Positions 1 through 64,000 of a stretch of DNA of 64,000 nucleotides are shown here, piece after piece. Numbering within the stretch: position 1 is the first letter of the stretch; every line of letters begins with the position of its first letter. Location of the stretch: the NCBI GenBank assembly GCA_016868035.1, contig VGID01000001.1, positions 1 to 64,000 on the forward strand, read 5' to 3'. A program made the translations under genes and the position numbers. The DNA comes from Betaproteobacteria bacterium. Its GTDB lineage: Bacteria; Pseudomonadota; Gammaproteobacteria; Burkholderiales; SG8-41. The notes below the pieces were generated by a model. The model was given only the letters and a program-made list of their open reading frames with translations, did not search any database and was not told the DNA's origin.

Positions 1-100
1 GGGCCGGGGTCGCCGGCGTCGCGGGCGCCGGCTGCGCCGCCGCGGAAAAAGCGGCCGCGGCAAAGGCCGCGGCAATCAGGCTGGACAGCAATTTGCTCAT
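1..100 (-). CDS. Exported protein, N-terminus only (runs off left edge)
   Basis: Only the first 33 codons are inside the window. The ATG at 98-100 (minus strand) has a good ribosome-binding site, GGAGAGGAG, a few bases upstream. The residues begin with MSKLLSSLIAAAF and continue as an alanine-rich hydrophobic stretch ending in AAAQ, which reads as a Sec signal peptide with signal peptidase I cleavage. A Pro/Ala/Thr-rich segment follows. The mature protein is outside the window, so no function can be given. Confidence 0.6.
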   Translation of the reverse strand, partial: MSKLLSSLIAAAFAAAAFSAAAQPAPATPATPA

Positions 101-196
101 GTTCGCTCCTCTCCTCAGAAAAAACACGGTTCGTCTTATCCGAAAAACGGCTCCGGATGAGACATTAACGCTCCAGCGGGACCCCGGTTGACGCGC

Positions 197-580
197 CTAT
201 TTCCCCGCATCGAGCTCGGCGAACGCCTCGCGCGCGATGCGGAACGAGTCCACGCCCGCGGGCACACCGTAGTAGCACGCGGCCTGCAGCAGCACTTCCT
301 TGATCTCGTCCCGGGTGACCCCGTTGTTGAACGAAGCCTTGATGTGCAGCTTCAACTCGTGCGGGCGGTTGAGCGCCGTGATCATCGCGCGGTTGATAAG
401 GCTGCGCGTCTTGCGGGGCAGGCCCGGACGGGTCCAGATCATGCCCCAGCACGCCTCGGTCGCGTATTCCTGCATCGCCATCGAGAATGCGTCCGCGCCC
501 GCGATCGCCTTTTCCACGTAGTCTTTGCCGAGCACCGCCTTGCGCACCTCGAGCCCCTTGTCGAACAGCTCCGTTGCCAT
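197..580 (-). CDS. Carboxymuconolactone decarboxylase family protein
   Basis: A 127-residue protein starting MATELFDKG; the start at 580 is chosen because CGGAGGAACC lies just upstream. Its length and the helical pattern, with 'TRPGLPRKTRSLI' and 'HELKLHIKAS' followed by 'GVTRDEIKEVLLQAACYYG', match the AhpD/PcaC-like carboxymuconolactone decarboxylase fold. Members decarboxylate 4-carboxymuconolactone in protocatechuate degradation or act as thiol peroxidases. The AhpD-type CxxC is not present here; a single Cys precedes YYG, so the decarboxylase-like branch is more likely. It is divergent from the SDR at 688, and the two may share a promoter region. Substrate is not known. Confidence 0.85.
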   Translation of the reverse strand: MATELFDKGLEVRKAVLGKDYVEKAIAGADAFSMAMQEYATEACWGMIWTRPGLPRKTRSLINRAMITALNRPHELKLHIKASFNNGVTRDEIKEVLLQAACYYGVPAGVDSFRIAREAFAELDAGK

Positions 581-687
581 GGTTCCTCCGTTGCGGTTGC
601 GGCGTAGGCGTCGCGCCACGCCCGAGGCGGCATGGTAACATTCGGCCCGGTCCGCGCCGCCCACCCAATTTTCGCAACGAGGAGAAC

Positions 688-1461
688 ATGGATCTCAATC
701 TGAAAAACCGCATCGCTCTCATTACCGGCGGCTCGCGCGGCATCGGATTCGGTGTCGCGAAGCTGCTCGCCTCGGAAGGCTGTCACCTGCACCTTGCCGC
801 GCGCACCGCGGCCGACCTGGATGCCGCGCGCACCCAGATCGTTTCCGCGCAGAAGGTCAGCGTGACCTGCCACGCCCTCGACCTTTCCGTGCCCGAGAAT
901 GCGGTCAAGCTCGCGCGTGACTGCGGCGACGTGGATATCCTCGTGAACAACGCCGGCGCGATCCCGCAGGGAACGCTCACCGCGCTCGACGACAAGACCT
1001 GGCGCGCCTCCTGGGACCTCAAGGTCTTCGGCTTCATCAATCTCACGCGCGAGCTCTACCGCAGGATGTGCGAGCGCAAGAGCGGGGTGATCATCAACGT
1101 GATCGGCGCCGCCGGTGAGCGCCCGAGCGCAGGCTACATCGCCGGCAGCATGGCGAACTCGGCGCTGATTAGTTTTTCGCGCGCGCTCGGGGCCGAGAGC
1201 CCCAACTACGGCGTGCGCGTGATCGGACTCAATCCCACCGCCACGGAGACCGACCGCGGGGTCATGCGCTGGCGCAACCAGGCGCAGAAGGAGCTGGGCG
1301 ACGCCGAGCGCTGGCGCGAGCTCACCAAGACCTTCCCGTTCGGGCGGCCCGCCACCGTGGAGGAAGTCGCGAACGTCATTACCTTCCTCGCCTCCGACCG
1401 CGCGTCCTACATGAGCGGCACGCTGGTCTCCGTGGACGGCGGCGCGAGCTGGCGCAAATAG
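688..1461 (+). CDS. SDR-family oxidoreductase with atypical active site
   Basis: A 257-residue short-chain dehydrogenase/reductase starting at ATG 688 after AACGAGGAG. The cofactor motif TGGSRGIG (residues 13-20), the NNAG motif (87-90) and the C-terminal 'SGTLVSVDGG' are all present, so the Rossmann fold and NAD(P) site look intact. Tyr150 is in place, but the YxxxK lysine is replaced by Ser154 (context AGYIAGSMANS), and the usual catalytic Ser region reads NVIGAAG. This resembles a divergent SDR group that keeps the tyrosine but not the lysine. The reaction is therefore uncertain. It lies divergently from a carboxymuconolactone-decarboxylase-like gene, which hints at aromatic or lactone metabolism, but this is inference. 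Confidence 0.9.
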   Translation: MDLNLKNRIALITGGSRGIGFGVAKLLASEGCHLHLAARTAADLDAARTQIVSAQKVSVTCHALDLSVPENAVKLARDCGDVDILVNNAGAIPQGTLTALDDKTWRASWDLKVFGFINLTRELYRRMCERKSGVIINVIGAAGERPSAGYIAGSMANSALISFSRALGAESPNYGVRVIGLNPTATETDRGVMRWRNQAQKELGDAERWRELTKTFPFGRPATVEEVANVITFLASDRASYMSGTLVSVDGGASWRK

Positions 1462-1513
1462 ACCGCGCGGCGAACGCTCGCCGGTCGCGCCCGGGCGGCG
1501 AAGCGCGATTACG

Positions 1514-1897
1514 CTACTTCGGCGCGGGCTTGCCCCACGCCTTGTCCACCGCCCGCAATGCCTCCTCGTAGGCCGCGCGGGCGCGCGCTTCGCGGGCTTT
1601 GGCCGCCTCGAGCGCCTTTTTCGCGGCGTCCGCCTGCCGCTTGCGCTCGTCGGCGTGGCGCTGCGCCAGGCGCTGCGCGTCTTCCGCGTTGAGATACTCC
1701 TGCTCGGCGAGCTTGGTTTCGTATGCGGCCTGCTGCACCTCGCGAAACGCCCGTCCCGCCTCCTGCTGGGTGCGCTGGATCGCGGGTTCCCGTTTGCTGC
1801 GGTCCTCGACCGGCACCTCCGACGCGCTGACGAGCGTCGCAAGCAGCAGGCCGAGACCGATGCAGCTTGTTCCGAGAAAGGCGGGAGAGCGCAGCAT
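1514..1897 (-). CDS. Small exported coiled-coil protein, unknown
   Basis: A 127-residue protein. The start at 1897 gives a clear signal peptide (MLRSPAFLGTSCIGLGLLL followed by ATLVSAS). The mature part is rich in Ala, Glu, Gln, Lys and Arg from about residue 35 to the end, with a heptad pattern typical of a long alpha-helical coiled coil, and no catalytic motif. The family is not recognised. It lies 67 bases downstream of the Ser/Thr kinase stop codon on the same strand, so the two may be co-transcribed. The longer frame upstream of 1897 lies inside the kinase gene and is discounted. Confidence 0.6.
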   Translation of the reverse strand: MLRSPAFLGTSCIGLGLLLATLVSASEVPVEDRSKREPAIQRTQQEAGRAFREVQQAAYETKLAEQEYLNAEDAQRLAQRHADERKRQADAAKKALEAAKAREARARAAYEEALRAVDKAWGKPAPK

Positions 1898-1964
1898 GGC
1901 TACCGCAATTCTAAGTCGTTTCGCGCGACCGTGCTCATTGCCCCAAGAGTCCCGCGTCAGCGCT

Positions 1965-4061
1965 TCAGGCCGTGGCGTCCGCAGGCTGCCCCTCGGCCCG
2001 GTGCGCCTTCCACCACGCCGCGGCCGCCCGCTGGGTCCACGTATGCTCGACCGATAGTGCCTCGAGCAGCGCCAGCGCGACCAGCACGTCGTGAGGTCGC
2101 TCCGTGCGCTCCTTGGCAAGGCAGCGCGCGATCAGGTCATCGAGCCGGCGGGGGACTCCCGGCACGAGCTCGGATGCGCGCCGCGCCGGCGTGTGCAGGA
2201 TGCGATAGGTGAGGTCGTGCTCGGTGGTCGTGTCGAACAGGCTCTGTCCGGTGAGCAGGAAGAACCCCACGGCCCCCACCGAGTAAATATCGGCGCGCGC
2301 GTCGGCGTCCCCGGGATTGCGCACGCGTTCCGGCGACATGTAGAGGGGGGTGCCGACCACCCGCTGGAACTGGGTGATGTCGCGCGACTGGCCTCCGGCG
2401 ACGTCCTTCACCAGCCCGAAATCGAGGATCTTGGCGACGTCGTATTCGCCGCCGCGCTGGCACAGCATGATGTTGTGGGGCTTGATGTCGCGATGGATAA
2501 GCCCGCGCCCATGCGCTTCCCGCAGCGCGGCGCACACCTGCCGCAGGACGTGAACCGTGCGCTCGACCGGCATGGGGCCGTGTACATCCACCAGCCGGTC
2601 GAGGGTCTCGCCCTCCAGGTACTCCATCACGTAATAGAACACGCCCTCGCGCGTGCGCCCGTAATCGTAGATCTCGATCGTGTTGGGGTGGACCAGCTGG
2701 CTCGCGAGCTGCACTTCACGCTCGAAGCGCGCGACGATCTCGTCGGATGCAAGGTGCGGCTTGAGCATCTTCAACGCGGTCGGGCGCTTGAGCAGCTCGT
2801 GGCGGGCGAGGAAGACCTTGGACATGCCGCCTTCCCCGATCTGCCTCTCGATCCGGTACTGGCCGATGACGCGCTCCTCGCCGACCTCGCGCTTCAGGCG
2901 CCGCACATTCCATGCCGACCACAGCACGGCGCCGACGGCGGCGAGGAGCAGGGACAGGATGATGGCGAAGGCGAGGTTGAGATAGACGAGGGGCGCATAG
3001 GCCTCCTTCGCGGTGAGCTCGATCGTGAGCCCCATGTCGTAGTCGGGCAGCCACCGCCACGCGCCCACCACCTCGACGCCCCGGTAGTTGCGGTAGGGCT
3101 CGACCAGGACCCCGTGGCGTTCCTCGGCGTTCGCCTTGCCGCGGCTCGCCACCGCCAGCGCGGCAAGCCGCGTGAGCGGCAGAGCCGCCCATTCCATCGC
3201 CGGCTTGTGGCCGGCCGCGAGGTCCCCGCCGGGATCGCGCACGTGCACGCGCAGCATCGCGCTCGCGCCCGACGCGTCCGGAATCAGCCCGATTTTCCGC
3301 AGATCCTGGACGAACCGGCTCTCGGACAGCATCAATCCATTCTCGTCGAACGCATAGGCCTCGCCCGTCTTGCCGGGCCGCGCGACGTTCAGGATGTTGG
3401 CAAACTCACCCTCGGCGGGATACGCGAAGCCCAGCGCGGCGACGATCTCTCCGCGCTCGTTGGCGACCGGCGCCTTGAACCAGACCACAGGCCGTCCGAA
3501 GGCGCCGGCGCGGGCACCCTCGACGCGATCCTGCTCGCGGAAGGGGCGCACAAACTGGGGCCTGCCCGCGAACACCTCGTAGAGTTGCGCGAGAAAATTG
3601 CCCGGATTGACCCTGCGGCCCGAGTACTCGCGGAACTGCGTTCCCACGATCCGCCCGCCGGTGTCCACCACGTTGAATGCGACCGCCCCCGCACCCTGCT
3701 GCACGGGCCCGAGCATTTCGGCGAGCGCCGCGCGCGCCGGTGACATCCACAGCGCCTCGCCGGACACGCCCTCGCGTCGCCCGAGCGCCGCGAGTTCTCC
3801 TGCGAGACGCCGCACGCGCGCGTCACCGGCCCAGTGCTCGACGTGCGCCTTGCGGTTCTCGACCCACAGATGCAGAGCGTTGATCTCCGCATCGAGCACC
3901 GTCTGCAAGCCCGCGGCACGGATCTCGCGCAGCGAGCCCGCCACGCCGGTGTAGGCCCAGGCGCCGAGCACGATGAGGCTCGCCGCGGCGGCGAGCGCGA
4001 TCGTGTTCAGCCGCGTGTTCGCCGCGATGATGCGCCGCGCAAGCTGCTCGACGCGGTCCAT
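1965..4061 (-). CDS. Membrane Ser/Thr protein kinase with extracytoplasmic sensor domain
   Basis: With the ATG at 4061 the protein has 698 residues. An N-terminal transmembrane helix (about residues 20-42) is followed by a periplasmic region of roughly 310 residues. A second helix ('LAFAIILSLLLAAVGAVLW') leads into a complete Hanks-type kinase domain. The kinase shows the glycine loop GEGGMSKV, the ATP lysine in ALKMLK, the catalytic HRDIKPHN, the DFG magnesium motif and GTPLYMSPE in the activation segment. The periplasmic part looks like a Cache-type ligand sensor (regular 'GYIVGT', 'AYAFDENGLML', 'DYDMGLTIEL' blocks), as in chemoreceptors. It probably transmits an external small-molecule signal to cytoplasmic phosphorylation. 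The frame stays open upstream to 4277; 4061 is preferred for its AGGTGG and topology. Confidence 0.88.
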   Translation of the reverse strand: MDRVEQLARRIIAANTRLNTIALAAAASLIVLGAWAYTGVAGSLREIRAAGLQTVLDAEINALHLWVENRKAHVEHWAGDARVRRLAGELAALGRREGVSGEALWMSPARAALAEMLGPVQQGAGAVAFNVVDTGGRIVGTQFREYSGRRVNPGNFLAQLYEVFAGRPQFVRPFREQDRVEGARAGAFGRPVVWFKAPVANERGEIVAALGFAYPAEGEFANILNVARPGKTGEAYAFDENGLMLSESRFVQDLRKIGLIPDASGASAMLRVHVRDPGGDLAAGHKPAMEWAALPLTRLAALAVASRGKANAEERHGVLVEPYRNYRGVEVVGAWRWLPDYDMGLTIELTAKEAYAPLVYLNLAFAIILSLLLAAVGAVLWSAWNVRRLKREVGEERVIGQYRIERQIGEGGMSKVFLARHELLKRPTALKMLKPHLASDEIVARFEREVQLASQLVHPNTIEIYDYGRTREGVFYYVMEYLEGETLDRLVDVHGPMPVERTVHVLRQVCAALREAHGRGLIHRDIKPHNIMLCQRGGEYDVAKILDFGLVKDVAGGQSRDITQFQRVVGTPLYMSPERVRNPGDADARADIYSVGAVGFFLLTGQSLFDTTTEHDLTYRILHTPARRASELVPGVPRRLDDLIARCLAKERTERPHDVLVALALLEALSVEHTWTQRAAAAWWKAHRAEGQPADATA

Positions 4062-4453
4062 GCCACCTGCCGGCACGCTCGCGTCCCCGCCGGGGCCGGG
4101 CGCCGGCTTTCCCTGCGTGATCTTCGTCACGGTGAGGAGGATGATACCCGACCCGGAAATCTCGTTCGCGCCGGCGCCTGCGCGGCGGGGTCGGGGGCAA
4201 CGCGCGCTCGTGTCGGGCGCCGCCCGGCTCGCGCGCGGGATGCAACGGGGAAGCGGGGAAAAGAAAAGGCCGCGCAAGTTGCTGCGCGGCCAAAGTCCCT
4301 TCCATGAGGAGGAGGAGGGATGAGCGTCAGTATATGCCCGCGCACCGGTCGCGGCCCGTGATTTTTTCTACAGCAGGCCTTTAAATTTTTTTCAGCCGGC
4401 GCCGGGCGATCTTCCGCCTTGCGCGAGCGGAACCCGTTTTCCGGCCTGGAATC
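4062..4453. other. Gene-free stretch between kinase and LysR gene
   Basis: About 390 bases. It contains a minus-strand intrinsic terminator (4255-4291) and a short AT-rich block at 4360-4392. No convincing gene is seen. The kinase frame remains open up to 4277, so part of this stretch could be coding if an upstream start is used. Confidence 0.5.
4255..4291 (-). terminator. Rho-independent terminator after the LysR gene
   Basis: A perfect 9-bp stem (4268-4276 with 4283-4291) has a six-base loop. On the minus strand it is followed by a T-rich run (TTTTCTTTTCCCC). Position and orientation suit termination of the LysR-type gene whose stop is at 4454. Confidence 0.7.
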
Positions 4454-5392
4454 TCACTTGCTGCCCTTCGGGAGGATCTTCAGTCGCTCGCTCGTCGTCC
4501 GCGCTTGGTGCAGCAGCCACTCGCGGAACACGGCCACCTCCTCGTGCTCCGCAATGGTTTCAGGACAGACCAGGCTGTACGAGGAAGTAAGCGACATGAC
4601 GGGCCCGAACGGGCACACCAGCTGTCCCTTCGCGAGCGCGTCGGCGACCAGCAGCGTGCGGCTGAGCCCTACGCCGAGCCCCTCAAGGACCGCCCGGTGC
4701 ATGAGGTGCCTCGGGCTGAAGCTCATCAGCCGCTTGCTCGTGATGTGCGGCACGCCGGCCGCCTGCAACCAGATCTGCCAGCCGGGGTTCGGACCACCGA
4801 CGTAGAGATCGTCGCTGCTCTCGAGCAGCGTGTGGTGACGCAGGTCCGCTGGCGCGCGCAGGGGGGTCCGCCCCTTGAGGAGCTTCGGGCTGCAGATCGG
4901 GAAGAGGTCGTTGCCCTCGAGCGGGTCGAAGCGGTACCCCGGCTGCGGTTCCTGCCCGTGCCAGATCGCGACATCGAACTGGCCCGCCTGGAAATCCACG
5001 AGCTCGCGCGTGGCGCCGACCACGATCGCGATGTCCGGATAGGCCTCCGCGAAGCCTCCGATCCGCGGCACCAGCCACAGCGAGGCCAAGCTCGGCATGA
5101 CCGAGACCCTCAGGATGCGCTGTCCCCTGGCGGCCTTCAGCGTCGTCGAGGCCCGCGCCATGCGCGTGAGGCCTTCCGACACTTCCTGCAGGTAGATCCG
5201 GCCCTCGGGTGTCAGGGCGACGTGTTTGTTCTTCCGGCGCAGCAGCGCGACGCCAAGATGGTCCTCCAGCAGCCGGATCTGGTGGCTCACCGCGGAGGGC
5301 GTGACGCTGAGCTCGTCGGCGGCCCGGCTGAAGCTCAACAGCCGGCCCACGGTCGCGAACGCGCGTATCGCGTTGAGCGGAAGCACGCGCAT
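4454..5392 (-). CDS. LysR-type transcriptional regulator, GcvA-like
   Basis: A 312-residue LTTR. The N-terminal winged helix-turn-helix (about residues 5-64: 'LNAIRAFATVGRLLSFSRAA', 'VTPSAVSHQIRLLE') is typical, including the SxAA and SAVSxQI helices. The effector domain (about 92-300) keeps the GcvA-type blocks 'RVSVMPSLASLWLVPR', 'FDVAIWHG' and 'GLGVGLSR'. GcvA-like regulators control amino-acid, beta-lactamase or catabolic genes, but no divergent target gene is adjacent: the tRNA/repeat region lies upstream. A perfect 7-5-7 dyad at 5431-5449 just upstream of the start is a likely autoregulatory site. Target and ligand are unknown. Confidence 0.93.
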   Translation of the reverse strand: MRVLPLNAIRAFATVGRLLSFSRAADELSVTPSAVSHQIRLLEDHLGVALLRRKNKHVALTPEGRIYLQEVSEGLTRMARASTTLKAARGQRILRVSVMPSLASLWLVPRIGGFAEAYPDIAIVVGATRELVDFQAGQFDVAIWHGQEPQPGYRFDPLEGNDLFPICSPKLLKGRTPLRAPADLRHHTLLESSDDLYVGGPNPGWQIWLQAAGVPHITSKRLMSFSPRHLMHRAVLEGLGVGLSRTLLVADALAKGQLVCPFGPVMSLTSSYSLVCPETIAEHEEVAVFREWLLHQARTTSERLKILPKGSK

Positions 5393-5430
5393 CTACCCTC
5401 CTCGTTCGGGCTCCGCGACCGCTAAAGCCC

Positions 5431-5449
5431 TTGTGAATTTTTTTCACAA
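5431..5449. promoter_or_regulatory. Dyad operator candidate upstream of LysR gene
   Basis: TTGTGAA at 5431-5437 and TTCACAA at 5443-5449 form a perfect inverted repeat with a TTTTT centre, 39 bases upstream of the LysR-type start codon. It fits the AT-rich interrupted dyad (T-N11-A) of LysR-family boxes, so autoregulation is inferred. Confidence 0.45.
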
Positions 5450-5509
5450 CACAATTACGGTCCCACGTTACGCCAAGAGGTTCTCATTTGCAATGGGGAT
5501 GCAGTGGGC

Positions 5510-5809
5510 GGGTCGTGCGGGGCCCGAACCCCCTCCAAGAGAGGATGAGACTGCCTGGTACGGGCGGGGCCACGAATCCTGCGTTGTGTAAACGAGCAGG
5601 ACGAAGAGTGGGTCGTGTTGGATCCGAACCCGCTCCCAAGGGATGATGGGACTGCTCGATGCAGCCAGGGCACGAGTCCGGCGTTGCGCAAGCGAGCCGG
5701 ACGGAGAGTGGGTCGTGTTGGATCCGAACCCGCTCCCAAGGGATGATGGGACTGCTCGATGCAGCCAGGGCACGAGTCCGGCGTTGCGCAAGCGAGCCGG
5801 ACGGAGAGT
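5510..5809 (-). repeat. Three 100-bp tandem units derived from tRNA-Ile2(CAU)
   Basis: The anchor GGGTCGTG recurs at 5510, 5610, 5710 and, in the tRNA itself, 5810: exactly 100 bp apart. Units 5610-5709 and 5710-5809 are identical; 5510-5609 is diverged. On the minus strand each full unit ends with a degenerate tRNA 3' half: GAGCAG, a CAT anticodon region, CCCTTGG, then GTTCGGATCCAACACGACCC, which differs from the real tRNA 3' end at one position. The rest of each unit carries a hairpin (5676-5702, 5776-5802). The arrangement recalls the repeats after E. coli tyrT, which also contain tRNA 3' ends. The units would be co-transcribed with the tRNA. Confidence 0.85.
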
Positions 5810-5882
5810 GGGTCGTGTTGGATTCGAACCAACGACCAAGGGATTATGAGTCCCCTGCTCTGACCGGCTGAGCTAACGACCC
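5809..5882 (-). tRNA. tRNA with CAU anticodon, most likely tRNA-Ile2
   Basis: A complete cloverleaf of 74 nt can be folded on the minus strand: acceptor GGGTCGT/ACGACCC, D-stem GCTC/GAGC, anticodon stem GGGGA/TCCCT with loop CTCATAA, T-stem GTTGG/CCAAC with TTCGAAT, discriminator A. The CCA end is not encoded. The anticodon loop and the following TTGGTC resemble lysidine-modified tRNA-Ile(CAU) more than elongator tRNA-Met, though Met cannot be excluded by eye. It follows rpoD on the same strand; a TATACT-like -10 (5891-5896) lies just upstream. Confidence 0.88.
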
Positions 5883-5889
5883 GCTGCTT

Positions 5890-5925
5890 AAGTATAAAAC
5901 GGAACGGGCCGCCATCCGGCGGCCC
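5890..5925 (-). terminator. Rho-independent terminator after rpoD
   Basis: An 8-bp GC stem (5906-5913 with 5918-5925, loop of four) is followed on the minus strand by GTTCCGTTTTAT. It lies 23 bases after the rpoD stop codon and just before tRNA-Ile2, separating the two transcription units at least partly. Confidence 0.75.
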
Positions 5926-5947
5926 GCGCGTCGCCTGCAAGCGCCGC

Positions 5948-8191
<2,244 letters not shown>

Positions 8192-8233
8192 CGCGTGATC
8201 CCTGCCGAATTCGATTATCAAAAAAAGGTGCGG

Positions 8234-8262
8234 ATTATACCTTGATTCGACCCCGTTCAGCG
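8234..8262 (-). promoter_or_regulatory. Probable rpoD promoter
   Basis: A perfect -10 hexamer TATAAT (plus-strand ATTATA at 8234-8239) lies 43 bases upstream of the rpoD start. The -35 around 8256-8262 (GCTGAA) is weak. It would allow rpoD expression independent of dnaG. Confidence 0.5.
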
Positions 8263-8378
8263 CCGAAAGTTACCGTGCCAACCGATTGTCGTGCAAAGCA
8301 ATTTTCGCGCCAGCTCGTCATTGGCACGAGCTTCCAATGTGGGGGCGGGGCGCGGCAAAGCAACCCGGCTCCCCGTAC

Positions 8379-10145
8379 TCACATCCGGGTCTGCGCGCCA
8401 GCGCCGGATGCGCCTTTGAGCTCCGCAAGCCGCCGCAGCAGCTCCTGGGCGCGCTTGCGCTCGGCGTCGTTGCGGGCGCCCCCGGCGGTGAGCCGCTCAT
8501 ACTCGCTGCGCACGCGCTCCAATTCGAGCTTGCTCAACGCCCCCGCGAGATCCGCGAGCGCCACTTCCTCCTCCATGGCGCCGGCCAGCGATTCGGCCGC
8601 CGCGTCTTCGTACAGCTTCACGTAGCGCGAGTCCCGGGTCGCCTCGAACAGCGTCGCCGGCGAGCTCGCCCCGCTCTCGCGCAGCACGTCCAGCAATTCG
8701 GCGACCGGCGTGAACTCCGGCGCGTCGAGCCAGGAGCGCTGCTCGGTCGAGACCCTGTCAGCGAGCGCTGGGTTGGACACCAGCAGGCCCAGCAGCTTGT
8801 GCGCGAGCGATGCCGGCTCGGCGCGCGGGTAGCGCGCTTCCGGGGCCCGCAGCTTCGCGGCCGCGGGAGCAAGCTCGCATACCTGCCCCACTTCCTCGGG
8901 AGACATGCGGCATCGCTCCGCGAGCTCCCGCACGAGCTGCACCCGCAGAACCGTCGCCCGGACCGATTTGAGCAGCGGCTTGGCCTCGTGCACGCACTTG
9001 GCGCGCCCCTCCGCAGTCGCGAGATCTCCGCGCTGCGAGAGTTCCTCCAGCAGGAACCGCGACAACGCGACCGCGTTGCCTGCGAGCAGCGCCTCGAATC
9101 CGTCTTTTCCATGGCGGCGCACGTAGGTATCGGGATCCTCGCCTTGGGGAAGGAACAGGAAGCGCACCTGCTTGCCGTCCTGGAGCTGGGCGAGGCTTAC
9201 CTCGAGTGCGCGCCAGGCGGCGCGCCGCCCGGCCTCGTCGCCGTCGAAGCAGAACACGACTTCGTCGGACTGGCGCAGCAGCTTCTGGACGTGCTGCGGC
9301 GTGGTCGCGGTGCCGAGCGTCGCCACCGCGTATTCGACGCCGGACTGCGCGAGCGCGACGACGTCCATGTAGCCTTCAACGACCACGACGCGGCCCGCGT
9401 CGCGGATCGCGCGCCGCGCCTGGTAGAGCCCGTAGAGTTCGCGCCCCTTCTCGAACACCGGCGTTTCGGGCGAGTTGAGGTACTTGGGCTCGCCTTCGCC
9501 CAGCACCCGTCCCCCGAACCCGATGACGTTGCCGCGCACGTCCACGATCGGGAACACGATGCGGTTGCGGAAGACATCGTAGCGCCGGCCGTCCTCACTC
9601 TGCTTGACCAGGCCGGCCGCGGCGGGCGCCTTGCCCTCGTAATCCGAGTACACGGAAGCGAGGTTCTGCCACCCGTCGGGCGCGTAGCCGATGCCGAAGC
9701 GCTTGGCGATCTCGCCCGAGAGGCCCCGGGCCTTGAGGTAGGCCACGGCCGCCGGCGCGCTCTTGAGCTGCGTGCGGTAATACTGCGCCGCGCGCAGCAT
9801 CACCGCGTAGAGATCGTCGCCCTGCTTCTCCTGGCGTTGCGCGGCCTCGGGGCGCGTGTCCGGCACTTTCAGCCCCACGCTCTGCGCCAGATCCTTCACT
9901 GCATCCACGAAGCCCATGCCGCCGTACTCCATCAGGAACCCGACCGCCGTGCCGTGGGCGCCGCAGCCGAAGCAATGGTAGAACTGCTTGGTCGGGCTGA
10001 CGGTGAACGAGGGCGTCTTTTCGGTGTGAAACGGGCAGCACGCCATGTAGTTCGCGCCGGAGCGCTTGAGCTTCACGTGCCGGTCGACCACGTCGACGAT
10101 GTCGACGCGGCCGAGGAGCTCCTGGATGAACGACTGCGGAATCAC
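8379..10145 (-). CDS. dnaG: DNA primase
   Basis: A 588-residue DnaG that makes RNA primers at the replication fork. The CHC2-type zinc finger is complete (Cys37, His40, Cys58, Cys61 in CPFH...CFGC). The catalytic core has 'YAPDGW', the RNA-polymerase basic motif near 'RNRIVFPI', and TOPRIM residues EGYMD and DGDEAG. A C-terminal helicase-binding domain follows. The start is GTG (10143-10145), giving the family-typical MIPQSFIQELL; the ribosome-binding site is weak. A 7-bp-period repeat array (10159-10193) sits 14 bases upstream of this start. rpoD follows 187 bases downstream. Confidence 0.98.
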   Translation of the reverse strand: MIPQSFIQELLGRVDIVDVVDRHVKLKRSGANYMACCPFHTEKTPSFTVSPTKQFYHCFGCGAHGTAVGFLMEYGGMGFVDAVKDLAQSVGLKVPDTRPEAAQRQEKQGDDLYAVMLRAAQYYRTQLKSAPAAVAYLKARGLSGEIAKRFGIGYAPDGWQNLASVYSDYEGKAPAAAGLVKQSEDGRRYDVFRNRIVFPIVDVRGNVIGFGGRVLGEGEPKYLNSPETPVFEKGRELYGLYQARRAIRDAGRVVVVEGYMDVVALAQSGVEYAVATLGTATTPQHVQKLLRQSDEVVFCFDGDEAGRRAAWRALEVSLAQLQDGKQVRFLFLPQGEDPDTYVRRHGKDGFEALLAGNAVALSRFLLEELSQRGDLATAEGRAKCVHEAKPLLKSVRATVLRVQLVRELAERCRMSPEEVGQVCELAPAAAKLRAPEARYPRAEPASLAHKLLGLLVSNPALADRVSTEQRSWLDAPEFTPVAELLDVLRESGASSPATLFEATRDSRYVKLYEDAAAESLAGAMEEEVALADLAGALSKLELERVRSEYERLTAGGARNDAERKRAQELLRRLAELKGASGAGAQTRM

Positions 10146-10158
10146 TTGCCGGAAGTGC

Positions 10159-10193
10159 GTGACTCGTGACTGGTGATCCGTGACTGGTGAACG
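10159..10193. repeat. Heptad repeat, consensus GTGACTC, 5 units
   Basis: Five 7-bp units (GTGACTC, GTGACTG, GTGATCC, GTGACTG, GTGAACG) directly upstream of the dnaG start codon. Member of the window-wide family of 7-bp-period arrays. Confidence 0.85.
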
Positions 10194-10267
10194 GCTGGCG
10201 CGCTCGTTCCATCGCGCGCGGACCGCCCGCGTCTCCTGTACGTCCCCCGAGAGTATACGAGTCGCGG

Positions 10268-10714
10268 CTAGCCTGCCAGCCTGCTCTTCACCAGCGCGGA
10301 GACCTTGCCCATGTCGGCACGGCCGGCGAGCTTGCCTTTCACCGCGCCCATGACCTTGCCCATGTCCGCGGGGGCCTTTGCGCCCGTCGCGGCGATCGCC
10401 TCGTCCACGGCGGCCGCGATCTCCGCGTCGGACATTGCCTGCGGCAGGTACGTCTGGAGCACGGTGAGCTCGAACTGCTCGTTCTGCGCGAGATCCTGCC
10501 GGCCGCCCTTCTCGAACTGGACGATTGCCTCGCGGCGCTGCTTGACGAGCCGGTCGATGACGGCGATCACGTCCGCGTCCGCGAGCTCCTTGCGCTCGTC
10601 CACCTCGCGCTGCTGGAGCGCCGCGAGCAGCAGGCGCAGCGCATCGCGTCGCCGCGCGTCACCGGCGCGCATGGCCGTCTTGACATCGTCGTTGATGCGG
10701 GCCTTGAGAGACAT
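10268..10714 (-). CDS. yqeY: GatB/YqeY domain protein
   Basis: A 148-residue YqeY protein starting MSLKARINDDVK. The family resembles the tRNA-binding tail of GatB; the conserved patterns 'RRDALRLLLAALQQREVD', 'QFELTVLQTYLPQ' and the C-terminal 'MGKVMGAVKGKLAGRADMGK' are present at the usual length. Its exact role is not established, though it is thought to assist tRNA or amidotransferase function. It lies between rpsU and dnaG, a common order in betaproteobacteria. A terminator separates it from rpsU and a 63-bp heptad array ends ten bases upstream of its start. Confidence 0.95.
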   Translation of the reverse strand: MSLKARINDDVKTAMRAGDARRRDALRLLLAALQQREVDERKELADADVIAVIDRLVKQRREAIVQFEKGGRQDLAQNEQFELTVLQTYLPQAMSDAEIAAAVDEAIAATGAKAPADMGKVMGAVKGKLAGRADMGKVSALVKSRLAG

Positions 10715-10723
10715 GGCTATGGG

Positions 10724-10786
10724 ATTGAGGATTGAGGATTGAGGATTGAGGATTGAGGATTGAGGATTGAGGATTGAGGATTGAGG
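10724..10786. repeat. Heptad repeat ATTGAGG, 9 perfect units
   Basis: Nine exact copies of ATTGAGG lie between yqeY and rpsU. An inverted partner arm (CTCAATCCTCAGTCCTCAAT, 10846-10865) lies on the far side of the rpsU terminator, so the two arms could pair with the terminator hairpin in the loop. Confidence 0.95.
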
Positions 10787-10805
10787 AAACAGCGCTTGCC
10801 GGCGG

Positions 10806-10843
10806 GAAAAAATAAAACAGGCTGCCGGCGTAAGCCAGCAGCC
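10806..10843 (-). terminator. Strong rho-independent terminator after rpsU
   Basis: A 10-bp GC-rich stem (10820-10829 with 10834-10843) has a four-base loop. On the minus strand it is followed by TGTTTTATTTTTT. It lies 30 bases past the rpsU stop codon and should limit read-through into yqeY-dnaG, giving excess S21 over primase. Confidence 0.93.
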
Positions 10844-10845
10844 CG

Positions 10846-10865
10846 CTCAATCCTCAGTCCTCAAT
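10846..10865. repeat. Inverted heptad arm pairing with 10724-10786
   Basis: About three 7-bp units, reverse-complementary to the ATTGAGG array with one substitution in the middle unit. It ends eight bases before the rpsU stop. Confidence 0.75.
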
Positions 10866-10872
10866 GCTGCTC

Positions 10873-11085
10873 TTAATACATCCGCGGCGGGAGAACCTGC
10901 GCGCGAAGGCGCTTGTGGTGGCGCTTGATCGCGGCAGCGAGTTTGCGCTTGCGCTCGGTGGTGGGCTTCTCGTAATACTCCCGGGCGCGCAGCTCGGTGA
11001 GCAATCCGGTCTTCTCCACCGTGCGCTTGAATCGGCGCAGCGCGACCTCGAACGGCTCGTTCTCCTTCACTCGTACAGTCGGCAT
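10873..11085 (-). CDS. rpsU: 30S ribosomal protein S21
   Basis: A 70-residue S21 ([20 protein letters not shown]...), full length for the family, with the basic C-terminal helix ('[17 protein letters not shown]'). It binds the small subunit near the anti-Shine-Dalgarno site and helps initiation. First gene of the rpsU-yqeY-dnaG-rpoD block; its promoter lies in the 65-base gap divergent from tsaD. Confidence 0.98.
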
Positions 11086-11114
11086 ATGACCCTTGGTCGA
11101 AACGGAAAACTTGT

Positions 11115-11143
11115 ATTATATCAAGCATCAAGACCTTTACCAA
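11115..11143 (-). promoter_or_regulatory. rpsU promoter
   Basis: On the minus strand TTGGTA (11138-11143) is spaced 17 bases from a perfect TATAAT (11115-11120), 30 bases upstream of the rpsU start. This is a good sigma-70 promoter for the macromolecular-synthesis block. Confidence 0.7.
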
Positions 11144-11150
11144 GGCGGAA

Positions 11151-12191
11151 GTGGAAACGCGCGTGCTGGTGCTGGGCATCGAGACCTCCTGCGACGAGAC
11201 CGGGGTCGCGCTCTATGACCTCGAGCGCGGCCTGCTCGGACACGATCTCTACTCCCAGGTGGCCCTCCACGCGGCCTACGGGGGGGTGGTGCCCGAGCTC
11301 GCCTCCCGCGACCATATCCGGCGCACGGTCCCTCTGGTTTGCGGGTTGCTGGAGCGGACCGGGCGCGGGCTGCACGAGCTTGACGCGGTCGCTTACACGG
11401 AGGGGCCCGGACTCGCCGGCGCCCTGCTGGTGGGAGCAGCCATCGCCCATGGGCTCGCTTACGCCTTGCGCATACCGGCGCTGGGACTGCACCACCTCGA
11501 GGCGCACCTGCTCTCCCCGCTGCTGTCCACACCCGCGCCGGAATTCCCGTTCATCGCGCTGCTCGTCTCCGGCGGCCATACCCAGCTCGTGCGGGTGGGC
11601 GGAATCGCCGACTACACGCTGCTCGGGGAGACGGTGGACGACGCGGCGGGAGAGGCCTTCGACAAGACCGCCAAGCTGCTCGGGCTCGGTTACCCGGGCG
11701 GCCCGGCGCTCGCCAGGCTCGCCGCGGCCGGGAAACCCGGCCGCTACCGGCTGCCGCGCCCGATGCTCACCAGCGGCGACCTCAACTTCAGCTTCAGCGG
11801 GTTGAAGACCGCCGTGCTCACGCTGGTCAGGGAGCGCGCGCCCGACGAGACCGAGCGGCCCCACCTCGCGGCGGAGATCGAAGCCGCGATCGTGGAAGTG
11901 CTCGCGGCCAAGGCGCTCGCGGCACTCGAGGAGACCGGTCTCACGCGGCTCGTCGTCGCGGGTGGCGTGGGCGCCAACGAGCGGCTCCGCGTCCGGCTCG
12001 CTGCGGCGGCGGCCCGCCGCGGTGCGACAGTGTACTATCCGCCGCCGGAATTCTGCACCGACAACGGCGCGATGATCGCGCTCGCCGGCGCCCTGCGGCT
12101 GAAGCGCTCATCCCTCATCGCTCATCCTTCATCCCTGAAGTTCACGGTGCGCCCGCGCTGGGAGCTCGAAACGCTGGCAGCCGAACGCTAG
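11151..12191 (+). CDS. tsaD: tRNA N6-adenosine threonylcarbamoyltransferase
   Basis: A 346-residue TsaD that transfers the threonylcarbamoyl group to A37 of ANN-decoding tRNAs with TsaB and TsaE. It has the N-terminal [10 protein letters not shown], the metal histidines in [20 protein letters not shown], and '[10 protein letters not shown]' near the C-terminus. The GTG at 11151 is used; a GTG at 11163 would give the shorter [10 protein letters not shown] start. Between GALRLK and VRPRW the protein reads [14 protein letters not shown], encoded by four 7-bp repeats (12108-12135). This makes the loop about four residues longer than in E. coli TsaD while staying in frame. The 3' end overlaps plsY by four bases, tail to tail. 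Confidence 0.97.
12108..12135. repeat. Heptad repeat TCATCCC inside tsaD, 4 units
   Basis: TCATCCC, TCATCGC, TCATCCT, TCATCCC lie within the tsaD coding sequence near its 3' end. They encode the surface-loop residues [10 protein letters not shown]. The only array in the window clearly inside a conserved gene. Confidence 0.9.
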
Positions 12192-12811
12192 CCCGCTCCC
12201 GGGCCGCTGCCGCGCATCTTCCCCTCCGTTCCCGCCATCAGGTTGCGGATGTTCGAACGATGGCGCCAGACGACCAGCACCGCGACCACGGCGACCGCGA
12301 TTGCCGGCTCCAGCGCGGTCCGGCTCATGCCGTACAGCAGAAACGAGAGGAACGGCGCGAACGCGGCCGAAGCAAGGGCCGCAAGCGAGGAGATCCGGAA
12401 GAAAATCGCGATCACGAGCCAGATCGCGAGCGTGCCGGCGGCGACGTAGACATCCAGCGCCGCGAGCACGCCGAGCGCCGTGGCGACGCCCTTGCCGCCA
12501 TCGAAGCGCAGAAACACCGAGTACATGTGCCCGATGCACACGGCCACCGCCGCGACGGCGGCGGTCAGTTCGAGCGCGCCGGGGTCCGCGAAGCGCTGCG
12601 CGACATGCACCCCGAGCCAGCCCTTGGCGACATCACTGAGCAGCGTGAGCGCCGCGGCCGCCTTGTTCCCGGTACGCAGCACGTTGGTCGCGCCGGGATT
12701 GCCCGAGCCGTAGCTGCGCGGGTCGGGCAGCGCGAACACGCGGCTCACCAGCACCGCGAAAGGAATCGAGCCGATGAGATACGCGACGATCGCCAGCGTT
12801 ACCAGGGTCAT
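12188..12811 (-). CDS. plsY: Glycerol-3-phosphate acyltransferase PlsY
   Basis: A 207-residue inner-membrane enzyme using acyl-phosphate to acylate glycerol 3-phosphate, the first step of phospholipid synthesis. The motifs [22 protein letters not shown] and [12 protein letters not shown] are complete, and five hydrophobic helices are visible. The start at 12811 gives [18 protein letters not shown], as in the family. A two-arm heptad-repeat element occupies the divergent gap to folB. Confidence 0.97.
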
Positions 12812-12855
12812 GCGATTTCACTTACAATTGCCGCTCATTCTATTCCAGCTTCGCG

Positions 12856-12957
12856 TTCAAGGTTCAAGGTTCAAGGTTCAAGGTTCAAGGTTAACGATTC
12901 GAGCGCTATGGGGCTCTGCGGTTCTCACTTTGAACATTGAACATTGAACGTTGAACA
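12856..12957. repeat. Two-arm heptad element: TTCAAGG x5 and TTGAACA x4
   Basis: Left arm 12856-12890 is five perfect TTCAAGG units. Right arm 12930-12957 is four TTGAAC(A/G) units. The arms share the core GTTCAA in opposite orientation and are separated by 39 bases. The element fills the plsY-folB divergent intergenic region and ends 32 bases before the folB start. A close relative lies at 42814-42909. Confidence 0.92.
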
Positions 12958-12989
12958 TCGAGCCCGGAACGCGCGAGCCATCGCCCCGA

Positions 12990-13346
12990 ATGGACGTCAT
13001 TTTCATCAACGATCTCCGGATCCAGACGCTGATCGGGGTCTACGCGTGGGAGCGCAAGGTCCCGCAGACGGTGCAGCTCGATCTCGAGATCGCGCTGCCC
13101 GACCGCCGCGCCGCGCAAAGCGACCGCCTTTCCGACACCATCGACTACGCGGCGATCGTCGCCCGCATCGAAACGAGCCTGCGCGAGAACCGGATCTCGC
13201 TGCTGGAGAAGCTCGCGGAGCATATCGCGCAGCTCATCATGCGCGAGTTCCGCTCGCCTTGGGTCAAGGTGAGCGTGACCAAGCTCGCTGCGCTCGGCAA
13301 TGTGCGAAAGCTCGGCGTCACCGTCGAGCGCGGCGAGCGCGGCTGA
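12990..13346 (+). CDS. folB: Dihydroneopterin aldolase
   Basis: A 118-residue FolB (MDVIFINDLRIQTLIGVYAW...), converting dihydroneopterin to 6-hydroxymethyl-dihydropterin and glycolaldehyde in folate synthesis. The hallmarks 'GVYAWERKVPQTVQLDLEI', 'DTIDYAAI', 'SLLEKLAEHIAQLI' and 'VSVTKLAAL' are all seen. ATG 12990 is preferred over the in-frame upstream ATG at 12951, which lies inside the heptad array. Its ribosome-binding site is poor. Confidence 0.95.
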   Translation: MDVIFINDLRIQTLIGVYAWERKVPQTVQLDLEIALPDRRAAQSDRLSDTIDYAAIVARIETSLRENRISLLEKLAEHIAQLIMREFRSPWVKVSVTKLAALGNVRKLGVTVERGERG

Positions 13347-13362
13347 CGGGCCCCGGGCGCGC

Positions 13363-13632
13363 TCACCCGCGCGCAGGCGTCGGGTGCGCCGCGTCGAAAT
13401 GGCGATAGACTTCCTCGAGCCGCGCGGCCTTCGCCAGCTGGCCGGTCGCCCTCGCGTGCTCGATGTCCTCGAGGATGAAGCGCTTGATCTCCGCGACGCC
13501 GCGCCCGGACTTGAGCAGCGCCTGGCCGAGCTCGGCGGCGACGATCTCCGGCACGTGCTCGTGCTCCGAGATCGCCTCGATTTCCTCCTCGGTAAGCCCG
13601 CAGAATTCCAGACAGTCCTTCAACGTCAGCAT
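13363..13632 (-). CDS. Conserved small protein of unknown function
   Basis: An 89-residue acidic protein (MLTLKDCLEFCGLTEEEIEAI...). It looks all-alpha, with an N-terminal 'CLEFCGLTEEE' and a following 'EHEHVPEIVAAELG'. GAGGAGTGAG upstream of the start supports translation. It lies convergent with folB (16-base gap) and downstream of xerD on the same strand. No function is recognised; the two cysteines near the N-terminus (residues 7 and 11) are a possible metal or redox site, which is speculative. Confidence 0.75.
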   Translation of the reverse strand: MLTLKDCLEFCGLTEEEIEAISEHEHVPEIVAAELGQALLKSGRGVAEIKRFILEDIEHARATGQLAKAARLEEVYRHFDAAHPTPARG

Positions 13633-13746
13633 CTCACTCCTCCTCGTCCTCTTCTCACACGGCGGCTCTTCGCTTCAATCTAGCAGATTCCCGGACCCAA
13701 CCGAAGCTCGCGGGCGCCGGTTACCGGCACCCGCAACGGCGTGCCG

Positions 13747-14649
13747 CTATCCGCGCGGGTGATGCTTCGCGTGGAGCTGCTTCAGACGCTCGCGCGCGAC
13801 GTGGGTGTAGATCTGGGTCGTGGAAATGTCGGAGTGTCCGAGGAGCAGCTGCACCACGCGCAGGTCGGCGCCGTGGTTGAGCAGGTGCGTGGCGAACGCG
13901 TGGCGCAGCGTGTGCGGAGAGATCGGCTTGCGCAGGCCCGCCTGCGCGGCGTAGCGGCGGATGAGATGCCAGAACGCCTGGCGCGTCATGCCCTCCCCGC
14001 GCGCGGTGACGAACAGGTCGTGGCTCGCGCGTCCCGAGAGCAGCGCCGGGCGCGCCTCCTCGAGGTAGCGCCGGATCCACGCGAGCGCCTCCTCCCCGAG
14101 CGGCACCAGCCGCTCCTTCGAGCCCTTGCCGATGACCCGCACCACGCCCATGTCCTGGCTCACCTGGGAGAGCTTGAGCGCCACCAGCTCGGACACGCGC
14201 AGCCCGCTCGCGTAGAGCGTCTCGAGCATGGCCCTGTCGCGCAGGCCGAGCGCCTCGCCCGCGCGCGGCGCGCCGAGCAGCTGTTCGACGTCCTCTTCCG
14301 TGAGGCTCTTGGGCAGCGCGCGCGGGAGCTTGGGCGCGTCGATCCTGAGCGTGGGGTCGGTCTTGATCCGGTTCTGCCGCAGCAGAAAACGATAGAAGCG
14401 CTTGAAGCTGGAGAGTTGCCGGCCGGTGGTGGACGGCCGGGCGCGGCCCTTCACCCGGTATGCAAGATAGTCGAGCAGGTCGGCGTGCCTCGCCTCGGAT
14501 AGTGTCGCTCCGGCACGTCGCTCGAGCCACCGCGAGAGCTGCGCGAGGTCCCGCCGGTAGCTCTCGAGCGTATTGCGCGCGAGGCCGTCCTCCAGCCAGA
14601 GCGCATCGCAGAATTCGTCAATGAGCGCGGAGCTCGGTTTCGCCGCCAT
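13747..14649 (-). CDS. xerD: Site-specific tyrosine recombinase XerD
   Basis: A 300-residue recombinase starting MAAKPSSALIDEF. The N-terminal SAM-like core-binding domain (about 10-95) is followed by the catalytic domain. Catalytic residues are visible: Arg in SGLRVSEL, His/Arg in 'SPHTLRHAFATHLL', His in LLGHSDIS and the nucleophilic Tyr in TTQIYTHV. With XerC it resolves chromosome dimers at dif. Length, chromosomal context and the 'RPSTTGRQLSSFKRFYRFL' block favour XerD over XerC or a phage integrase. No dif-like site was recognised in the window. Confidence 0.93.
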   Translation of the reverse strand: MAAKPSSALIDEFCDALWLEDGLARNTLESYRRDLAQLSRWLERRAGATLSEARHADLLDYLAYRVKGRARPSTTGRQLSSFKRFYRFLLRQNRIKTDPTLRIDAPKLPRALPKSLTEEDVEQLLGAPRAGEALGLRDRAMLETLYASGLRVSELVALKLSQVSQDMGVVRVIGKGSKERLVPLGEEALAWIRRYLEEARPALLSGRASHDLFVTARGEGMTRQAFWHLIRRYAAQAGLRKPISPHTLRHAFATHLLNHGADLRVVQLLLGHSDISTTQIYTHVARERLKQLHAKHHPRG

Positions 14650-14735
14650 GGTGCATGCGCAGTATCGCCGAGGATCGCCGGCGCAACAACCGTGAATCGC
14701 GTTCCGAGATGATGGCGAGCCCATCGCTCGCTATC

Positions 14736-14784
14736 CGTCAGTCGCCACGCGCCAGTCGTCAGCCGTCGGTCGTCAGTCGTCACC
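14736..14784. repeat. Heptad repeat CGTCAGT, 7 units, overlapping ogt 3' end
   Basis: Seven 7-bp units run from between xerD and ogt into the last codons of ogt. The ogt stop codon and its two final Asp codons (GAC GAC TGA) are formed by the repeat units. Confidence 0.9.
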
Positions 14785-15276
14785 CAGGGTGATCACGCCC
14801 TCGTGCCGCAGCAGCCAGCGCTTCACCTCCAGCGGAAATCCGCCTCTCGCGTTCATGAAGCCGCCGATGCCGCCGCTTGCCACGACGCGGTGGCAAGGGA
14901 TGACGAGCGGGATGCGGTTCGCTCCGCACGCCGCGCCCACCGGGCGCGGCGCGCTTGCGATCCTGTCCGCAAGGTCCTTGTAGGTGCGGGTATGCCCGCT
15001 CGGGATCCGGGCGATCGCGCGCCACACTCGGCACTGGAAAGCGGTGCCCCGGTATTCGAGCGGCAGGTCGAACCGGAAGCCGGGGTCGTCAAGATAGCGC
15101 TCGATCTGGCGGCACGCGCGCTCGGCGAGGCGGTTCACCGGCGCCAGGGCCGCCGTGCCGCGCGGCAGGTATTCGATTCGCGTCAGCGCGCCGGCCCCGG
15201 TGCGGATGCCGATCACCGCGAACGGGGCAGGGTACCTCGCCTGATGGCGCCCGACGATCGTGCGGTCAGGCGGCAC
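14773..15276 (-). CDS. ogt: Methylated-DNA--protein-cysteine methyltransferase
   Basis: A 167-residue suicide alkyltransferase that removes O6-methylguanine lesions. The active-site motif IPCHRVVASGG holds the acceptor Cys. The DNA-binding helix-turn-helix block 'GTAFQCRVWRAIARIPSGHT' and 'YKDLADRI' precedes it, and GGFMNARGG follows. There is no AdaA-type regulatory domain, so it is the Ogt type. The C-terminus (GDD) and stop codon lie in a heptad-repeat array. The TRAP permease stop is six bases upstream of its start codon, suggesting co-transcription. Confidence 0.95.
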   Translation of the reverse strand: MPPDRTIVGRHQARYPAPFAVIGIRTGAGALTRIEYLPRGTAALAPVNRLAERACRQIERYLDDPGFRFDLPLEYRGTAFQCRVWRAIARIPSGHTRTYKDLADRIASAPRPVGAACGANRIPLVIPCHRVVASGGIGGFMNARGGFPLEVKRWLLRHEGVITLGDD

Positions 15277-15282
15277 GTTACT

Positions 15283-17523
15283 CTACCCCGATGCAGGCCG
15301 TGCGGCGGGCCCGCGCAGCTTCTGCAGCACGAGCACCACGATCAGCAGGGCGAGCCCGATCGCGTCGAACGCCGCCCGCGGGTAGACGAGCAGCAGGCCC
15401 GCGATGATGAGCAGCCACCGCTCGAGGCTCGTGGTCTTGCGCAGCAACCACCCTTGCATGCCGCCGGCGAGCGCCCCGATCCCGAACATCGCGGTGAAGG
15501 ACACGACGGCGATGTCCACGGCCGAAGCGTTCGCGAGCGCCTTGAACGAGCCCTGCAGCAGCAGGTTCAGGCCCGCCGGATCGAGCACGAACATGAAAGG
15601 CACCAGGAACGCGGGCATCGTGTACTTCCACGACTGCAGCGTCGTCTTGTAGGGGTCTCCGCCGGTGATCGCAGCCGCGGCGAACGGCGAGAGCGCGGTC
15701 GGGGGCGATACTTCCGAGAGCACCGCATAGTAGAAGATGAACATGTGCGCGGCAAACGCCGGCACTCCGAGCGTGATCAGTGCGGGCGCCGCGATCACCG
15801 CACAGATGATGTACGAGGCGGTGACCGGCACGGCGAGCCCCACGATCCACACGATGAGGGAAGTGAAGATCGCCGTCCACAGCAGCTTGATGTCCTGGGT
15901 GAGCGCCACGGTCACCGTCACGCCTACGGCGGCGAGCCCGTCCATGATCACGCGCGTCAGCGTGTCCGCGTAGCCGATCACGATCGAGCTGAATTTGAGC
16001 CCGAGCCCGGTCAGCGTCACCACCCCCACAATGATGCCCGCCGCCGCGCAGGTCGCCGCGACGCTGAGCACCCCGACCGAGCCGGCCTGCAGCGCGGTGA
16101 TGAGCTTCTCCGGCCAGATGCGCATGCCGGGCCGGATCCAGGCCGCGGCGAGAAGCGCCAGCGCACCCGCCGGAAGCGCCCAGCTCAACGCGTCCGCCCG
16201 GAACCCGCCCTTGAGCGCCACGTAGCCGACGCACACCCCGACCACGACGGTGCAGAACAGGATCATCTGGCGCCGGCTCATCAACGCGCAATCAGGATGC
16301 AGCGCGCTCGTCACGAACGCAACCGCCGTCGCCCAGAACACCGACATCGTCGGCGAGAAGCCGACGAGCATGAAGACGATGATCGCGACGAGCGACAGGA
16401 AGTGAAAGCCGAACTGCTTCGTGAGATTCCACAGCGTTTCCGCCTTGTCGATCGCGACTTCCTTCATGCCGAACTTGCGCGCATCGATCTCCACCATCAG
16501 GAACAGCGCGAAGTAGTAGAGGCAGGTCGGGATCGTCGCCATCAGGATCACGTCGAGGTACGAGATCTTGAGGAACTCGGCGATCAGGAACGCCGCCGCG
16601 CCCAGCACCGGCGGAGAGAGGATCGCGCCGAGCCCCCCCGCGGCGAGCAGCCCGCCGGCGGCGTCCTTGCCGTAGCCCGCCTTCATCAGCATGGGATAGG
16701 CCACCGTTCCGAGCGTGACGGTGGTCGCGACACCGCTGCCCGAGGGCCCTCCGAGCAGGAACGAGGAGAGCACGATGGTGCGCCCGGCGCCCGTGGCCTT
16801 GCCGCCCATGGCGGAAAACGAGAAGTCGATGAAGAACTTTCCCGCTCCCGAGAACTGCAGGAAGGCGCCGTAGATCGTGAACAGTATGATCAGCGAGGAG
16901 GACACGTCCACGGGAACCCCGAAGATGCCCTCGAGCGACATGTACATGTGCCCGGTGAGCCGCGAGATGCCGTAGCCGCGATGCGTCCACGGCTCGCCGA
17001 GATAAGGACCGAGCATCGCGTAGGCCAAGAACAGCACGCACACGAAGGGCATGATCCAGCCGGTCGAGCGCCTTGTCGCTTCCAGGACGAGCAACGTGAT
17101 CGCGATCCCCAGCGCCATGTCCACGGTGTTGGGTATCGTGTTGCGATCGGTGAAGTCGTCGCCGCCAAGGATGCCGTAGCCGATCACGACGAGAGAGAGC
17201 ACCGCAGCGAGCCAGTCCCACCAGCGCACCTGGTTGCGCAGCCGCTTCACCGCCGGGAACAGCAGGAATACGAGAAACAGCACGAAACCGACGTGGATCA
17301 TGCGCAGCTGCTGCGTCGGCACGATCGCGTACGCCGTGTAGAGATGGAACAGCGACATGATGACCGCCACCGTCATCACGAAAGTGCCGAGGAAGCCGGT
17401 AAGCCGGTTGGCCGCGCCTTCCTCCGCCTCGATGTACTTCTCGGCCTTCTTGAGCGCTTCCTCGTCGACCGCGACGTGGTGCTCTGCGGCGATTTGGTGA
17501 ATCAGGTCGTCCTTGTCGCTCAT
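15283..17523 (-). CDS. TRAP transporter fused permease (4TM/12TM, TAXI type)
   Basis: A 746-residue inner-membrane protein with about 18 hydrophobic segments. The N-terminal DctQ-like four-helix part is fused to a DctM-like permease. The DctM hallmark regions 'GKATGAGRTIVLSSFLLGG', 'GSGVATTVTLGTVAYP' and 'AAGGLGAILSPPVLGAAAF' are clear. Such fusions pair with TAXI receptors, and one is encoded 92 bases upstream (17616-18578), so the two genes make a complete sodium-coupled solute uptake system. The substrate is unknown; TAXI systems have been linked to dicarboxylates and related organic acids. The soluble N-terminus (about 45 residues) is charged and coiled-coil-like. Confidence 0.95.
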   Translation of the reverse strand: MSDKDDLIHQIAAEHHVAVDEEALKKAEKYIEAEEGAANRLTGFLGTFVMTVAVIMSLFHLYTAYAIVPTQQLRMIHVGFVLFLVFLLFPAVKRLRNQVRWWDWLAAVLSLVVIGYGILGGDDFTDRNTIPNTVDMALGIAITLLVLEATRRSTGWIMPFVCVLFLAYAMLGPYLGEPWTHRGYGISRLTGHMYMSLEGIFGVPVDVSSSLIILFTIYGAFLQFSGAGKFFIDFSFSAMGGKATGAGRTIVLSSFLLGGPSGSGVATTVTLGTVAYPMLMKAGYGKDAAGGLLAAGGLGAILSPPVLGAAAFLIAEFLKISYLDVILMATIPTCLYYFALFLMVEIDARKFGMKEVAIDKAETLWNLTKQFGFHFLSLVAIIVFMLVGFSPTMSVFWATAVAFVTSALHPDCALMSRRQMILFCTVVVGVCVGYVALKGGFRADALSWALPAGALALLAAAWIRPGMRIWPEKLITALQAGSVGVLSVAATCAAAGIIVGVVTLTGLGLKFSSIVIGYADTLTRVIMDGLAAVGVTVTVALTQDIKLLWTAIFTSLIVWIVGLAVPVTASYIICAVIAAPALITLGVPAFAAHMFIFYYAVLSEVSPPTALSPFAAAAITGGDPYKTTLQSWKYTMPAFLVPFMFVLDPAGLNLLLQGSFKALANASAVDIAVVSFTAMFGIGALAGGMQGWLLRKTTSLERWLLIIAGLLLVYPRAAFDAIGLALLIVVLVLQKLRGPAARPASG

Positions 17524-17615
17524 CGCGCCATCCCGGCCGCCGCCGCGCTCCGGATAAAAGAAATCCAGCGCGAGGCGCGCTGGATCCCGGTCACTATCTG
17601 GACGATCTCACAGGG

Positions 17616-18578
17616 CTATTTGACGTTTAACCCTCTTTCGCGGAAGTACTTGATGGCGCCCGGGTGAAACGGGATCACCATCGCCGCATTGGTCTGGTAC
17701 TTGAGGTCGAAGTTCTGCGCTTCAGCGTGGACGCGGATCATGTCCTCTCGCTTCTCGAACATCGTCTTCACGATGTTGTACGCGACCTCGTCTGGCGTGT
17801 TCGCGCTCGTCACGAGCACGTTCCAGATGGTGCTGATGCGCGCGTCGGCAGCCTGGCCCGGATAGGTCTTGGCCGGAATGACGTCCTTCACGTAGAGCGG
17901 GCCGAATTTCTTGTTGAGCGCCTCGACCACGTCATCGTGCTCGATCAGCTTCATCTTCACGCCCGGCGTGGCCCCGAGATCGGTCACCGACGCGGTCGGC
18001 ACGCCGCCCGACCAGAAGAAGGCGTCGATCTTGCGGTCCTTGAGCGCGTTTACCGATTCCTGCACCGTGAGGCGCTCGCGGACGATGTCCTTCTCGGGAT
18101 TGAGGCCGGCCGCCTCCAGCACGCGATTGGTCTTCACTTCGGTGCCGCTGCGCGGCGGGCCGGTGGAAACGCGCCGTCCCTTGAGATCGGCGATCTTGTT
18201 GATGCCGATGCCTTCGAGCGTGACGATGTGGAAGCGGTTGGGATAGAGGACCATCAGGCCGCGCACCGGCACCGCCTTGCCCTGGAACCGCTCCTGGCCC
18301 TTGAACGCGTCCCAGCTCGCATCCGCCATCGACAGCGCGACGTCCGCCTTGCCGGTCAGGATGAACTCGAGGTTCGCTACCGACCCGGCGGTGGCTTCCG
18401 CGGTCGCCGAAAGACCCGGCACCGACTTCGTCAGGATGTTGGCCATGCCACCGCCCATGGGGTAGTAGACGCCTCCGGTGGGGCCGGTCGCGATCGAGAG
18501 CGTGATCTTCTGTTGCGCGGATGCGGGCAGTGCCGCGGCAGCACACGCAGCGAGCAGGCCGATGAGCAACTTACGCAT
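17616..18578 (-). CDS. TAXI-family TRAP transporter solute receptor
   Basis: A 320-residue periplasmic binding protein. The signal peptide (MRKLLIGLLAACAAAALPAS, cleaved near ASAQ) is followed by the TAXI block 'ITLSIATGPTGGVYYPMGGG'. 'DVALSMADASWDAFKG' and 'DAFFWSGGVPTASVTDL', also typical of this family, follow later. The start at 18578 has AGGAGGAAAAC upstream. It delivers an organic-acid-type ligand to the fused permease encoded just downstream. An (AT)n run upstream (18590-18600) may be part of the promoter. Confidence 0.95.
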   Translation of the reverse strand: MRKLLIGLLAACAAAALPASAQQKITLSIATGPTGGVYYPMGGGMANILTKSVPGLSATAEATAGSVANLEFILTGKADVALSMADASWDAFKGQERFQGKAVPVRGLMVLYPNRFHIVTLEGIGINKIADLKGRRVSTGPPRSGTEVKTNRVLEAAGLNPEKDIVRERLTVQESVNALKDRKIDAFFWSGGVPTASVTDLGATPGVKMKLIEHDDVVEALNKKFGPLYVKDVIPAKTYPGQAADARISTIWNVLVTSANTPDEVAYNIVKTMFEKREDMIRVHAEAQNFDLKYQTNAAMVIPFHPGAIKYFRERGLNVK

Positions 18579-18954
18579 GTTTTCCTCCTGATATATATAT
18601 AGATGAGACTTGCGGGAGCGCAGTGTATAGAGGTTGCCGAGCGGAGGTCAACCGCCGCCGTGATGTCCGCGCCGTCCTTTGGAACACCGTTACGCAACCG
18701 GGTTCCTGGTCGAAAGCGGGTGCTCGGCGTCCGCATAACCTCATGCCGGGTCAGGCAAAAAACCGCCATCAGCCGGGCTCGGCAAGGGATGGCCGTTTTC
18801 GCGTAAGGTTGTTGACAGCTTCACGCGCTGCGTGCCGAAACCCGCCTACGCGACCGTGCGGGATGCGGCCTGCGCCGCGGCTCGGCCTGCGTCCTGCTCG
18901 GGTGCGAAAAACGGTGGCATCATACGCACTCTCTCCCTGATCGAAAGAAAGAAA
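18579..18954. other. Gene-free divergent region, TAXI receptor / enolase-superfamily gene
   Basis: About 375 bases between divergent genes. It holds an ATATATATATA run at 18590-18600 and a TTGACA at 18812-18817 without a clear -10 at proper spacing. No gene or repeat array is seen. Promoters for both flanking genes are expected here. Confidence 0.5.
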
Positions 18955-20094
18955 ATGCCGAAGATCCAGTCCGTTTCCGTGTGCGTGGCACGCGTGCCGC
19001 TCGACGTCGTCACCTCCTTCGCGACCCGCACCGTGAGCGCGCGCGACTACTGCCTCGTGAAGGCGCGCTCGAGCGACGGCGTCGAGGGAATCGGCTTCTG
19101 CTACGTGGGCAGCGCCGGCGGGCGCATCGCGCAGGCCGCAGTCGAGGAGCTGCTCGCCAAGAAACTCATCGGGCAGGAATCGACACGCACTGAAGGTCTC
19201 TGGCACGAGATGTACCAGGAATCGCTGCTGCAGGGCCGCTCCGGATCCGTGATGCGCGCGATCTCGATCCTGGACATCGCCCTGTGGGACCTCAACGCGA
19301 GGGCCGCGAAGCTCCCGCTGCATAACTACCTCGGAGCACACGTCGCGGAGCGCGTGCCGGCGTACGCGAGCGGCGGCTACTATCTCGCCGGCAAAACGCC
19401 GAAAAAGCTGGGCGAGGAGATGGCCTCTTACGTGAAGGCGGGCTTCAAGGCCGTGAAGATGAAGGTCGGCCGGCTCTCGCCCAAGGAAGAGGAAACGCGC
19501 GTGCGCGCGGCGCGCGAGGCGGTCGGCCCCGATATCGCGCTCATGCTCGATGCGAACAATGCCTGGAATGACGTCCCCACCGCACTGCAGTACGTGCGCC
19601 GGTGGGAGAAGTACGACCCGTACTGGATCGAGGAGCCGTTCGGTCCGGATGACATTGACGGCCACGCCAAGCTCGCGCGGCTCACGCCGGTCGTGGTCGC
19701 GACCGGCGAGATCGCCTACGGGCGCTGGTACCACAAGGAGCTGCTCGACAAGGGGGGCGCCGAAATTTTGCAGACCGATGCGTGCGTGTGCGGCGGGGTG
19801 AGCGAATGGAAGCGCATTGCGGCGATGGCCTCGGGCTACGGCGTCACCGTCTGCCCGCACTGGTTTCACGACGTGCACGCGCCGCTCGTCGCGGCGACGC
19901 CCAACGCGCGCTACGTGGAGTTCTTCCCCGACGACCAGGTGCTCAATTTCCGGCGCCTGATCGACCGGCAGCTCCAGCACAAGAACGGCAATCTCCTGCT
20001 GCACCGGAGCCCAGGACTGGGATTCAGGTTCGACGAGAAGGCGGTGAAGCAGTACGCGCTCACGCCGGCGAAGCCTTGGTCTGTCTGCAAGTAG
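18955..20094 (+). CDS. Mandelate racemase/muconate lactonizing (enolase superfamily) enzyme
   Basis: A 379-residue enzyme starting MPKIQSVSVCVARVPLDV at ATG 18955. The (beta/alpha)7-beta barrel carries the KxK pair (Lys168, Lys170), the three metal ligands Asp199 (LDANNAW), Glu226 (EEP) and Glu252 (GEIAYG), and a His in CPHWFHDVHAP. These features place it in the mandelate racemase/sugar-acid dehydratase group. It likely abstracts the alpha-proton of a hydroxy acid or sugar acid. The Bug receptor downstream on the same strand (105-base gap) could supply the substrate. Exact substrate unknown. Confidence 0.92.
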   Translation: MPKIQSVSVCVARVPLDVVTSFATRTVSARDYCLVKARSSDGVEGIGFCYVGSAGGRIAQAAVEELLAKKLIGQESTRTEGLWHEMYQESLLQGRSGSVMRAISILDIALWDLNARAAKLPLHNYLGAHVAERVPAYASGGYYLAGKTPKKLGEEMASYVKAGFKAVKMKVGRLSPKEEETRVRAAREAVGPDIALMLDANNAWNDVPTALQYVRRWEKYDPYWIEEPFGPDDIDGHAKLARLTPVVVATGEIAYGRWYHKELLDKGGAEILQTDACVCGGVSEWKRIAAMASGYGVTVCPHWFHDVHAPLVAATPNARYVEFFPDDQVLNFRRLIDRQLQHKNGNLLLHRSPGLGFRFDEKAVKQYALTPAKPWSVCK

Positions 20095-20198
20095 GGGCCA
20101 CGGCGAAAACCGCGATACGTGCGGGTATTGAATACACCTGCGGGTTGCTACAATGACGCCGCACGCCATTAACGACGAAATCAGCGACGGAGGAAACC

Positions 20199-21176
20199 AT
20201 GGGGAAACGGCTGTTGCAGGCAGGGGGAGCCGCTTTTGCGGCAACCGCAATCGTCGTGGTATCGACCGCCACGGCACAAGACTATCCGAGTAGGCCGATA
20301 CGCATGGTCGTTCCGTTCGCGGCGGGCGGTGCGACGGACGTGCCGACCCGGCTCACGGCGGCAAAGCTGTCGGAACGGTTCGGGCAACCGGTCGTGATCG
20401 ACAATCGCCCGGGGGCCGGAGGCATGGTCGGCACGGCCGTGGCGGCGGGGGCGGCGCCGGACGGCTACACCGTACTGATGACCTCCACGCCTTTCGTGCT
20501 GAGCCCGCACATGTACAAGAACCTGACCTACGATCCGCTCAAGGACTTCGTGCAGGTGACTCAATTCGGTGCGGCGCCCAACGTCCTGATCGTGCACCCG
20601 TCGCTGCCGGCGAAATCGGTGAAGGAACTCGTGGCGCTCGCCAAGGGGCAGCCGGGGAAACTGGACTGGGCCTCTTCGGGGAGCGGCGGCGGCCAGCATC
20701 TGTTCGGCGAGCTGTTCATGTCCATGGCGGGCGTCAAGATCACGCACGTCCCGTACAAAGGCAGCGGCGCGGCCATTGCGGACGTTCTCGGCGGGCAGGT
20801 GAAAATCGGATTTCCCGGGATCGTCATTGCGTTGCCCCATCACAAGGCGGGGCGCGTGCTTGCGCTGGGCGTGACCACCGCGCGGCGCTCGCCGCAGATG
20901 CCCGATGTACCGAGCATCGCGGAAGCCGGGCTGCCGGGCTACGAGGCCACGTTCTGGCTCGGCATGTCCGTGCCCAGAGGCACGCCGAAAGCCATCATCG
21001 ACAAGCTGCACAAGGAGACCACTGCTTTGTTGCAATCGCGGGACGTGGTCGAAGGTTTCGAGCGCAGCGGCACCAACGCCGTGCCCTCAAGCCCCGAGCA
21101 GTTCAGGAAATTCATCCTGTCGGAATACGAGAAATGGGGGAAGGTCATCCGCGATGCGGGAATACAAGCCAACTGA
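20199..21176 (+). CDS. Bug-family (TctC-like) periplasmic receptor
   Basis: A 325-residue receptor of the tripartite tricarboxylate transporter family. It has a signal peptide (cleavage near TATAQ), then YPSRPIRMVVPFAAGGATD, the signature ligand loop in which the AGGATD turn contacts carboxylates. 'DNRPGAGGMVGTAVAA', 'DPLKDFVQVTQFG' and 'THVPYKGSGAAIADVLGG' also mark the family. GGAGG lies eight bases upstream of the start. It follows the enolase-superfamily enzyme. No TctA/TctB membrane component is nearby, as is usual for most Bug genes. A terminator follows. Confidence 0.95.
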   Translation: MGKRLLQAGGAAFAATAIVVVSTATAQDYPSRPIRMVVPFAAGGATDVPTRLTAAKLSERFGQPVVIDNRPGAGGMVGTAVAAGAAPDGYTVLMTSTPFVLSPHMYKNLTYDPLKDFVQVTQFGAAPNVLIVHPSLPAKSVKELVALAKGQPGKLDWASSGSGGGQHLFGELFMSMAGVKITHVPYKGSGAAIADVLGGQVKIGFPGIVIALPHHKAGRVLALGVTTARRSPQMPDVPSIAEAGLPGYEATFWLGMSVPRGTPKAIIDKLHKETTALLQSRDVVEGFERSGTNAVPSSPEQFRKFILSEYEKWGKVIRDAGIQAN

Positions 21177-21218
21177 GAGCGGGTTTCTCAGCGCTTCGCT
21201 GCCGTGTCGCGGGAACGA

Positions 21219-21246
21219 CGCCGGCCGAAAACCGGCCGGCGTTTTT
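21219..21246 (+). terminator. Rho-independent terminator after Bug receptor
   Basis: A perfect 9-bp stem (21219-21227 with 21233-21241) with loop AAAAC is followed by TTTTT, 43 bases after the stop codon. It separates the receptor from the aldo-keto reductase. Confidence 0.9.
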
Positions 21247-21270
21247 CCGTACGGGTGTTGAGCAGCGGAT

Positions 21271-22149
21271 ATGGAAAAGGCCGCAGCAGCAAGGACGCAA
21301 ACGTCGCCGGTCACCGCGGTTAATCCCGTCCCCACCCTGCCCGCGCGCGGCGCCGAAATCCCGGTGATCGGCTTCGGCACCTCGCAGCTCGGCGAGTGCG
21401 GCGAGATCGTCGCGGCGGCGTTGAAGCTCGGCTACCGCCACGTCGACACCGCCTGGAAGTACGGCACGGAGAAGGGCGTCGGAGAAGGCATGCGCGCCTC
21501 CGGCGTCCCGCGCAAGGACATCTTTTTGTGCACCAAGGTCTCGCACGAGTACCTGCGCGCCGCCGACTTCGCGCGCTCGGTGGACGAGAGCTTGAAGCGC
21601 CTGCAAACGCATTACGTGGACCTCCTGCTCGTGCACTGGCCGAGCACCGAGGGCATTCCACTCTCCGAGACGATGAGCGCGCTTGCAAGAGCGAAGCGCG
21701 AAGGCAAGACGCGGCACATCGGCGTCGCGAATTTCAACATCGCGCTCACCGAGGAAGCGATGCGGCTGTGCCCCGAGCCGTTCTCGGTGCTGCAGGCCGA
21801 GTACCACCCGTACCTCGACCAGTCGAAGGTGCTCGCGTTTTGCCGCCGCGCCGGACTCGTGTTCATGGCCTATTGCCCGCTCGGCCGCGGGCGGGTGTTC
21901 AAGGATTCCGTGCTCGCCGAGATCGCGCGCAACCGCGGCAAGACCATCGCGCAGGTCGCGCTGCGCTGGCTCGTGCAGCAAGGCAACATCGCTCCCATTC
22001 CGCGCTCCTCGAACCCCGCGCACATGGCCGAAAGCCTCGCCGTGTTCGATTTCGAGCTGTCGGAGGCCGAGATGGGCAGGATCTTCGCGCTCAAGCGCTC
22101 CGACGGCAGGATCGCGAACCCGGCGGGCCGCGCCCCCGCCTGGGACTGA
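21271..22149 (+). CDS. Aldo/keto reductase
   Basis: A 292-residue NADPH-dependent TIM-barrel oxidoreductase. The catalytic tetrad is Asp59 and Tyr64 (HVDTAWKYG), Lys89 (LCTKV) and His122 (LLVHWPS). The cofactor-binding 'IPIPRSSNP' analogue reads 'IAPIPRSSNPAHMAESLAVF'. It resembles 2,5-diketo-D-gluconate reductases (AKR5). The usual YGNE reads YGTE. The start at 21271 lies 25 bases after the preceding terminator; the first 20 residues are probably disordered. A heptad array follows the gene. Confidence 0.93.
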   Translation: MEKAAAARTQTSPVTAVNPVPTLPARGAEIPVIGFGTSQLGECGEIVAAALKLGYRHVDTAWKYGTEKGVGEGMRASGVPRKDIFLCTKVSHEYLRAADFARSVDESLKRLQTHYVDLLLVHWPSTEGIPLSETMSALARAKREGKTRHIGVANFNIALTEEAMRLCPEPFSVLQAEYHPYLDQSKVLAFCRRAGLVFMAYCPLGRGRVFKDSVLAEIARNRGKTIAQVALRWLVQQGNIAPIPRSSNPAHMAESLAVFDFELSEAEMGRIFALKRSDGRIANPAGRAPAWD

Positions 22150-22184
22150 GGCCCCGGCGCAGCCGCGAACGAGTGGCAAGGTGA

Positions 22185-22212
22185 CGACTCACGACTCACG
22201 ATTCACGACTCA
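22185..22212. repeat. Heptad repeat CGACTCA, 4 units
   Basis: CGACTCA, CGACTCA, CGATTCA, CGACTCA lie between the aldo/keto reductase and the ankyrin gene. Member of the 7-bp-period family. Confidence 0.88.
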
Positions 22213-22247
22213 CCACGAATGCGGTGGCGAAGCGACGGGGTGACGAA

Positions 22248-23039
22248 ATGGTGAATAGCGGAGCCGAGCGGATGGAACGCGAGGCCGGCGGGAACCTAAA
22301 GCCGCCGGCACTCTCGGCCGACGCGACCCCGATGCTGATCGTGCGGCAGGTGCGGCAAGCACTGCGCACCGCGCTCTGTGGCTTCATCGCGTGCTACGCG
22401 ATCGTTCTGTACGGGCAGGTTCCGCCGTCTGCTGCAGAGCTTGCAACGTACGCCGGCCTACACGCCGCGGCGGCACGGGGCGATGCAGCGGAGATCCGGG
22501 CGCTACTCGCGAAGGGCGCCCGGCTCGACGTGCGCGACGCCTACGCTCGCACCCCGCTGCACGTCGCGGCCTACCGCGGCCGTCATGAAGCCATGCGCGC
22601 GCTCGTGGCCGCCGGCGCGAACCCCAACGCGCTGGAACGGGACCGCTACGATATCGTCACCATCGCAGCCGTCGCCAACGATGTACCGACGCTGAAAGTG
22701 GCGCTTGCGCTGGGCGCGAGCACGAAGAACGTTACCAGCCGCTACGACGGCACCGCGTTGATCGCCGCCGCGCATCTGGGGCACGCGGAGGTCGTGCGCA
22801 CGCTGATCGGCGCCGGGGCGCCCCTCGATCACGTCAACAATCTGGGCTGGACCGCGTTGATCGAATCCATCGTGCTCGGTGACGGCGGCCCGCGCCACAC
22901 GGACACGCTGAACGCGCTCGTCGAGGCCGGAGCGAACGTGAATCTCGCCGATCGCAACGGACAAACGCCGCTCGCGCTTGCCCGCAGGCGCGGCTACACG
23001 GAAATGGCGAAGCTGCTCGAGCGCGCCGGGGCACGGTGA
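22248..23039 (+). CDS. Ankyrin-repeat protein, membrane-anchored or exported
   Basis: A 263-residue protein. ATG 22248 follows GGGGTGACGAA; a GTG at 22224 is an alternative. A hydrophobic segment (about residues 40-58, 'ALCGFIACYAIVLYGQV') suggests a signal anchor. Residues 65-263 form about five ankyrin repeats ('GLHAAAARGDAAEIRALLAK', 'TPLHVAAYRGRHEAMRALV', 'GTALIAAAHLGHAEVVRTLI', 'TPLALARRRGYTEMAKLLE'). It presumably mediates protein-protein contacts in the periplasm. It stands 126 bases ahead of the M16 peptidase, but any functional link is unproven. Confidence 0.87.
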   Translation: MVNSGAERMEREAGGNLKPPALSADATPMLIVRQVRQALRTALCGFIACYAIVLYGQVPPSAAELATYAGLHAAAARGDAAEIRALLAKGARLDVRDAYARTPLHVAAYRGRHEAMRALVAAGANPNALERDRYDIVTIAAVANDVPTLKVALALGASTKNVTSRYDGTALIAAAHLGHAEVVRTLIGAGAPLDHVNNLGWTALIESIVLGDGGPRHTDTLNALVEAGANVNLADRNGQTPLALARRRGYTEMAKLLERAGAR

Positions 23040-23165
23040 AAGGAAGAGACGACGAAGCGATGTTGGGCCGTAATCACATCGCCGCGCGCCGCCCGGTTCC
23101 GGGACGGCCCGGTCTTTCGCCGTCCCGCAAGGGCGCGAGGGAATCAACGTGACCCGAGAGGCGCG

Positions 23166-25883
23166 ATGCGCCCGCGTATCCTGAAAACGGCCCTCGCGCG
23201 GTTCATGCTGCCGGGGCTTGTTGCGCTGCTCGCCGCCTTTGCGGCGAGTGCGGCCGAAATTCCGCACCGCGTCACCGCCGTCGAGGGCGTCGCCGAGTAC
23301 CGGCTCGAAAACGGCCTGCGCGTGCTCACGGTCCCGGACCCGGGTCTCGACACCATCACGCTCTACATCACCTACCTCGTGGGCGCGCGCCACGAGGGCT
23401 ACGGCGAGAAGGGCATGGCGCACCTGCTCGAGCACCTGTTCTTCAAGGGATCGAAGCGCCACCCCAACATCCGCGAGGAGGTGGCGCGCCGCGGCGACCA
23501 GTGGAACGGCGGCACCGGCTACGACCAAACCTTCTACTTCATCACGCTCGCGGCGAGCGACGAGAACCTGGACTGGGCGCTCGGCATGGAGGCGGACCGC
23601 ATGGTCAACGCGTTCATCGCGAAGGCCGACCTCGACAGCGAGATGACCGTGGTTCGCAACGAGATGGAGACGGCCGAGAACAGCCCCGAGTCGGTGCTCT
23701 TCGAGCGCATGCAGCGCCTCGCGTTCGCGTGGCACAACTACGGCAACCCGATCCTCGGCACGCGCTCGGACCTCGAGCGCATGCCGATCGAGCGGCTGCA
23801 GGCGTTCTACCGGACGTGGTACCGGCCGGACAACGCGGTGCTGATCCTCGGCGGGCGTTTCGACGAGCCGCGTGCGCTGGAGCTCGTGGCGCGGCACTTC
23901 GGAGCGGTCCCGCGACCGGCGCACCCGTTGCCGGAAACCTACACCGTCGAGCCGCCGCAGGACGGCGAGCGCACGGTGACGCTGCGCCGCGCGGGCGACA
24001 CGCAGCTGGCGGCCGTGATGTACCGCGGGCCCGCGGGCAGCCACCCCGACTACGCGGCGATGGACGTGCTGACCTACGCGCTCGCCCTCACCCCGACCGG
24101 GAGGCTGCACCGGGCGCTGGTGCAGGCCGGCAAGGCAAGCGCGGTCGCCGGGTACCAGCCCGCGCTGCACGATCCAGGCTACGTCTATTTCGACGCGCGT
24201 CTCGGCAGGGACGGATCGCTCGAAGCCGCGCGCGACGCGCTCCTCGAGACGGTCGAAGGCGTGGTGCGGGACCCGGTCCGCGAGGACGAGGTGGAGCACG
24301 CCAAGCGGGCGCTGCTCAGCGAAATCGCCCGAATCGAGCTCGAATCCGGCTCGCTGATCCGGGCGCTTTCCGATTTCTCGGGGGCCGGCGACTGGCGCCT
24401 GTTCTTCCTCTACCGCGACCGGCTCGCGCGGGTGACCGCCGCGGACGTGCGCCGGGTGGCGGAGACCTATCTGAAGCCGGCCAACCGCGTGCTCGGACTG
24501 TTTGTGCCGACCGACCAGCCCGAGCGCACCGAGATCCCGCCCGCGCCCGCGCTTGCGCACGCGCTCGCCGACTACCGCGGCGGCAAGGGTATCCAGCCCG
24601 GCGAAGCGTTCGACCCGTCCCCGCGCAATCTCGAGGACCGCATCGTGCGGCGCGAACTCGCAAACGGCATGCGCGTCGCGCTCCTGCCCAAGAAAACCCG
24701 GGGCCAGAGCCTCGTCGCCAATCTCGCCTTGTACTGGGGCGACGAGCAGAGCACGATGCACCGCAGTGTCGCGTGCACGCTGGCGGGCGAGATGCTCGCG
24801 CGCGGCACGGCGAAGCGCTCGCGCGCCGGGCTGCGCGACGCCCTCGACCGGCTCAAGTCGGCCGTTTCGGTGAACAGCAGCGGCGCGGCAATCGAGACGC
24901 GGCGCGCACAGCTCCCCGACACGCTGCGACTCGTCGCCGAAATGCTGCGCGCGCCGTCGTTCCCGCCGGACGAGTTCGAGCAGTTGCGGCGCGAGGCGCT
25001 CACCGACATCGAATCGCGCCGCAGCGAACCGTGGGAAATCGCCGCGCGAGAGCTGGCGCGCTACCTGCACCCCTACCCGGTCGGCCACTGGCGCTACACC
25101 CAGTCCTTCGACGAGCGCATGGAGGCGCTGCGTCGCGCGAGCCTCGACGACGCCAGGCGCTGCTACGAGGAGTTCTTCGGCGCTACCCGCGCCGAATTTG
25201 TCGCCGTGGGCGACTTCGATCCGCGGGCCGTCATGGGACTGCTGGAGGAGCTGTTCGGAGACTGGAAGAGCCCCCGGCCCTACCGGCGCGTACCCGAGCG
25301 CCACTTCGAGCGTCCCGCGGCTGCGCGCGAGATCCGTACGCCCGACAAGGCGAACGCGGTCCTGCGCGCCGGGCTGAACGTGGAGATGCGCGACGACCAT
25401 CCCGACTATCCCGCGCTGGTGCTCGCCAACTACCTCCTGGGCGGCTCGTCGAACGCCCGCATACCGGTGCGCGTGCGCGAGAACGAAGGACTGTCCTACA
25501 GCACCACGGCGTGGTTCACTGCCCGGGCGCTCGACGCCACCGCGAGCTTCGCGATCGCCGCGACCTTCGCCCCCGCGAACAAGGCGCGCGTCGAGAAGGC
25601 GATCCGCGAGGAGATCGCGCGCGCGCGCTCCGGGGGCTTCACGCTCGAGGAGACCGAGACGGCAAAGAAGGGGTTGCTGCAGGCGCGGCGCCTCGAGCGC
25701 ACGCGCGACCGCTCGCTCGCGGGCCGGCTCTCGTACTACCTGTACTGGGATCGCACGTTCGACTGGGACGTGGAGTTCGAGAACCGCATCGCCGCGCTCA
25801 CGCCGGATGCGACGCGCGACGCGCTGCGCCGCCACCTCGATCCCTCGCAGCTATCCGTGGTCACGGCGGGAGATTTCAGATAA
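23166..25883 (+). CDS. M16-family zinc metallopeptidase (two-module, exported)
   Basis: A 905-residue periplasmic protease. The signal peptide (MRPRILKTALARFMLPGLV..., cleaved near SAAE) precedes the N-terminal M16 module with the inverted zinc site His86-Leu-Leu-Glu89-His90. The distal Glu is in the NEMETAENSP segment (about residue 168). A second, inactive M16-like module occupies roughly residues 450-900, as in pitrilysin-type enzymes where two clams enclose short unfolded peptides. Length is typical. The minus strand has a spurious 1110-codon open frame caused by high GC. Confidence 0.95.
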   Translation: MRPRILKTALARFMLPGLVALLAAFAASAAEIPHRVTAVEGVAEYRLENGLRVLTVPDPGLDTITLYITYLVGARHEGYGEKGMAHLLEHLFFKGSKRHPNIREEVARRGDQWNGGTGYDQTFYFITLAASDENLDWALGMEADRMVNAFIAKADLDSEMTVVRNEMETAENSPESVLFERMQRLAFAWHNYGNPILGTRSDLERMPIERLQAFYRTWYRPDNAVLILGGRFDEPRALELVARHFGAVPRPAHPLPETYTVEPPQDGERTVTLRRAGDTQLAAVMYRGPAGSHPDYAAMDVLTYALALTPTGRLHRALVQAGKASAVAGYQPALHDPGYVYFDARLGRDGSLEAARDALLETVEGVVRDPVREDEVEHAKRALLSEIARIELESGSLIRALSDFSGAGDWRLFFLYRDRLARVTAADVRRVAETYLKPANRVLGLFVPTDQPERTEIPPAPALAHALADYRGGKGIQPGEAFDPSPRNLEDRIVRRELANGMRVALLPKKTRGQSLVANLALYWGDEQSTMHRSVACTLAGEMLARGTAKRSRAGLRDALDRLKSAVSVNSSGAAIETRRAQLPDTLRLVAEMLRAPSFPPDEFEQLRREALTDIESRRSEPWEIAARELARYLHPYPVGHWRYTQSFDERMEALRRASLDDARRCYEEFFGATRAEFVAVGDFDPRAVMGLLEELFGDWKSPRPYRRVPERHFERPAAAREIRTPDKANAVLRAGLNVEMRDDHPDYPALVLANYLLGGSSNARIPVRVRENEGLSYSTTAWFTARALDATASFAIAATFAPANKARVEKAIREEIARARSGGFTLEETETAKKGLLQARRLERTRDRSLAGRLSYYLYWDRTFDWDVEFENRIAALTPDATRDALRRHLDPSQLSVVTAGDFR

Positions 25884-25937
25884 ACGGGCGCGCCGGCAAA
25901 CGGGGCGCGCCGCCGCTACGGTCCGGCGGGCCCGGGT

Positions 25938-26933
25938 TCAGGACCCGGTCCTCTTCTTCTTGCCCGCCACCACCGGATTCAGGAAATTTCGCGCGTCGTA
26001 GATCTCGCCGCGCAGGTAGCTGATGATGTTGTGCGCCGCAATGGTGCCCATCTGGACCGCGGCATCCGTCGTGAAGGCGGCAATGTGCGGCGTGCACACG
26101 ACGTTGGGCATCACAAGAAGCGGGTTCGCGGGGTCCACGGGCTCCATCGCGAAGGTGTCGAGCCCCGCCCCGGCGAGCCGCCCGCTCTGCAGCGCGGCGA
26201 CGAGCGCAGGCTCGTCGATCAACTTTCCGCGCGCGGTATTGATGAGAAGCGCGCCCGGCTTCATCCGCCGCAGCTCCTTTTCCCCGATCATGCCTCTCGT
26301 CTTGTCGGTGAGCGGACAGTGCAGGCTCAGGATGTCCACGCGGCCGAGCAGCTTCTCCAGGCTCTGTTCCCACTCCATGCCCTGGGGAAGCTCGGAACGC
26401 GCGCGGGAATGGATGAGTACGCGCGCCCCGCAGGCGCTCGCGAGCCGTGCCGTTCGCCGGCCGATCTGCCCGTGGCCCACGATGCCCACGGTGCGGCTCC
26501 GGAAGTCCGTTACCAGGTAGGCCGGATCCCTCCAGACGCCTTTCCGCAGCTCGCGGTCGAACCGCGGAAGCTCCCGCGCGAGGCACAGCATGAGCGCGAG
26601 CGCGTGCTCCGCGACCGCGTCCGCATTGGCGCCGCTCGTCACCATCACCGCGACGCCATGCGCGGTCGCGCATTCCAGGTCCACCGAGTCGATGCCCGCG
26701 CCGTGCTTCGAGATGATCCTGAGGTCCCTCGCCGCCGCGAACACCGCCGGCGTAAACGGCGCCGGACCGCGCAGCAGCACCGCGTCCACTCTGCGGCGCG
26801 TGAACTCCGACAGCACGGCTTTCTCGTCGACCGGGTTGTGCATGAAGGCGATGTCCGCACCGGCACCGCGCAGGAGTTCCTGCGCCAGCTCCGACACGTT
26901 CGTTGATGTCACCAGGACGAGCGGTTTGCTCAT
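25938..26933 (-). CDS. D-isomer-specific 2-hydroxyacid dehydrogenase
   Basis: A 331-residue NAD-dependent dehydrogenase. The Rossmann motif is 'TVGIVGHGQIGRRTARLA'. Arg and Glu of the catalytic set lie in 'LINTARGKLIDEPAL' and 'DTFAMEPVDPANPLL', and the catalytic His in CTPHIAAFTTDA. This resembles hydroxypyruvate/phosphoglycerate-type dehydrogenases without a regulatory ACT domain. It is transcribed towards the M16 gene and lies divergently from the FMN-dependent hydroxyacid dehydrogenase at 27126, so the pair could interconvert 2-oxo and 2-hydroxy acids. Confidence 0.94.
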   Translation of the reverse strand: MSKPLVLVTSTNVSELAQELLRGAGADIAFMHNPVDEKAVLSEFTRRRVDAVLLRGPAPFTPAVFAAARDLRIISKHGAGIDSVDLECATAHGVAVMVTSGANADAVAEHALALMLCLARELPRFDRELRKGVWRDPAYLVTDFRSRTVGIVGHGQIGRRTARLASACGARVLIHSRARSELPQGMEWEQSLEKLLGRVDILSLHCPLTDKTRGMIGEKELRRMKPGALLINTARGKLIDEPALVAALQSGRLAGAGLDTFAMEPVDPANPLLVMPNVVCTPHIAAFTTDAAVQMGTIAAHNIISYLRGEIYDARNFLNPVVAGKKKRTGS

Positions 26934-27006
26934 GAGGTGTTTCCGCCTGTTGGCCGGTGCGGGGATTCCAATACAATACCCGATATTGCTTGCCGTAGTG
27001 ACGGAG

Positions 27007-27114
27007 TAATGGGTAATGGGTAATGGGTAATGGGTAATGGGTAATGGGTAATGGCGGAGCGGTTCTCGCTGCTATAGTTCTTGTGCATTACTCATCACCC
27101 ATCACTCATCACCG
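27007..27114. repeat. Two-arm heptad element: TAATGGG x6.9 and ATCACTC x4
   Basis: Left arm 27007-27054 is nearly seven TAATGGG units. Right arm 27087-27114 is ATTACTC, ATCACCC, ATCACTC, ATCACCG. The right arm is an imperfect reverse complement of the left. The 32-base spacer contains TATAGT. The element fills the divergent region and ends 11 bases before the ATG of the FMN dehydrogenase, leaving no room for a normal ribosome-binding site. Confidence 0.92.
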
Positions 27115-27125
27115 GTATTTCCGAT

Positions 27126-28382
27126 ATGACAACGAGTAGACAGGAACTGAGCGAACCGGTGCCGGCGGCGGCGCCCACCGCCGGCGCGGCCGCCCGGCAG
27201 GAGCGCAAGCCGCCGCGAATCTTGCGGCACATGCTCGCGCTCGACGATTTCGAGGACGCGGCGCGCCGCTACATACCGCGCCCGATCTTCGGCTACGTGT
27301 CGGGCGGAGCGGAAACCAATGCCGCCCTGCGCGCCAACCGCGCGGTGTGGGACGAGATCGCCTTCATCCCCAAAACCCTGGTGGACACGACCGGGCGCGC
27401 GCACACCACAACGCTCTTCGGCCGTACCTACGACGCGCCGTTCGGCATCGCGCCGATGGGCGGCACCGCGATGGCGGCCTATCAGGGCGACCTCATGCTC
27501 GCCCGCGCTGCGGCGGCGGCCAATATTCCCATGATCCTGAGCGGCGCCGCGCTCACCCCGCTCGAGCAGATCAAGCGCGAGGGGCCGACCGCGTGGTTCC
27601 AGGCCTATCTGCCCGGCGACGACGAGGTCATCACCCGCATGGTCGAGCGGGTCGCGCGGGCCGGCTACGACACGCTGGTCCTGACCGTGGACGTGCCGGT
27701 GCTCGCGAACCGCGAGAACAACGTGCGCACCGGCTTCAGCACGCCGCTCCGGCCCTCGCCGCGTCTCGCGTGGGACGTGATGGTGCGCCCGCGCTGGCTC
27801 ATCGGCATGTTCCTGCGCACCCTGCTGCTGCACGGCATGCCGCATTTCGAGAACATGGGCCCGAGGGTGCCGCTGCTCTCTCCCACCGCCCGGCGCGATC
27901 CCGGGCGGCGCGACCGGCTCGCGTGGAAGCACGTCGGGCTGATGCGCCGCTCGTGGAAGGGGCGCCTCGTGGTGAAGGGCATCCTCGATCCGGAAGACGC
28001 GCGCATCGCGCGCGAATCAGGCGTGGATGGCATCATCGTGTCCAATCACGGCGGGCGCCAGCTGGACGGGGCCGCCGCGCCGATACGCGTGCTGCCCGGG
28101 ATCGTCGAGCAAGCGGGCGCGATGACCGTCATGATGGATAGCGGCGTGCGGCGCGGCACCGACGTGCTGAAGGCGCTCGCGCTCGGCGCGCAATTCGTCT
28201 TCGTCGGCCGCCCGTTCCTCTACGCCGCGGCGATCGCCGGCGAGCCCGGCGTGCGCTACGCGATCCACCTGCTCGCCGAGGAAATCCACCGCGACATGGC
28301 GCTGATCGGCATCAACCGGCTCGACGAGATGAGGCGGGAGCTCCTGATGCCCGCCCGCGGCAGCGATTTTCTTACGGTGTGA
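27126..28382 (+). CDS. FMN-dependent alpha-hydroxy-acid dehydrogenase
   Basis: A 418-residue TIM-barrel flavoenzyme of the L-lactate dehydrogenase/glycolate oxidase family. The active-site motif is SNHGGRQLDGA (catalytic His and Arg). 'IAPMGGTAMAAYQGDLMLAR', 'WFQAYLPGD', 'LVLTVDVPV' and 'MMDSGVRRGTDVLKALALGA' are further family blocks. It oxidises a 2-hydroxy acid to a 2-oxo acid. The start MTTSRQELSEP is chosen as the first in-frame ATG after the repeat element; the first 40 residues are low-complexity. No Shine-Dalgarno is visible because the heptad arm occupies that site. Confidence 0.93.
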   Translation: MTTSRQELSEPVPAAAPTAGAAARQERKPPRILRHMLALDDFEDAARRYIPRPIFGYVSGGAETNAALRANRAVWDEIAFIPKTLVDTTGRAHTTTLFGRTYDAPFGIAPMGGTAMAAYQGDLMLARAAAAANIPMILSGAALTPLEQIKREGPTAWFQAYLPGDDEVITRMVERVARAGYDTLVLTVDVPVLANRENNVRTGFSTPLRPSPRLAWDVMVRPRWLIGMFLRTLLLHGMPHFENMGPRVPLLSPTARRDPGRRDRLAWKHVGLMRRSWKGRLVVKGILDPEDARIARESGVDGIIVSNHGGRQLDGAAAPIRVLPGIVEQAGAMTVMMDSGVRRGTDVLKALALGAQFVFVGRPFLYAAAIAGEPGVRYAIHLLAEEIHRDMALIGINRLDEMRRELLMPARGSDFLTV

Positions 28383-28455
28383 CGACTGACGCGTGACTGC
28401 CGACGGCCTGCCTCAAGACAAAAGGAGGAAGGAACGGGCTGCTACGTAGAATCCC

Positions 28456-28497
28456 TTTCGCCTTCCGCCTTCTGCCTTGCGGCTTTCGTTTTCCGCC
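28456..28497. repeat. Heptad repeat TTCYGCC, 6 units
   Basis: TTTCGCC, TTCCGCC, TTCTGCC, TTGCGGC, TTTCGTT, TTCCGCC: a degenerate 7-bp-period array between the FMN dehydrogenase and the next exported protein. Confidence 0.8.
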
Positions 28498-28520
28498 CCC
28501 CACAGCGGGGTGGAAACCGG

Positions 28521-28526
28521 TACAAT
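28521..28526 (+). promoter_or_regulatory. Candidate -10 box
   Basis: TACAAT 34 bases upstream of the ATG at 28560. A -35 is not obvious, because the region where it should sit overlaps the end of a heptad array and GC-rich sequence. Confidence 0.35.
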
Positions 28527-28559
28527 CCACCCCCGAATCACTGGTCAGGAGTGTTCGGG

Positions 28560-29522
28560 ATGAACAGGATGCGTTTGGCAACGGGGTTCGGGGCGGCCTG
28601 GACCGCGCTCGTCCTCCTCGCGCATCCCGGCACCGCGCTGGCGTCCGCGCGCTTCGGCCAGGTCGAGCCGGCCCCCGGGCTCGCCTTGCACGCGGAAGCG
28701 GAATACACGCGCTTCATCCGCATGACCTCGAGCGCGCGCTTTGTCGCGCTCGCTTCCAAGCCCGCCACCGCGAACACACGCGCGGCGGACGCAGGCCAGC
28801 GCGGAGACCGGCCGGTCGCGGCCGTCACCGCGACGGGCGCGGGACAAGCCGGCTACGTGCACTTCTTCGTGATCCGGGGCCCGGACGGCGTGTCGGAGGT
28901 CCAGGTCGGCATCGAGCTGCCCGATCAGAGAATCGCGTGGTCGTTCCCGGAGCTCGGGGCTGTCGTCTCGCCGTTCATCGAAACCGGCGTGCTGCCGGCG
29001 GGCGGCAAGCAGTACGAAATCTGGCACCTCTACGGGATCCGCCCCTTCCCGGACGACGCCGCCATGACCGCGCTCGCGGGCGCGCTCGTGGAGCGCATCC
29101 GGCCCTGGGTCGAGGCCCGCACGCCCTATTGCCTGGTTGACGGGGCGCGCGGCAATTGCATGAGCTGCCTCGGCTTCGTGCTGCGCGCGCTGTTCCCGCC
29201 CAACCGCGGCAGCAATTACCCCGGCCTGCCGCGCGACTTCTGGCGCGCGGGCACCGCGTCGAAATACACGACGCACGATCTGCTGCTCTACCTCACCGGG
29301 ATGCTCGACCTCCCGAACCGTGAGGCCCGTCTCCAGCGCATCTCGCGGCTCGCGCTGCCGGAAGACCTGCGAGAAGATCTCGAAGCGCTCGTGCACGTCA
29401 TGGGCGCGTTCGAGCAGGCTCCCGCGGCGAGAGCCGGCGCGCCGCAAACGGCCCCGCAACTGCGCCCCGCCACTCCGCCTTCTACGATCGGCACCCGCCC
29501 GCAGCAGCGCCGCCCGCTGTAA
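28560..29522 (+). CDS. Exported protein of unknown function
   Basis: A 320-residue protein with a signal peptide (MNRMRLATGFGAAWTALVLL..., cleaved near ALASA). ATG 28560 follows CAGGAG. A hydrophilic region is followed by 'AGYVHFFVIRGPDG' and 'VQVGIELPDQRIAWSFPELG'. A block 'RTPYCLVDGARGNCMSCLGF' then contains three cysteines close together, which could bind a metal or form disulfides. The tail is Ala/Pro/Gln-rich. Family not recognised. Confidence 0.75.
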   Translation: MNRMRLATGFGAAWTALVLLAHPGTALASARFGQVEPAPGLALHAEAEYTRFIRMTSSARFVALASKPATANTRAADAGQRGDRPVAAVTATGAGQAGYVHFFVIRGPDGVSEVQVGIELPDQRIAWSFPELGAVVSPFIETGVLPAGGKQYEIWHLYGIRPFPDDAAMTALAGALVERIRPWVEARTPYCLVDGARGNCMSCLGFVLRALFPPNRGSNYPGLPRDFWRAGTASKYTTHDLLLYLTGMLDLPNREARLQRISRLALPEDLREDLEALVHVMGAFEQAPAARAGAPQTAPQLRPATPPSTIGTRPQQRRPL

Positions 29523-29525
29523 CGA

Positions 29526-29644
29526 GTGATTAAGTGACTGGGTGACCAAGTGATTAAGTAACGGCATTCGGCGTCCGGCCAGATTATCCGGCCCCTGGTT
29601 CAGAAGTCACGGTATCACTGAATCACTTAATCACTTAGTCACTG
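29526..29644. repeat. Two-arm heptad element, AGTGATT type
   Basis: Left arm about 29526-29562 and right arm about 29609-29644 consist of 7-bp units around GTGATTA/GTGACT, and the right arm is the reverse complement (ATCACTTA, GTCACT). Spacer about 45 bases. The element fills the gap before the solute-binding protein gene. Confidence 0.82.
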
Positions 29645-29663
29645 CATTTTTAGGACAACCGCC

Positions 29664-30398
29664 ATGGCCGAACCTTCCGCCGCCGTCCGTTCCGAGCTCG
29701 CGCCGACGGGCAGGCTGCGCGTGGGCATCAATCTCTCCAATTTCCTGCTCACCGCGAAGGATCCCGCGAGCGGCGAGTTCCGCGGCGTCGCGGTGGATCT
29801 GGGCAAGGAACTCGCGCGGCGCCTCGGCGTTCCCGCCGAAATCATCGGCTATCCCAATCCCGGCGCGCTCGCGGACGCGGCGACCTCGGGCGCGTGGGAC
29901 GTGGGCTTCCTCGCCGCCGAGCCCAAGCGCGCGAACGAGATCGCCTTCACTGCCGCCTACGTCGAGATCGAGGCCACGTACCTCGTGCCGCCGGGCTCCC
30001 CGCTCAAGGCGGTGGCCGAAGTGGACCGCGAGGGCATGCGCATCGCCGTGCCCGAGAAGAGCGCGTACGAGCTCTACCTCTCCCGCACGCTCAAGCACGC
30101 GCAGCTCGCGCGCACGCAGGGCGCCGACAACGCGTTCAAGCTGCTCGTCTCGGACAAGCTCGACGCGCTCGCCGGGCTCAGGCCGCGGCTCGTGAAGGAC
30201 CACGAAAAGCTTCCCGGGTCGCGCATCCTCGACGGCCGCTTCACCGCCGTCCAGCAGGCGGTTGGCACGCCCAAAGCGCGCGTCGCCGGCGCGAAGTACC
30301 TGCGCGAGTTCGTCGAGGACGTCAAGGCCGCGGGTCTGGTAGCGCAATTGATCGAAAAGAACGGCGTCCGCGGGCTCACCGTCGCCCCCAAGGCATAA
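29664..30398 (+). CDS. Solute-binding (SBP_bac_3-like) protein without signal peptide
   Basis: A 244-residue protein with the fold of amino-acid ABC receptors: 'GRLRVGINLSNFLLT', 'FRGVAVDLGKELARRLGVP', 'GAWDVGFLAAEPKRANEI', 'AYVEIEATYLVPPGSPL'. The N-terminus (MAEPSAAVRSELAPTG) has no hydrophobic signal sequence and no upstream in-frame start adds one. It may act in the cytoplasm, as some homologues of this type do, or be an enzyme-like relative. No ABC permease or ATPase is nearby; an MFS gene follows. Confidence 0.82.
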   Translation: MAEPSAAVRSELAPTGRLRVGINLSNFLLTAKDPASGEFRGVAVDLGKELARRLGVPAEIIGYPNPGALADAATSGAWDVGFLAAEPKRANEIAFTAAYVEIEATYLVPPGSPLKAVAEVDREGMRIAVPEKSAYELYLSRTLKHAQLARTQGADNAFKLLVSDKLDALAGLRPRLVKDHEKLPGSRILDGRFTAVQQAVGTPKARVAGAKYLREFVEDVKAAGLVAQLIEKNGVRGLTVAPKA

Positions 30399-30421
30399 AA
30401 GTGGCACCGTGACGGGGGAGG

Positions 30422-30537
30422 ACGGAGCCAGTGATTGAGTGGCTGAATAATCAAGTGATGAGGTCGAATTTCGTCGGATCACTCGATCGCTCGATCGCTC
30501 ATCCACTCCATCACCGGATTCACGCATCACCGGTCAC
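30422..30537. repeat. Two-arm heptad element, degenerate
   Basis: Left part 'CAGTGATTGAGTGGCTGA' and related units to about 30460. Right part from about 30477 is made of ATCACTCG/ATCGCTC/ATCCACTC/ATCACCGG units in the opposite orientation. Fills the gap before the MFS gene. Confidence 0.7.
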
Positions 30538-30552
30538 TCCCTTCGAGGCGTC

Positions 30553-31818
30553 TTGACCCCGATCCCCCGCATCCCGGCGCTCGCGCCGTTCCGCGTCCGC
30601 AGTTTCCGGTTCCAGTGGCCCGCCGATATGGCGACCTCGTGGGCGTTCGAGATGGAGACGCTGATCCTTGGCTGGTACGTGCTGGTCGAGACCGGGTCGG
30701 TGCTGATGCTCACCGTGTTCGCGTCGCTGCTCTACATCGGCACCCTGCTCGCGCCGATGTTCGGGGTGATGGGGGACCGGATCGGGCACGGCAACGTGCT
30801 CGCCGCCATGCGGGCCGTCTACGCGGCCCTGGCAACCGCCCTAATGATTCTGACCCTCACGGAAATCCTGACGCCGGTGCACGTGCTCGTCATCGCCGGG
30901 ATGGCGGGGCTGGTACGCCCATCGGACATCGGGATGCGCGGCGCGCTGGTAGGCGAAACGATGCCCGCCGCCCAGCTGATGGGAGCGATGGGCATCCAGC
31001 GCACCACGCAGGATTCCGCCCGCATCGCCGGCGCCCTCACGGGCGCGGGACTCGTTGCAGCGCTCGGCATGGGGCCGGCGTATCTCGCCATCGCGGTGTT
31101 CTATGCGATCAGCGTCGTGCTGACCCTGAAAGCGGGCGGACGCACTTCCGCTGCCCATTCCGCGGGAGCGACTCCGGGCGTTGCAGCGCACGCCTCACCA
31201 TGGCACGACCTCAGGGAAGGACTCGCCTACGTCTGGAATACCCCGCTGCTGCTCGGGCTGATCTCCATTGCCTTCCTGATCAACCTGACGGCGTTTCCGC
31301 TGTTCACGGGGTTGCTGCCGGTGGTGGCGAAGCAGATCTATCTTGGGGACCAGACGACGCTCGGCTACATGATCGCAAGCACGGCCTTCGGCGCCTTGAT
31401 GGGCTCGCTCGCCCTGAGCCGTTACGGCAGCGCATTCCGGCCTGCGCGCATGATCGTCGTGGCCGCCGCGGCATGGTACTCGGCGCTCCTCGCGTTTGCG
31501 CACGCGCCGGATCCCGACCGCGGCATCCCGGTTCTCATCCTCGCCGGGATCGCGCAAAGCCTGATCATGGTCGCGATGGCGACGACGCTGCTGCGGAACT
31601 CCGAACAGCGGTTCCGCGGCCGCATCATGGGCATACGGATGCTGGCGATCTACGGTACCCTGCCCGGGCTGCTGATCGCCGGCCCGCTGATCGCCCGTTT
31701 TGGTTACCCGCTCACGGCAACGCTCTATTGCGTGATCGGCCTCGCCTTCACCGCGCTTATCGCCGTGCGGTGGCGGGAGCAGCTTTGGCGCCTCGAAGCG
31801 CCGGCCAATACCCGGTAA
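30553..31818 (+). CDS. MFS transporter, EntS/MFS_3-like exporter
   Basis: A 421-residue inner-membrane protein with about 12 hydrophobic helices. The start is TTG 30553 after GAGGCG. The N-terminal 'FRVRSFRFQWPADMATSWAF' and the loop 'MFGVMGDRIGHGNVLAAM' between helices 2 and 3, together with 'QRTTQDSARIAGALTGAGL', resemble the enterobactin-exporter-like MFS group. The substrate cannot be inferred. The heptad element directly precedes the start, and another follows the gene. Confidence 0.9.
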   Translation: MTPIPRIPALAPFRVRSFRFQWPADMATSWAFEMETLILGWYVLVETGSVLMLTVFASLLYIGTLLAPMFGVMGDRIGHGNVLAAMRAVYAALATALMILTLTEILTPVHVLVIAGMAGLVRPSDIGMRGALVGETMPAAQLMGAMGIQRTTQDSARIAGALTGAGLVAALGMGPAYLAIAVFYAISVVLTLKAGGRTSAAHSAGATPGVAAHASPWHDLREGLAYVWNTPLLLGLISIAFLINLTAFPLFTGLLPVVAKQIYLGDQTTLGYMIASTAFGALMGSLALSRYGSAFRPARMIVVAAAAWYSALLAFAHAPDPDRGIPVLILAGIAQSLIMVAMATTLLRNSEQRFRGRIMGIRMLAIYGTLPGLLIAGPLIARFGYPLTATLYCVIGLAFTALIAVRWREQLWRLEAPANTR

Positions 31819-31836
31819 TGGGGCGACGGGAGCCTT

Positions 31837-31908
31837 GTTCGAAGTTCCGAGTTCAAAGTTTCAGGTTCGAAGACGGAAGCTTGAACGTTGAACCTTGAAC
31901 CTGGAACA
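31837..31908. repeat. Two-arm heptad element: GTTCNNA x5 and TTGAACN x4
   Basis: Left arm 31837-31871 (GTTCGAA, GTTCCGA, GTTCAAA, GTTTCAG, GTTCGAA), right arm 31881-31908 (TTGAACG, TTGAACC, TTGAACC, TGGAACA), spacer nine bases. The arms are inverted relative to each other, giving a hairpin just after the MFS gene. Confidence 0.88.
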
Positions 31909-32112
31909 CCTGCTCATCCCCCGGCCTCTGCCGTGCTCCCTCAAGTTCCGCTGCCCCCTCGGGCGTCGAGCTGTCCCGGATCGCTCAGCGTAAGTCTCTA
32001 GGATTCAAGTGTTTTTTGGGTTACAATGCACACATCACCACGCTCAGACCCGCCGGGCTTCTTTTGTTCGCATCGAAGCCTGTGAAATTCGTTCCGGAGA
32101 GAGAGATCAGCC

Positions 32113-32355
32113 ATGAGAACCATTAGGCCGGCCCGGTCGGTGGATTGGACCCGGGAAAGAATCGCCGCGCTGCCCACGCCCGAGGTGCGGCAATTGCGTG
32201 CCAACGCGGAACGTCTCAACGATCCGGAAATCGTGCAACGATGCGATGCCGTGCTCGGCGAGCGCCCGCGTGGAGTCATCCGCGGCGCCAAGCCCGCGAG
32301 CGGCATCCCCCGGCCGCGCAAGAAGCTCGCGTCCAGGACCGGGGGGGACGCATGA
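32113..32355 (+). CDS. Small basic protein of unknown function (first of two)
   Basis: An 80-residue basic protein starting MRTIRPARSVDWTRERIAAL. The N-terminal part ('LPTPEVRQLRANAERLNDPE') looks helical and the C-terminus is rich in Arg, Lys and Pro, suggesting nucleic-acid contact. The stop codon overlaps the next start (ATGA), so translation is coupled. Family not recognised. Confidence 0.65.
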   Translation: MRTIRPARSVDWTRERIAALPTPEVRQLRANAERLNDPEIVQRCDAVLGERPRGVIRGAKPASGIPRPRKKLASRTGGDA

Positions 32356-32699
32356 GGGCTCCTGTCGTGGCGCGCGGGCGGTTCATGGTCGGGAAGTACG
32401 AGGTGGTCGCGCAGCCGATCCCGTATTCGATGCACATGCTGCGCTACACCGTGTACCTCGGCAAGACGCGGATCGGCGCCATGGTGAGCATGCCGACGGA
32501 ATCCGACTGCCGGTTCCTGGAAAACCCGCCCGTGGTCCCGCCGCTCAAGATTTTCTACGTCACGAGCCGGCCCGGCCGCCCGAAGAAAGGCGCCAAGCCC
32601 GCCGCCCCCGTCGTCCTGGAGAGGGATCAACCCGGCTTCCGCCAGGAGATCCCGTCCGACGTGCCGCTCGACGGATTGCGGAAATCGGAAGACCGCTAG
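32352..32699 (+). CDS. Protein of unknown function (second of two)
   Basis: A 115-residue protein (MRAPVVARGRFMVGKYEVVA...) whose ATG overlaps the preceding stop by four bases. The central 'YSMHMLRYTVYLGKTRIG' and 'PTESDCRFLENPPVVPPLK' suggest a small beta-rich domain; the C-terminus is charged. It is closed by a strong bidirectional terminator. Function unknown; the pair is a clear two-gene operon. Confidence 0.65.
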   Translation: MRAPVVARGRFMVGKYEVVAQPIPYSMHMLRYTVYLGKTRIGAMVSMPTESDCRFLENPPVVPPLKIFYVTSRPGRPKKGAKPAAPVVLERDQPGFRQEIPSDVPLDGLRKSEDR

Positions 32700-32723
32700 T
32701 CCGGCTCGCCGCGCCGCACAAAC

Positions 32724-32753
32724 AAAAAGCCGGGCCTGAGCCCGGCTTTTTTT
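32724..32753. terminator. Bidirectional rho-independent terminator
   Basis: The hairpin at 32729-32746 is flanked by AAAAA on the left and TTTTTTT on the right. It therefore ends both the plus-strand two-gene operon and the minus-strand cold-shock gene. Confidence 0.93.
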
Positions 32754-32769
32754 GCGCAGTGCGCACCCC

Positions 32770-32976
32770 TCAGACAGACTGGATGTTGGTTGCCTGCGTC
32801 TTGCCCTTGTTGCCGACGGTGATCTCGAAAGACACCTTCTGGTCTTCCTTCAGCGACTTGAATCCCTGCATGTTGATCGCGGCGAAGTGGGCGAATAGAT
32901 CTTCGCCCCCGCCGTCAGGTGTAATGAAGCCAAAACCCTTCGCGTCGTTGAACCACTTTACGGTGCCGGTTGGCAT
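32770..32976 (-). CDS. Cold-shock domain protein
   Basis: A 68-residue CspA-type protein: [20 protein letters not shown] with RNP1 (KGFGFI) and an RNP2 variant LFAHF. It binds single-stranded RNA/DNA as an RNA chaperone. Length is exact for the family. GGAGGAACGCAGCA stands upstream of the start. The long leader region upstream (to 33391) may carry a cold-responsive 5' UTR, as for other csp genes. Confidence 0.96.
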
Positions 32977-33391
32977 TGCTGCGTTCCTCCAAAAATTAGG
33001 GCTGAGCCCAGGCTCGTGTTTATCTCAAAGCCCCAGAAGAACGGACGGACAGCGAGTCAACGATCCCAAGTGGTCGAAGTAAACATCGAGCGCGCACCTT
33101 AAAGGGGAGGCGGGGCCACGTCATGCCCTGTCGCGGAAAGCGGCTTTGGATACAGCTGACGACCGGCGGGATACGAACCCGTGAGACCGGGCGGTCGGGA
33201 GATCGACAGGAAGCTTTACTCGCTCTCCCGCCCTGATACTCTCACGCCCTTACGGCCTTCTGCCCCGGGCCTTTCCCCTTCTCCCTCATCCCTGCCTTGC
33301 GCCGTCGCCAGTGGCATAAGGCGGGGTTTAGCGCCATACTCCCCGAAAATAGCGTTTTTCCGTATCTTCCCTTCCGCAAGACATTCGTTCG
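32977..33391. other. Gene-free divergent region, csp leader and promoter
   Basis: About 415 bases between divergent genes. It probably holds the csp promoter and leader, and the promoter of the triple-RidA gene. At 33164-33187 the minus strand contains a T-arm-like sequence (ACGGGTTCGTATCCCGC) without the rest of a tRNA. No other feature is seen. Confidence 0.5.
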
Positions 33392-34717
33392 ATGCCTGCC
33401 AGCAAGAAACCTGCGCGATCCGAGTCCGTCGCGACCGCGCTGCTTCCGGTTTCCATCCAGCCCGGTAACATTCGCTACGCGCCCGGCGTGCGCGCGGGAC
33501 GCTGGGTGTTCGCCACCGGGCACAAGGGCACGGCCGATTTCGTGAGCGGCATGGCCCCCGAGGTGATCGACGGGGCCGCGCCGCGCCATGGCATGCCGAA
33601 GCACAAGAAGGAGGCGCGGCGTATCTTCGCCAACCTCGCGAAGGTGCTCAAGGCTGGCGGTACGGACCGCAAGCACGTCGTGCGGGTCGACCAGTACTAC
33701 ACCGGCGGGCAGGTCGTTCCCGCCTACCACGAAGTGCGGCGCGAATTCTTCGCTGGCCACGTTCCGCCCAGCACTTCGAATCTGCACCAGCGATTCCTGC
33801 TCGCCGGGCAGGACATGGAGGTGCAGTTAATGGCCGCGGTGCCGGCCAAGGGCTTCGAGGCCATGCAGCACCGCCCGAAGAATCTGCCGGTGCACGCGAC
33901 CTCCGCTTACAGCCCCGTTCTTACCTGCGGCGACTACGTGTTCGTCGCCGGTCAGACCGCGGAGGCGCTCAAGACCGAGGAAGGGCCGATTGATCCCGCG
34001 GCGCGCATGCCGGCCGGGCATCTGTGGAAGGGCACGCCGATCAAGCTCGAAACCGAGTTCGTGCTCGAGCGAAAATTGAAGCCGGCGCTCGCCACCGTCG
34101 GCAACACCCTCGCCGGGGTGGTGAAGGCGCAGATCTATCTGCGCGACGTGGACGACATCCCGGCGTTCAACGAGGTATGGACGAAGCACTTTCCGAAGGC
34201 GCCGCCCGCCACCACCATCATCACCACCGCCACGCCCGGCTTCATCTGCGAGGCCAGCCGCATCGAGATCAACACGATCAGCCTGCACCACGGCGGCCGC
34301 ACGCAGAAAGAGGTGATCGATGCCGGCGTAGCGACGGCGTATGCGGGCCAGGTGCAGGCGGTCCGCGCCGGCGACCTGTTGTTCCTGTCGGGCTTGATGG
34401 CGGTGGGCCCGGGTGGCGCCCTTGCCTCCACAGCGCGCATCGACCCGCGCCAGCCGCAATTCGGAAGCGCCGTGCAGCTGCAGATGGATCACATGCTCAC
34501 CCAGGCGCAGCGCATCTGCCGCAAGGCCGGCACTTCACTCGGCAACGTGGTTCGTGCGCAGCAGTTTCATACGAGTCTTGCCGACTTCAACGGCGCCTGG
34601 CAGGTCTGGCAGCAGCACCTGCCAGGCCAATACCTGCCGTTCTCGGCGATCGAAGTGCCCGCGCTCGGGGTGCCGGGCGCCGTCGTGATGCTGGATCTCT
34701 GGGTGTACGTCCCCTAG
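33392..34717 (+). CDS. Triple RidA/YjgF-domain protein
   Basis: A 441-residue protein with three consecutive RidA-fold domains, roughly residues 18-148, 158-300 and 308-441. Each has a 'D(Y/L)VFVAGQ'-like strand, an ARRIF/LERKLKPAL/MLTQAQRI-type helix and a VVRVDQYY/VVKAQIYL/VVRAQQFH-type strand. RidA proteins are about 130 residues and act as trimers, so this chain may form a pseudo-trimer by itself. The deaminase arginine (R105 in RidA) is replaced in all three domains (PPSTSNL, PPATTII, LPFSAIE), which argues against classical 2-aminoacrylate deamination. It precedes a Bug receptor and a single-domain RidA protein. Confidence 0.87.
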   Translation: MPASKKPARSESVATALLPVSIQPGNIRYAPGVRAGRWVFATGHKGTADFVSGMAPEVIDGAAPRHGMPKHKKEARRIFANLAKVLKAGGTDRKHVVRVDQYYTGGQVVPAYHEVRREFFAGHVPPSTSNLHQRFLLAGQDMEVQLMAAVPAKGFEAMQHRPKNLPVHATSAYSPVLTCGDYVFVAGQTAEALKTEEGPIDPAARMPAGHLWKGTPIKLETEFVLERKLKPALATVGNTLAGVVKAQIYLRDVDDIPAFNEVWTKHFPKAPPATTIITTATPGFICEASRIEINTISLHHGGRTQKEVIDAGVATAYAGQVQAVRAGDLLFLSGLMAVGPGGALASTARIDPRQPQFGSAVQLQMDHMLTQAQRICRKAGTSLGNVVRAQQFHTSLADFNGAWQVWQQHLPGQYLPFSAIEVPALGVPGAVVMLDLWVYVP

Positions 34718-34814
34718 CCGCTGGTCGCGCCCGCGGCCGCGAGCGTACAGCGATTATCCGAACCCGCAATCGTCCTGAAAAAAACCACGCAACCTTCGAC
34801 ATGAAAGGAAGACC

Positions 34815-35831
34815 ATGAAGCCCACATCGCTCGCCTGCGATCATTTTTCTGGCCGTGTTTCGAGGGCGCTGCGCGCCTTCGGCGTCGCTGCGCTGGCGGC
34901 GCCCATTTTGACATCGGCGCAGGTGCCGGACGCCGACAAGTATCCGACACAACCCGTGCGCTTCATCGTGCCCTACACGGCGGGCGGGGGCACGGACGTC
35001 ATCACGCGGCTTGTCGCGAAACACATGGCCGACGCCTGGAATGTGCCGGTGATCGTGGAGAATCGCGTCGGCGCCGGCGGCGTCATCGGCTCGCAATACG
35101 TGACCACACAGAAGCCGGATGGCCGCACGTTTCTCGCCGTCGCCAGCGCGTTTGGAGTGCGTTCCGCGATCGACCGCACCGTCCCGTACGACGCGTCCAG
35201 GGATTTCTCCGGCGTCGGGCAGATGGCGATATCGCCGAGTTTCATGGTCGTGTCCACCACGCACGGCTTCAAGTCGCTAAGGGACCTGATCGCGCATGCG
35301 AAAGCGCAGCCCGCGGGCGTGTTCTACAGCACGGCCGGTGTCGGCAGCACTGCGCACCTGCATGCGGCGACGGTGGCGCACCTTGCGGGCATCAAGGCCG
35401 AGCATTCGCCGCAGCGGGGCACGCCGGAAGCAGTTACCGAGGCGATGACGGCCCGCGTGCTCTACGCATTCGCGCCGGGGCCGAACGCGATTCCACTCGC
35501 GAAGGCGGGCAAGCTGCAGATCCTGGTGACGACTTCCCCGGCGGGCGCGCGCCTCATGCCGGGCGTGCAGACGATTGCGCAGGCGGGACTCAATTACGAA
35601 GGTGACGACTGGTTCGGCGTTCTTGCGCCCGCCGGCACGCCGCTCGCGATCCGCGAGCGCGTGTCGAAGGAGATGGCACGCATCCTCGCGCTGCCGGAGC
35701 TTCGAGAGCGGCTGGCGACGCTCGGCGGGGAGCCTGTGTCGAGCGGACCTGCCGAGTTCGAGACGATGGTGCGGGAGTACGTCGCACGCACGCGCAAGTT
35801 CGCCGACACCATCGGCATGAAAGTGGAATGA
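34815..35831 (+). CDS. Bug-family periplasmic receptor
   Basis: A 338-residue receptor with a long N-terminal export region (hydrophobic part 'AFGVAALAAPILTSAQV'). The ligand loop is VPYTAGGGTDV, followed by 'VENRVGAGGVIGSQYV'. The third block reads 'FYSTAGVGSTAHLHA', and 'EHSPQRGTPEAVTEAM' replaces the usual PYKG element, so the ligand may differ from the other Bug proteins here. It lies 97 bases after the triple-RidA gene and overlaps the next RidA gene by four bases (ATGA), forming one operon. Confidence 0.93.
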   Translation: MKPTSLACDHFSGRVSRALRAFGVAALAAPILTSAQVPDADKYPTQPVRFIVPYTAGGGTDVITRLVAKHMADAWNVPVIVENRVGAGGVIGSQYVTTQKPDGRTFLAVASAFGVRSAIDRTVPYDASRDFSGVGQMAISPSFMVVSTTHGFKSLRDLIAHAKAQPAGVFYSTAGVGSTAHLHAATVAHLAGIKAEHSPQRGTPEAVTEAMTARVLYAFAPGPNAIPLAKAGKLQILVTTSPAGARLMPGVQTIAQAGLNYEGDDWFGVLAPAGTPLAIRERVSKEMARILALPELRERLATLGGEPVSSGPAEFETMVREYVARTRKFADTIGMKVE

Positions 35832-36319
35832 GCCTAATGGGAACGATCGAAACGCGCCTGAATAAGATGGGCTACGAGCTGCCGCCGCCGTTCGTATTCC
35901 CGAAAAACAACCGCACCGGCTGCACCCAGGCCGGCACGCTGCTCCTGTTGTCCGGGCACGGGCTCGACCTGCCGAAACTGCCCAACGTGCGGCAGACCGG
36001 AAAGTTCGGCGTGGACATCACGGTGGAGGAAGGCTACGCCACCGCGCGCGCAGTGGCCCTCACCATGATGGCGACGATCAAGGCGCATTGCGGAGACCTT
36101 GATCGTGTAAGGCGCGTGCTGCGCCTGTTCGGGATGTGCAACTGCACGTCGGACTTCGCCCAGCACCCGCAGGTCATCGATGGCGCCTCTGACTTGTTCT
36201 TCGAGCTCTGGGGCGCCGAGCACGGGAAGCACGCCCGCTCGGCGGTGGGGCATGTATCGCTTCCGCGCGGGATCGCGGTGGAGATAAACGGCGAGTTCGA
36301 GCTACACGCGTCCGGATAA
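35828..36319 (+). CDS. RidA-family protein
   Basis: A 163-residue single-domain RidA-like protein translationally coupled to the Bug receptor (ATGA overlap at 35828-35831). The core has 'TLLLLSGHGLD', 'EEGYATARAVALTMMATIKA', 'VRRVLRLFGMCNC' and the C-terminal 'HARSAVGHVSLPRGIAVEI', which retains an arginine at the position used for substrate carboxylate binding. It likely handles an enamine/imine or related reactive intermediate from the compound imported by the receptor (inference). Confidence 0.9.
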   Translation: MSLMGTIETRLNKMGYELPPPFVFPKNNRTGCTQAGTLLLLSGHGLDLPKLPNVRQTGKFGVDITVEEGYATARAVALTMMATIKAHCGDLDRVRRVLRLFGMCNCTSDFAQHPQVIDGASDLFFELWGAEHGKHARSAVGHVSLPRGIAVEINGEFELHASG

Positions 36320-36432
36320 ACGCGTGAGCGAAGCGGATGTGAGTTTTCCGGGGGCGGAAGTCATGCTTCAAGAGTATCGGAGCTGGTTGCTTTCTCGCAC
36401 CCTTCTTCCTCGGAAGACGATGATCGAAGAAA

Positions 36433-36457
36433 GAGGCCAGGTTCGATAGTTCCTGGC
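36433..36457. terminator. Hairpin between convergent RidA and OsmC-like genes
   Basis: Stem GGCCAGG/CCTGGCC with about ten bases in the loop. On the minus strand it is followed by TCTTTCTTC, so it could be the terminator of the OsmC-like gene; on the plus strand it lacks a T run. Confidence 0.4.
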
Positions 36458-36552
36458 CTTGGTTAGCCGATGCCGAGCAGGCAGTGCACGCTTGCCGGAC
36501 GGCGGGCCCGGCCCCTTTTTCCGCTGGCCCCTTTCCCGCCGCAGCGCGCGAT

Positions 36553-37113
36553 TTACTTTTCCGTTACACCCTCGAGTCGAAACGGCTTCCCGTTCACTTC
36601 GATGTGGCTGTGCAGCGGCACCTGCTGCGTGATCAGGCCCTCCGCGAAGCACCCGGCCTTGGCGTTCTTGATCAGGTGGGCGAGCTTTTCCGCGGGCTCG
36701 TCGCTCTCGACGCTGAGATACGTGTTGACGCCCTCCCAGCGGTTGAATACCGTGCCCTTGAGCACCGAGCCGCCCAGATGCTTGCGCAGGACGACGCGGC
36801 AGTCCGCGCCGCTCACCTTCATCTTCATCATGTGCGCGTACCGCGCAACCTGGGTGAGCAGTCAGAAGCCGATCGCCATCGCGAGATAGCTCATCGGCGA
36901 CGGATATCTGTCCGTGCCGCCGATGCGCGCGGGCTCGTCGCAGAACACCTCGAACTTGCCCGCGACACCGCGCTTGAGCTGCATCTCGCCCGAGACGATC
37001 TCGGTGTGCACGTCGTTCTCGTTGGTGATGCCCTGCGCGGGCAGCTCGGGCCTGTCGATCACGCGCTCGCCCGGCTTATCCGAAAAATCTTCGTTTCCCA
37101 GTGGTTTTGGCAT
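36553..37113 (-). CDS. OsmC-family selenoprotein (in-frame TGA = Sec84)
   Basis: Read through one in-frame TGA (36862-36864) the gene encodes 186 residues of an OsmC/Ohr-type thiol peroxidase. N-terminal half: MPKPLGNEDFSDKPGERV to 'YPSPMSYLAMAIGF'. C-terminal half: LLTQVARYAHMMKMKV to 'NAKAGCFAEGLI' and 'VPLHSHIEVNGKPF'. OsmC proteins reduce organic hydroperoxides with two redox-active Cys; the TGA sits at the first (residue 84) and Cys155 is the second. Downstream of the TGA a 5-bp stem with loop GGTAC begins its loop 19 nt after the codon, like a bacterial SECIS. The frame is otherwise intact, with GGAGGAG before the start. Sec insertion is inferred; SelA/B/C/D are outside the window. Confidence 0.85.
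36833..36847 (-). promoter_or_regulatory. Candidate bacterial SECIS hairpin for OsmC-like gene
   Basis: On the minus strand TGCGC-GGTAC-GCGCA folds as a 5-bp perfect stem with a five-base loop starting GGU. The loop begins 19 nt after the TGA. In E. coli fdhF the loop also starts with GGU and lies about 18 nt after its UGA. Confidence 0.7.
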
Positions 37114-37445
37114 CGATTCTCCTCCATAAGTGACGGCGCGACGCCGTCCATTTCATGAGACCGGCGGGATCGTCGAATCTTACACGGCGTGCGCGCGGCG
37201 TTGAAAGCTCGAAGTGCGGGGGCCGTTGGCCCGGGCCCTGACCGGGGCAAGTCCTTTCACGTGCGATCTCTACGCGCTGTTCCGGGTTCATGACCCAGGG
37301 TCGGGGCATTGGCGGATCAACAAGCCACTCGGAACTTTGAACTTCGAATCAGACTCCCATTAATTCCATTACCGCGGCAGCGCTCGATCGTCCGCCATCA
37401 GCCGCAGGCCGTCGCTCATGACAATAACTCGAGGAGGCAATTTGC
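37114..37445. other. Gene-free divergent region
   Basis: About 330 bases between the OsmC-like gene and the dienelactone hydrolase. It contains a degenerate heptad-like stretch around 37324-37345 (ACTTTGAACTTCGAATC) but no gene. Promoters for both neighbours are expected. Confidence 0.45.
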
Positions 37446-38336
37446 ATGGAACGAAAAAAGGCGCGCGATTTTCCGCAGGAAGTTCTCGACCTCTTCGACG
37501 GCTACGTGCACGGCACGATGGGCCGCCGCGGGTTTCTGGACCGTGCCGCGAAGTACGCGATCGGCGGGTTCACGGCCGCGGCGATGCTGGAGGCTCTCAG
37601 TCCCAATTTCGCTTGGGCGCAGCAGATTGCCAAGGACGACGCGCGGATCAAGGTGGAGTACCTGGCCTACCCTTCGCCACAGGGCTCGGGAACGATGCGC
37701 GGCTACTACGTGCGCCCGGCCAAGGCCGCGGGCAAGCTGCCCGGCGTGCTGGTAATTCACGAGAACCGCGGCCTTAATCCGTACATCGAGGACGTCGCTC
37801 GGCGCTTGGGCGTGGAAGGCTACGTCGCGTTTGCGCCGGACGCCCTCGCGCCGGCCGGCGGCTACCCCGGCGACGAGGACAAGGCGCGGGCGATGTTCGC
37901 CAAGCTCGACCGCAGTAAGATGGCCGAAGACCTGTTTGCCGGCGCCGGCTTCCTCAAGTCGCGCCCCGAGTGCTCGGGCCGGATCGGCGCGGTCGGCTTC
38001 TGCTTCGGCGGCTCGACCGTCAACCAGCTCGCCGTGCGGATGCCGGATCTCGCGGCGGGGGTGCCCTTCTATGGGAGCCAGGTCAGCGCCGAGGATACCG
38101 CGAAGATCAAGGGGTCCTTGCTGATCCATTACGCCGAGCACGACCCGCGCGTCAATTCCGGCTGGCCCGCGTGGGAAGCCGCGCTCAAGGCCAACGGCGT
38201 GAGATACCGGAAGTATCTATACCCGGGCACCTACCACGGCTTTCACAATGACACGACGCCGCGCTACGACGAGAACGCCGCGAAGCTCGCGTGGTCGCGC
38301 ACGCTTGCGTTCTACAAGGAGCACCTGAAGACCTGA
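37446..38336 (+). CDS. Dienelactone hydrolase family protein, Tat-exported
   Basis: A 296-residue alpha/beta hydrolase. The N-terminus carries a twin-arginine motif (MGRRGFLDRAAKYAIGGF) and a hydrophobic stretch to about residue 58 (FAWAQQ), so it is probably exported folded. The catalytic triad is Cys in GFCFGGS, Asp in EHDPRVNSG and His in YHGFHND. The family hydrolyses dienelactone to maleylacetate or acts on other small esters; 'VLVIHENRGLNPYIEDVARR' is a family block. The start has GAGGAGG eight bases upstream. Confidence 0.93.
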   Translation: MERKKARDFPQEVLDLFDGYVHGTMGRRGFLDRAAKYAIGGFTAAAMLEALSPNFAWAQQIAKDDARIKVEYLAYPSPQGSGTMRGYYVRPAKAAGKLPGVLVIHENRGLNPYIEDVARRLGVEGYVAFAPDALAPAGGYPGDEDKARAMFAKLDRSKMAEDLFAGAGFLKSRPECSGRIGAVGFCFGGSTVNQLAVRMPDLAAGVPFYGSQVSAEDTAKIKGSLLIHYAEHDPRVNSGWPAWEAALKANGVRYRKYLYPGTYHGFHNDTTPRYDENAAKLAWSRTLAFYKEHLKT

Positions 38337-38412
38337 ACGGATATCCGCGCCGCATCGCGGCGGGCGTTCGCCTTCCGCGAGGGCCATACAGTCCCCTCGC
38401 GGGGCCTGGTAA

Positions 38413-38438
38413 CTTTCTCTTGCTCGCCCAAGAGAAAG
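38413..38438. repeat. Intergenic hairpin repeat
   Basis: CTTTCTCTTG and CAAGAGAAAG form a perfect 10-bp stem with loop CTCGCC. The context (AACTTTCTCTTGCTCGCC) resembles a widespread proteobacterial intergenic repeat. Confidence 0.6.
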
Positions 38439-38563
38439 CAACCAAAGAGAAGGGCGCCCCGGTTCGCCGCCGCTACCTCGTGAACGCGTAGCGGTCCCCT
38501 GCGCTGCTCGGCGGCTCGCAGGAGCCCCCAAAGACCGTCACTGCGTCACCAGGTTTGAGCTAC

Positions 38564-38598
38564 TTTCGCCTTTCGCCTTTCGCCTTTCGACTTTCGCC
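38564..38598. repeat. Heptad repeat TTTCGCC, 5 units
   Basis: Units TTTCGCC x3, TTTCGAC, TTTCGCC. Same unit type as the arms at 48857-48994 and 47710-47793. Confidence 0.88.
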
Positions 38599-38648
38599 TT
38601 GCTTCTCTGGCTGCTCGGCGGCTCTCAGGGGCCCCGAGAAACCGCGCA

Positions 38649-38676
38649 CTCGTGACTCATCACCCATCACCCATTA
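38649..38676. repeat. Heptad repeat CTCATCA/CCCATCA, 4 units
   Basis: CTCGTGA, CTCATCA, CCCATCA, CCCATTA directly before the 3' end of the esterase-like gene (stop at 38686). Confidence 0.82.
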
Positions 38677-38685
38677 CCCAGCTTT

Positions 38686-39792
38686 TTATGGCTTGAGCGC
38701 GCGGTAGAGGAACGGCAGGCTCACGTCCATCCGGTAATCGATGTCCGAGTGGTTGTCGTCGAACTCCTCGTAGGTATGCCGGATGCCGGCCGCCGCGAGC
38801 CGCTTCGACAGGATGCGCGAGCCGTAATGGATGTGGTACTGGTCGCGCCAGCCGCAATCGATGTAGATGCCGCGCAGCGACTTGAGATTGGCGCGGTACC
38901 TCGCGACGAGGTTGACTGGATCGTGCGCGCGCCACCGTCTCCAGCGCTGCACCAGAAGCTCGCCGGTTTCGAGGTTGAACGGCACGCGAAAGCCGAGCGG
39001 GGCCCGCGGGTCCGGATCGTAGGTCGCCGCCATGCACAGGTTCATGATGCAAAGGCTCTCGGCGGTGGCGAGCTTTTCCTCCTTCCACACGTGCTGCAGG
39101 AAGCGCCTGATGCGCCCGTCGTCGCGCCCCGCGGCGAGCCCCTTGCGGCCGGATTCGCGGCGCGCGTCGTAGCGGCCCGCTTTTCTCTTCGGCACGCGAT
39201 GCTTGGCGAGCTCGTTGAGCGTGTTCGGCCAGTCGTGCCAGTAAACGAAATCAAAATACGCGTCTCCGGAATGGTCCGCGATCGCGCCCCAGTACCGTGC
39301 GTACTTCATGCCGTGGAGGATCGCGCCGTAGCCGCCGGATGATTTACCGAAGCAGCCGCGATGCTCGCGGCTCGCGAGCGTCCGGAACTCGCGGTCCACG
39401 AAGGAAATGATCTCGCGCGTGAGGTAGTCCGCGTAATTGCCGATCGCGGTGGAATTCACGTACTGGTTGCCGCCGAGCGCCGTGAAGCAGTCCGGGAGGA
39501 CGATGATCGCCGGCCCCATCTTCTTCTCGTGGATGAGCCGCGCCGCGCGCTCCGGCACGTTGTCGCCGAACGGCTTCCAGCCGATATGCCCGAGCCCGGA
39601 ACCGGTGAAGCCGACGAAGTCGTAGAGCACCGGGAAGCGGCGCCTGCCCGGATGCGCGTCGTACTGCGGCGGCAGCCACACCGCGAGCTTGCGCACGTGC
39701 GGATCGCCGAGCGGGTTGTCCCGGAGAATTTTCGAGTCGTGCTCCAGCACGACTACCGTGCCGGCAGGGCCTTTCGGGCGTTTCAGCGCCAT
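38686..39792 (-). CDS. Putative esterase (alpha/beta hydrolase)
   Basis: A 368-residue protein resembling the enterochelin-esterase/antigen-85-like esterase family. 'LAVWLPPQYDAHPGRRRFPV' and 'AIIVLPDCFTALGG' lead to the nucleophile elbow GKSSGGYGA. An Asp in 'IDCGWRDQYHI' and a His in DDNHSDIDYR would complete the triad. An insert of about 60 basic residues ('RVPKRKAGRYDARRESGRKG') follows the nucleophile region. It has no signal peptide. The substrate is unknown. Confidence 0.85.
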   Translation of the reverse strand: MALKRPKGPAGTVVVLEHDSKILRDNPLGDPHVRKLAVWLPPQYDAHPGRRRFPVLYDFVGFTGSGLGHIGWKPFGDNVPERAARLIHEKKMGPAIIVLPDCFTALGGNQYVNSTAIGNYADYLTREIISFVDREFRTLASREHRGCFGKSSGGYGAILHGMKYARYWGAIADHSGDAYFDFVYWHDWPNTLNELAKHRVPKRKAGRYDARRESGRKGLAAGRDDGRIRRFLQHVWKEEKLATAESLCIMNLCMAATYDPDPRAPLGFRVPFNLETGELLVQRWRRWRAHDPVNLVARYRANLKSLRGIYIDCGWRDQYHIHYGSRILSKRLAAAGIRHTYEEFDDNHSDIDYRMDVSLPFLYRALKP

Positions 39793-39828
39793 ATCACGAG
39801 TGATCGGTGCTCCCGGCGAACGCCGGGA

Positions 39829-39856
39829 TCATCCTTCATCCTCCATCCTTCATCCT
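39829..39856. repeat. Heptad repeat TCATCCT, 4 units
   Basis: TCATCCT, TCATCCT, CCATCCT, TCATCCT between two minus-strand hydrolase genes. Confidence 0.87.
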
Positions 39857-39875
39857 TCAGGTCGCTCGTGAGCCA

Positions 39876-40694
39876 CTAGCGGCCGGGCGTCTCCCGCTGC
39901 TCCCGCGGCATCACGTCGAGGCGGACCGCGATGCCATCGAGTTCCTTCGAAACCGCCGGGTAGCGCGCCATCACGAGCGGATCGTGCCCCGGAATGATGT
40001 GCCGCGGCGAGTCGGCGAGCCGCCGCAGCGTTTCGTAGCCCTCCACGACGCGCCCGAGATGAAAGGTCGTCGTATAGCAGCGCCCGGTCTCCATGTGCTC
40101 GTAGTAGTGGCTGGCGTCGGACGCGAGCACCACCCAGCCGCGCCGCGTGTGCACGCGCACCGCCTGGAGCCCCGCGGTATGTCCGCCGATGTGATGAACG
40201 CTCACGCCCGGCGCGATTTCTTCCGCCCCGTCATGGAACGCCACGCGGCCCTTGAACAGCAGCCGCACCATGCCGGCCACGTCGTCGGCCTCGAACGACC
40301 GGCTGAACTGCGCATGGCGCATGTAGCGTCCGGTGACGAACCGCATTTCCTCGTCCTGCAGGTGAAAGACGGCGCCGGGGAAATCCGCATGCGTCCCGAC
40401 GTGATCGTAGTGCATGTGCGTGATCACGACCTCGCGCACCGCCTCGGTCTTGACGCCCAGCAAGGCGAGGGCTGCGCGCGGAGCGCGCAGGAGCTCGCGC
40501 CCGCGCTTCGCGGCCATGTCGGCCGTGAACCCGGTATCGACCACGATCTCGCGCTCCGCGTTGCGGATCAGCCACACGAAGTAGTCCATGGGCATCGGCG
40601 CGTCATGGGGATCTCCGCCGATGAAATGGTCGGCGCGCCGCGCCTGGCGCTGCGCGTACTTGATGGCGAAGACCTCGTACTCTGGAATCGTCAC
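39876..40694 (-). CDS. MBL-fold metallohydrolase, N-acyl-homoserine-lactonase-like
   Basis: A 272-residue zinc hydrolase. The metal motif is THMHYDHVGTHADF (HxHxDH). Further ligands are His in 'HHIGGHTAGLQAV', Asp in LASDASHYYEHM and His in HIIPGHDPLV. The N-terminal 'VFAIKYAQRQARRADHFIGG' and the overall length match the AHL-lactonase-like branch, which opens lactone rings. Quorum quenching is possible, but other lactones are equally plausible. Confidence 0.9.
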   Translation of the reverse strand: MTIPEYEVFAIKYAQRQARRADHFIGGDPHDAPMPMDYFVWLIRNAEREIVVDTGFTADMAAKRGRELLRAPRAALALLGVKTEAVREVVITHMHYDHVGTHADFPGAVFHLQDEEMRFVTGRYMRHAQFSRSFEADDVAGMVRLLFKGRVAFHDGAEEIAPGVSVHHIGGHTAGLQAVRVHTRRGWVVLASDASHYYEHMETGRCYTTTFHLGRVVEGYETLRRLADSPRHIIPGHDPLVMARYPAVSKELDGIAVRLDVMPREQRETPGR

Positions 40695-40751
40695 GCTCGC
40701 CCCCGGCTTAACGTCAGCAAGAGAAAAGGTGTCAGACCCGCTTTCCTCGCG

Positions 40752-41726
40752 CTAGTCTTCGAGCTTGAAGCCCGTGTCCTTGATGAGCTTCGCCCAGCGA
40801 TCCTTCGAAGCCGCTAGCCACTCTCCGAACTCGCGCGGCGAATTGCCGATGGGGTAGGCGCCGGTCGCCGAGAGCTTTTCCTTGATGTCGGGCAGAGTGA
40901 TGATGCGCACCACCTCGGCATTGACGCGCGCGACGACGTCGGCGGGCGTCTTCGCCGGCGCCAGCATGCCCTGCCAGGAGCCGGTGACGAAGCCCGGCAG
41001 GTTGCCCGCCTCGGCGACCGTCGGCGTGTCGGGCAATGCCGGCACGCGCTGCTCGCTCGAGATCGCGATGAGCTTGAGTCTCCCGCTCTGCACGTGCGGC
41101 AGCGTCGCGAGCATGCCGTTGAAGAGCAGGTCGGCCTGCCCGCTCGCGACATCGAGAATGGATTGCGCGCCGCCCTTCGCCGGGATGTACACCCACTTGA
41201 TCCCCGTGCGGTGGGCGAAGAGCAGTCCGGCCATGTGCGGCGCGCTGCCGAGCCCAGTCGAGCCGACGTTGAGCCCCCCCGGGCGCGCCTTGGCGAGCGC
41301 GACGAGCTCCTTCACCGTCTTCACCGGCACGCTCGGGTGCGTGGCAAGCAGGTGCGGCGAGTACGAGATCGCGGTCACCGGCGCGAAATCCTTGATGATG
41401 TCGAACGGGAGCTTGGGAAAGATGCTGGGGCTGATCGAGAGATTGCCCACGTCCATCAGCACCACCGTGTAGCCGTCCGGCGCCGCGCGCGCGACGAACT
41501 CGGCGCCGATATTGCCGCTGGCGCCGGGGCGGTTGTCCACGAGCACCTGGTGGCGCCAGTTCTCGGTCATCTTCGCGCCGATGACGCGCGCGAGAATGTC
41601 GGAAGTGCCGCCGGGCGCGAACGGCACGACGATGCGGATCGGTTTTGCCGGGAAAGCCTGGGCGTGCGCCGCGCCCATCGGGAAAGCGGCGCACAGCGCC
41701 GCCGCGAGCAAGCGGTGGAGCTTCAT
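40752..41726 (-). CDS. Bug-family periplasmic receptor
   Basis: A 324-residue receptor with a clean signal peptide (MKLHRLLAAALCAAFPMG, cleaved near AHAQ). Ligand loop VPFAPGGTSDILAR, then VDNRPGASGNIGAEFVA, 'FDIIKDFAPVTAISYSPHLL' and 'GSTGLGSAPHMAGLLFA'. It is upstream of the MBL hydrolase on the same strand (57-base gap), so the imported compound might be a lactone or ester-linked acid (inference). Confidence 0.94.
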   Translation of the reverse strand: MKLHRLLAAALCAAFPMGAAHAQAFPAKPIRIVVPFAPGGTSDILARVIGAKMTENWRHQVLVDNRPGASGNIGAEFVARAAPDGYTVVLMDVGNLSISPSIFPKLPFDIIKDFAPVTAISYSPHLLATHPSVPVKTVKELVALAKARPGGLNVGSTGLGSAPHMAGLLFAHRTGIKWVYIPAKGGAQSILDVASGQADLLFNGMLATLPHVQSGRLKLIAISSEQRVPALPDTPTVAEAGNLPGFVTGSWQGMLAPAKTPADVVARVNAEVVRIITLPDIKEKLSATGAYPIGNSPREFGEWLAASKDRWAKLIKDTGFKLED

Positions 41727-41833
41727 TGGATCCCCCCTTGGTCCGGTGAGGTCCGGACCGGCAGCCAGTCTACGCGCGGGCGAAACCGCCGTCCAATACA
41801 GGGTTCGGGGTTCTGTGTTTTGCCTGCCGCCTC

Positions 41834-41910
41834 TCGTCAGTCGTCAGCCGTCAGTCGTCACGCATCACTCCTTTCCCGTCACTCGTCACCCATCACCCAT
41901 CACCCATTAC
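41834..41910. repeat. Heptad repeat, 11 units, TCGTCAG to CCATCAC
   Basis: Eleven consecutive 7-bp units drift from TCGTCAG through TCGTCAC to CCATCAC/CCATTAC. The array overlaps the stop codon of the next minus-strand gene (stop at 41907-41909). Confidence 0.9.
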
Positions 41911-42536
41911 CGCTTTTTAAGCGGCGGCAACGGCGGCGGCGCTCCCCCCGGCAGCGGCGTGCGGTCCACGTTGAGCGTCATCGAAACTAGGCCGTAGTAC
42001 CCGTTCACCGCGATGAGGTCCATGACGCCGCGCTCGCCGAACCGGTCGAGCGCCCGCTGGTAGGTCGCGTCGCTCACGCACTGCGTCTCGTGGAGCTCGC
42101 GCGAGAAGTGGTAGACGATCGTCTCGTCCGCCGACATCTTCGCCGGCCGGCGGCCGTGCGCGATGTCCTCACCGATCGCCGGATCGAGCCCGGCTTCCAG
42201 CGCGAGACGGTGGTGCGCGGACCACTCGTACTGGCAGCTCCAGTGGCGTGCGGTAATGATGATCGCGAGCTCGTTCAACTTCGGCGGCAGCGAGCTGCGA
42301 AAGCGGATCTCCGCGCCGAGGCTCTGGATGATCTGCCCGATGCCGGGACTTCGCAGCCAGACGTTGAAGGGTCCGCCGAGCGGACCCGGCCGCGCGGCGG
42401 CGGAGCCCTTCACCGCGCCGCGCGGGCCCGACCGGATCGCGTCGGCGAGCGCGCGCTGCTCCGGCGTCAGGTTCTCGAGGGGGATCGGCTTGAACCGCTG
42501 CTCAGCGGCGGGCGCTTCGCCTTTCGGCTTGGCCAT
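41907..42536 (-). CDS. Carboxymuconolactone decarboxylase family protein
   Basis: A 209-residue member of the CMD/AhpD-like fold: 'LPPKLNELAIIITARHWSCQ' followed by YEWSAHHRLALEAGL is the hallmark, with a Cys and His in the active helix. The longer N-terminus ('FKPIPLENLTPEQRALADAI') is typical of a group of uncharacterised carboxymuconolactone decarboxylases. The C-terminal Pro-rich tail ends in repeat-derived sequence (PPLPPLKKR). It lies upstream of a Bug receptor on the same strand. Confidence 0.88.
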   Translation of the reverse strand: MAKPKGEAPAAEQRFKPIPLENLTPEQRALADAIRSGPRGAVKGSAAARPGPLGGPFNVWLRSPGIGQIIQSLGAEIRFRSSLPPKLNELAIIITARHWSCQYEWSAHHRLALEAGLDPAIGEDIAHGRRPAKMSADETIVYHFSRELHETQCVSDATYQRALDRFGERGVMDLIAVNGYYGLVSMTLNVDRTPLPGGAPPPLPPLKKR

Positions 42537-42603
42537 CGTTCGTTCCTCGTTGATATCAGTTGCATGGAGTCAGGGTGATATTCCGTCATCCCCGCGAAAG
42601 CCT

Positions 42604-42766
42604 CACCGCCAAGAGGCGAAGGACGTCGGGGAAGACAAAAGCCTCACCGCGAAGGACGCGAGGGACGCGAGGGAAAACTCAATAATTAGTCGTTGTTCTT
42701 TGTGTCCTTTGCGTCCCTGGCGACCCGTCGTATGCTTTCCTTGGCGATCTTTGCGTCCTTGGCGGT
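42604..42766. repeat. Two-arm repeat with 9-bp period
   Basis: The left arm contains GCGAAGGAC, GCGAGGGAC, GCGAGGG (about 42649-42673). The right arm contains TCCTTTGCG, TCCCTGGCG and later TCCTTGGCG, TCTTTGCG, TCCTTGGCG (about 42706-42765), the reverse complement with changes. The period is nine rather than seven. Confidence 0.75.
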
Positions 42767-42813
42767 AGAGCTATTCCGTCCGTCGTCACTCGTCATGCAA
42801 TCGGGCCTTGCCC

Positions 42814-42909
42814 GTTCAAGGTTCAAGGTTCAAGGTTCAAGGTTGGAGCGGTCCGTGGTACTACGGTTTTCACTTTGAACGTTGAACTTTGAACATCGAA
42901 CGCGGAACA
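42814..42909. repeat. Two-arm heptad element: GTTCAAG x4 and TTGAACG x5
   Basis: Left arm 42814-42841 (four perfect GTTCAAG) and right arm 42875-42909 (TTGAACG, TTGAACT, TTGAACA, TCGAACG, CGGAACA), spacer 33 bases. Same type as 12856-12957. A CGTCAGY array follows at 42921-42941. Confidence 0.92.
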
Positions 42910-42960
42910 TGCCGGCGGCGCGTCAGCCGTCAGTCGTCACGCCGCTGACGCCGGCCGGCG

Positions 42961-43959
42961 TCAGCGGATGTCGAGCAGCTCCGCGAGGTTCTTCCACAGG
43001 ATCTTCTCCTTCTCCTCCGGCGTGAGCGACTCGAGGCCCTGCACCCACGCGACCGGAGACGGATGCCACAGCACGAACGGCCAGTCGCTGCCCAGCACCA
43101 CCCGGTCGGCGCCCACGCGGTCGATGAGAAAGCGCAGCGCCTCCTCGCTCGGCACGACAGTGTCGTAGTAGAGGCGCTTCTGGTACGCGCTCGGCGGCTG
43201 CGGGGTGCTGCGCGTCGCCGGCCGCTCGTTCCAGTTGCGGTCGAGCCGCCCCATCGCGAAGCAAGCGGGACCGCCGCCGTGCGCGATGCAGACCTTGAGA
43301 TCCGGGCACTTCTCCAGCACCCCGCCGCAGATCAGCACCGCGGTGACGATCGCGTCGTCCAGGATCACGCCGAGGCTGTTGAAGAGCCCGTGGCGGTTGA
43401 TCCGCTGCATCAGGAAATTGTTCTGCGGCTGCGGGTGGTAGAAGAGGACCGCCCCCATCTGCTCGGCGGCCTTGAAGAAGGGGAGGAATTTCGGCTCGTC
43501 CCACTGCTCGCCGTTCACCTGCGTGTCGAGCGACGCGCCCTTCAGGCCCAGCTTCGTCACCGCGCGCTCGAGCTCCGCGATGGCGGGCTTCACGTCCTGC
43601 GCGGGCAGCGTGGCGAGCCCCGCGAAGCGCCCCTTGTTCTGGCGGACCGTCGCGCCGATCTCGTCGTTCACTTCGCGCGCCAGGGCAAGTCCCTGCGCCG
43701 CTTCGAGGTGATAGCCGACGAACGGCATGTGGACGGAGAGCACCTGCACGTCCACCTTCTGCGCGTCCATGTCCTGCAGGCGCTGCTCCACCGTGTAGCG
43801 CACCTTGTCCGAGGTGAACCCCGTGCGCATGCCGCCCCCCACGAATGTACCCAGGCCCGCGCCCGGCTCGTGACGAAAGCCGTGCCATTCCTTCTTTGCA
43901 TCGACGGCCTTCCACAGGGACTCCGGGACGATGTGGGCATGGATGTCTATCGTTTTCAT
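42961..43959 (-). CDS. Amidohydrolase, ACMSD-like
   Basis: A 332-residue TIM-barrel amidohydrolase of the 2-amino-3-carboxymuconate-6-semialdehyde decarboxylase-like group. Metal ligands: HxH in IDIHAHIVPE, His in VLFYHPQPQNN, His in CIAHGGGPACF and Asp in VLGSDWPFVLWH. Such enzymes decarboxylate or hydrolyse carboxylated aromatic-derived acids. The start at 43959 (MKTIDIHAHIVPE) is typical; the upstream extension is rejected. Divergent from the small lipoprotein-like gene at 44112. Confidence 0.92.
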   Translation of the reverse strand: MKTIDIHAHIVPESLWKAVDAKKEWHGFRHEPGAGLGTFVGGGMRTGFTSDKVRYTVEQRLQDMDAQKVDVQVLSVHMPFVGYHLEAAQGLALAREVNDEIGATVRQNKGRFAGLATLPAQDVKPAIAELERAVTKLGLKGASLDTQVNGEQWDEPKFLPFFKAAEQMGAVLFYHPQPQNNFLMQRINRHGLFNSLGVILDDAIVTAVLICGGVLEKCPDLKVCIAHGGGPACFAMGRLDRNWNERPATRSTPQPPSAYQKRLYYDTVVPSEEALRFLIDRVGADRVVLGSDWPFVLWHPSPVAWVQGLESLTPEEKEKILWKNLAELLDIR

Positions 43960-44111
43960 GGGCTTCCTTCGTTTTTCCCGGGGGTCAAGAACGACGGAGG
44001 GTAGCACGGCCGTCGCGTGGCGGGTTTGCCCACGCTATGGGATGATTTGCCGCCCCCCGGCTGTTTACAGCGGAGCACCCCTCGAACCACCATCTCAAGA
44101 AGGAGGCAAAA

Positions 44112-44800
44112 ATGAAGACCCGCATGATCGGCATTACCTTCGTCGGCTCCGCGGCCCTGGCGCTCGCCGCCTGCGCCGGAATGGAGCCGGGACCGCAATC
44201 GATGAGCTTTTTCATCACCAGCGCCGGCCCGGGCAACGGGGCCGACCTCGGGGGTCTGGCCGGCCCGACCGGCACTGCCAGTCGCTCGCCGAGGCCGCCG
44301 GATCCCGCGGCAAGACCTGGCGCGCCTACTTGAGCACGCAGGCCACGGGCGGGTTGGCCGACGCGAACGCGGTGCACGCGCGCGACCGCATCGGCAGCGG
44401 ACCCTGGTACAACGTCAAGGGCGTCATGATCGCGAGGAACGTCGAGGAGCTGCACTCGGACCGCAACAACGTGAACAAGGACACGGCGCTGGACGAGCGC
44501 GGGCGCCCGGTCAACGATCGCACCATGAAGCCGAACAAGCACGACATCCTGACCGGCTCGCGAGCCGACGGCACCGCCTTTCCGCCGAGCCCACCCTTTA
44601 CCGACATGACGTGCGGCAACTGGACGAAGAGCGGGCCTGATGGCGCGGCCATGGTCGGCCATCACGATCGCGCGGGCCTGGTGCCCCATGCGTGGGCGAC
44701 CTCCTGGAACTCGTCGCATTCGTCGCGCGGGGGCTGCAGCCAGAAAGCGCTGCAGGGCACGGGCGGAGACGGCCTGTTCTACTGCTTCGCTGCCAATTGA
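44112..44800 (+). pseudogene. Exported lectin-like protein gene with a frameshift
   Basis: The first frame (44112 onward) encodes a lipoprotein-type signal (MKTRMIGITFVGSAALALAA, then CAG) and runs to 'GNGADLGGLAGPT'. It terminates at 44333. The next frame supplies the rest: HCQSLAEAAGSRGKTWRAYL to 'GGDGLFYCFAAN' (stop 44798-44800). A single lost base near 44266-44272 (GGCGCCGAC reduced to GGCCCGAC) explains the shift. Repaired, it would give about 230 residues of a secreted protein with paired Cys, seen in exported proteins of unknown role. Either a real frameshift or a sequencing error. Confidence 0.7.
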
Positions 44801-44814
44801 TCTGACATCGGTCC

Positions 44815-44950
44815 CGGGGAGAGCTTCGGTTCTTCCCGGGCCGCCTCCCTCAGGAACCTGCGGGGTCAGGTCTCAAACTCTCGCACGCAATGCGCCATTT
44901 CCAGACCTGACCCCTCGCCGGGGGAGAGCTTCGGCTCTTCCCGGGCCGCC
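44815..44950. repeat. REP-like composite: two UUCG hairpins flanking a 12-bp inverted repeat
   Basis: Two near-identical copies of about 31 bases (44815-44845 and 44919-44950) each form a stem closed by a TTCG loop (GGGGAGAGC-TTCG-GCTCTTCCC). Between them GGGGTCAGGTCT (44862-44873) and AGACCTGACCCC (44903-44914) form a perfect 12-bp inverted repeat. The whole sits between the convergent lectin-like gene and the amidase. Confidence 0.75.
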
Positions 44951-44955
44951 AGCCC

Positions 44956-46350
44956 TCAAGTTTTCGCCGGATGCCGCGCGACCCATTGGGTCGCCTGCTC
45001 GTACGCCTGCGCGACGCGGTAGACCACCGCCTCGGTGCAGGGCTTGCCGACGATCTGCATCGAGAGCGGCAGCCCGGCCTTGCTGAAGCCCACCGGCACC
45101 GACAGCGCCGGGCCGCCGGTGAGGTTGAACGGCGCGCGCGCCTGCCGTGGATAGGTGTACTCGACCGCCTTCGGGTCGTCGATGCGGCAGGGCGGGTCCA
45201 TCGAGCTCGCCGTCACCGCCACGTCGATCCCGGAAAAGAGCGCGTGGAACGCGTCGGCCATCTTGCGGCGCAGGCGCGTCGCATTGACGTAATCGGCCGC
45301 GCGCACGAAGGCGCCCGCCATGATCCGTTCGCGCGCGAGCGCCCCGTAGTCCTGCGGCCGCTCGCGCAGCCATTGCTCGTGGACCGCGTACGCCTCGCTC
45401 GTCAGGATCGTGCGGTTGCAGGCGGTGAATTCGCCGAGCGGCGCGGTCTCGACCTCGCTCACCTCCGCGCCCAGATCGGCGAGCTTCTTCGCCGCCGCGT
45501 CGATTCCCGCGGCCACCTCCCGGTCGGCTTCCATGTCGCGGGTGTAGAAATGGCGGATCACGCCCACCTTGAGCCCCTTCACGCCGCGATCGAGCTCCGC
45601 GGCGCTGCTGCCCGCGGTGCGGGCGCTGCTGCCGGGGTCGAGCGGGTCGTGGCCCGCGATGATGTCGAGCAGGATCGCGTTGTCCCGCGCCGTGCGCGTG
45701 AGCGGCCCCACGTGATCGAGCGAGTAGGCGAGCGGTAACACTCCGCGCCGGCTGACCAGGCCGTAGGTGGGCTTGATGCCGACGACGCCGCACATCGAGG
45801 CGGGACTGCGCACCGAGCCGCCGGTGTCGGTGCCGATCGCCGCCGGCAGGAAGCCCGCCGCGGTCGCGGCGCCGGAGCCGCTCGAGGAGCCGCCGCAGAA
45901 GTGGTCCCGGTTCCACGGATTGCGCGCCGGGGGCCACGGCAGGTCGAACGACGGCCCGCCGATGGCGAACTCGTGCGTCGAGAGCTTGCCCATGAATACG
46001 CCGCCCGCCGCCTTGAGCTTCGCCGCGACGTGCGCGTCCGCGGCGGCGATGTTGTCCTTCAGGATCTTCGAATGGGCGGTCGTGGGCAGGCCGGAGTAAT
46101 CGACGATGTCCTTGAGTCCGTAGGGCACGCCGTGCAGCGGGCCGCGCCAGGCGCCGCGCGCGATCTCCGCTTCCGCGCGCCGCGCGTCCTCGAGCGCGAT
46201 CTCCGGCGTGAACCGCAGGAAGGCGTTGAGCTTCCCGTCGTGCCGCTCGATGCGGTCGATCAAGGCTCTCGCGTACTCGACGGGCGAGAGCTTCCGGCCG
46301 CGCAGCAGCTCGGCCGCCTCCGCGACCGTGAGCCAGGCAAGGTCGGTCAT
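44956..46350 (-). CDS. Amidase signature family hydrolase
   Basis: A 464-residue amidase. The Ser-cisSer-Lys triad is visible: Lys in YGLKDIVDYSG, cis-Ser in GGSSSGSGAATAAGF and the nucleophile Ser in GTDTGGSVRSPASMCG. It is preceded, with a four-base ATGA overlap, by a 65-residue GatC/AtzG-like protein, as in AtzE-AtzG or GatA-GatC pairs, so the active form is probably a heterodimer. The substrate is likely a carboxamide or ureido compound. A full GatCAB role is not supported because gatB is absent. Confidence 0.93.
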   Translation of the reverse strand: MTDLAWLTVAEAAELLRGRKLSPVEYARALIDRIERHDGKLNAFLRFTPEIALEDARRAEAEIARGAWRGPLHGVPYGLKDIVDYSGLPTTAHSKILKDNIAAADAHVAAKLKAAGGVFMGKLSTHEFAIGGPSFDLPWPPARNPWNRDHFCGGSSSGSGAATAAGFLPAAIGTDTGGSVRSPASMCGVVGIKPTYGLVSRRGVLPLAYSLDHVGPLTRTARDNAILLDIIAGHDPLDPGSSARTAGSSAAELDRGVKGLKVGVIRHFYTRDMEADREVAAGIDAAAKKLADLGAEVSEVETAPLGEFTACNRTILTSEAYAVHEQWLRERPQDYGALARERIMAGAFVRAADYVNATRLRRKMADAFHALFSGIDVAVTASSMDPPCRIDDPKAVEYTYPRQARAPFNLTGGPALSVPVGFSKAGLPLSMQIVGKPCTEAVVYRVAQAYEQATQWVARHPAKT

Positions 46351-46544
46351 CGGCCGCCGCCCGGATGGAAGACGTGGGACGGCTCGTCGGCGGGGACGAG
46401 GGTCGCCACCGGCAGGGCCGCGCGGCGGGCGCGCGCCGCGCGCGTCGCCCGCAGCAGCTCCTGGAGATGCGCCTCCGTCAGGCGCGCGAGCCCGATCTCC
46501 GCGGCCATCCTTCTCACCTCCTCGAGTGTCGGATCATCCTTCAT
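46347..46544 (-). CDS. GatC/AtzG-like small amidase partner
   Basis: A 65-residue protein (MKDDPTLEEVRRMAAEIGLA...) ending in 'PADEPSHVFHPGGGR', which resembles the DEPAHVF tail of GatC/AtzG-type subunits that wrap around their amidase. Its stop overlaps the amidase start. The ATG (46542-46544) lies inside a 24-unit heptad array; GGAAAG immediately upstream may serve as a weak ribosome-binding site. A longer frame reading into the array is rejected. Confidence 0.72.
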   Translation of the reverse strand: MKDDPTLEEVRRMAAEIGLARLTEAHLQELLRATRAARARRAALPVATLVPADEPSHVFHPGGGR

Positions 46545-46701
46545 CTTTCCGTTTCTCGTCTCTCGTCTCTCGCCTTCTGCATTCTGCCCTCCGCCCTCAT
46601 CCCTCGTCCCTCGCCTCTCGTCACTCGTCACTCGCCTCTCGCCTTCTGCCGTCCGCCCTCATCCCTCATCCCTCATCCCTCGTGACTCGTCACTCGCCTA
46701 T
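46534..46701. repeat. Heptad array of 24 units
   Basis: An uninterrupted 168-bp run of 7-bp units, mixing TCATCCT, CTCGTCT, TCTGCCC, TCGTCAC, CATCCCT and CGTCACT types in blocks. It contains the start codon of the GatC-like gene at one end and stops five bases before the Bug receptor stop codon at the other. The longest array in the window. Confidence 0.92.
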
Positions 46702-46705
46702 GTTG

Positions 46706-47677
46706 TTACTCTCCCTTGATCCCGGCCGCCTTGATGACCCCGAGCCACTTGTTCTGCTCGGAGACCATCAGCTTTCCGAACTCGGCGGAGCTCATGGTCA
46801 CGACGACGCCGCCTTGCTCGTCGAGCCGGCTCTGGAACGCCGGCGCGGAGATCACGACATTGGTCTCGGCGTGGAAGCGCGCGATGACATCCGGCGGCGT
46901 CTTCGGCGGCACGAAGATCCCCCACCAGATGCGGGATTCGTACCCGGGCACCGTCTCCGCGATCGCCGGCACGTCCGGATGCTTGGAGTTGCGCTTCGGG
47001 CCGCCGGTGGCCACGAGCCGCAGCCGCTTCGTCTGCACGTGCGGCAGCACGGTGACGAGCGAGCCGAAGTTGATCTGGGTGTGCCCCGCCACGACGTCGG
47101 CGATCGCGGGCCCGCCGCCCTTGAACGGCACGTGCACCATCTTCGCGCCGGTCATGAGCGTAAAGAGCTCCGTGTTCATGTGCGGAAAGCCGCCGATGCC
47201 CGAGGAGGCGTACAGGATCTCGCCGGGCCTTTTCTTCGCAAGATCGATCAGGTCCTTCACCGTCTTCACCGGGAAGGACGGGTGCACGACGAGCGCGCTG
47301 TCGCCGAATCCGATCATCGCGACCGGCGCGAACGAATTGACGAGATCGACGGGCACCTTGGGCCTGTCGATGAGAAACCCGTACGCGGTGGAGGTCATCA
47401 TGAAGGTGTAGCCGTCCGGAGGCGCCGCCGTCGCGATCTGCAGGCCGACGATGCTGCCCGCGCCCGCGCGGTTGTCGATGACGACCTGCTGCTTGAGCCG
47501 CGAGGTCAGCTCCGCCGCCAGGATCCGCCCGATGATGTCGGTGCTGCCTCCGGGAGGCCAGGGAATGATGATCCGTACCGGCTTCTCCGGCCAGGCCGAG
47601 GCGGGGGCGATGGGAAACACCGCGCTCACCGCGAGGAGGAGTCCAGCGACCCACAGGACCGGCATTTTCGAGTTCAT
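46706..47677 (-). CDS. Bug-family periplasmic receptor
   Basis: A 323-residue receptor; signal peptide 'MPVLWVAGLLLAVSAVFPIA' region cleaved near PASA. The ligand loop is IIPWPPGGSTDIIGR, and 'DNRAGAGSIVGLQIATAAPP' and 'HVPFKGGGPAIADVVAGHTQ' follow. The WPPGGSTD loop differs from the PFAxGG type of its neighbours. It is upstream of the amidase pair on the same strand but separated by the 168-bp heptad array. Confidence 0.94.
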   Translation of the reverse strand: MNSKMPVLWVAGLLLAVSAVFPIAPASAWPEKPVRIIIPWPPGGSTDIIGRILAAELTSRLKQQVVIDNRAGAGSIVGLQIATAAPPDGYTFMMTSTAYGFLIDRPKVPVDLVNSFAPVAMIGFGDSALVVHPSFPVKTVKDLIDLAKKRPGEILYASSGIGGFPHMNTELFTLMTGAKMVHVPFKGGGPAIADVVAGHTQINFGSLVTVLPHVQTKRLRLVATGGPKRNSKHPDVPAIAETVPGYESRIWWGIFVPPKTPPDVIARFHAETNVVISAPAFQSRLDEQGGVVVTMSSAEFGKLMVSEQNKWLGVIKAAGIKGE

Positions 47678-47709
47678 GTCACTCCCTTTCGCAGGATGAG
47701 CGGATACTC

Positions 47710-47793
47710 AAAGGCGAAAGTCGGAAGGCGAAAGACGAAAGTGGCCTCCTTCCTCCTTCCTCCTTCCTCCTTCCTCCTTTCGACTTTCGACTT
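47710..47793. repeat. Two-arm heptad array, 12 contiguous units
   Basis: AAAGGCG, AAAGTCG, GAAGGCG, AAAGACG, AAAGTGG (47710-47744) are followed directly by CCTCCTT x5 (47745-47779) and TCGACTT x2 (47780-47793). The left and right ends are inverted relative to each other. Confidence 0.92.
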
Positions 47794-47804
47794 GTTTTCG
47801 TCTG

Positions 47805-48797
47805 TCACTTCGTGACGAGCGAAAACTTCTGGAACGTGTGGCAATCCGCGGGCGCTCGGCCGCGGCTCACGGCGAAGGTCCACGTGACCTCGCTCACGTA
47901 GAGGTCGCCCCGGGAGTCGAGCGCGAGCCCGTGGGGCGCGGCGAAGCTCCCCGGCGCGGTGACGACGGGCGTGCCCCAGCGCGCGAGCACGCGGCCTTCC
48001 GGGTCGAAGACGCTCATGCGCGCGTGGCGCGCGTTCGCCCTGGTGATGGGTCCGAGGCTCTGCGAGGTGTCGCCCTCGTGCCACGCGAGCTCGGTCACGT
48101 AGGCGCGGCCCTCGGGGTCGAACGCGATATGGGTGGGGCGCTGCGTGTCGGTCCACTCGCTCAGGTACTCGCCGTCGGGGCTGAAGATCTGGATGCGGTC
48201 GCTCTCCCGGTCGCAGACGAAGACGCGCCCGTCGGAGGCCACGGCAATGCCGTGGGGAAGGTAGAACTGGCCGGGACCGCGGCCCGGCGATCCCCACGAT
48301 CGCTTCAGCTGGCCGCCGGGAGAAAACTGGTGAACACGGCAGTTGCCGTAGCCGTCGGAAACGTAGAGGTCGCCCCTGGGGCCGACCGCGATGTTGGTGG
48401 GGCGGTTGAACGGGCCTGCGCCGCGCTTGACGGACATGATGTCCTTCCCGTCGTAGCCCGTGTCCGAGGGCGTATTCAGAACCCCGAGCGTCATCAGCAG
48501 CTTGCCCTTGGGCGTGAACTGGCGGACGGTGTGATTGCCGTCGTCCGTGCAGAAGATCGTGCCGTCAGGGCCCACGTAGATGCCGTGGGTGCGGGAGGTG
48601 AAATCGCCCTCGCCCCACGAGTGCAGGAATTTCCCCTTCTGGTCATACACCATGACCGGATGGTCCCCGCGGCACATGAGGTACACGCGATCCTCGCCGT
48701 CCACCGCCACCCCGGCGACATCCCGGTGCACGTAGCCCTTGGGAAGCTGCTCCCACCCCTCGACGACGGAATACTCGATCCTGGCTGATTGATCCAT
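47805..48797 (-). CDS. NHL-repeat six-bladed beta-propeller protein
   Basis: A 330-residue protein composed of NHL-type repeats ('GVAVDGEDRVYLMCRGDHPV', 'HGIYVGPDGTIFCTDDGNHT', 'NIAVGPRGDLYVSDGYGNCR', 'HGIAVASDGRVFVCDRESDR', 'HIAFDPEGRAYVTELAWH', 'HGLALDSRGDLYVSEVTW'), six blades. It resembles peptidyl-alpha-hydroxyglycine alpha-amidating lyase-like propellers, but lyase activity is not proven. The start at 48797 has GAGGGAGGG upstream. No signal peptide, so probably cytoplasmic. Confidence 0.88.
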   Translation of the reverse strand: MDQSARIEYSVVEGWEQLPKGYVHRDVAGVAVDGEDRVYLMCRGDHPVMVYDQKGKFLHSWGEGDFTSRTHGIYVGPDGTIFCTDDGNHTVRQFTPKGKLLMTLGVLNTPSDTGYDGKDIMSVKRGAGPFNRPTNIAVGPRGDLYVSDGYGNCRVHQFSPGGQLKRSWGSPGRGPGQFYLPHGIAVASDGRVFVCDRESDRIQIFSPDGEYLSEWTDTQRPTHIAFDPEGRAYVTELAWHEGDTSQSLGPITRANARHARMSVFDPEGRVLARWGTPVVTAPGSFAAPHGLALDSRGDLYVSEVTWTFAVSRGRAPADCHTFQKFSLVTK

Positions 48798-48856
48798 CGA
48801 TCCCTCCCTCGTGGAGCGCCTAGGATACCGCATCCCCGGCGCCGCTCGGGGCGCAA

Positions 48857-48994
48857 GGCAAAAGGCGAAAGTCGAAAGGCGAAAGTAAAAAACGGCTCGG
48901 TAACTCGTTCTCGCTTTTCGTCTTTAGCCTTAGCTGTAAGGGCGTAACTCGTTACTGGTGGCCCACTTTCGCCTTTCGACTTTCGCCTTTTGCC
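48857..48994. repeat. Heptad element with perfect 30-bp inverted arms
   Basis: The left arm (48857-48886) and right arm (48965-48994) are exact reverse complements over 30 bp, each built from 7-bp units of the GGCGAAA/GTCGAAA type. The 78-base spacer carries further TCGCTTT/TCGTCTT/TAGCCTT-like heptads. It lies in the divergent region between the NHL-propeller gene and the peroxiredoxin-like selenoprotein gene. Confidence 0.95.
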
Positions 48995-48997
48995 TTC

Positions 48998-49019
48998 ACA
49001 AATGGGACTGCCCATTTGT
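48998..49019. promoter_or_regulatory. Perfect 9-4-9 palindrome upstream of peroxiredoxin-like gene
   Basis: ACAAATGGG (48998-49006) and CCCATTTGT (49011-49019) with loop ACTG, 79 bases upstream of the start codon at 49098 and three bases after the heptad hairpin. It could be an operator or a further small hairpin of the repeat element. Confidence 0.45.
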
Positions 49020-49097
49020 CGGTGGCGGGGTTTCGCGCGATACTTCGACGACAGTCGAGTCCGATCCCGTTTGAAATATCACCAGGAGCGTACCGCG

Positions 49098-49757
49098 ATG
49101 TCACTGCAAGAAAAGCTGAACGCGCACAAGGCCAGATCCGCGGGTAACCGGCCGCCTGAAATTCGCGAAGCCCTCGAGCGGGGGACCGCCGAGCTGCGCG
49201 CCTCCGGCATCATGGAGCGCGTGCTCAAACCGGGCGCGCGCGCGCCGCAATTTACGCTGCCCAATCAAAACGGCGCGATGGTGAGCTCGGCGGACCTGCT
49301 CGGGCGCGGCCCGCTCGTGTTGAGCTTTTACCGCGGCCACTGGTGACCGTACTGCAATCTGGAGCTGGAGGCTCTACAGGCAGCAACACCGGACTTCACG
49401 GCTGCCGGCGCGACGCTCGTCGCGATTTCACCGCAACGCTCCGAGTTCCTGCGGCAGATGATCGAGAAGCACAAGATCACGTTCGACATCCTGGGCGACG
49501 CGGGCAACCAGGTCGCCGCGCAATTCGGGCTCAAGTTCAAGTTATCGGACGCGGTCAGGAAGGTCTATCAGGAAACATTCAAGCTCGACATCGAGAAATT
49601 CAATGGCGATGCGTCATGGACGCTCCCGATGCCGGGACGGTTCATTGTCGACCGGGGCGGCGTAATCCGTTACGCGCAGGCCGATCCGGACTACACGACA
49701 AGGCCGGAACCGGACGAGACGCTGCAAGCGTTGCGCGCGTTGCCCGGAGGAAATTGA
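49098..49757 (+). CDS. Peroxiredoxin-like selenoprotein (in-frame TGA = Sec83)
   Basis: Reading through TGA 49344-49346 gives 219 residues of an AhpC/TSA-type peroxiredoxin-like protein. The N-terminal half ends 'LVLSFYRGHW'; after the TGA comes PYCNLELEALQ and a full thioredoxin-fold remainder ('LVAISPQRSEFLRQMIEKHK', 'FDILGDAGNQVAAQFGL', 'TLPMPGRFIVDRGGVIRYAQ'). The family motif is WCPYCNxEL, so the TGA replaces the peroxidatic Cys and leaves a UxxC pair (Sec83, Cys86). A hairpin with loop TGGAG begins 19 nt after the TGA. The start has AGGAG upstream. It probably reduces peroxides with selenocysteine. An NfeD-like gene follows seven bases later. Confidence 0.88.
49360..49376 (+). promoter_or_regulatory. 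Candidate bacterial SECIS hairpin for peroxiredoxin-like gene
   Basis: GAGC (49362-49365) pairs with GCTC (49371-49374); G49361-T49375 and T49360-A49376 extend the stem to six pairs. The five-base loop TGGAG has a G at its second position and starts 19 nt after the TGA, the same distance as in the OsmC-like gene. Confidence 0.6.
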
Positions 49758-49764
49758 ACGGAAG

Positions 49765-50253
49765 ATGTTGAAGCGAGCGGCGCCAACGCACAGAGCAGGC
49801 CATAACCTGGATGCTGCTGAAAGGCGCATGTGGTCTGCGCAGGTGCTGGGCAAGTATTGGCTGCTGCAGTTGCCGGAACTCGCTCTGCTCGTCGTGGTCC
49901 TGCTCGTGCTGCGGGATTGGCAGGGGCTGCCGGCGTGGCTCGCCTGGAGCGTGGTGGGGTTGTGGCTGGCAAAGGACGCGGCGCTCTACCCGTTCGTCTG
50001 GCGTTCCTACGATCCCGGCCACCCGGCGACATTGCACTCCCTCGATGGCGAACACGGCGTGGCGACCGAGCGGCTCGACCGCTCGGGTTACATACGTGTG
50101 CGTGGCGAACTGTGGCGCGCCGAGCTCGCCCCGGAGGCTCGTCCGGTGGACGAGGGCGAACCGGTGCAGGTTCAGGCGACGCGCGGGCTTACGCTCATCG
50201 TCGCCCCAGTGGGCGACGCGCGATCGATTGGGTCTGACGCCATCGATCGCTGA
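49765..50253 (+). CDS. NfeD-like membrane protein
   Basis: A 162-residue protein with two adjacent transmembrane helices ('LPELALLVVVLLVLRDW', 'LPAWLAWSVVGLWLAKD') followed by an OB-fold-like domain ('GEHGVATERLDRSGYIRVRG', 'ARPVDEGEPVQVQATRGLTL') typical of NfeD C-termini, which partner with stomatin or ClpP-type proteases. Here it follows the selenoprotein by seven bases and is probably co-transcribed. The ATG at 49765 is accepted with moderate certainty; an internal ATG at 49828 is an alternative. Confidence 0.8.
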   Translation: MLKRAAPTHRAGHNLDAAERRMWSAQVLGKYWLLQLPELALLVVVLLVLRDWQGLPAWLAWSVVGLWLAKDAALYPFVWRSYDPGHPATLHSLDGEHGVATERLDRSGYIRVRGELWRAELAPEARPVDEGEPVQVQATRGLTLIVAPVGDARSIGSDAIDR

Positions 50254-50574
50254 AGTCGAAAGTCGAAAGTTGCCGGTAAATGGGGGCAGTGTAAGATTTC
50301 CGAATAACGGTAATCGCCCACGGCGATAAAGTTACACCGACCCCGATTACCTCGCATTCCAGATCGGTCGCAATTATTCAAAAAAGTGAGCCCGGCCCCA
50401 TTTTCCATTCGGGAACAGACTCATCGCCCGCCGCCGACACTGGAACGACGTGAATCGTGAGTCGACTGGACGCCGCTCTTCTGCCTTCTGCCTTCTGCCT
50501 TCTGCCTTCTGCCTTCTGCCTTCTGCCTTCCGCCTTCCGTCTGCCGTCACCCGCAGCGCAAACGATGCCGCGCA
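50254..50574. other. Intergenic region with REP-like hairpin and TTCTGCC array
   Basis: About 320 bases between convergent genes. It contains two GTCGAAA units (about 50256-50269), an imperfect inverted repeat GGGGGCAGTGTAA (50282-50294) / TTACACCGACCCC (50332-50344), and the heptad array 50479-50548. No gene is seen. Confidence 0.6.
50479..50548. repeat. Heptad repeat TTCTGCC, 10 units
   Basis: Seven perfect TTCTGCC units followed by TTCCGCC, TTCCGTC and TGCCGTC. Confidence 0.95.
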
Positions 50575-51270
50575 TCAATGCTCGCGGAACAGCCGCCCGC
50601 CTCCCGGCGCCGCGCCCCTGTCGCCGACCAGGCGCATCATCTTCCACATCGAGGCGGAGTTGCTGGTGACGACCGGCTTGCCCAGCTTCTTCTCGAGCGA
50701 CTCGATGATGTCGAGCGTCCCGAAGTTCGTGCAGCTGATGAAGATCGCCTGCGCGTCCGGGCGATCCACGCTCATGACGAGCGCCTCGACGTCCTCCGGC
50801 TTGACGCTCGCGTGGGCCTGCGTGCCGAGCCCCTTGACGGCCAGCACCTCGAATCCGGACTGGTTCAGGAAGTCGCGCAATCTCTCGTTCAGCCATGGCT
50901 CGTAGGGAGAAGCCACGCACAGTTTCTTGGCACCGAAGCAACGCAGCGCATCCATCACACCCACGATCGTGGTGGTGCCGTTAATTCCCGTGGCTTGCCT
51001 GATCTCCTCGGTGAGCTGCTGATCGTATCCCGGTCCCTTGATGAAGCCGCCGCCGGTGCAGCCGTAGCAGATCACGTCCACCTTGGCGTGCGCCAGCAGC
51101 TTGGCCGCCGCCGGCACCTGCGTGCCCATCCAGATGACGTTCTCCTCGGTGTCGGCCGTGTGCGGGATGCGCATCGAATGGATCGACGTGCCGTTGCCCG
51201 CCATACGCTGCGCCTCGTATTCCATCATGGTGTTCCACGAGGGAACGATGATCCCGAGCTTGTACCGCAT
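50575..51270 (-). CDS. Maleate isomerase / Asp-Glu racemase superfamily protein
   Basis: A 231-residue enzyme. Two catalytic cysteines are visible: the N-terminal one in ICYGCTGGGFIKG and the second in IFISCTNFGTLDI. This is the pattern of maleate cis-trans isomerase and arylmalonate decarboxylase relatives. 'KLGIIVPSWNTMMEYEAQRM' and 'VVTSNSASMWKMMRL' are further family blocks. It acts on a dicarboxylic acid such as maleate. The Bug receptor upstream on the same strand (51308, 37-base gap) probably imports the substrate. Confidence 0.9.
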   Translation of the reverse strand: MRYKLGIIVPSWNTMMEYEAQRMAGNGTSIHSMRIPHTADTEENVIWMGTQVPAAAKLLAHAKVDVICYGCTGGGFIKGPGYDQQLTEEIRQATGINGTTTIVGVMDALRCFGAKKLCVASPYEPWLNERLRDFLNQSGFEVLAVKGLGTQAHASVKPEDVEALVMSVDRPDAQAIFISCTNFGTLDIIESLEKKLGKPVVTSNSASMWKMMRLVGDRGAAPGGGRLFREH

Positions 51271-51307
51271 GGTCTGGTCCTCGATTGTATTGATGATGTG
51301 AGTAAGC

Positions 51308-52276
51308 CTATTCGACCTTGAGGCCGATGCCGCGCACGATTCTGCCGTACTTCTCGATGTCGCTGCGGATGAGGTCCGCGAAGCCGGCGGGCGTGGCGCG
51401 GAACGGATCGGAGCTCTGGCTCGCGAGCAGCTCGCGCAGCTCGCGCGTCTGCTGGAGGCGCTCGATCTCCCCGTTGAGCCGGTTCACCACGGCCGCGGGC
51501 GTGTTCGCCGGCGCCAGCAGCCCGACCCACACTACGGCCTCGTACCCCTTCAGTCCCGCCGCCTCGTCCACGGTCGGAAACTCCGGTGCGAGCGGGGTGC
51601 GCTGCGCGGTAGTCACCGCGAGGATCCTCAGCTTGCCGGCCCGGGCATGGGGCAGCGCCGGCGGCAGGCTCGTCGAGAGCACGGGCACCTGCCCGCCGAG
51701 CACCGCCAGCGTCGAGGGACCCGCGCCGTTGTAGGGCACGGCGAGCATCTTGACGTTCGCCATGGACAGGAAGAGCTCCATGCCGACGTGCATGAGCGTG
51801 CCGCTGCCTGCGTGGGCGTAGCTCACGTCCTTGGGCTTCGCCTTCGCCAGGCTGATCAGCTCCCGCAGCGTCTTGACGGGCACGGAGGGATGCACGGCGA
51901 TCACATCGGCGAGCAGCGCGACCGGGCTGACCGGCGCGAAACTCTTGACCGAATCGTAGGGCAGCTTGCCGTAGAGGCTGGCGTTGATGGAGTGGGTGAC
52001 CGACACCATGATCAGTGTATGGCCGTCGGGCGGGGACTTCGCCAGCATGTCGGTCGCGATGGTGCCGCCCGCGCCCGGCCGGTTCTCCACGACGAAAGAC
52101 TGCCCCAAGGCCTCGGTCAGGCGCGGCGCATACAGCCGCGCGACGATGTCAATGCCCCCGCCGGGCGCGAAGCCGACCAGGATGCGGACCGGCTTGGCCG
52201 GATAGGTCTGGGCGAGCGACTGCGCCCCGGGCCACAGCGTCGCTGCGATCACACCCGCGACAAACAACACTTTCAT
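51308..52276 (-). CDS. Bug-family periplasmic receptor
   Basis: A 322-residue receptor; signal peptide MKVLFVAGVIAATLWPGAQ, cleavage near SLAQ. Ligand loop LVGFAPGGGIDIVARL, then 'VENRPGAGGTIATDMLA' and 'VSYAHAGSGTLMHVGMELF'. The loop has GGGID rather than the common GG(S/T)xD. In an apparent operon with the maleate-isomerase-like enzyme, which suggests a C4-dicarboxylate-like ligand. Confidence 0.95.
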   Translation of the reverse strand: MKVLFVAGVIAATLWPGAQSLAQTYPAKPVRILVGFAPGGGIDIVARLYAPRLTEALGQSFVVENRPGAGGTIATDMLAKSPPDGHTLIMVSVTHSINASLYGKLPYDSVKSFAPVSPVALLADVIAVHPSVPVKTLRELISLAKAKPKDVSYAHAGSGTLMHVGMELFLSMANVKMLAVPYNGAGPSTLAVLGGQVPVLSTSLPPALPHARAGKLRILAVTTAQRTPLAPEFPTVDEAAGLKGYEAVVWVGLLAPANTPAAVVNRLNGEIERLQQTRELRELLASQSSDPFRATPAGFADLIRSDIEKYGRIVRGIGLKVE

Positions 52277-52351
52277 AACATTCCCCCCTGTCTTTCAACG
52301 AAGTGGGTCTCTTACATTGATCTCTGAGCGATGGGTGACTTGATCGCTTCC

Positions 52352-52421
52352 GTCTCTCGCCTCTCGTCTCTCGTTTCTCGTCCGTCGTCAGCCGTCAGTC
52401 ATCAGTCGTCACGCATCACCG
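52352..52421. repeat. Heptad array, 10 units (GTCTCTC to GTCAGTC)
   Basis: GTCTCTC, GCCTCTC, GTCTCTC, GTTTCTC, GTCCGTC, GTCAGCC, GTCAGTC, ATCAGTC, GTCACGC, ATCACCG; located between a Bug gene and a truncated Bug fragment. Confidence 0.9.
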
Positions 52422-52432
52422 GGGCGCCGACG

Positions 52433-52630
52433 CTAGTCGGCCTTCGCTCCCGTTTCCTTGATGATCTTCGAGAACTTGTCGGCGTCGGCGCGGATGATCT
52501 CGCCGAACTTCGCGGGCGTGCTGCTCACGGATTCCAGCCCGAGCGCCGCGTAGCGGTCCTTGACGTCCTGCAGGTTGTGCACGCGGACGATCTCCGCGTT
52601 GAGCTTCGCGAGGACGGGCGCGAGGCCACC
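52433..52630 (-). pseudogene. Truncated 3' fragment of a Bug receptor gene
   Basis: The fragment encodes only the last ~63 residues of a Bug protein ('LAKLNAEIVRVHNLQDVKDR', then 'ESVSSTPAKFGEIIRADADK', ending ETGAKAD). By eye it differs at about six positions over roughly 190 bases from the 3' end of the interrupted Bug gene at 58045-59217. Similarity stops near 52625, and there is no start codon or N-terminal part. It is a recent partial duplication or a recombination scar. Confidence 0.9.
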
Positions 52631-52671
52631 CTAAGCGTCAAGCCGGATCCGGATCCCATTTCCTCGGAAGT

Positions 52672-53643
52672 TCAGTCCACCTGCAATTTCATCTCGCGTA
52701 CGACGCCCCCCCACTTGGCGTGCTCGCGCTTGAGAAATTCGCCAAAGGCCTTGGGGTCGGTGGCCACGACGTGGGTACCTACGCGCTCGAACGCGGCGCC
52801 GATCTCGTGGGCCTGGACCAGCTTCATTACGTCGCGGTGGATGCGGTTGATCACAGCGGCCGGCGTCCCGTGAGGCGCGAGGAACCCGGTCCACAGCGAT
52901 GCATCGTAGCCCGGCAGCGTCTCCGCGACGGCGGGAACGTCCGGCAGCTCCGGCGAACGCTTCGCGCTGGTCACCGCGATAATGCGCACCTGCCCCGCCT
53001 TGTGGTTGGTGATGACGCTCGATAACCCCAGGTTCATGATCTTGATCTGGCCGCCCAGCAGGTCGGCGCGCGCCAGCGCGCTGCCCTTGTACGGAACATG
53101 CACCATGTCGAGCTTCGCCATCGAAACGAAAACGGCCTGAAACAAGTGCCCCGCGCTGCCGTGTCCCGAGGAAGCGTAGTTGAGCGTGCCGGCCTGCTTC
53201 TGCGCGAGCGCGATCAGCTCCTTGACCGTCTTCACGCCCAGCGAAGGGTGCACGGTCAGGCCGTAGGGCTGGCTCGCGATCTGCATGATCGGCGTGAAGT
53301 CCTTCAACGGATCAAACGGCACGTTCTTGTACAGGTTGGGCACGATGGTGTGCGCCGTGGACGTGGCGAGCAGCGTGTAGCCGTCGGCGTTCGCCTTGGC
53401 GGCAATGTGCGTCCCGATCAGGCCGCCGGCGCCCGCCCGGTTGTCGATCACCACCTGCTGGCCTAGCACCTCGGGCAGCCTGGTCGCCACGATCCGGATC
53501 ACGACGTCAGTCGCGCCGCCCGCAGCGAACGGGATAATCATGCGCACCGGCTTGATGGGATAGGCCTGCGCCAGTGCGCCCGTTGCCGCTCCGAGCAGCG
53601 CCGTTGCGCACAGCGCGTGCCGCCACACTCGATTTCGCTCCAT
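52672..53643 (-). CDS. Bug-family periplasmic receptor
   Basis: A 323-residue receptor; signal peptide 'HALCATALLGAATGALAQ'. Ligand loop IIPFAAGGATDVVIR, then 'DNRAGAGGLIGTHIAAKA', 'DPLKDFTPIMQIASQPYGLT' and 'VHVPYKGSALARADLLGG'. Very close in pattern to the receptor at 20199, including the AGGATDV loop. GAGGGAACG is upstream of the start. It stands next to the Bug fragment, suggesting local duplication of these genes. Confidence 0.95.
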   Translation of the reverse strand: MERNRVWRHALCATALLGAATGALAQAYPIKPVRMIIPFAAGGATDVVIRIVATRLPEVLGQQVVIDNRAGAGGLIGTHIAAKANADGYTLLATSTAHTIVPNLYKNVPFDPLKDFTPIMQIASQPYGLTVHPSLGVKTVKELIALAQKQAGTLNYASSGHGSAGHLFQAVFVSMAKLDMVHVPYKGSALARADLLGGQIKIMNLGLSSVITNHKAGQVRIIAVTSAKRSPELPDVPAVAETLPGYDASLWTGFLAPHGTPAAVINRIHRDVMKLVQAHEIGAAFERVGTHVVATDPKAFGEFLKREHAKWGGVVREMKLQVD

Positions 53644-53852
53644 CGTTCCCTCCTCATGGTTATATCTGCCCGGCGTGGCGCGTCGCGCCCGCCGGTTTTG
53701 TCACGCGACCGCCGCAACTGCGCGCCGCTGTTCTTCACGGCCTTCCCACGCTTGCGCCTTCGGACCGCATGGGTTTCCGGAGCCGGCAGTCCCGGACCGG
53801 GGTAGCACACGCAAACCATCCGGCCCGTGCCGGCTTTTTATGCTGTCGCACG

Positions 53853-54842
53853 CTACTGGATCTGGATGCCCGCCTGCCTGATGACCTTCGTCCACTTCTC
53901 GGATTCCCGCATCAAATGCTCAGAAAACTCGGCGGGTGTGCTCGCGACAACGTGGGCACCCTCGTCGCTCAACCGCTTCTCTACCTCCGGACTCCGCAGC
54001 ACAGCCACAATCTCGGCGTGCAGCTTCGCGATGATCGGTTGCGGCGTTTTAGCGGGAACCAGCACGCCAAACCACTGACTCGTGTCAAAGCCCGGGAAAC
54101 CGGATTCGGCGATCGTGGGAACATTGGGCAACACGGTCGAACGCCGGACGGTGGTAACGCCCAAAGGACGCAGTTTCCCGGTCGTGACGTGCGGCAAGGC
54201 CGGAATGATGCCGAAAAATCCCGCCTTCACGTGCCCTCCCAGCAAATCGGTGAGAGAGGGCGCGCTACTCTTGTAATGCACGGCAACCATCGCTATGCCC
54301 GCCTGGCCGGCAAGAAGCTCCATGGTGAGGTGCTGGGAAGAGCCGGCTCCCACGGTGGCGTAATCGATCTCGCCCGGCTTCGACTTTGCCAGCGCAACGA
54401 ACTCCCGGACCGACTTGGCCGGCAATGACGGGTGAATTCCGAGAATCATGGGTGCCGAAAATGCCAGACTCACCGCCGCAAAATCCTTTCGCGCGTTGTA
54501 CGCGAGCTTGCTCTGCAGAATGGGAGCGTACGTAAGCGGGCCGGCTGTGCCGGCGAGAAGGGTGTAACCATCGGGCGTGGCCTGGGCCGCGATCGTGGTG
54601 CCAATGGTGCCGCTGGCTCCCGGCCGGTTTTCGACGATGATCGGCTGACCCAGCCGCTCGGATAATTTTTGACCGATCGCGCGAGCCATAAGATCCGTCG
54701 ACCCGCCCGGTGCAAACGGCACGACAAAACGGACTACCTTGTGCGGATAGGTTTGCGCGGAGGCGGGGCCCGGCCAGACGCTCGCGGCGGAAATGCCCAA
54801 ACTCAAACCGGACAGCAGCAGCCCGACGGTACTTGACTTCAT
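53853..54842 (-). CDS. Bug-family periplasmic receptor
   Basis: A 329-residue receptor; signal peptide ends near PASAQ. Ligand loop VPFAPGGSTDLMARA, then 'VENRPGASGTIGTTIAAQA' and 'AYNARKDFAAVSLAF'. Codon use and GC are slightly lower than in the neighbours, as in the two amidases that follow upstream. It could serve the amidases at 55090-57944 on the same strand. Confidence 0.95.
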   Translation of the reverse strand: MKSSTVGLLLSGLSLGISAASVWPGPASAQTYPHKVVRFVVPFAPGGSTDLMARAIGQKLSERLGQPIIVENRPGASGTIGTTIAAQATPDGYTLLAGTAGPLTYAPILQSKLAYNARKDFAAVSLAFSAPMILGIHPSLPAKSVREFVALAKSKPGEIDYATVGAGSSQHLTMELLAGQAGIAMVAVHYKSSAPSLTDLLGGHVKAGFFGIIPALPHVTTGKLRPLGVTTVRRSTVLPNVPTIAESGFPGFDTSQWFGVLVPAKTPQPIIAKLHAEIVAVLRSPEVEKRLSDEGAHVVASTPAEFSEHLMRESEKWTKVIRQAGIQIQ

Positions 54843-55089
54843 GAATCCGCTCCTGAATCCACGCTTGACGGATGCAACCCTTGCTGCGTTCGCACCATTG
54901 ATACGAACGCGTACGTTGAACTGAAGTGGACCCTATGCATTCGACCTTGTCAAGGTGCACGGCGGTCGTCATGCCGCGGAAACCACAGCGCCTCGATGAT
55001 GCGGCGCGGCCGGGCCGAGATCCCTACAATCTGCGGCGCGCCGGTACCGGCTCCGTGCTCGATACTCGGCGCCGCCTGCATTTCGTCGC

Positions 55090-56592
55090 TCATGGCCGTG
55101 CCGTGCTGACCGTCGGGGCGGCGGCGCGCGACCGCAACGTTTCGATGCATGGCGTGGGTCTGCTGGTCCGCGCGTCAGACGCCAGATATCGCTCGAGCGT
55201 GTGGGCGACATTGAGCACGAACTTGTCAGCGCGGGCCGGTCCGCAGACCTGTAGCGCGAACGGTGTCCCGGTCGGTTCCAGACCGCATGGGATCGAGATG
55301 CAAGGATGGGTCGTGAGGGTGAGCCCGTAGGTCAGCGCGTACCAGTGAAAGTAGCTGCGCATTCTGATCCCGTCCACATGCGTGATGCGTTCCTGCGTGA
55401 CGGGGAATGGCGGCAGCGCCACGGTCGGAGAAATCAATAGATCGAATTCACCGAAGAAATCCTGAAAGGCGCGGTAGATTTTCGTTTGCCGGGAAAGGCC
55501 CCGTGACACGTCGGCCGCCGACAGCTTCAGACCCTGGTTCAGATTATCGATGATGTTGGGGCCGAGCTTCTCGCCGTGTTTTTCGCGCCGTTCCTTGTGC
55601 GCAGCAAGAAGAATGGTCGCCCGTATGACTTCAAAGGCATCGTCGGCATCGCGCATGTCCGGACTGCGCGTGACGCAGGATTTGAACACCGACTTGAACA
55701 GCGAAACACGTTCGTTGAAGGTTTTTCGAATCGTCGGCTCGACCGGCGCGAAGCCCAGGTCCTCCGAAACCGCGACCCGCAGCGTGGATAGATCGACCGG
55801 TTCTATCGCTCTGAAGTCCGCCGGATCGACGGGTCTTGCAAGGGGGTCGTGGAAATCGTCGGAGGCCTGCGCCGACAGGAGCAAAAGCGCGTCGCTGACC
55901 GTTCTTCCCATAGGACCCTGCACCGAGCTCGTCGGAATCCAGGCCAGCGGACGGCGAAGGGACGGAACCAGGCTCGGCGACGGCCGAAAACCAACGACGC
56001 CGCAGAACGCCGCGGGAATGCGGAGGCTGCCGCCATGGTCGGTGCCGGTGCAGAGCGGCAGCATCGACGTCGCGAGCGCGACTGCCGATCCTCCCGACGA
56101 GCCCCCGCACGTGCGCATCGGATCGAACGGGTTTCGCGTCGGACCGTAAACCGGATTCGTCGTGTTTGCGCCGACACCGAACTCCGACACGTTGGTCTTG
56201 CCCACGACGATGGCGCCGGCGCGCCGCACCGCCGCGACCATGGAATCATCCTTCTCGGGCACATGATCGGCGTAAAGCGGAGAGCCGCGAGTCGTGCGCA
56301 AGCCTTGCGTATCGTTCAGATCCTTGATGCCGATCGGCAGGCCGTGGAGCGATCCGAGCGAGGCTCCGGACATGACCGCCTGTTCCGCCACCCGCGCCTC
56401 CGATCGCGCGCGATCGATGCACGTCGCCGTGATGGCGTTCAGAACGGGGTTTACGGCCTCGATGCGACGCAGGCACGATTCCAGCAGCTCGACGGGCGAA
56501 ATCGCCCTCGCTCCGATCATTTCACGGAGGGCCGCGGCGCTCAGGTCGCAAAGCTCGGAGTGGTCGCCCACGTTGAGTGCGCTGGATCTCAC
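55090..56592 (-). CDS. Amidase signature family hydrolase (second of a tandem pair)
   Basis: A 500-residue amidase with Lys in IGIKDLNDTQG, Ser in CGGSSGGSAVALA and nucleophile Ser in GTDHGGSLRIPAAFCG. The GTG at 56592 overlaps the stop codon of the upstream amidase (GTGA), so translation is coupled. The C-terminal domain has 'LISPTVALPPFPVTQERITH' typical of the family. The C-terminus (about 30 residues after 'ERYLASD') is unlike common amidases and rich in Arg/Ala. Confidence 0.9.
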   Translation of the reverse strand: MRSSALNVGDHSELCDLSAAALREMIGARAISPVELLESCLRRIEAVNPVLNAITATCIDRARSEARVAEQAVMSGASLGSLHGLPIGIKDLNDTQGLRTTRGSPLYADHVPEKDDSMVAAVRRAGAIVVGKTNVSEFGVGANTTNPVYGPTRNPFDPMRTCGGSSGGSAVALATSMLPLCTGTDHGGSLRIPAAFCGVVGFRPSPSLVPSLRRPLAWIPTSSVQGPMGRTVSDALLLLSAQASDDFHDPLARPVDPADFRAIEPVDLSTLRVAVSEDLGFAPVEPTIRKTFNERVSLFKSVFKSCVTRSPDMRDADDAFEVIRATILLAAHKERREKHGEKLGPNIIDNLNQGLKLSAADVSRGLSRQTKIYRAFQDFFGEFDLLISPTVALPPFPVTQERITHVDGIRMRSYFHWYALTYGLTLTTHPCISIPCGLEPTGTPFALQVCGPARADKFVLNVAHTLERYLASDARTSRPTPCIETLRSRAAAPTVSTARP

Positions 56593-57944
56593 GCCTGGAT
56601 GTGATCGACGAGCCAGCGCGCCGTCTGCAGCAGGCGGGCGTCGGCGTTCTTGCGCCCGACCAATTGCACGCCCAAGGGCATTCCGCTCCTGCCCTGGAGC
56701 AGCGGAACGCTGATGTTCGGCGTTCCACATAGAGTCCAGATCATCGAGAAAATCGCCCTGCCGGTCGCGTCCGGGCCAAGCGGCGCCTCGCCGGCGGCGG
56801 CGGGTGTCAGGATCGCTGCATAGCGGTCGAAGATTCCGTCAAGCACGTTGCTGAAGTCATCGGTCAGGCGGAGCGCTCGTATATACTCGATGGCAGAAGT
56901 CCGGTTCCCCTTCTCGATCCGCGCCTTGAAATACGCGCTGATCTGCCCGGGAAAATTCTGGTACTCCTTGGCATAACGTTGGGCGACGTCCGCGTCGTAG
57001 ATGGTCGTGTGGCACTCTCTCGCCTGATCGAAGATCGGCGGCAGCTCCACTTCCTCGACATTGCGGCCCATACTTTCGATGAAACCTTCGTAAGCCGAGC
57101 GTGCATCCTCATCCGCGAGATTCCACATCGGCGTCCTGACGAAAGCCAGCAGGGGCGTTTGGGACGGCCTCCGGGAAATCGATGCAATGAGGCTACGGGC
57201 TGGATCCGGCGGCGTATCGGAGTCGCGAGGACCGAGTTCAACGAGCAGGTCCGCGACGAGCGCAACGTCCTCGAGAGAGCGCGCCAGGACCCCGGTTTGG
57301 CCGAGGTGACGCGTACCGGCGACCTTGCCATGGCGCGGAATTGCGCCCTGACTCGCCTTATAGCCGTAGATGCCGCAGTAGGACGCGGGTCGAATGATCG
57401 AGCCCGTCGCCTGGGTCCCGATAGCGACCGGCACCATATGGTCCGCCACGGCCGCCGCGGAGCCGCTCGACGACCCGCCGGGCGTGCGTCCGGGATCCAG
57501 GGGGTTGACGGTCTTCACCGGTCCGGAACTTGAGAATTCGGGGATCGCCGTCTTGCCCATGATGACCGCTCCGCTCCCTCGCAGGCGGGATACGACGGCT
57601 GCGTCAACTTTCGGCCGACGGCCAGCATGAATCGGGGTGCCGTATTCCGTGGGCATATCGGCCGTATCGAAATTATCCTTCACCCCCACGGGAACTCCAT
57701 GAAGGGGACCGAGCGGCCGGCCGGCCGCCTGCATCCGGTCGGCCGCGCGCGCCTGCGACAAGGCGTGCGCGGGATCCAGGTACGCCCAGGCGCGAACCGC
57801 ATCATCGCGCGCCTGGATGCGGTCGAGACAAGCGCTGACCAGTTGTTCGGATGTGATCTCGCCGGCCCGAATGGCCGCTGCGGCATTCGTGGCGTCGATA
57901 TCGATCAAGTCGCGTGTTGCCGAACGCTGAGCCAGTTTTCTCAT
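56589..57944 (-). CDS. Amidase signature family hydrolase (first of a tandem pair)
   Basis: A 451-residue amidase: Lys in VGVKDNFDTAD, cis-Ser in PGGSSSGSAAAVAD and the nucleophile Ser in GTQATGSIIRPASYCG (Gln-Ala-Thr-Gly in place of Thr-Asp-Thr-Gly). 'AYFKARIEKGNRTSAIEY' and 'TPNISVPLLQGRSGMPLGVQ' are also seen. It is only about 30 percent alike by eye to the second amidase, so the pair is not a recent tandem duplication. Substrates unknown. Confidence 0.92.
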   Translation of the reverse strand: MRKLAQRSATRDLIDIDATNAAAAIRAGEITSEQLVSACLDRIQARDDAVRAWAYLDPAHALSQARAADRMQAAGRPLGPLHGVPVGVKDNFDTADMPTEYGTPIHAGRRPKVDAAVVSRLRGSGAVIMGKTAIPEFSSSGPVKTVNPLDPGRTPGGSSSGSAAAVADHMVPVAIGTQATGSIIRPASYCGIYGYKASQGAIPRHGKVAGTRHLGQTGVLARSLEDVALVADLLVELGPRDSDTPPDPARSLIASISRRPSQTPLLAFVRTPMWNLADEDARSAYEGFIESMGRNVEEVELPPIFDQARECHTTIYDADVAQRYAKEYQNFPGQISAYFKARIEKGNRTSAIEYIRALRLTDDFSNVLDGIFDRYAAILTPAAAGEAPLGPDATGRAIFSMIWTLCGTPNISVPLLQGRSGMPLGVQLVGRKNADARLLQTARWLVDHIQA

Positions 57945-58044
57945 AAATTCCTGGATCGCTCGAAGAATCGCGTCGCGCTTTCGGACTTTAACAGTAAAAG
58001 GGGCCGCGCTCGAGCGTCCTTCCGACTTTCCACTTCGGCCGGCG

Positions 58045-59217
58045 CTAGTCGGCCTTGGCCCCCGTCTCCTTGACGATCTTCGAGAACTTGTCGGCGTCGG
58101 CGCGGATGATCTCGCCGAACTTCGCGGGCGTGCTGCTCACGGATTCCAGCCCGAGCGCCGCGTAGCGGTCCTTGACGTCCTGCACGTTGTGCACGCGGAC
58201 GATCTCCGCGTTGAGCTTCGCGACGACGGGCGCGGGCACCCCTTTCGGCACGAGCACGCCCCAGGAGTTCTCGATCGCGTAGCCGGGCACGCCGGCTTCC
58301 GCCACGGTCGGCATGTCGGGCACGAGCGGCGTGCGCTTCGCGCCGGTGACCGCGAGCGCGCGGAGCTTGCCGGACCGGGCGTGAGGCAGCGCGATCGGCA
58401 TGTCGGAAAAAACGATCTGCAGCCGCCCGCCCATCACGTCGGTGATCGCGAAGATCGTTCCCTTGTACGGGATATGCACCACGTTCACCGCGGCGAGCTT
58501 CTTGAACAGCTCGCCCCCCAGGTACGCGAGCGTCGCCGCGCCGCCCGAGCCGAAGTTGAGCTTCCCCGGCTCGGCCTTCGCGAGCTGAATCAGCTCCTGC
58601 ACGGATGTCGCGCGAATGTTCAGGGGAACTACCAGCAGTTGCGGCGCGGTGGCGACGAGGCTCACCGGCTCGAAGTCGCGCATGACATCGTAGGCGGTCT
58701 TGAACAGGCTCGGGGCCGTCGCCCACTGGCTCATGTTGGCGTGCAGCAGCGTATAGCCGTCGGCGGGCGCGCGCATCGCGATCTCGGTGCCGATGATCCC
58801 GCTCGCCCCGGGGCGAACGTCGATCACGACGGGCTGGCCCCAGGAGCTTGTCGGACTTGAGCGCGACAAGCTCCTGTTGCAAAACCGCCTCATGAAAACG
58901 ACAGGACAAAACCATAATAATGACGCCGAGACTGGCTCGATGCGCGTTTTCGGGGCTTGCCGGGGTGGTTTTGCATTGAACTTAAGCCCTATCATGAGGC
59001 GGTTTTGCTTTTAGCAGCCTGTCGGGGCCCTAAGTCCGACAGGCTGCTAGGTCTCGGTCATCTTCTGCCCGAGGATGCGCGCGGTCGTGTCGGTCGTGCC
59101 GCCCGGATTCCACGGCATGACCATCCGGATCGGCTTGTTGGGAAAGCTCTGCCCCCACGCCAAAGCCGAAACGCAAAGCGTCAGGATGGATGCCGCTACA
59201 CGCAAGACAAATCTCAT
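58045..59217 (-). pseudogene. Bug receptor gene interrupted by a MITE-like element
   Basis: The 5' part (59217 down to 59052) encodes MRFVLRVAASILTLCVSALA, cleavage near AWGQ, and 'FPNKPIRMVMPWNPGGTTDT' to GQKMTET. A 204-bp insertion (58845-59048) then introduces a stop, and the 3' part resumes with WGQPVVIDVRPGASGIIG to ETGAKAD. Removing the element and one 3-bp duplicate (207 bp) restores a 321-residue in-frame receptor. The 3' part alone could be read from internal starts but would lack a signal peptide, so the gene is probably inactive. Confidence 0.88.
58845..59048. mobile_element. MITE-like element, 204 bp, in a Bug gene
   Basis: The ends are imperfect inverted repeats: left AGCTTGTCGGACTT, and the reverse complement of the right end AGCAGCCTGTCGGACTT. 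AGG flanks both sides (58842-58844 and 59049-59051), an apparent 3-bp target duplication. Internally there are a 12-bp hairpin (58842-58853 with 58864-58875), a perfect 17-bp inverted repeat (58879-58895 with 58992-59008) and a 13-bp hairpin (59013-59025 with 59036-59048). It encodes no transposase, so it must have been moved in trans by a related IS. Confidence 0.8.
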
Positions 59218-59348
59218 TTAGTCCTCCGTTGGCATGACTACCGCGATCTTCCCGGCTCTGAAACCGCCGCTGCGCTTTCCGTGGAAATCATACCTCAACA
59301 CGAGTTGTCGAGGCGCGGCTCGCGCCAACCCCGCGGACAGCGCCTGAC

Positions 59349-59418
59349 CTCTCGTCTCTCGTCTCTCGTCTCTCCTTTCGCCTTTCGACTTTCGACTTTC
59401 GACTTGCTCCTTGCTCCT
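59349..59418. repeat. Heptad array, 10 units (CTCTCGT, TTCGACT, TGCTCCT)
   Basis: CTCTCGT x3, CTCTCCT, TTCGCCT, TTCGACT x3, TGCTCCT x2. The array ends exactly at the stop codon of the next minus-strand gene (59419). Confidence 0.93.
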
Positions 59419-60438
59419 TCACTCCGGCCGGATGCCCCCTTCGCGTATGAGCGCCCGGTAGCGCAGGTACTCTTCCTGCATGAGCCGCATGAAGCCATCG
59501 GGCGTGCTCTCGGGCGTGGATTCCGCTCCCTGGCGCACGAACCGCTCGCGCAGCGCGCTCTTCCGCAGCCCGCGCACGATGTCGCCGTGCAGCTGCTCGA
59601 CGATGCGGCGCGGCGTGCCCTTGGGCGCGACGATGCCCGACCAGCGGTCGAACTGCGCCTCGGGCAGCCCGACCTCGGCGATCGCCGGCACGCCCGGCAG
59701 CGCGGGGCTGCGTTGCGCCGTCATCACGGCAACCGCGCGCAGCCGCCCCTCGCGCACCGGCGCAAGCACCGCCGGGAGCGTGAGAACGGTGTAATGCACC
59801 CGCCCGAGCACCATCTCGACGAAAGAGTCCGACAGCTTCCTGAACGGCACGTGCATCGAATCGATGCCGAGCGCGCGCGTGAATACTTCGCCGCTCAGAT
59901 GCGACGCCGACCCGATGCCGAGGGAAGCGTAGTTGAGCTCGCCGACGCGCACGCGCGCGTATGCGACGAACTCGGCCGCCGTGCGCACCTGGATCGCGGG
60001 CGTCACCGCCAGCACATTGGTGATGGACGCGACGTGCGCAACGCCGACGATGTCGGCGAGCGCACGATACGGCGGCTGTTCGCGCAGGAGCTCGTTGATG
60101 AGGCGCGTAACGCCGATCATGCCCAGCGTGTATCCATCGGCGTTCGCTTTCGACAGCAGGGTATTGCCGATCAGTCCGCCCGCGCCCGAGCGATTCTCGA
60201 TGACGATCCTCTGCCGGTAGAACGCTTCCAGTTCGTCACCGAGCGAGCGGGCGAAGAAGTCGTCCGCCGCGCCTGGAGGATACGCGACGATGATGCGGAT
60301 CGGCTTGACGGGATAGTCGGCGAGTTGCGGCGATTGGTGCGCAGCGCACGGGGCCGCGGCGAGGAATACCGCCGGCGCGCAGATCGCGATCCGCGCCGCG
60401 CCGGTCGCCATCAACCGCAGGAAGCGGGCTGCCGCCAT
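59419..60438 (-). CDS. Bug-family periplasmic receptor, divergent
   Basis: A 339-residue receptor starting MAAARFLRLMATGAARIA after GGGGGGAAC. The ligand loop reads VAYPPGAADDFFARS: Gly-Ala-Ala-Asp instead of Gly-Gly-x-x-Asp, so the ligand contacts may differ. 'ENRSGAGGLIGNTLLSKA' and 'HVPFRKLSDSFVEMVLGR' are recognisable. It is divergent from the small membrane protein at 60597. Confidence 0.92.
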   Translation of the reverse strand: MAAARFLRLMATGAARIAICAPAVFLAAAPCAAHQSPQLADYPVKPIRIIVAYPPGAADDFFARSLGDELEAFYRQRIVIENRSGAGGLIGNTLLSKANADGYTLGMIGVTRLINELLREQPPYRALADIVGVAHVASITNVLAVTPAIQVRTAAEFVAYARVRVGELNYASLGIGSASHLSGEVFTRALGIDSMHVPFRKLSDSFVEMVLGRVHYTVLTLPAVLAPVREGRLRAVAVMTAQRSPALPGVPAIAEVGLPEAQFDRWSGIVAPKGTPRRIVEQLHGDIVRGLRKSALRERFVRQGAESTPESTPDGFMRLMQEEYLRYRALIREGGIRPE

Positions 60439-60596
60439 GTTCCCCCCGAGCCGGTCCACGATAGCGTGCGCGGCGGAGGACAGCAAGCGCAAACAATGGG
60501 GACGGCTCCTGAAACCCGAAATTCACGATTGAGGGGCCGCCCCCTTGCACCGCGCGAGTAAAATGGGACGGCGCGCAGTCTCGTCGCAAACCGTCC

Positions 60597-60977
60597 ATGA
60601 ACAGACAGGAGTCCCCGGAAACAGGCTTGAAATACCGGCTCGCGGTGGCCTTCGTTTCGGCAGCCGCCGCTGCGGCAACGTTGCTGCTCCTGCCATTGCT
60701 CGTGGCTTACGCGCTCATGGAAGGCACCGACTACGTCATTCTTGACGGATATGCGCTCGTGTTCTCCTGGTACGGCATCGCAGCCGTCGCCGCGTTCGCC
60801 GTCGCGGGCTTTATCCTGAGCGGCGAGCGCACCGCGAACCTTTTCGGCTTCGTCTGGTTCACGCATCCCGTCTGGTCGCGGTTTGACGCCTGGCTCAAGC
60901 AGCGCCCGACGCTGGCAATTTTCGTGATGCTCGCGTTGATGGTCCTCGCAGTGTGGCTGTACGTGCCCCGTCCCTGA
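60597..60977 (+). CDS. Small membrane protein of unknown function
   Basis: A 126-residue protein with three predicted helices ('LLLLPLLVAYALM', 'YGIAAVAAFAVAGFILSG', 'LAIFVMLALMVLAVWLYV'). The ATG at 60597 is accepted although its ribosome-binding site is weak. Family not recognised. Convergent with the PPOX-like gene at 61045. Confidence 0.65.
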   Translation: MNRQESPETGLKYRLAVAFVSAAAAAATLLLLPLLVAYALMEGTDYVILDGYALVFSWYGIAAVAAFAVAGFILSGERTANLFGFVWFTHPVWSRFDAWLKQRPTLAIFVMLALMVLAVWLYVPRP

Positions 60978-61044
60978 CCGGGGAAGCAGCAGCGGCGCCA
61001 GGGCCAACGAGCAAACAGGGGATAGCTCAGCCCGTCCCCTGTGA

Positions 61045-61674
61045 TCAGTAAAGCGCCCCCTTCAAGCGCTCGTACAGCCCCTTGTCGTATTCCTTTCCGT
61101 CGAACCGCGCGTGCGTGATATCCGAGACGATCGTGCCGAGGCTCGGCAGGCTGCTGCGCTCGATGTGGCGGGCCGGGTCCCATAGCTTCGAGCGGAAGAT
61201 CGCGCGGGCGCACTGGAAGAAAACGGTATCGACGCGGACCACGAGCACCGAGCGCGGTAGCTTGCCCTCGACGCGGAAGCGCTCGAGCAATGCCGGATCG
61301 GTGGAAATTTCCGCGCGCCCGTTGACGCGCAGCGTCTCGCCGATGCCCGGGATCAGGAACAGCAGCGCGACGCGCGGATTGGCGACGATGTTGCGCATGC
61401 TGTCCACGCGGTTGTTGCCGCGCCGGTCGGGGATCAACAGCGTTTTCTCGTCTTCGACCGCCACGAACCCCGGCGCATCGCCGCGGGGAGACACGTCCAT
61501 GCTGTCCGGGCCGCCGCTGGCGAGCACGAAGAACGGCGAGGCGGCAATCATGCTCTGATAATGCGGATGGAGGTAGTCGATCTCCTTCTCGACGGCGGCG
61601 CCCGAAGGCGCGCCGTAGAGCTTCTCGAGAGTTTCAGTGTCGGCGATCCGGTGCGCTTCGCTTACGGTGATCAT
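61045..61674 (-). CDS. Pyridoxamine 5'-phosphate oxidase-like FMN protein
   Basis: A 209-residue split-barrel flavin-binding protein: 'SPFFVLASGGPDSMDVSPRG', 'LLIPDRRGNNRVDSMRNIVA', 'VALLFLIPGIGETLRVNGRA', 'FFQCARAIFRSKLW'. It matches MSMEG_1061-type/PPOX-family proteins rather than true PdxH. An FMN-dependent redox role is likely; the substrate is unknown. Confidence 0.9.
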   Translation of the reverse strand: MITVSEAHRIADTETLEKLYGAPSGAAVEKEIDYLHPHYQSMIAASPFFVLASGGPDSMDVSPRGDAPGFVAVEDEKTLLIPDRRGNNRVDSMRNIVANPRVALLFLIPGIGETLRVNGRAEISTDPALLERFRVEGKLPRSVLVVRVDTVFFQCARAIFRSKLWDPARHIERSSLPSLGTIVSDITHARFDGKEYDKGLYERLKGALY

Positions 61675-61700
61675 GGCTATGCCCTCCCTGCGCGCGCCGG

Positions 61701-62693
61701 CTATTCCACCTTGATGTTCGCGTCGCGGATGATTTTCGCCCAGCGCGCCCGGTCCTCGCGGATGAACCTGACGAACTCGGCGCGCGAGGGGCTGCCGCCG
61801 GGCTCGATGCCGACGGCGTTCTGGCGCCGCTTCACCTCGGCATCCTGCATCGCCTTGTTGATCTCGACGAACAGGCGATCGGCGACCGCCCGCGGCGTTT
61901 TCGCCGGCACGAACATCCCGTTCCAGTTGCTCGCGCCGAATCCGGGGATGACCTCGCTCAACGCGGGAAGGTCGGCGAGCAGCGGCTGGCGCTGCGGCGT
62001 GGTCACCGCGATGGTGCGAAGCCTGCCGCCGCGCACGTGCGGCACGGCGGTGACGTAGGTCGCGAACATGAGCTGGATGTCGCCCGACACCATGTCGATC
62101 AGCGCGGGGCCGCCGCCCTTGTACGGCACGTGCGTCATCTTGAGGCCGGTCTCGCGCTGGAAGAACTCGCCGACGAGATGATCGAACTGCCCGGGCCCGG
62201 AGCTGCCGAAGCGCATATCCGTCCCGCGGGCCTTCGCCCAGTCGATGAATTGCCTGGGATTGGCGCCGCCGCCGGCAGGAGGGACCACCATCACGTTGAT
62301 GATCTCCGCCACGCGCGTGACCGGGAGGAAATCCCGCTCCGGATCGTACGGCAGCTTCTTGTACAGCGAAGGGCTGATCGCGAGCGGGCCCACGCCCCCG
62401 ACGAGCAGCGTGTGGCCGTCGGGCTCGGCCCTCGCCAGCATCTCGGTCGCGAGCCGGCCGGCGGCGCCGGGCCGGTTGTCGACCACCACCGGCTGTCCCA
62501 ATTCCGCGGCAAGCCGCTCGCCCAGGCTGCGGCCGATGGTATCGGCGGCGCCGGCCGCCGGGAACGGAATGAGAATGCGGATCGGGCGCACCGGATAGGT
62601 GCCCTGCGCGGATGCCGGCGGCCAGCCAACGGCCGTCGCCATGACCAGCATTACCAGTACAAAAGCGCTGCAGATTTTGCTGTTCATCGTCAT
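61701..62693 (-). CDS. Bug-family periplasmic receptor
   Basis: A 330-residue receptor; signal peptide 'ICSAFVLVMLVMATAVG', cleavage near PASAQ. Ligand loop LIPFPAAGAADTIGRS (Ala-Ala-Gly-Ala-Ala-Asp). 'VDNRPGAAGRLATEMLARA', 'YDPERDFLPVTRVAEI' and 'THVPYKGGGPALIDMVSGD' follow. The alcohol dehydrogenase (62704) ends ten bases upstream of its start, so the two are in one operon and the imported compound may feed that enzyme. Confidence 0.94.
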   Translation of the reverse strand: MTMNSKICSAFVLVMLVMATAVGWPPASAQGTYPVRPIRILIPFPAAGAADTIGRSLGERLAAELGQPVVVDNRPGAAGRLATEMLARAEPDGHTLLVGGVGPLAISPSLYKKLPYDPERDFLPVTRVAEIINVMVVPPAGGGANPRQFIDWAKARGTDMRFGSSGPGQFDHLVGEFFQRETGLKMTHVPYKGGGPALIDMVSGDIQLMFATYVTAVPHVRGGRLRTIAVTTPQRQPLLADLPALSEVIPGFGASNWNGMFVPAKTPRAVADRLFVEINKAMQDAEVKRRQNAVGIEPGGSPSRAEFVRFIREDRARWAKIIRDANIKVE

Positions 62694-62703
62694 TGCCTCC
62701 TCA

Positions 62704-63747
62704 TTATCCCCGGGCGCCCGCCCACGGATGTAGCACGATTTTATGCGCTTCCACGCTGCGAGCCTCGAGCAGGCGCAGCGCCTCCTCGGCCCGCTCGAGC
62801 GGAATGCGGTGGCTGATGTAGCGCTGCGGATCGATCTTGCCGGTCGCGACGAGCTCGATGCACGGCGCGAACGCCTGGAAGTTGCCGCGCGAAAAATTGA
62901 GGTCGATCTCGCGGTCCTTGAGATAGGCGATCGGGATGGTCGCCTTGTTCTCCGGGAAGGTGCCGACGACGGTGATGCGCCCGCCGCGCTTCACCATGGC
63001 GGCGGCGTCGGCAACCGTGCGTTCCTGGAAGCCGCCGACACATTCGACGACCCTGTCGAAGCCGCGCCCGCCGGTAGCGGCGAGCGCGCGCTCGCGCAAG
63101 TCGCCCGCGCCCGCGTTCATCGCCTGCGATATGCCGAGTTTCTTCGCGAGGGCGATACGGTATTCCAGCAGGTCCAGTATCGTCACATCGGCGCCCATCG
63201 ACTGCGCGATCAACGCCGCGCCCAGTCCGATCGGCCCGGCGCCGATCACCGCGATTTTTTCGCCCGCGCGCGGCTGCACGCGATGCACCACCGCGTGGTA
63301 GCTGATGCCCAGCACCTGCACCGCGGAAGCCTGGTCGAAGCTCACGTTTTCCGGCAGCGGATAGACGTTGAAACCGGGCACCACCGCGTACTCCGCGTAC
63401 GCGCCGTCGCGGTCAAACCCCATCGTACGGAGCTCATCGCAGATGTTCGAGCGCCCCTCGCGGCACGGACCGCACTTGCCGCACGGGAGATCGATGTCGC
63501 AGCACACGCGCTGCCCCACGGAAAAACGGCCCGCGCGCTTGCCGAGCGCCACGATCTCGCCGGAAAACTCGTGCCCCAGTATGCGCGGGAAGGTGAGGCG
63601 CGGATGCTTGCCGTGGAACGCGTGCAGGTCGGAGCCGCAGATCGAGCAGGCGTGGACCTTCACGATGACCTCGCCCGGGCCCGGCGCGGGGTCGGAAACG
63701 GTCTCGGAGCGCAGATCGCCTCCGCCGTGCAGGACCATCGCTTTCAT
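62704..63747 (-). CDS. Zinc-dependent medium-chain alcohol dehydrogenase
   Basis: A 347-residue MDR enzyme. Catalytic zinc ligands: Cys in HACSICGSDLHAF and the His-Glu of ILGHEFSGEI. Structural zinc cysteines: 'CCDIDLPCGKCGPCREGRSN'. The NAD(P) motif is VIGAGPIGLGAALIA. It resembles sorbitol/threonine-dehydrogenase-like enzymes that oxidise polyols or hydroxy acids. First gene of an operon with the Bug receptor downstream; the gap upstream leads to the partial dioxygenase gene. Confidence 0.94.
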   Translation of the reverse strand: MKAMVLHGGGDLRSETVSDPAPGPGEVIVKVHACSICGSDLHAFHGKHPRLTFPRILGHEFSGEIVALGKRAGRFSVGQRVCCDIDLPCGKCGPCREGRSNICDELRTMGFDRDGAYAEYAVVPGFNVYPLPENVSFDQASAVQVLGISYHAVVHRVQPRAGEKIAVIGAGPIGLGAALIAQSMGADVTILDLLEYRIALAKKLGISQAMNAGAGDLRERALAATGGRGFDRVVECVGGFQERTVADAAAMVKRGGRITVVGTFPENKATIPIAYLKDREIDLNFSRGNFQAFAPCIELVATGKIDPQRYISHRIPLERAEEALRLLEARSVEAHKIVLHPWAGARG

Positions 63748-63846
63748 GCCTGGGACCGGATGACTACGTGACCGAGCATCCCGATGCCGCGCCCGGCGAT
63801 GCGGATGATCGGTCGCCCGGGCGCCCCTGGACAGCGTACTCGATCC

Positions 63847-64000
63847 TCATCCCGTCGTCGCCGCCCCGGCTTTGACGGGAATGCCGCCTTCGTGGACCCA
63901 TCGATAGCGGCCCGCAACGGAATCCGCAAGCGGCCTGCGGCGGTCGTCAGAAACCGCGATCCACATGCGCAGCAGATGGCGCTCGCGCCCGGGTTCCGGG
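63847..64000 (-). CDS. TauD/TfdA-like dioxygenase, C-terminus only (runs off right edge)
   Basis: The last ~50 codons are visible: 'ERHLLRMWIAVSDDRRRPLA' followed by 'YRWVHEGGIPVKAG' and a stop at 63847-63849. The RHLLRMW segment matches the C-terminal part of Fe(II)/2-oxoglutarate-dependent TauD/TfdA oxygenases, in which this arginine binds 2-oxoglutarate. Most of the enzyme is outside the window. It may belong to the same operon as the alcohol dehydrogenase. Confidence 0.6.
   Translation of the reverse strand, partial: PEPGRERHLLRMWIAVSDDRRRPLADSVAGRYRWVHEGGIPVKAGAATTG

Follow-up and report, generated by a model that had tools for sequence, protein, structure and literature searches.

The locus described here raises a simple question: does a TGA codon within an OsmC-like gene mark a broken gene, or does it encode selenocysteine (Sec)? 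The gene (36553..37113, minus strand) lies in a window of 64,000 nucleotides, the whole stretch of betaproteobacterial DNA that we analysed. Read from 37113 to 36553, it forms a single frame of 186 codons followed by a stop, with one internal TGA (36862..36864, read 36864..36862) at residue 84. An earlier note on this DNA had proposed two collinear OsmC halves in one frame, separated by a single TGA at residue 84, with a second Cys kept at residue 155. Translation with TGA read as U confirms these points and places the gene on the minus strand, which the note had left unstated. Under table 11 the same frame splits into ORFs of 83 aa and 92 aa, the pair of broken ORFs that the note expected of a conventional annotation. 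A Shine-Dalgarno-like GGAGGAG (37119..37125, minus strand), read directly from the sequence, stands 5 nt before the ATG. We consider it about 95% probable, on sequence evidence, that the locus encodes one OsmC-fold protein of 186 residues in which UGA84 is decoded as Sec.

The read-through protein matches Pfam OsmC (PF02566) across the TGA, from residue 66 to residue 167 (E 2.8e-11; 44.2 bits against a gathering cut-off of 27.5). It also matches the NCBIfam model NF041052, 'OsmC-related (seleno)protein' (OsmC_like_Se), at 166.5 bits against a curated cut-off of 95, covering profile positions 3-144 of 144; it is a plain member of NF041052, and we found no feature that sets it apart. OsmC-like U-x-x-T selenoproteins were described from the Sargasso Sea in 2005, with 3 Sec sequences (PMC1088965), a table row for the GOS set gives 5 (PMC2398784), and the group is listed in reviews of 2022 (PMC9312934) and 2026 (PMC13188914). 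The first three of these sources bear out the earlier statement that OsmC-like selenoproteins had been reported before. Going by the published descriptions of these small marine sets, the window gene shares with them the OsmC domain, the U-x-x-T motif (here GF-U-LLT, U84-L-L-T87) and a bacterial SECIS element with G in a small apical loop. The family is already known, and the window gene joins it as a new, well-supported member.

Recurrence of the UGA and its Cys counterparts

The TGA is found well beyond this gene. A scan of genome contigs yielded 22 relatives, 18 at 76-88% identity and 4 at 53-54% (three of these four from Nitrospinota). In each of the 22 the aligned codon is TGA, followed three residues later by Thr. 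At order level, 10 of 399 genomes contained a match over the NF041052 cut-off, and each of their 19 matches contains exactly one TGA; it lies at the Sec site in all 17 that were read, the two left unread being partial matches in one genome (G349). Within the taxonomic family, 44 of 74 genomes passed the cut-off; each of their 69 matches, counted from the results table and not individually read, contains exactly one in-frame TGA. No Cys form scored over the cut-off in these 74 genomes; under it lie an open-frame match in G764 (81 bits) and a partial match with TGA in G812. A class-level scan of 369 genomes returned six with a match over the cut-off, namely the window's own genome, with TGA, and five without TGA, the best of which (L087, 140 bits) reads FCLMTH.

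Codon entropy, bSECIS scoring, residue conservation and dN/dS were computed on a non-redundant set of 31 Sec members, from which five rows had been removed as repeat views (L018, L020, L021, L078_b and L081) and outside which stand the divergent paralogues L014, L016 and L017. T87 is invariant in this set, as is Cys155 (codon 36649..36651, minus strand), the candidate resolving Cys. Purifying selection is evident on both sides of the TGA: in 30 comparisons with the window gene, median dN/dS is 0.24 before the TGA and 0.13 after it, and the value after it is at most 0.51 throughout.

Homologues with an open frame offer a Cys where the window gene has its TGA. The earlier note had named this beforehand as one of two points on which its reading could fail, the other being a genome lacking Sec machinery, and the alignment gives Cys at the Sec site in 35 of 36 such homologues, the exception being L096 with Ser. 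Cys155 is matched by Cys in 34 of the 36, with Ser in L096 and L043. These homologues (23 + 13) are the best-scoring loci returned, together with three paralogues from the window's own genome, and so are not a random sample; four of them score 95-99 bits and carry a CQE motif. Cys homologues with the motif FCYMTQ (L024, L026, L029, L033-L036, L038 and L040-L042) sit in long frames (401 to 981 codons), each containing two OsmC-type matches in tandem.

The hairpin downstream of the UGA

The earlier note had also described a 5-bp stem with a GGUAC loop 19 nt after the TGA, and the sequence contains it as claimed: the stem is UGCGC/GCGCA, the loop GGUAC, and the distance from TGA to loop 19 nt. 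The same stretch (36833..36847, minus strand) can alternatively be drawn with six pairs and the triloop GUA (UGCGCG-GUA-CGCGCA), at 20 nt. Folding of the window sequence alone gives the hairpin, with no excess stability over shuffled sequences (z -0.76 and -0.04). A hairpin in a single sequence is weak evidence; conservation lifts this one above chance.

That conservation extends to the choice of synonymous codons. All 31 Sec members have the same codons at 90, 91 and 93 (GCG, CGG and GCG), and 30 of them have TAC at codon 92; elsewhere in these genes CGG is a minority Arg codon (37/215). Over residues 90-93 the codon entropy averages 0.05 bits; for 56 other conserved degenerate columns the mean is 1.11, and 20000 random column sets included no value that low. 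The bSECIS model, as outlined in PMC13188914, has a loop of 3-9 nt, a stem of 4-16 bp, a G within the first two positions of the loop, a distance of 16-37 nt after the UGA and an energy of at most -7.5 kcal/mol. With 6 bp, the G-first triloop GUA, 20 nt and -7.8 kcal/mol, the window hairpin falls within all four constraints. The shape is kept in 31/31 Sec members and the energy, with the hairpin scored alone, is also reached in 23; in the remaining eight the energy is -6.2 to -6.8 kcal/mol. Among 20000 random synonymous codings of the same peptide, 0.175% fit the model. At other codon positions in the same genes 319 of 4251 (7.5%) fit it, so the bSECIS model alone is loose.

Covariation was examined twice. 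In the first 23 sequences the signal was not significant, 124 of 500 shuffles being as good on every measure. Three divergent paralogues missed by the motif search (L014, L016 and L017; 43-47% identical to the window protein) were recovered by tblastn and added with eight others, giving 34 sequences, 27 of them distinct. In this enlarged set three forms of pair 18-32 are seen (UA, GC and CG) and three of pair 19-31 (GC, GU and UA). No shuffle among 500, and no slid control, reaches the observed covariation score, the cells paired or the cells changed on both sides. Counts of changed pairs and of pair types fall within the shuffled range, with 150 and 103 of the 500 shuffles, respectively, being as high. 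A small number of events may account for the compensatory changes, and relatedness among sequences can lift a measure above shuffles where there is no structure. Pair 18-32 is unformed in the three Nitrospinota sequences.

None of the 23 open-frame homologues inspected for it has the GCGCGGUACGCG hairpin at this place. Other hairpins occur at the same place in some Cys homologues (L043, -9.3 kcal/mol; L032, -7.3; L001, -6.3). Searched against Rfam, the entire window gave a single tRNA and no hit to a SECIS family.

Selenocysteine machinery and alternative readings of the UGA

Searching the genome for the Sec machinery, as the earlier note proposed, recovered selA, selB, selD and tRNA-Sec(UCA). 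Contig C4 carries selA (33742-35106; 576.8 bits), adjoined by selB (35207-37087; 458.2 bits), and downstream of both the tRNA-Sec gene (38521-38611), which scores 77.8 bits against the Rfam tRNA-Sec model and is called tRNA-SeC with anticodon tca by ARAGORN. The tRNA was located on locus L044; ARAGORN returned none on L005 and L013, neither of which contains the whole tRNA-Sec. On contig C65 lies selD (3698-4627; 403.7 bits), with an internal TGA of its own in the motif GGGUGCK. Lower-scoring selB-like and tRNA-Sec-like hits are also present in the genome. One ORF stands between selA-selB and tRNA-Sec (L083, G000:C4:32500-39500), and presumably resembles a flavin-dependent reductase; another stands beside selD and its TGA (L084, G000:C65:2000-6000), and we take it to resemble a tRNA 2-selenouridine synthase gene.

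Among the 10 genomes positive at order level, selA scored over its cut-off in nine, the missing one (G144) being 84% complete. It did so as well in four family members lacking the OsmC gene and in 29 of 34 genomes tested, a hand-picked panel of the 10 positive genomes and 24 others. Because selA is common in genomes without the gene, co-occurrence does not discriminate and counts as no more than permissive evidence. Among users of Sec, the OsmC gene is an optional one. None of 10 formate-dehydrogenase-like matches in the genome has an internal TGA.

Other explanations of the TGA must be weighed against Sec decoding. A pseudogene, or a sequencing error that turned a Cys codon into TGA in this assembly, is easily imagined: TGA is one base away from TGC and TGT, the window comes from a draft assembly of 127 contigs, and decayed family members are seen at other loci (L085). 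We nevertheless regard this as extremely improbable, because the TGA recurs in all 22 relatives, which come from other records, each of the 69 family-level matches contains a single TGA, and dN/dS after the TGA remains low in every one of the 30 comparisons. It is also very improbable, if marginally less so, that the locus encodes two separate proteins, the first ending at the TGA and the second beginning at the ATG of residue 95 (36831). Such a split OsmC would agree with the invariance of M95, M96 and K97 in 21 sequences, yet the break would fall within helix 73-95 of the structural model, and eight of the ten residues 85-94, which would go untranslated, are invariant in 21 sequences as well. 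Sec decoding also agrees with the Cys that open-frame homologues carry here and with the conserved hairpin.

UGA can be misread, and an ordinary tRNA (Trp, Arg or Cys) could conceivably read through the codon in place of Sec-tRNA. We give this hardly more credence than a broken gene and no more than a split one, since the genome has complete Sec machinery, the bSECIS-type hairpin is conserved and homologues have Cys at the site. In addition, 6 of the 22 relatives end the gene itself in TGA, which shows that TGA does not act as a sense codon everywhere. Decoding of UGA84 as selenocysteine is the reading we carry forward.

Genomic context, predicted chemistry and spread in the family

We compared the neighbourhoods of the 22 relatives and the window, with ORFs chosen mechanically, and found no gene kept beside the OsmC gene in all loci. 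Tripartite-transporter receptor-like ORFs, which we take to be TctC/Bug-like, have hits in 15 other loci, but these ORFs hit one another throughout. An upstream ORF group, with one ORF of ~410 residues, is common to six betaproteobacterial loci (L056, L061, L068, L070, L071 and L072), and flanking ORFs are common to three Nitrospinota loci. The window has neither shared group, and we therefore draw no function from context.

When the window was scanned for TGA codons with frame on either side that passes a filter on GC by codon position, four candidates emerged. Two look like neighbouring genes in one frame and were set aside: ankyrin repeats followed by an M16 peptidase, and an FMN-dependent dehydrogenase followed by an ORF without Pfam match. 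The others are the OsmC-like gene and a peroxiredoxin-like UxxC gene (49098-49757, plus strand), whose AhpC/TSA domain spans a TGA (49344-49346) in the motif GHW-U-PYC. A GGA-loop hairpin lies 20 nt downstream of that TGA at -6.7 kcal/mol, short of the model's -7.5. The same motif with TGA and identical hairpin letters occur at L058, ~2.8 kb from the OsmC gene of that locus; at L031 the motif, again with TGA, is followed by other letters. No NCBIfam model reached its cut-off with the 49098-49757 protein, which resembles the Prx-like UxxC selenoproteins as described in PMC1088965. It is likely a second selenoprotein in the window.

The AlphaFold2 model of the read-through protein has an OsmC fold (mean pLDDT 82.6; 58-69 over the first 30 residues). 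The best PDB matches in a fold search were OsmC/Ohr/YhfA-type chains: 1lql (Z 14.6), 1ml8 (13.5; presumably E. coli YhfA), 1nye (12.7) and 1n2f (12.1). By sequence, the closest solved structure is the Jannaschia OsmC-like protein 3cje (profile E 3e-12; 23% identity over 93 aligned residues), which has Cys at both sites, with C-x-x-T where the window protein has Sec. The model puts Sec84 within helix 73-95, and Cys155 where helices 141-154 and 156-162 meet; by sequence, both match the homologues' two Cys positions.

SelB decoding at hairpins of this kind is established for bacterial selenoproteins. Here, SelB would bind the hairpin immediately 3' of UGA84 and deliver Sec-tRNA(UCA), made by SelA with selenophosphate from SelD, and UGA84 would be read as selenocysteine. 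Sec84 would then take the reactive (peroxidatic) Cys position of OsmC/Ohr and Cys155 the resolving position. The selenolate may reduce a hydroperoxide or another oxidised small molecule and pass to a selenenic acid, which Cys155 would resolve as an Se-S bond for reduction by a cellular thiol reductant. Given the OsmC fold and the placement of Sec84 and Cys155 at the two Cys positions of homologues, such a selenolate/Cys redox cycle is the most likely function, as judged from sequence and model. An organic hydroperoxide is an even bet as the substrate.

The window protein thus resembles Ohr/OsmC peroxidases in fold and in the positions of the reactive and resolving Cys, and differs in having Sec for the reactive Cys, no acid at the Ohr Glu position and some 30 conserved N-terminal residues that precede the NCBIfam match. 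Xylella Ohr, as described in PMC5962072, has catalytic Glu51, reactive Cys61 and catalytic Arg19. By sequence position, the catalytic Glu has no counterpart among the 31 Sec members, in which position -10 from Sec84 is Met (28) or Leu (3); nor is position -9 acidic in any of them, being S, T, G, A or N. Ohr-like activity is therefore only putative. R17 and R91 are invariant in Sec members, and the model is of low confidence at the N-terminus.

Several copies of the gene are present in 13 of the 44 positive genomes of the taxonomic family, with a maximum of five in G766 and G819. These are draft genomes, with contamination of 7% and 3%, respectively; G131, with four copies, has completeness of 98% and contamination of 1%. 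Paralogue pairs lie on opposite strands ~2 to 2.6 kb apart in G131:C21 (L078), G817:C507 and G822:C37. A decayed OsmC-type selenoprotein gene is seen in G169:C98:8270-10503 (L085), where a paralogue-like start runs into the C-terminal half and the Sec region is missing. We think the chances about equal that in this betaproteobacterial lineage the OsmC-like selenoprotein forms an expanded, Sec-obligate family, with up to five paralogues per genome, a UGA in each match over the cut-off and no reversion to Cys. A search of the OsmC-selenoprotein literature, which was not exhaustive, found no mention of such an expansion in the portions covered.

Gene callers that stop at UGA split this gene. Beyond the small marine sets of the published descriptions, the OsmC-like selenoprotein is now seen in 44 of the 74 genomes examined from one taxonomic family and also in Nitrospinota, and its divergence exposes compensatory changes in the SECIS hairpin. 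It offers a clean target for asking what selenium adds to the OsmC fold. If the family is indeed expanded and Sec-obligate, the OsmC-like selenoprotein would be a main user of the Sec machinery in this lineage, and its selenoenzyme chemistry would not be replaceable by Cys and would be distinct from that of Ohr, operating without the catalytic Glu.
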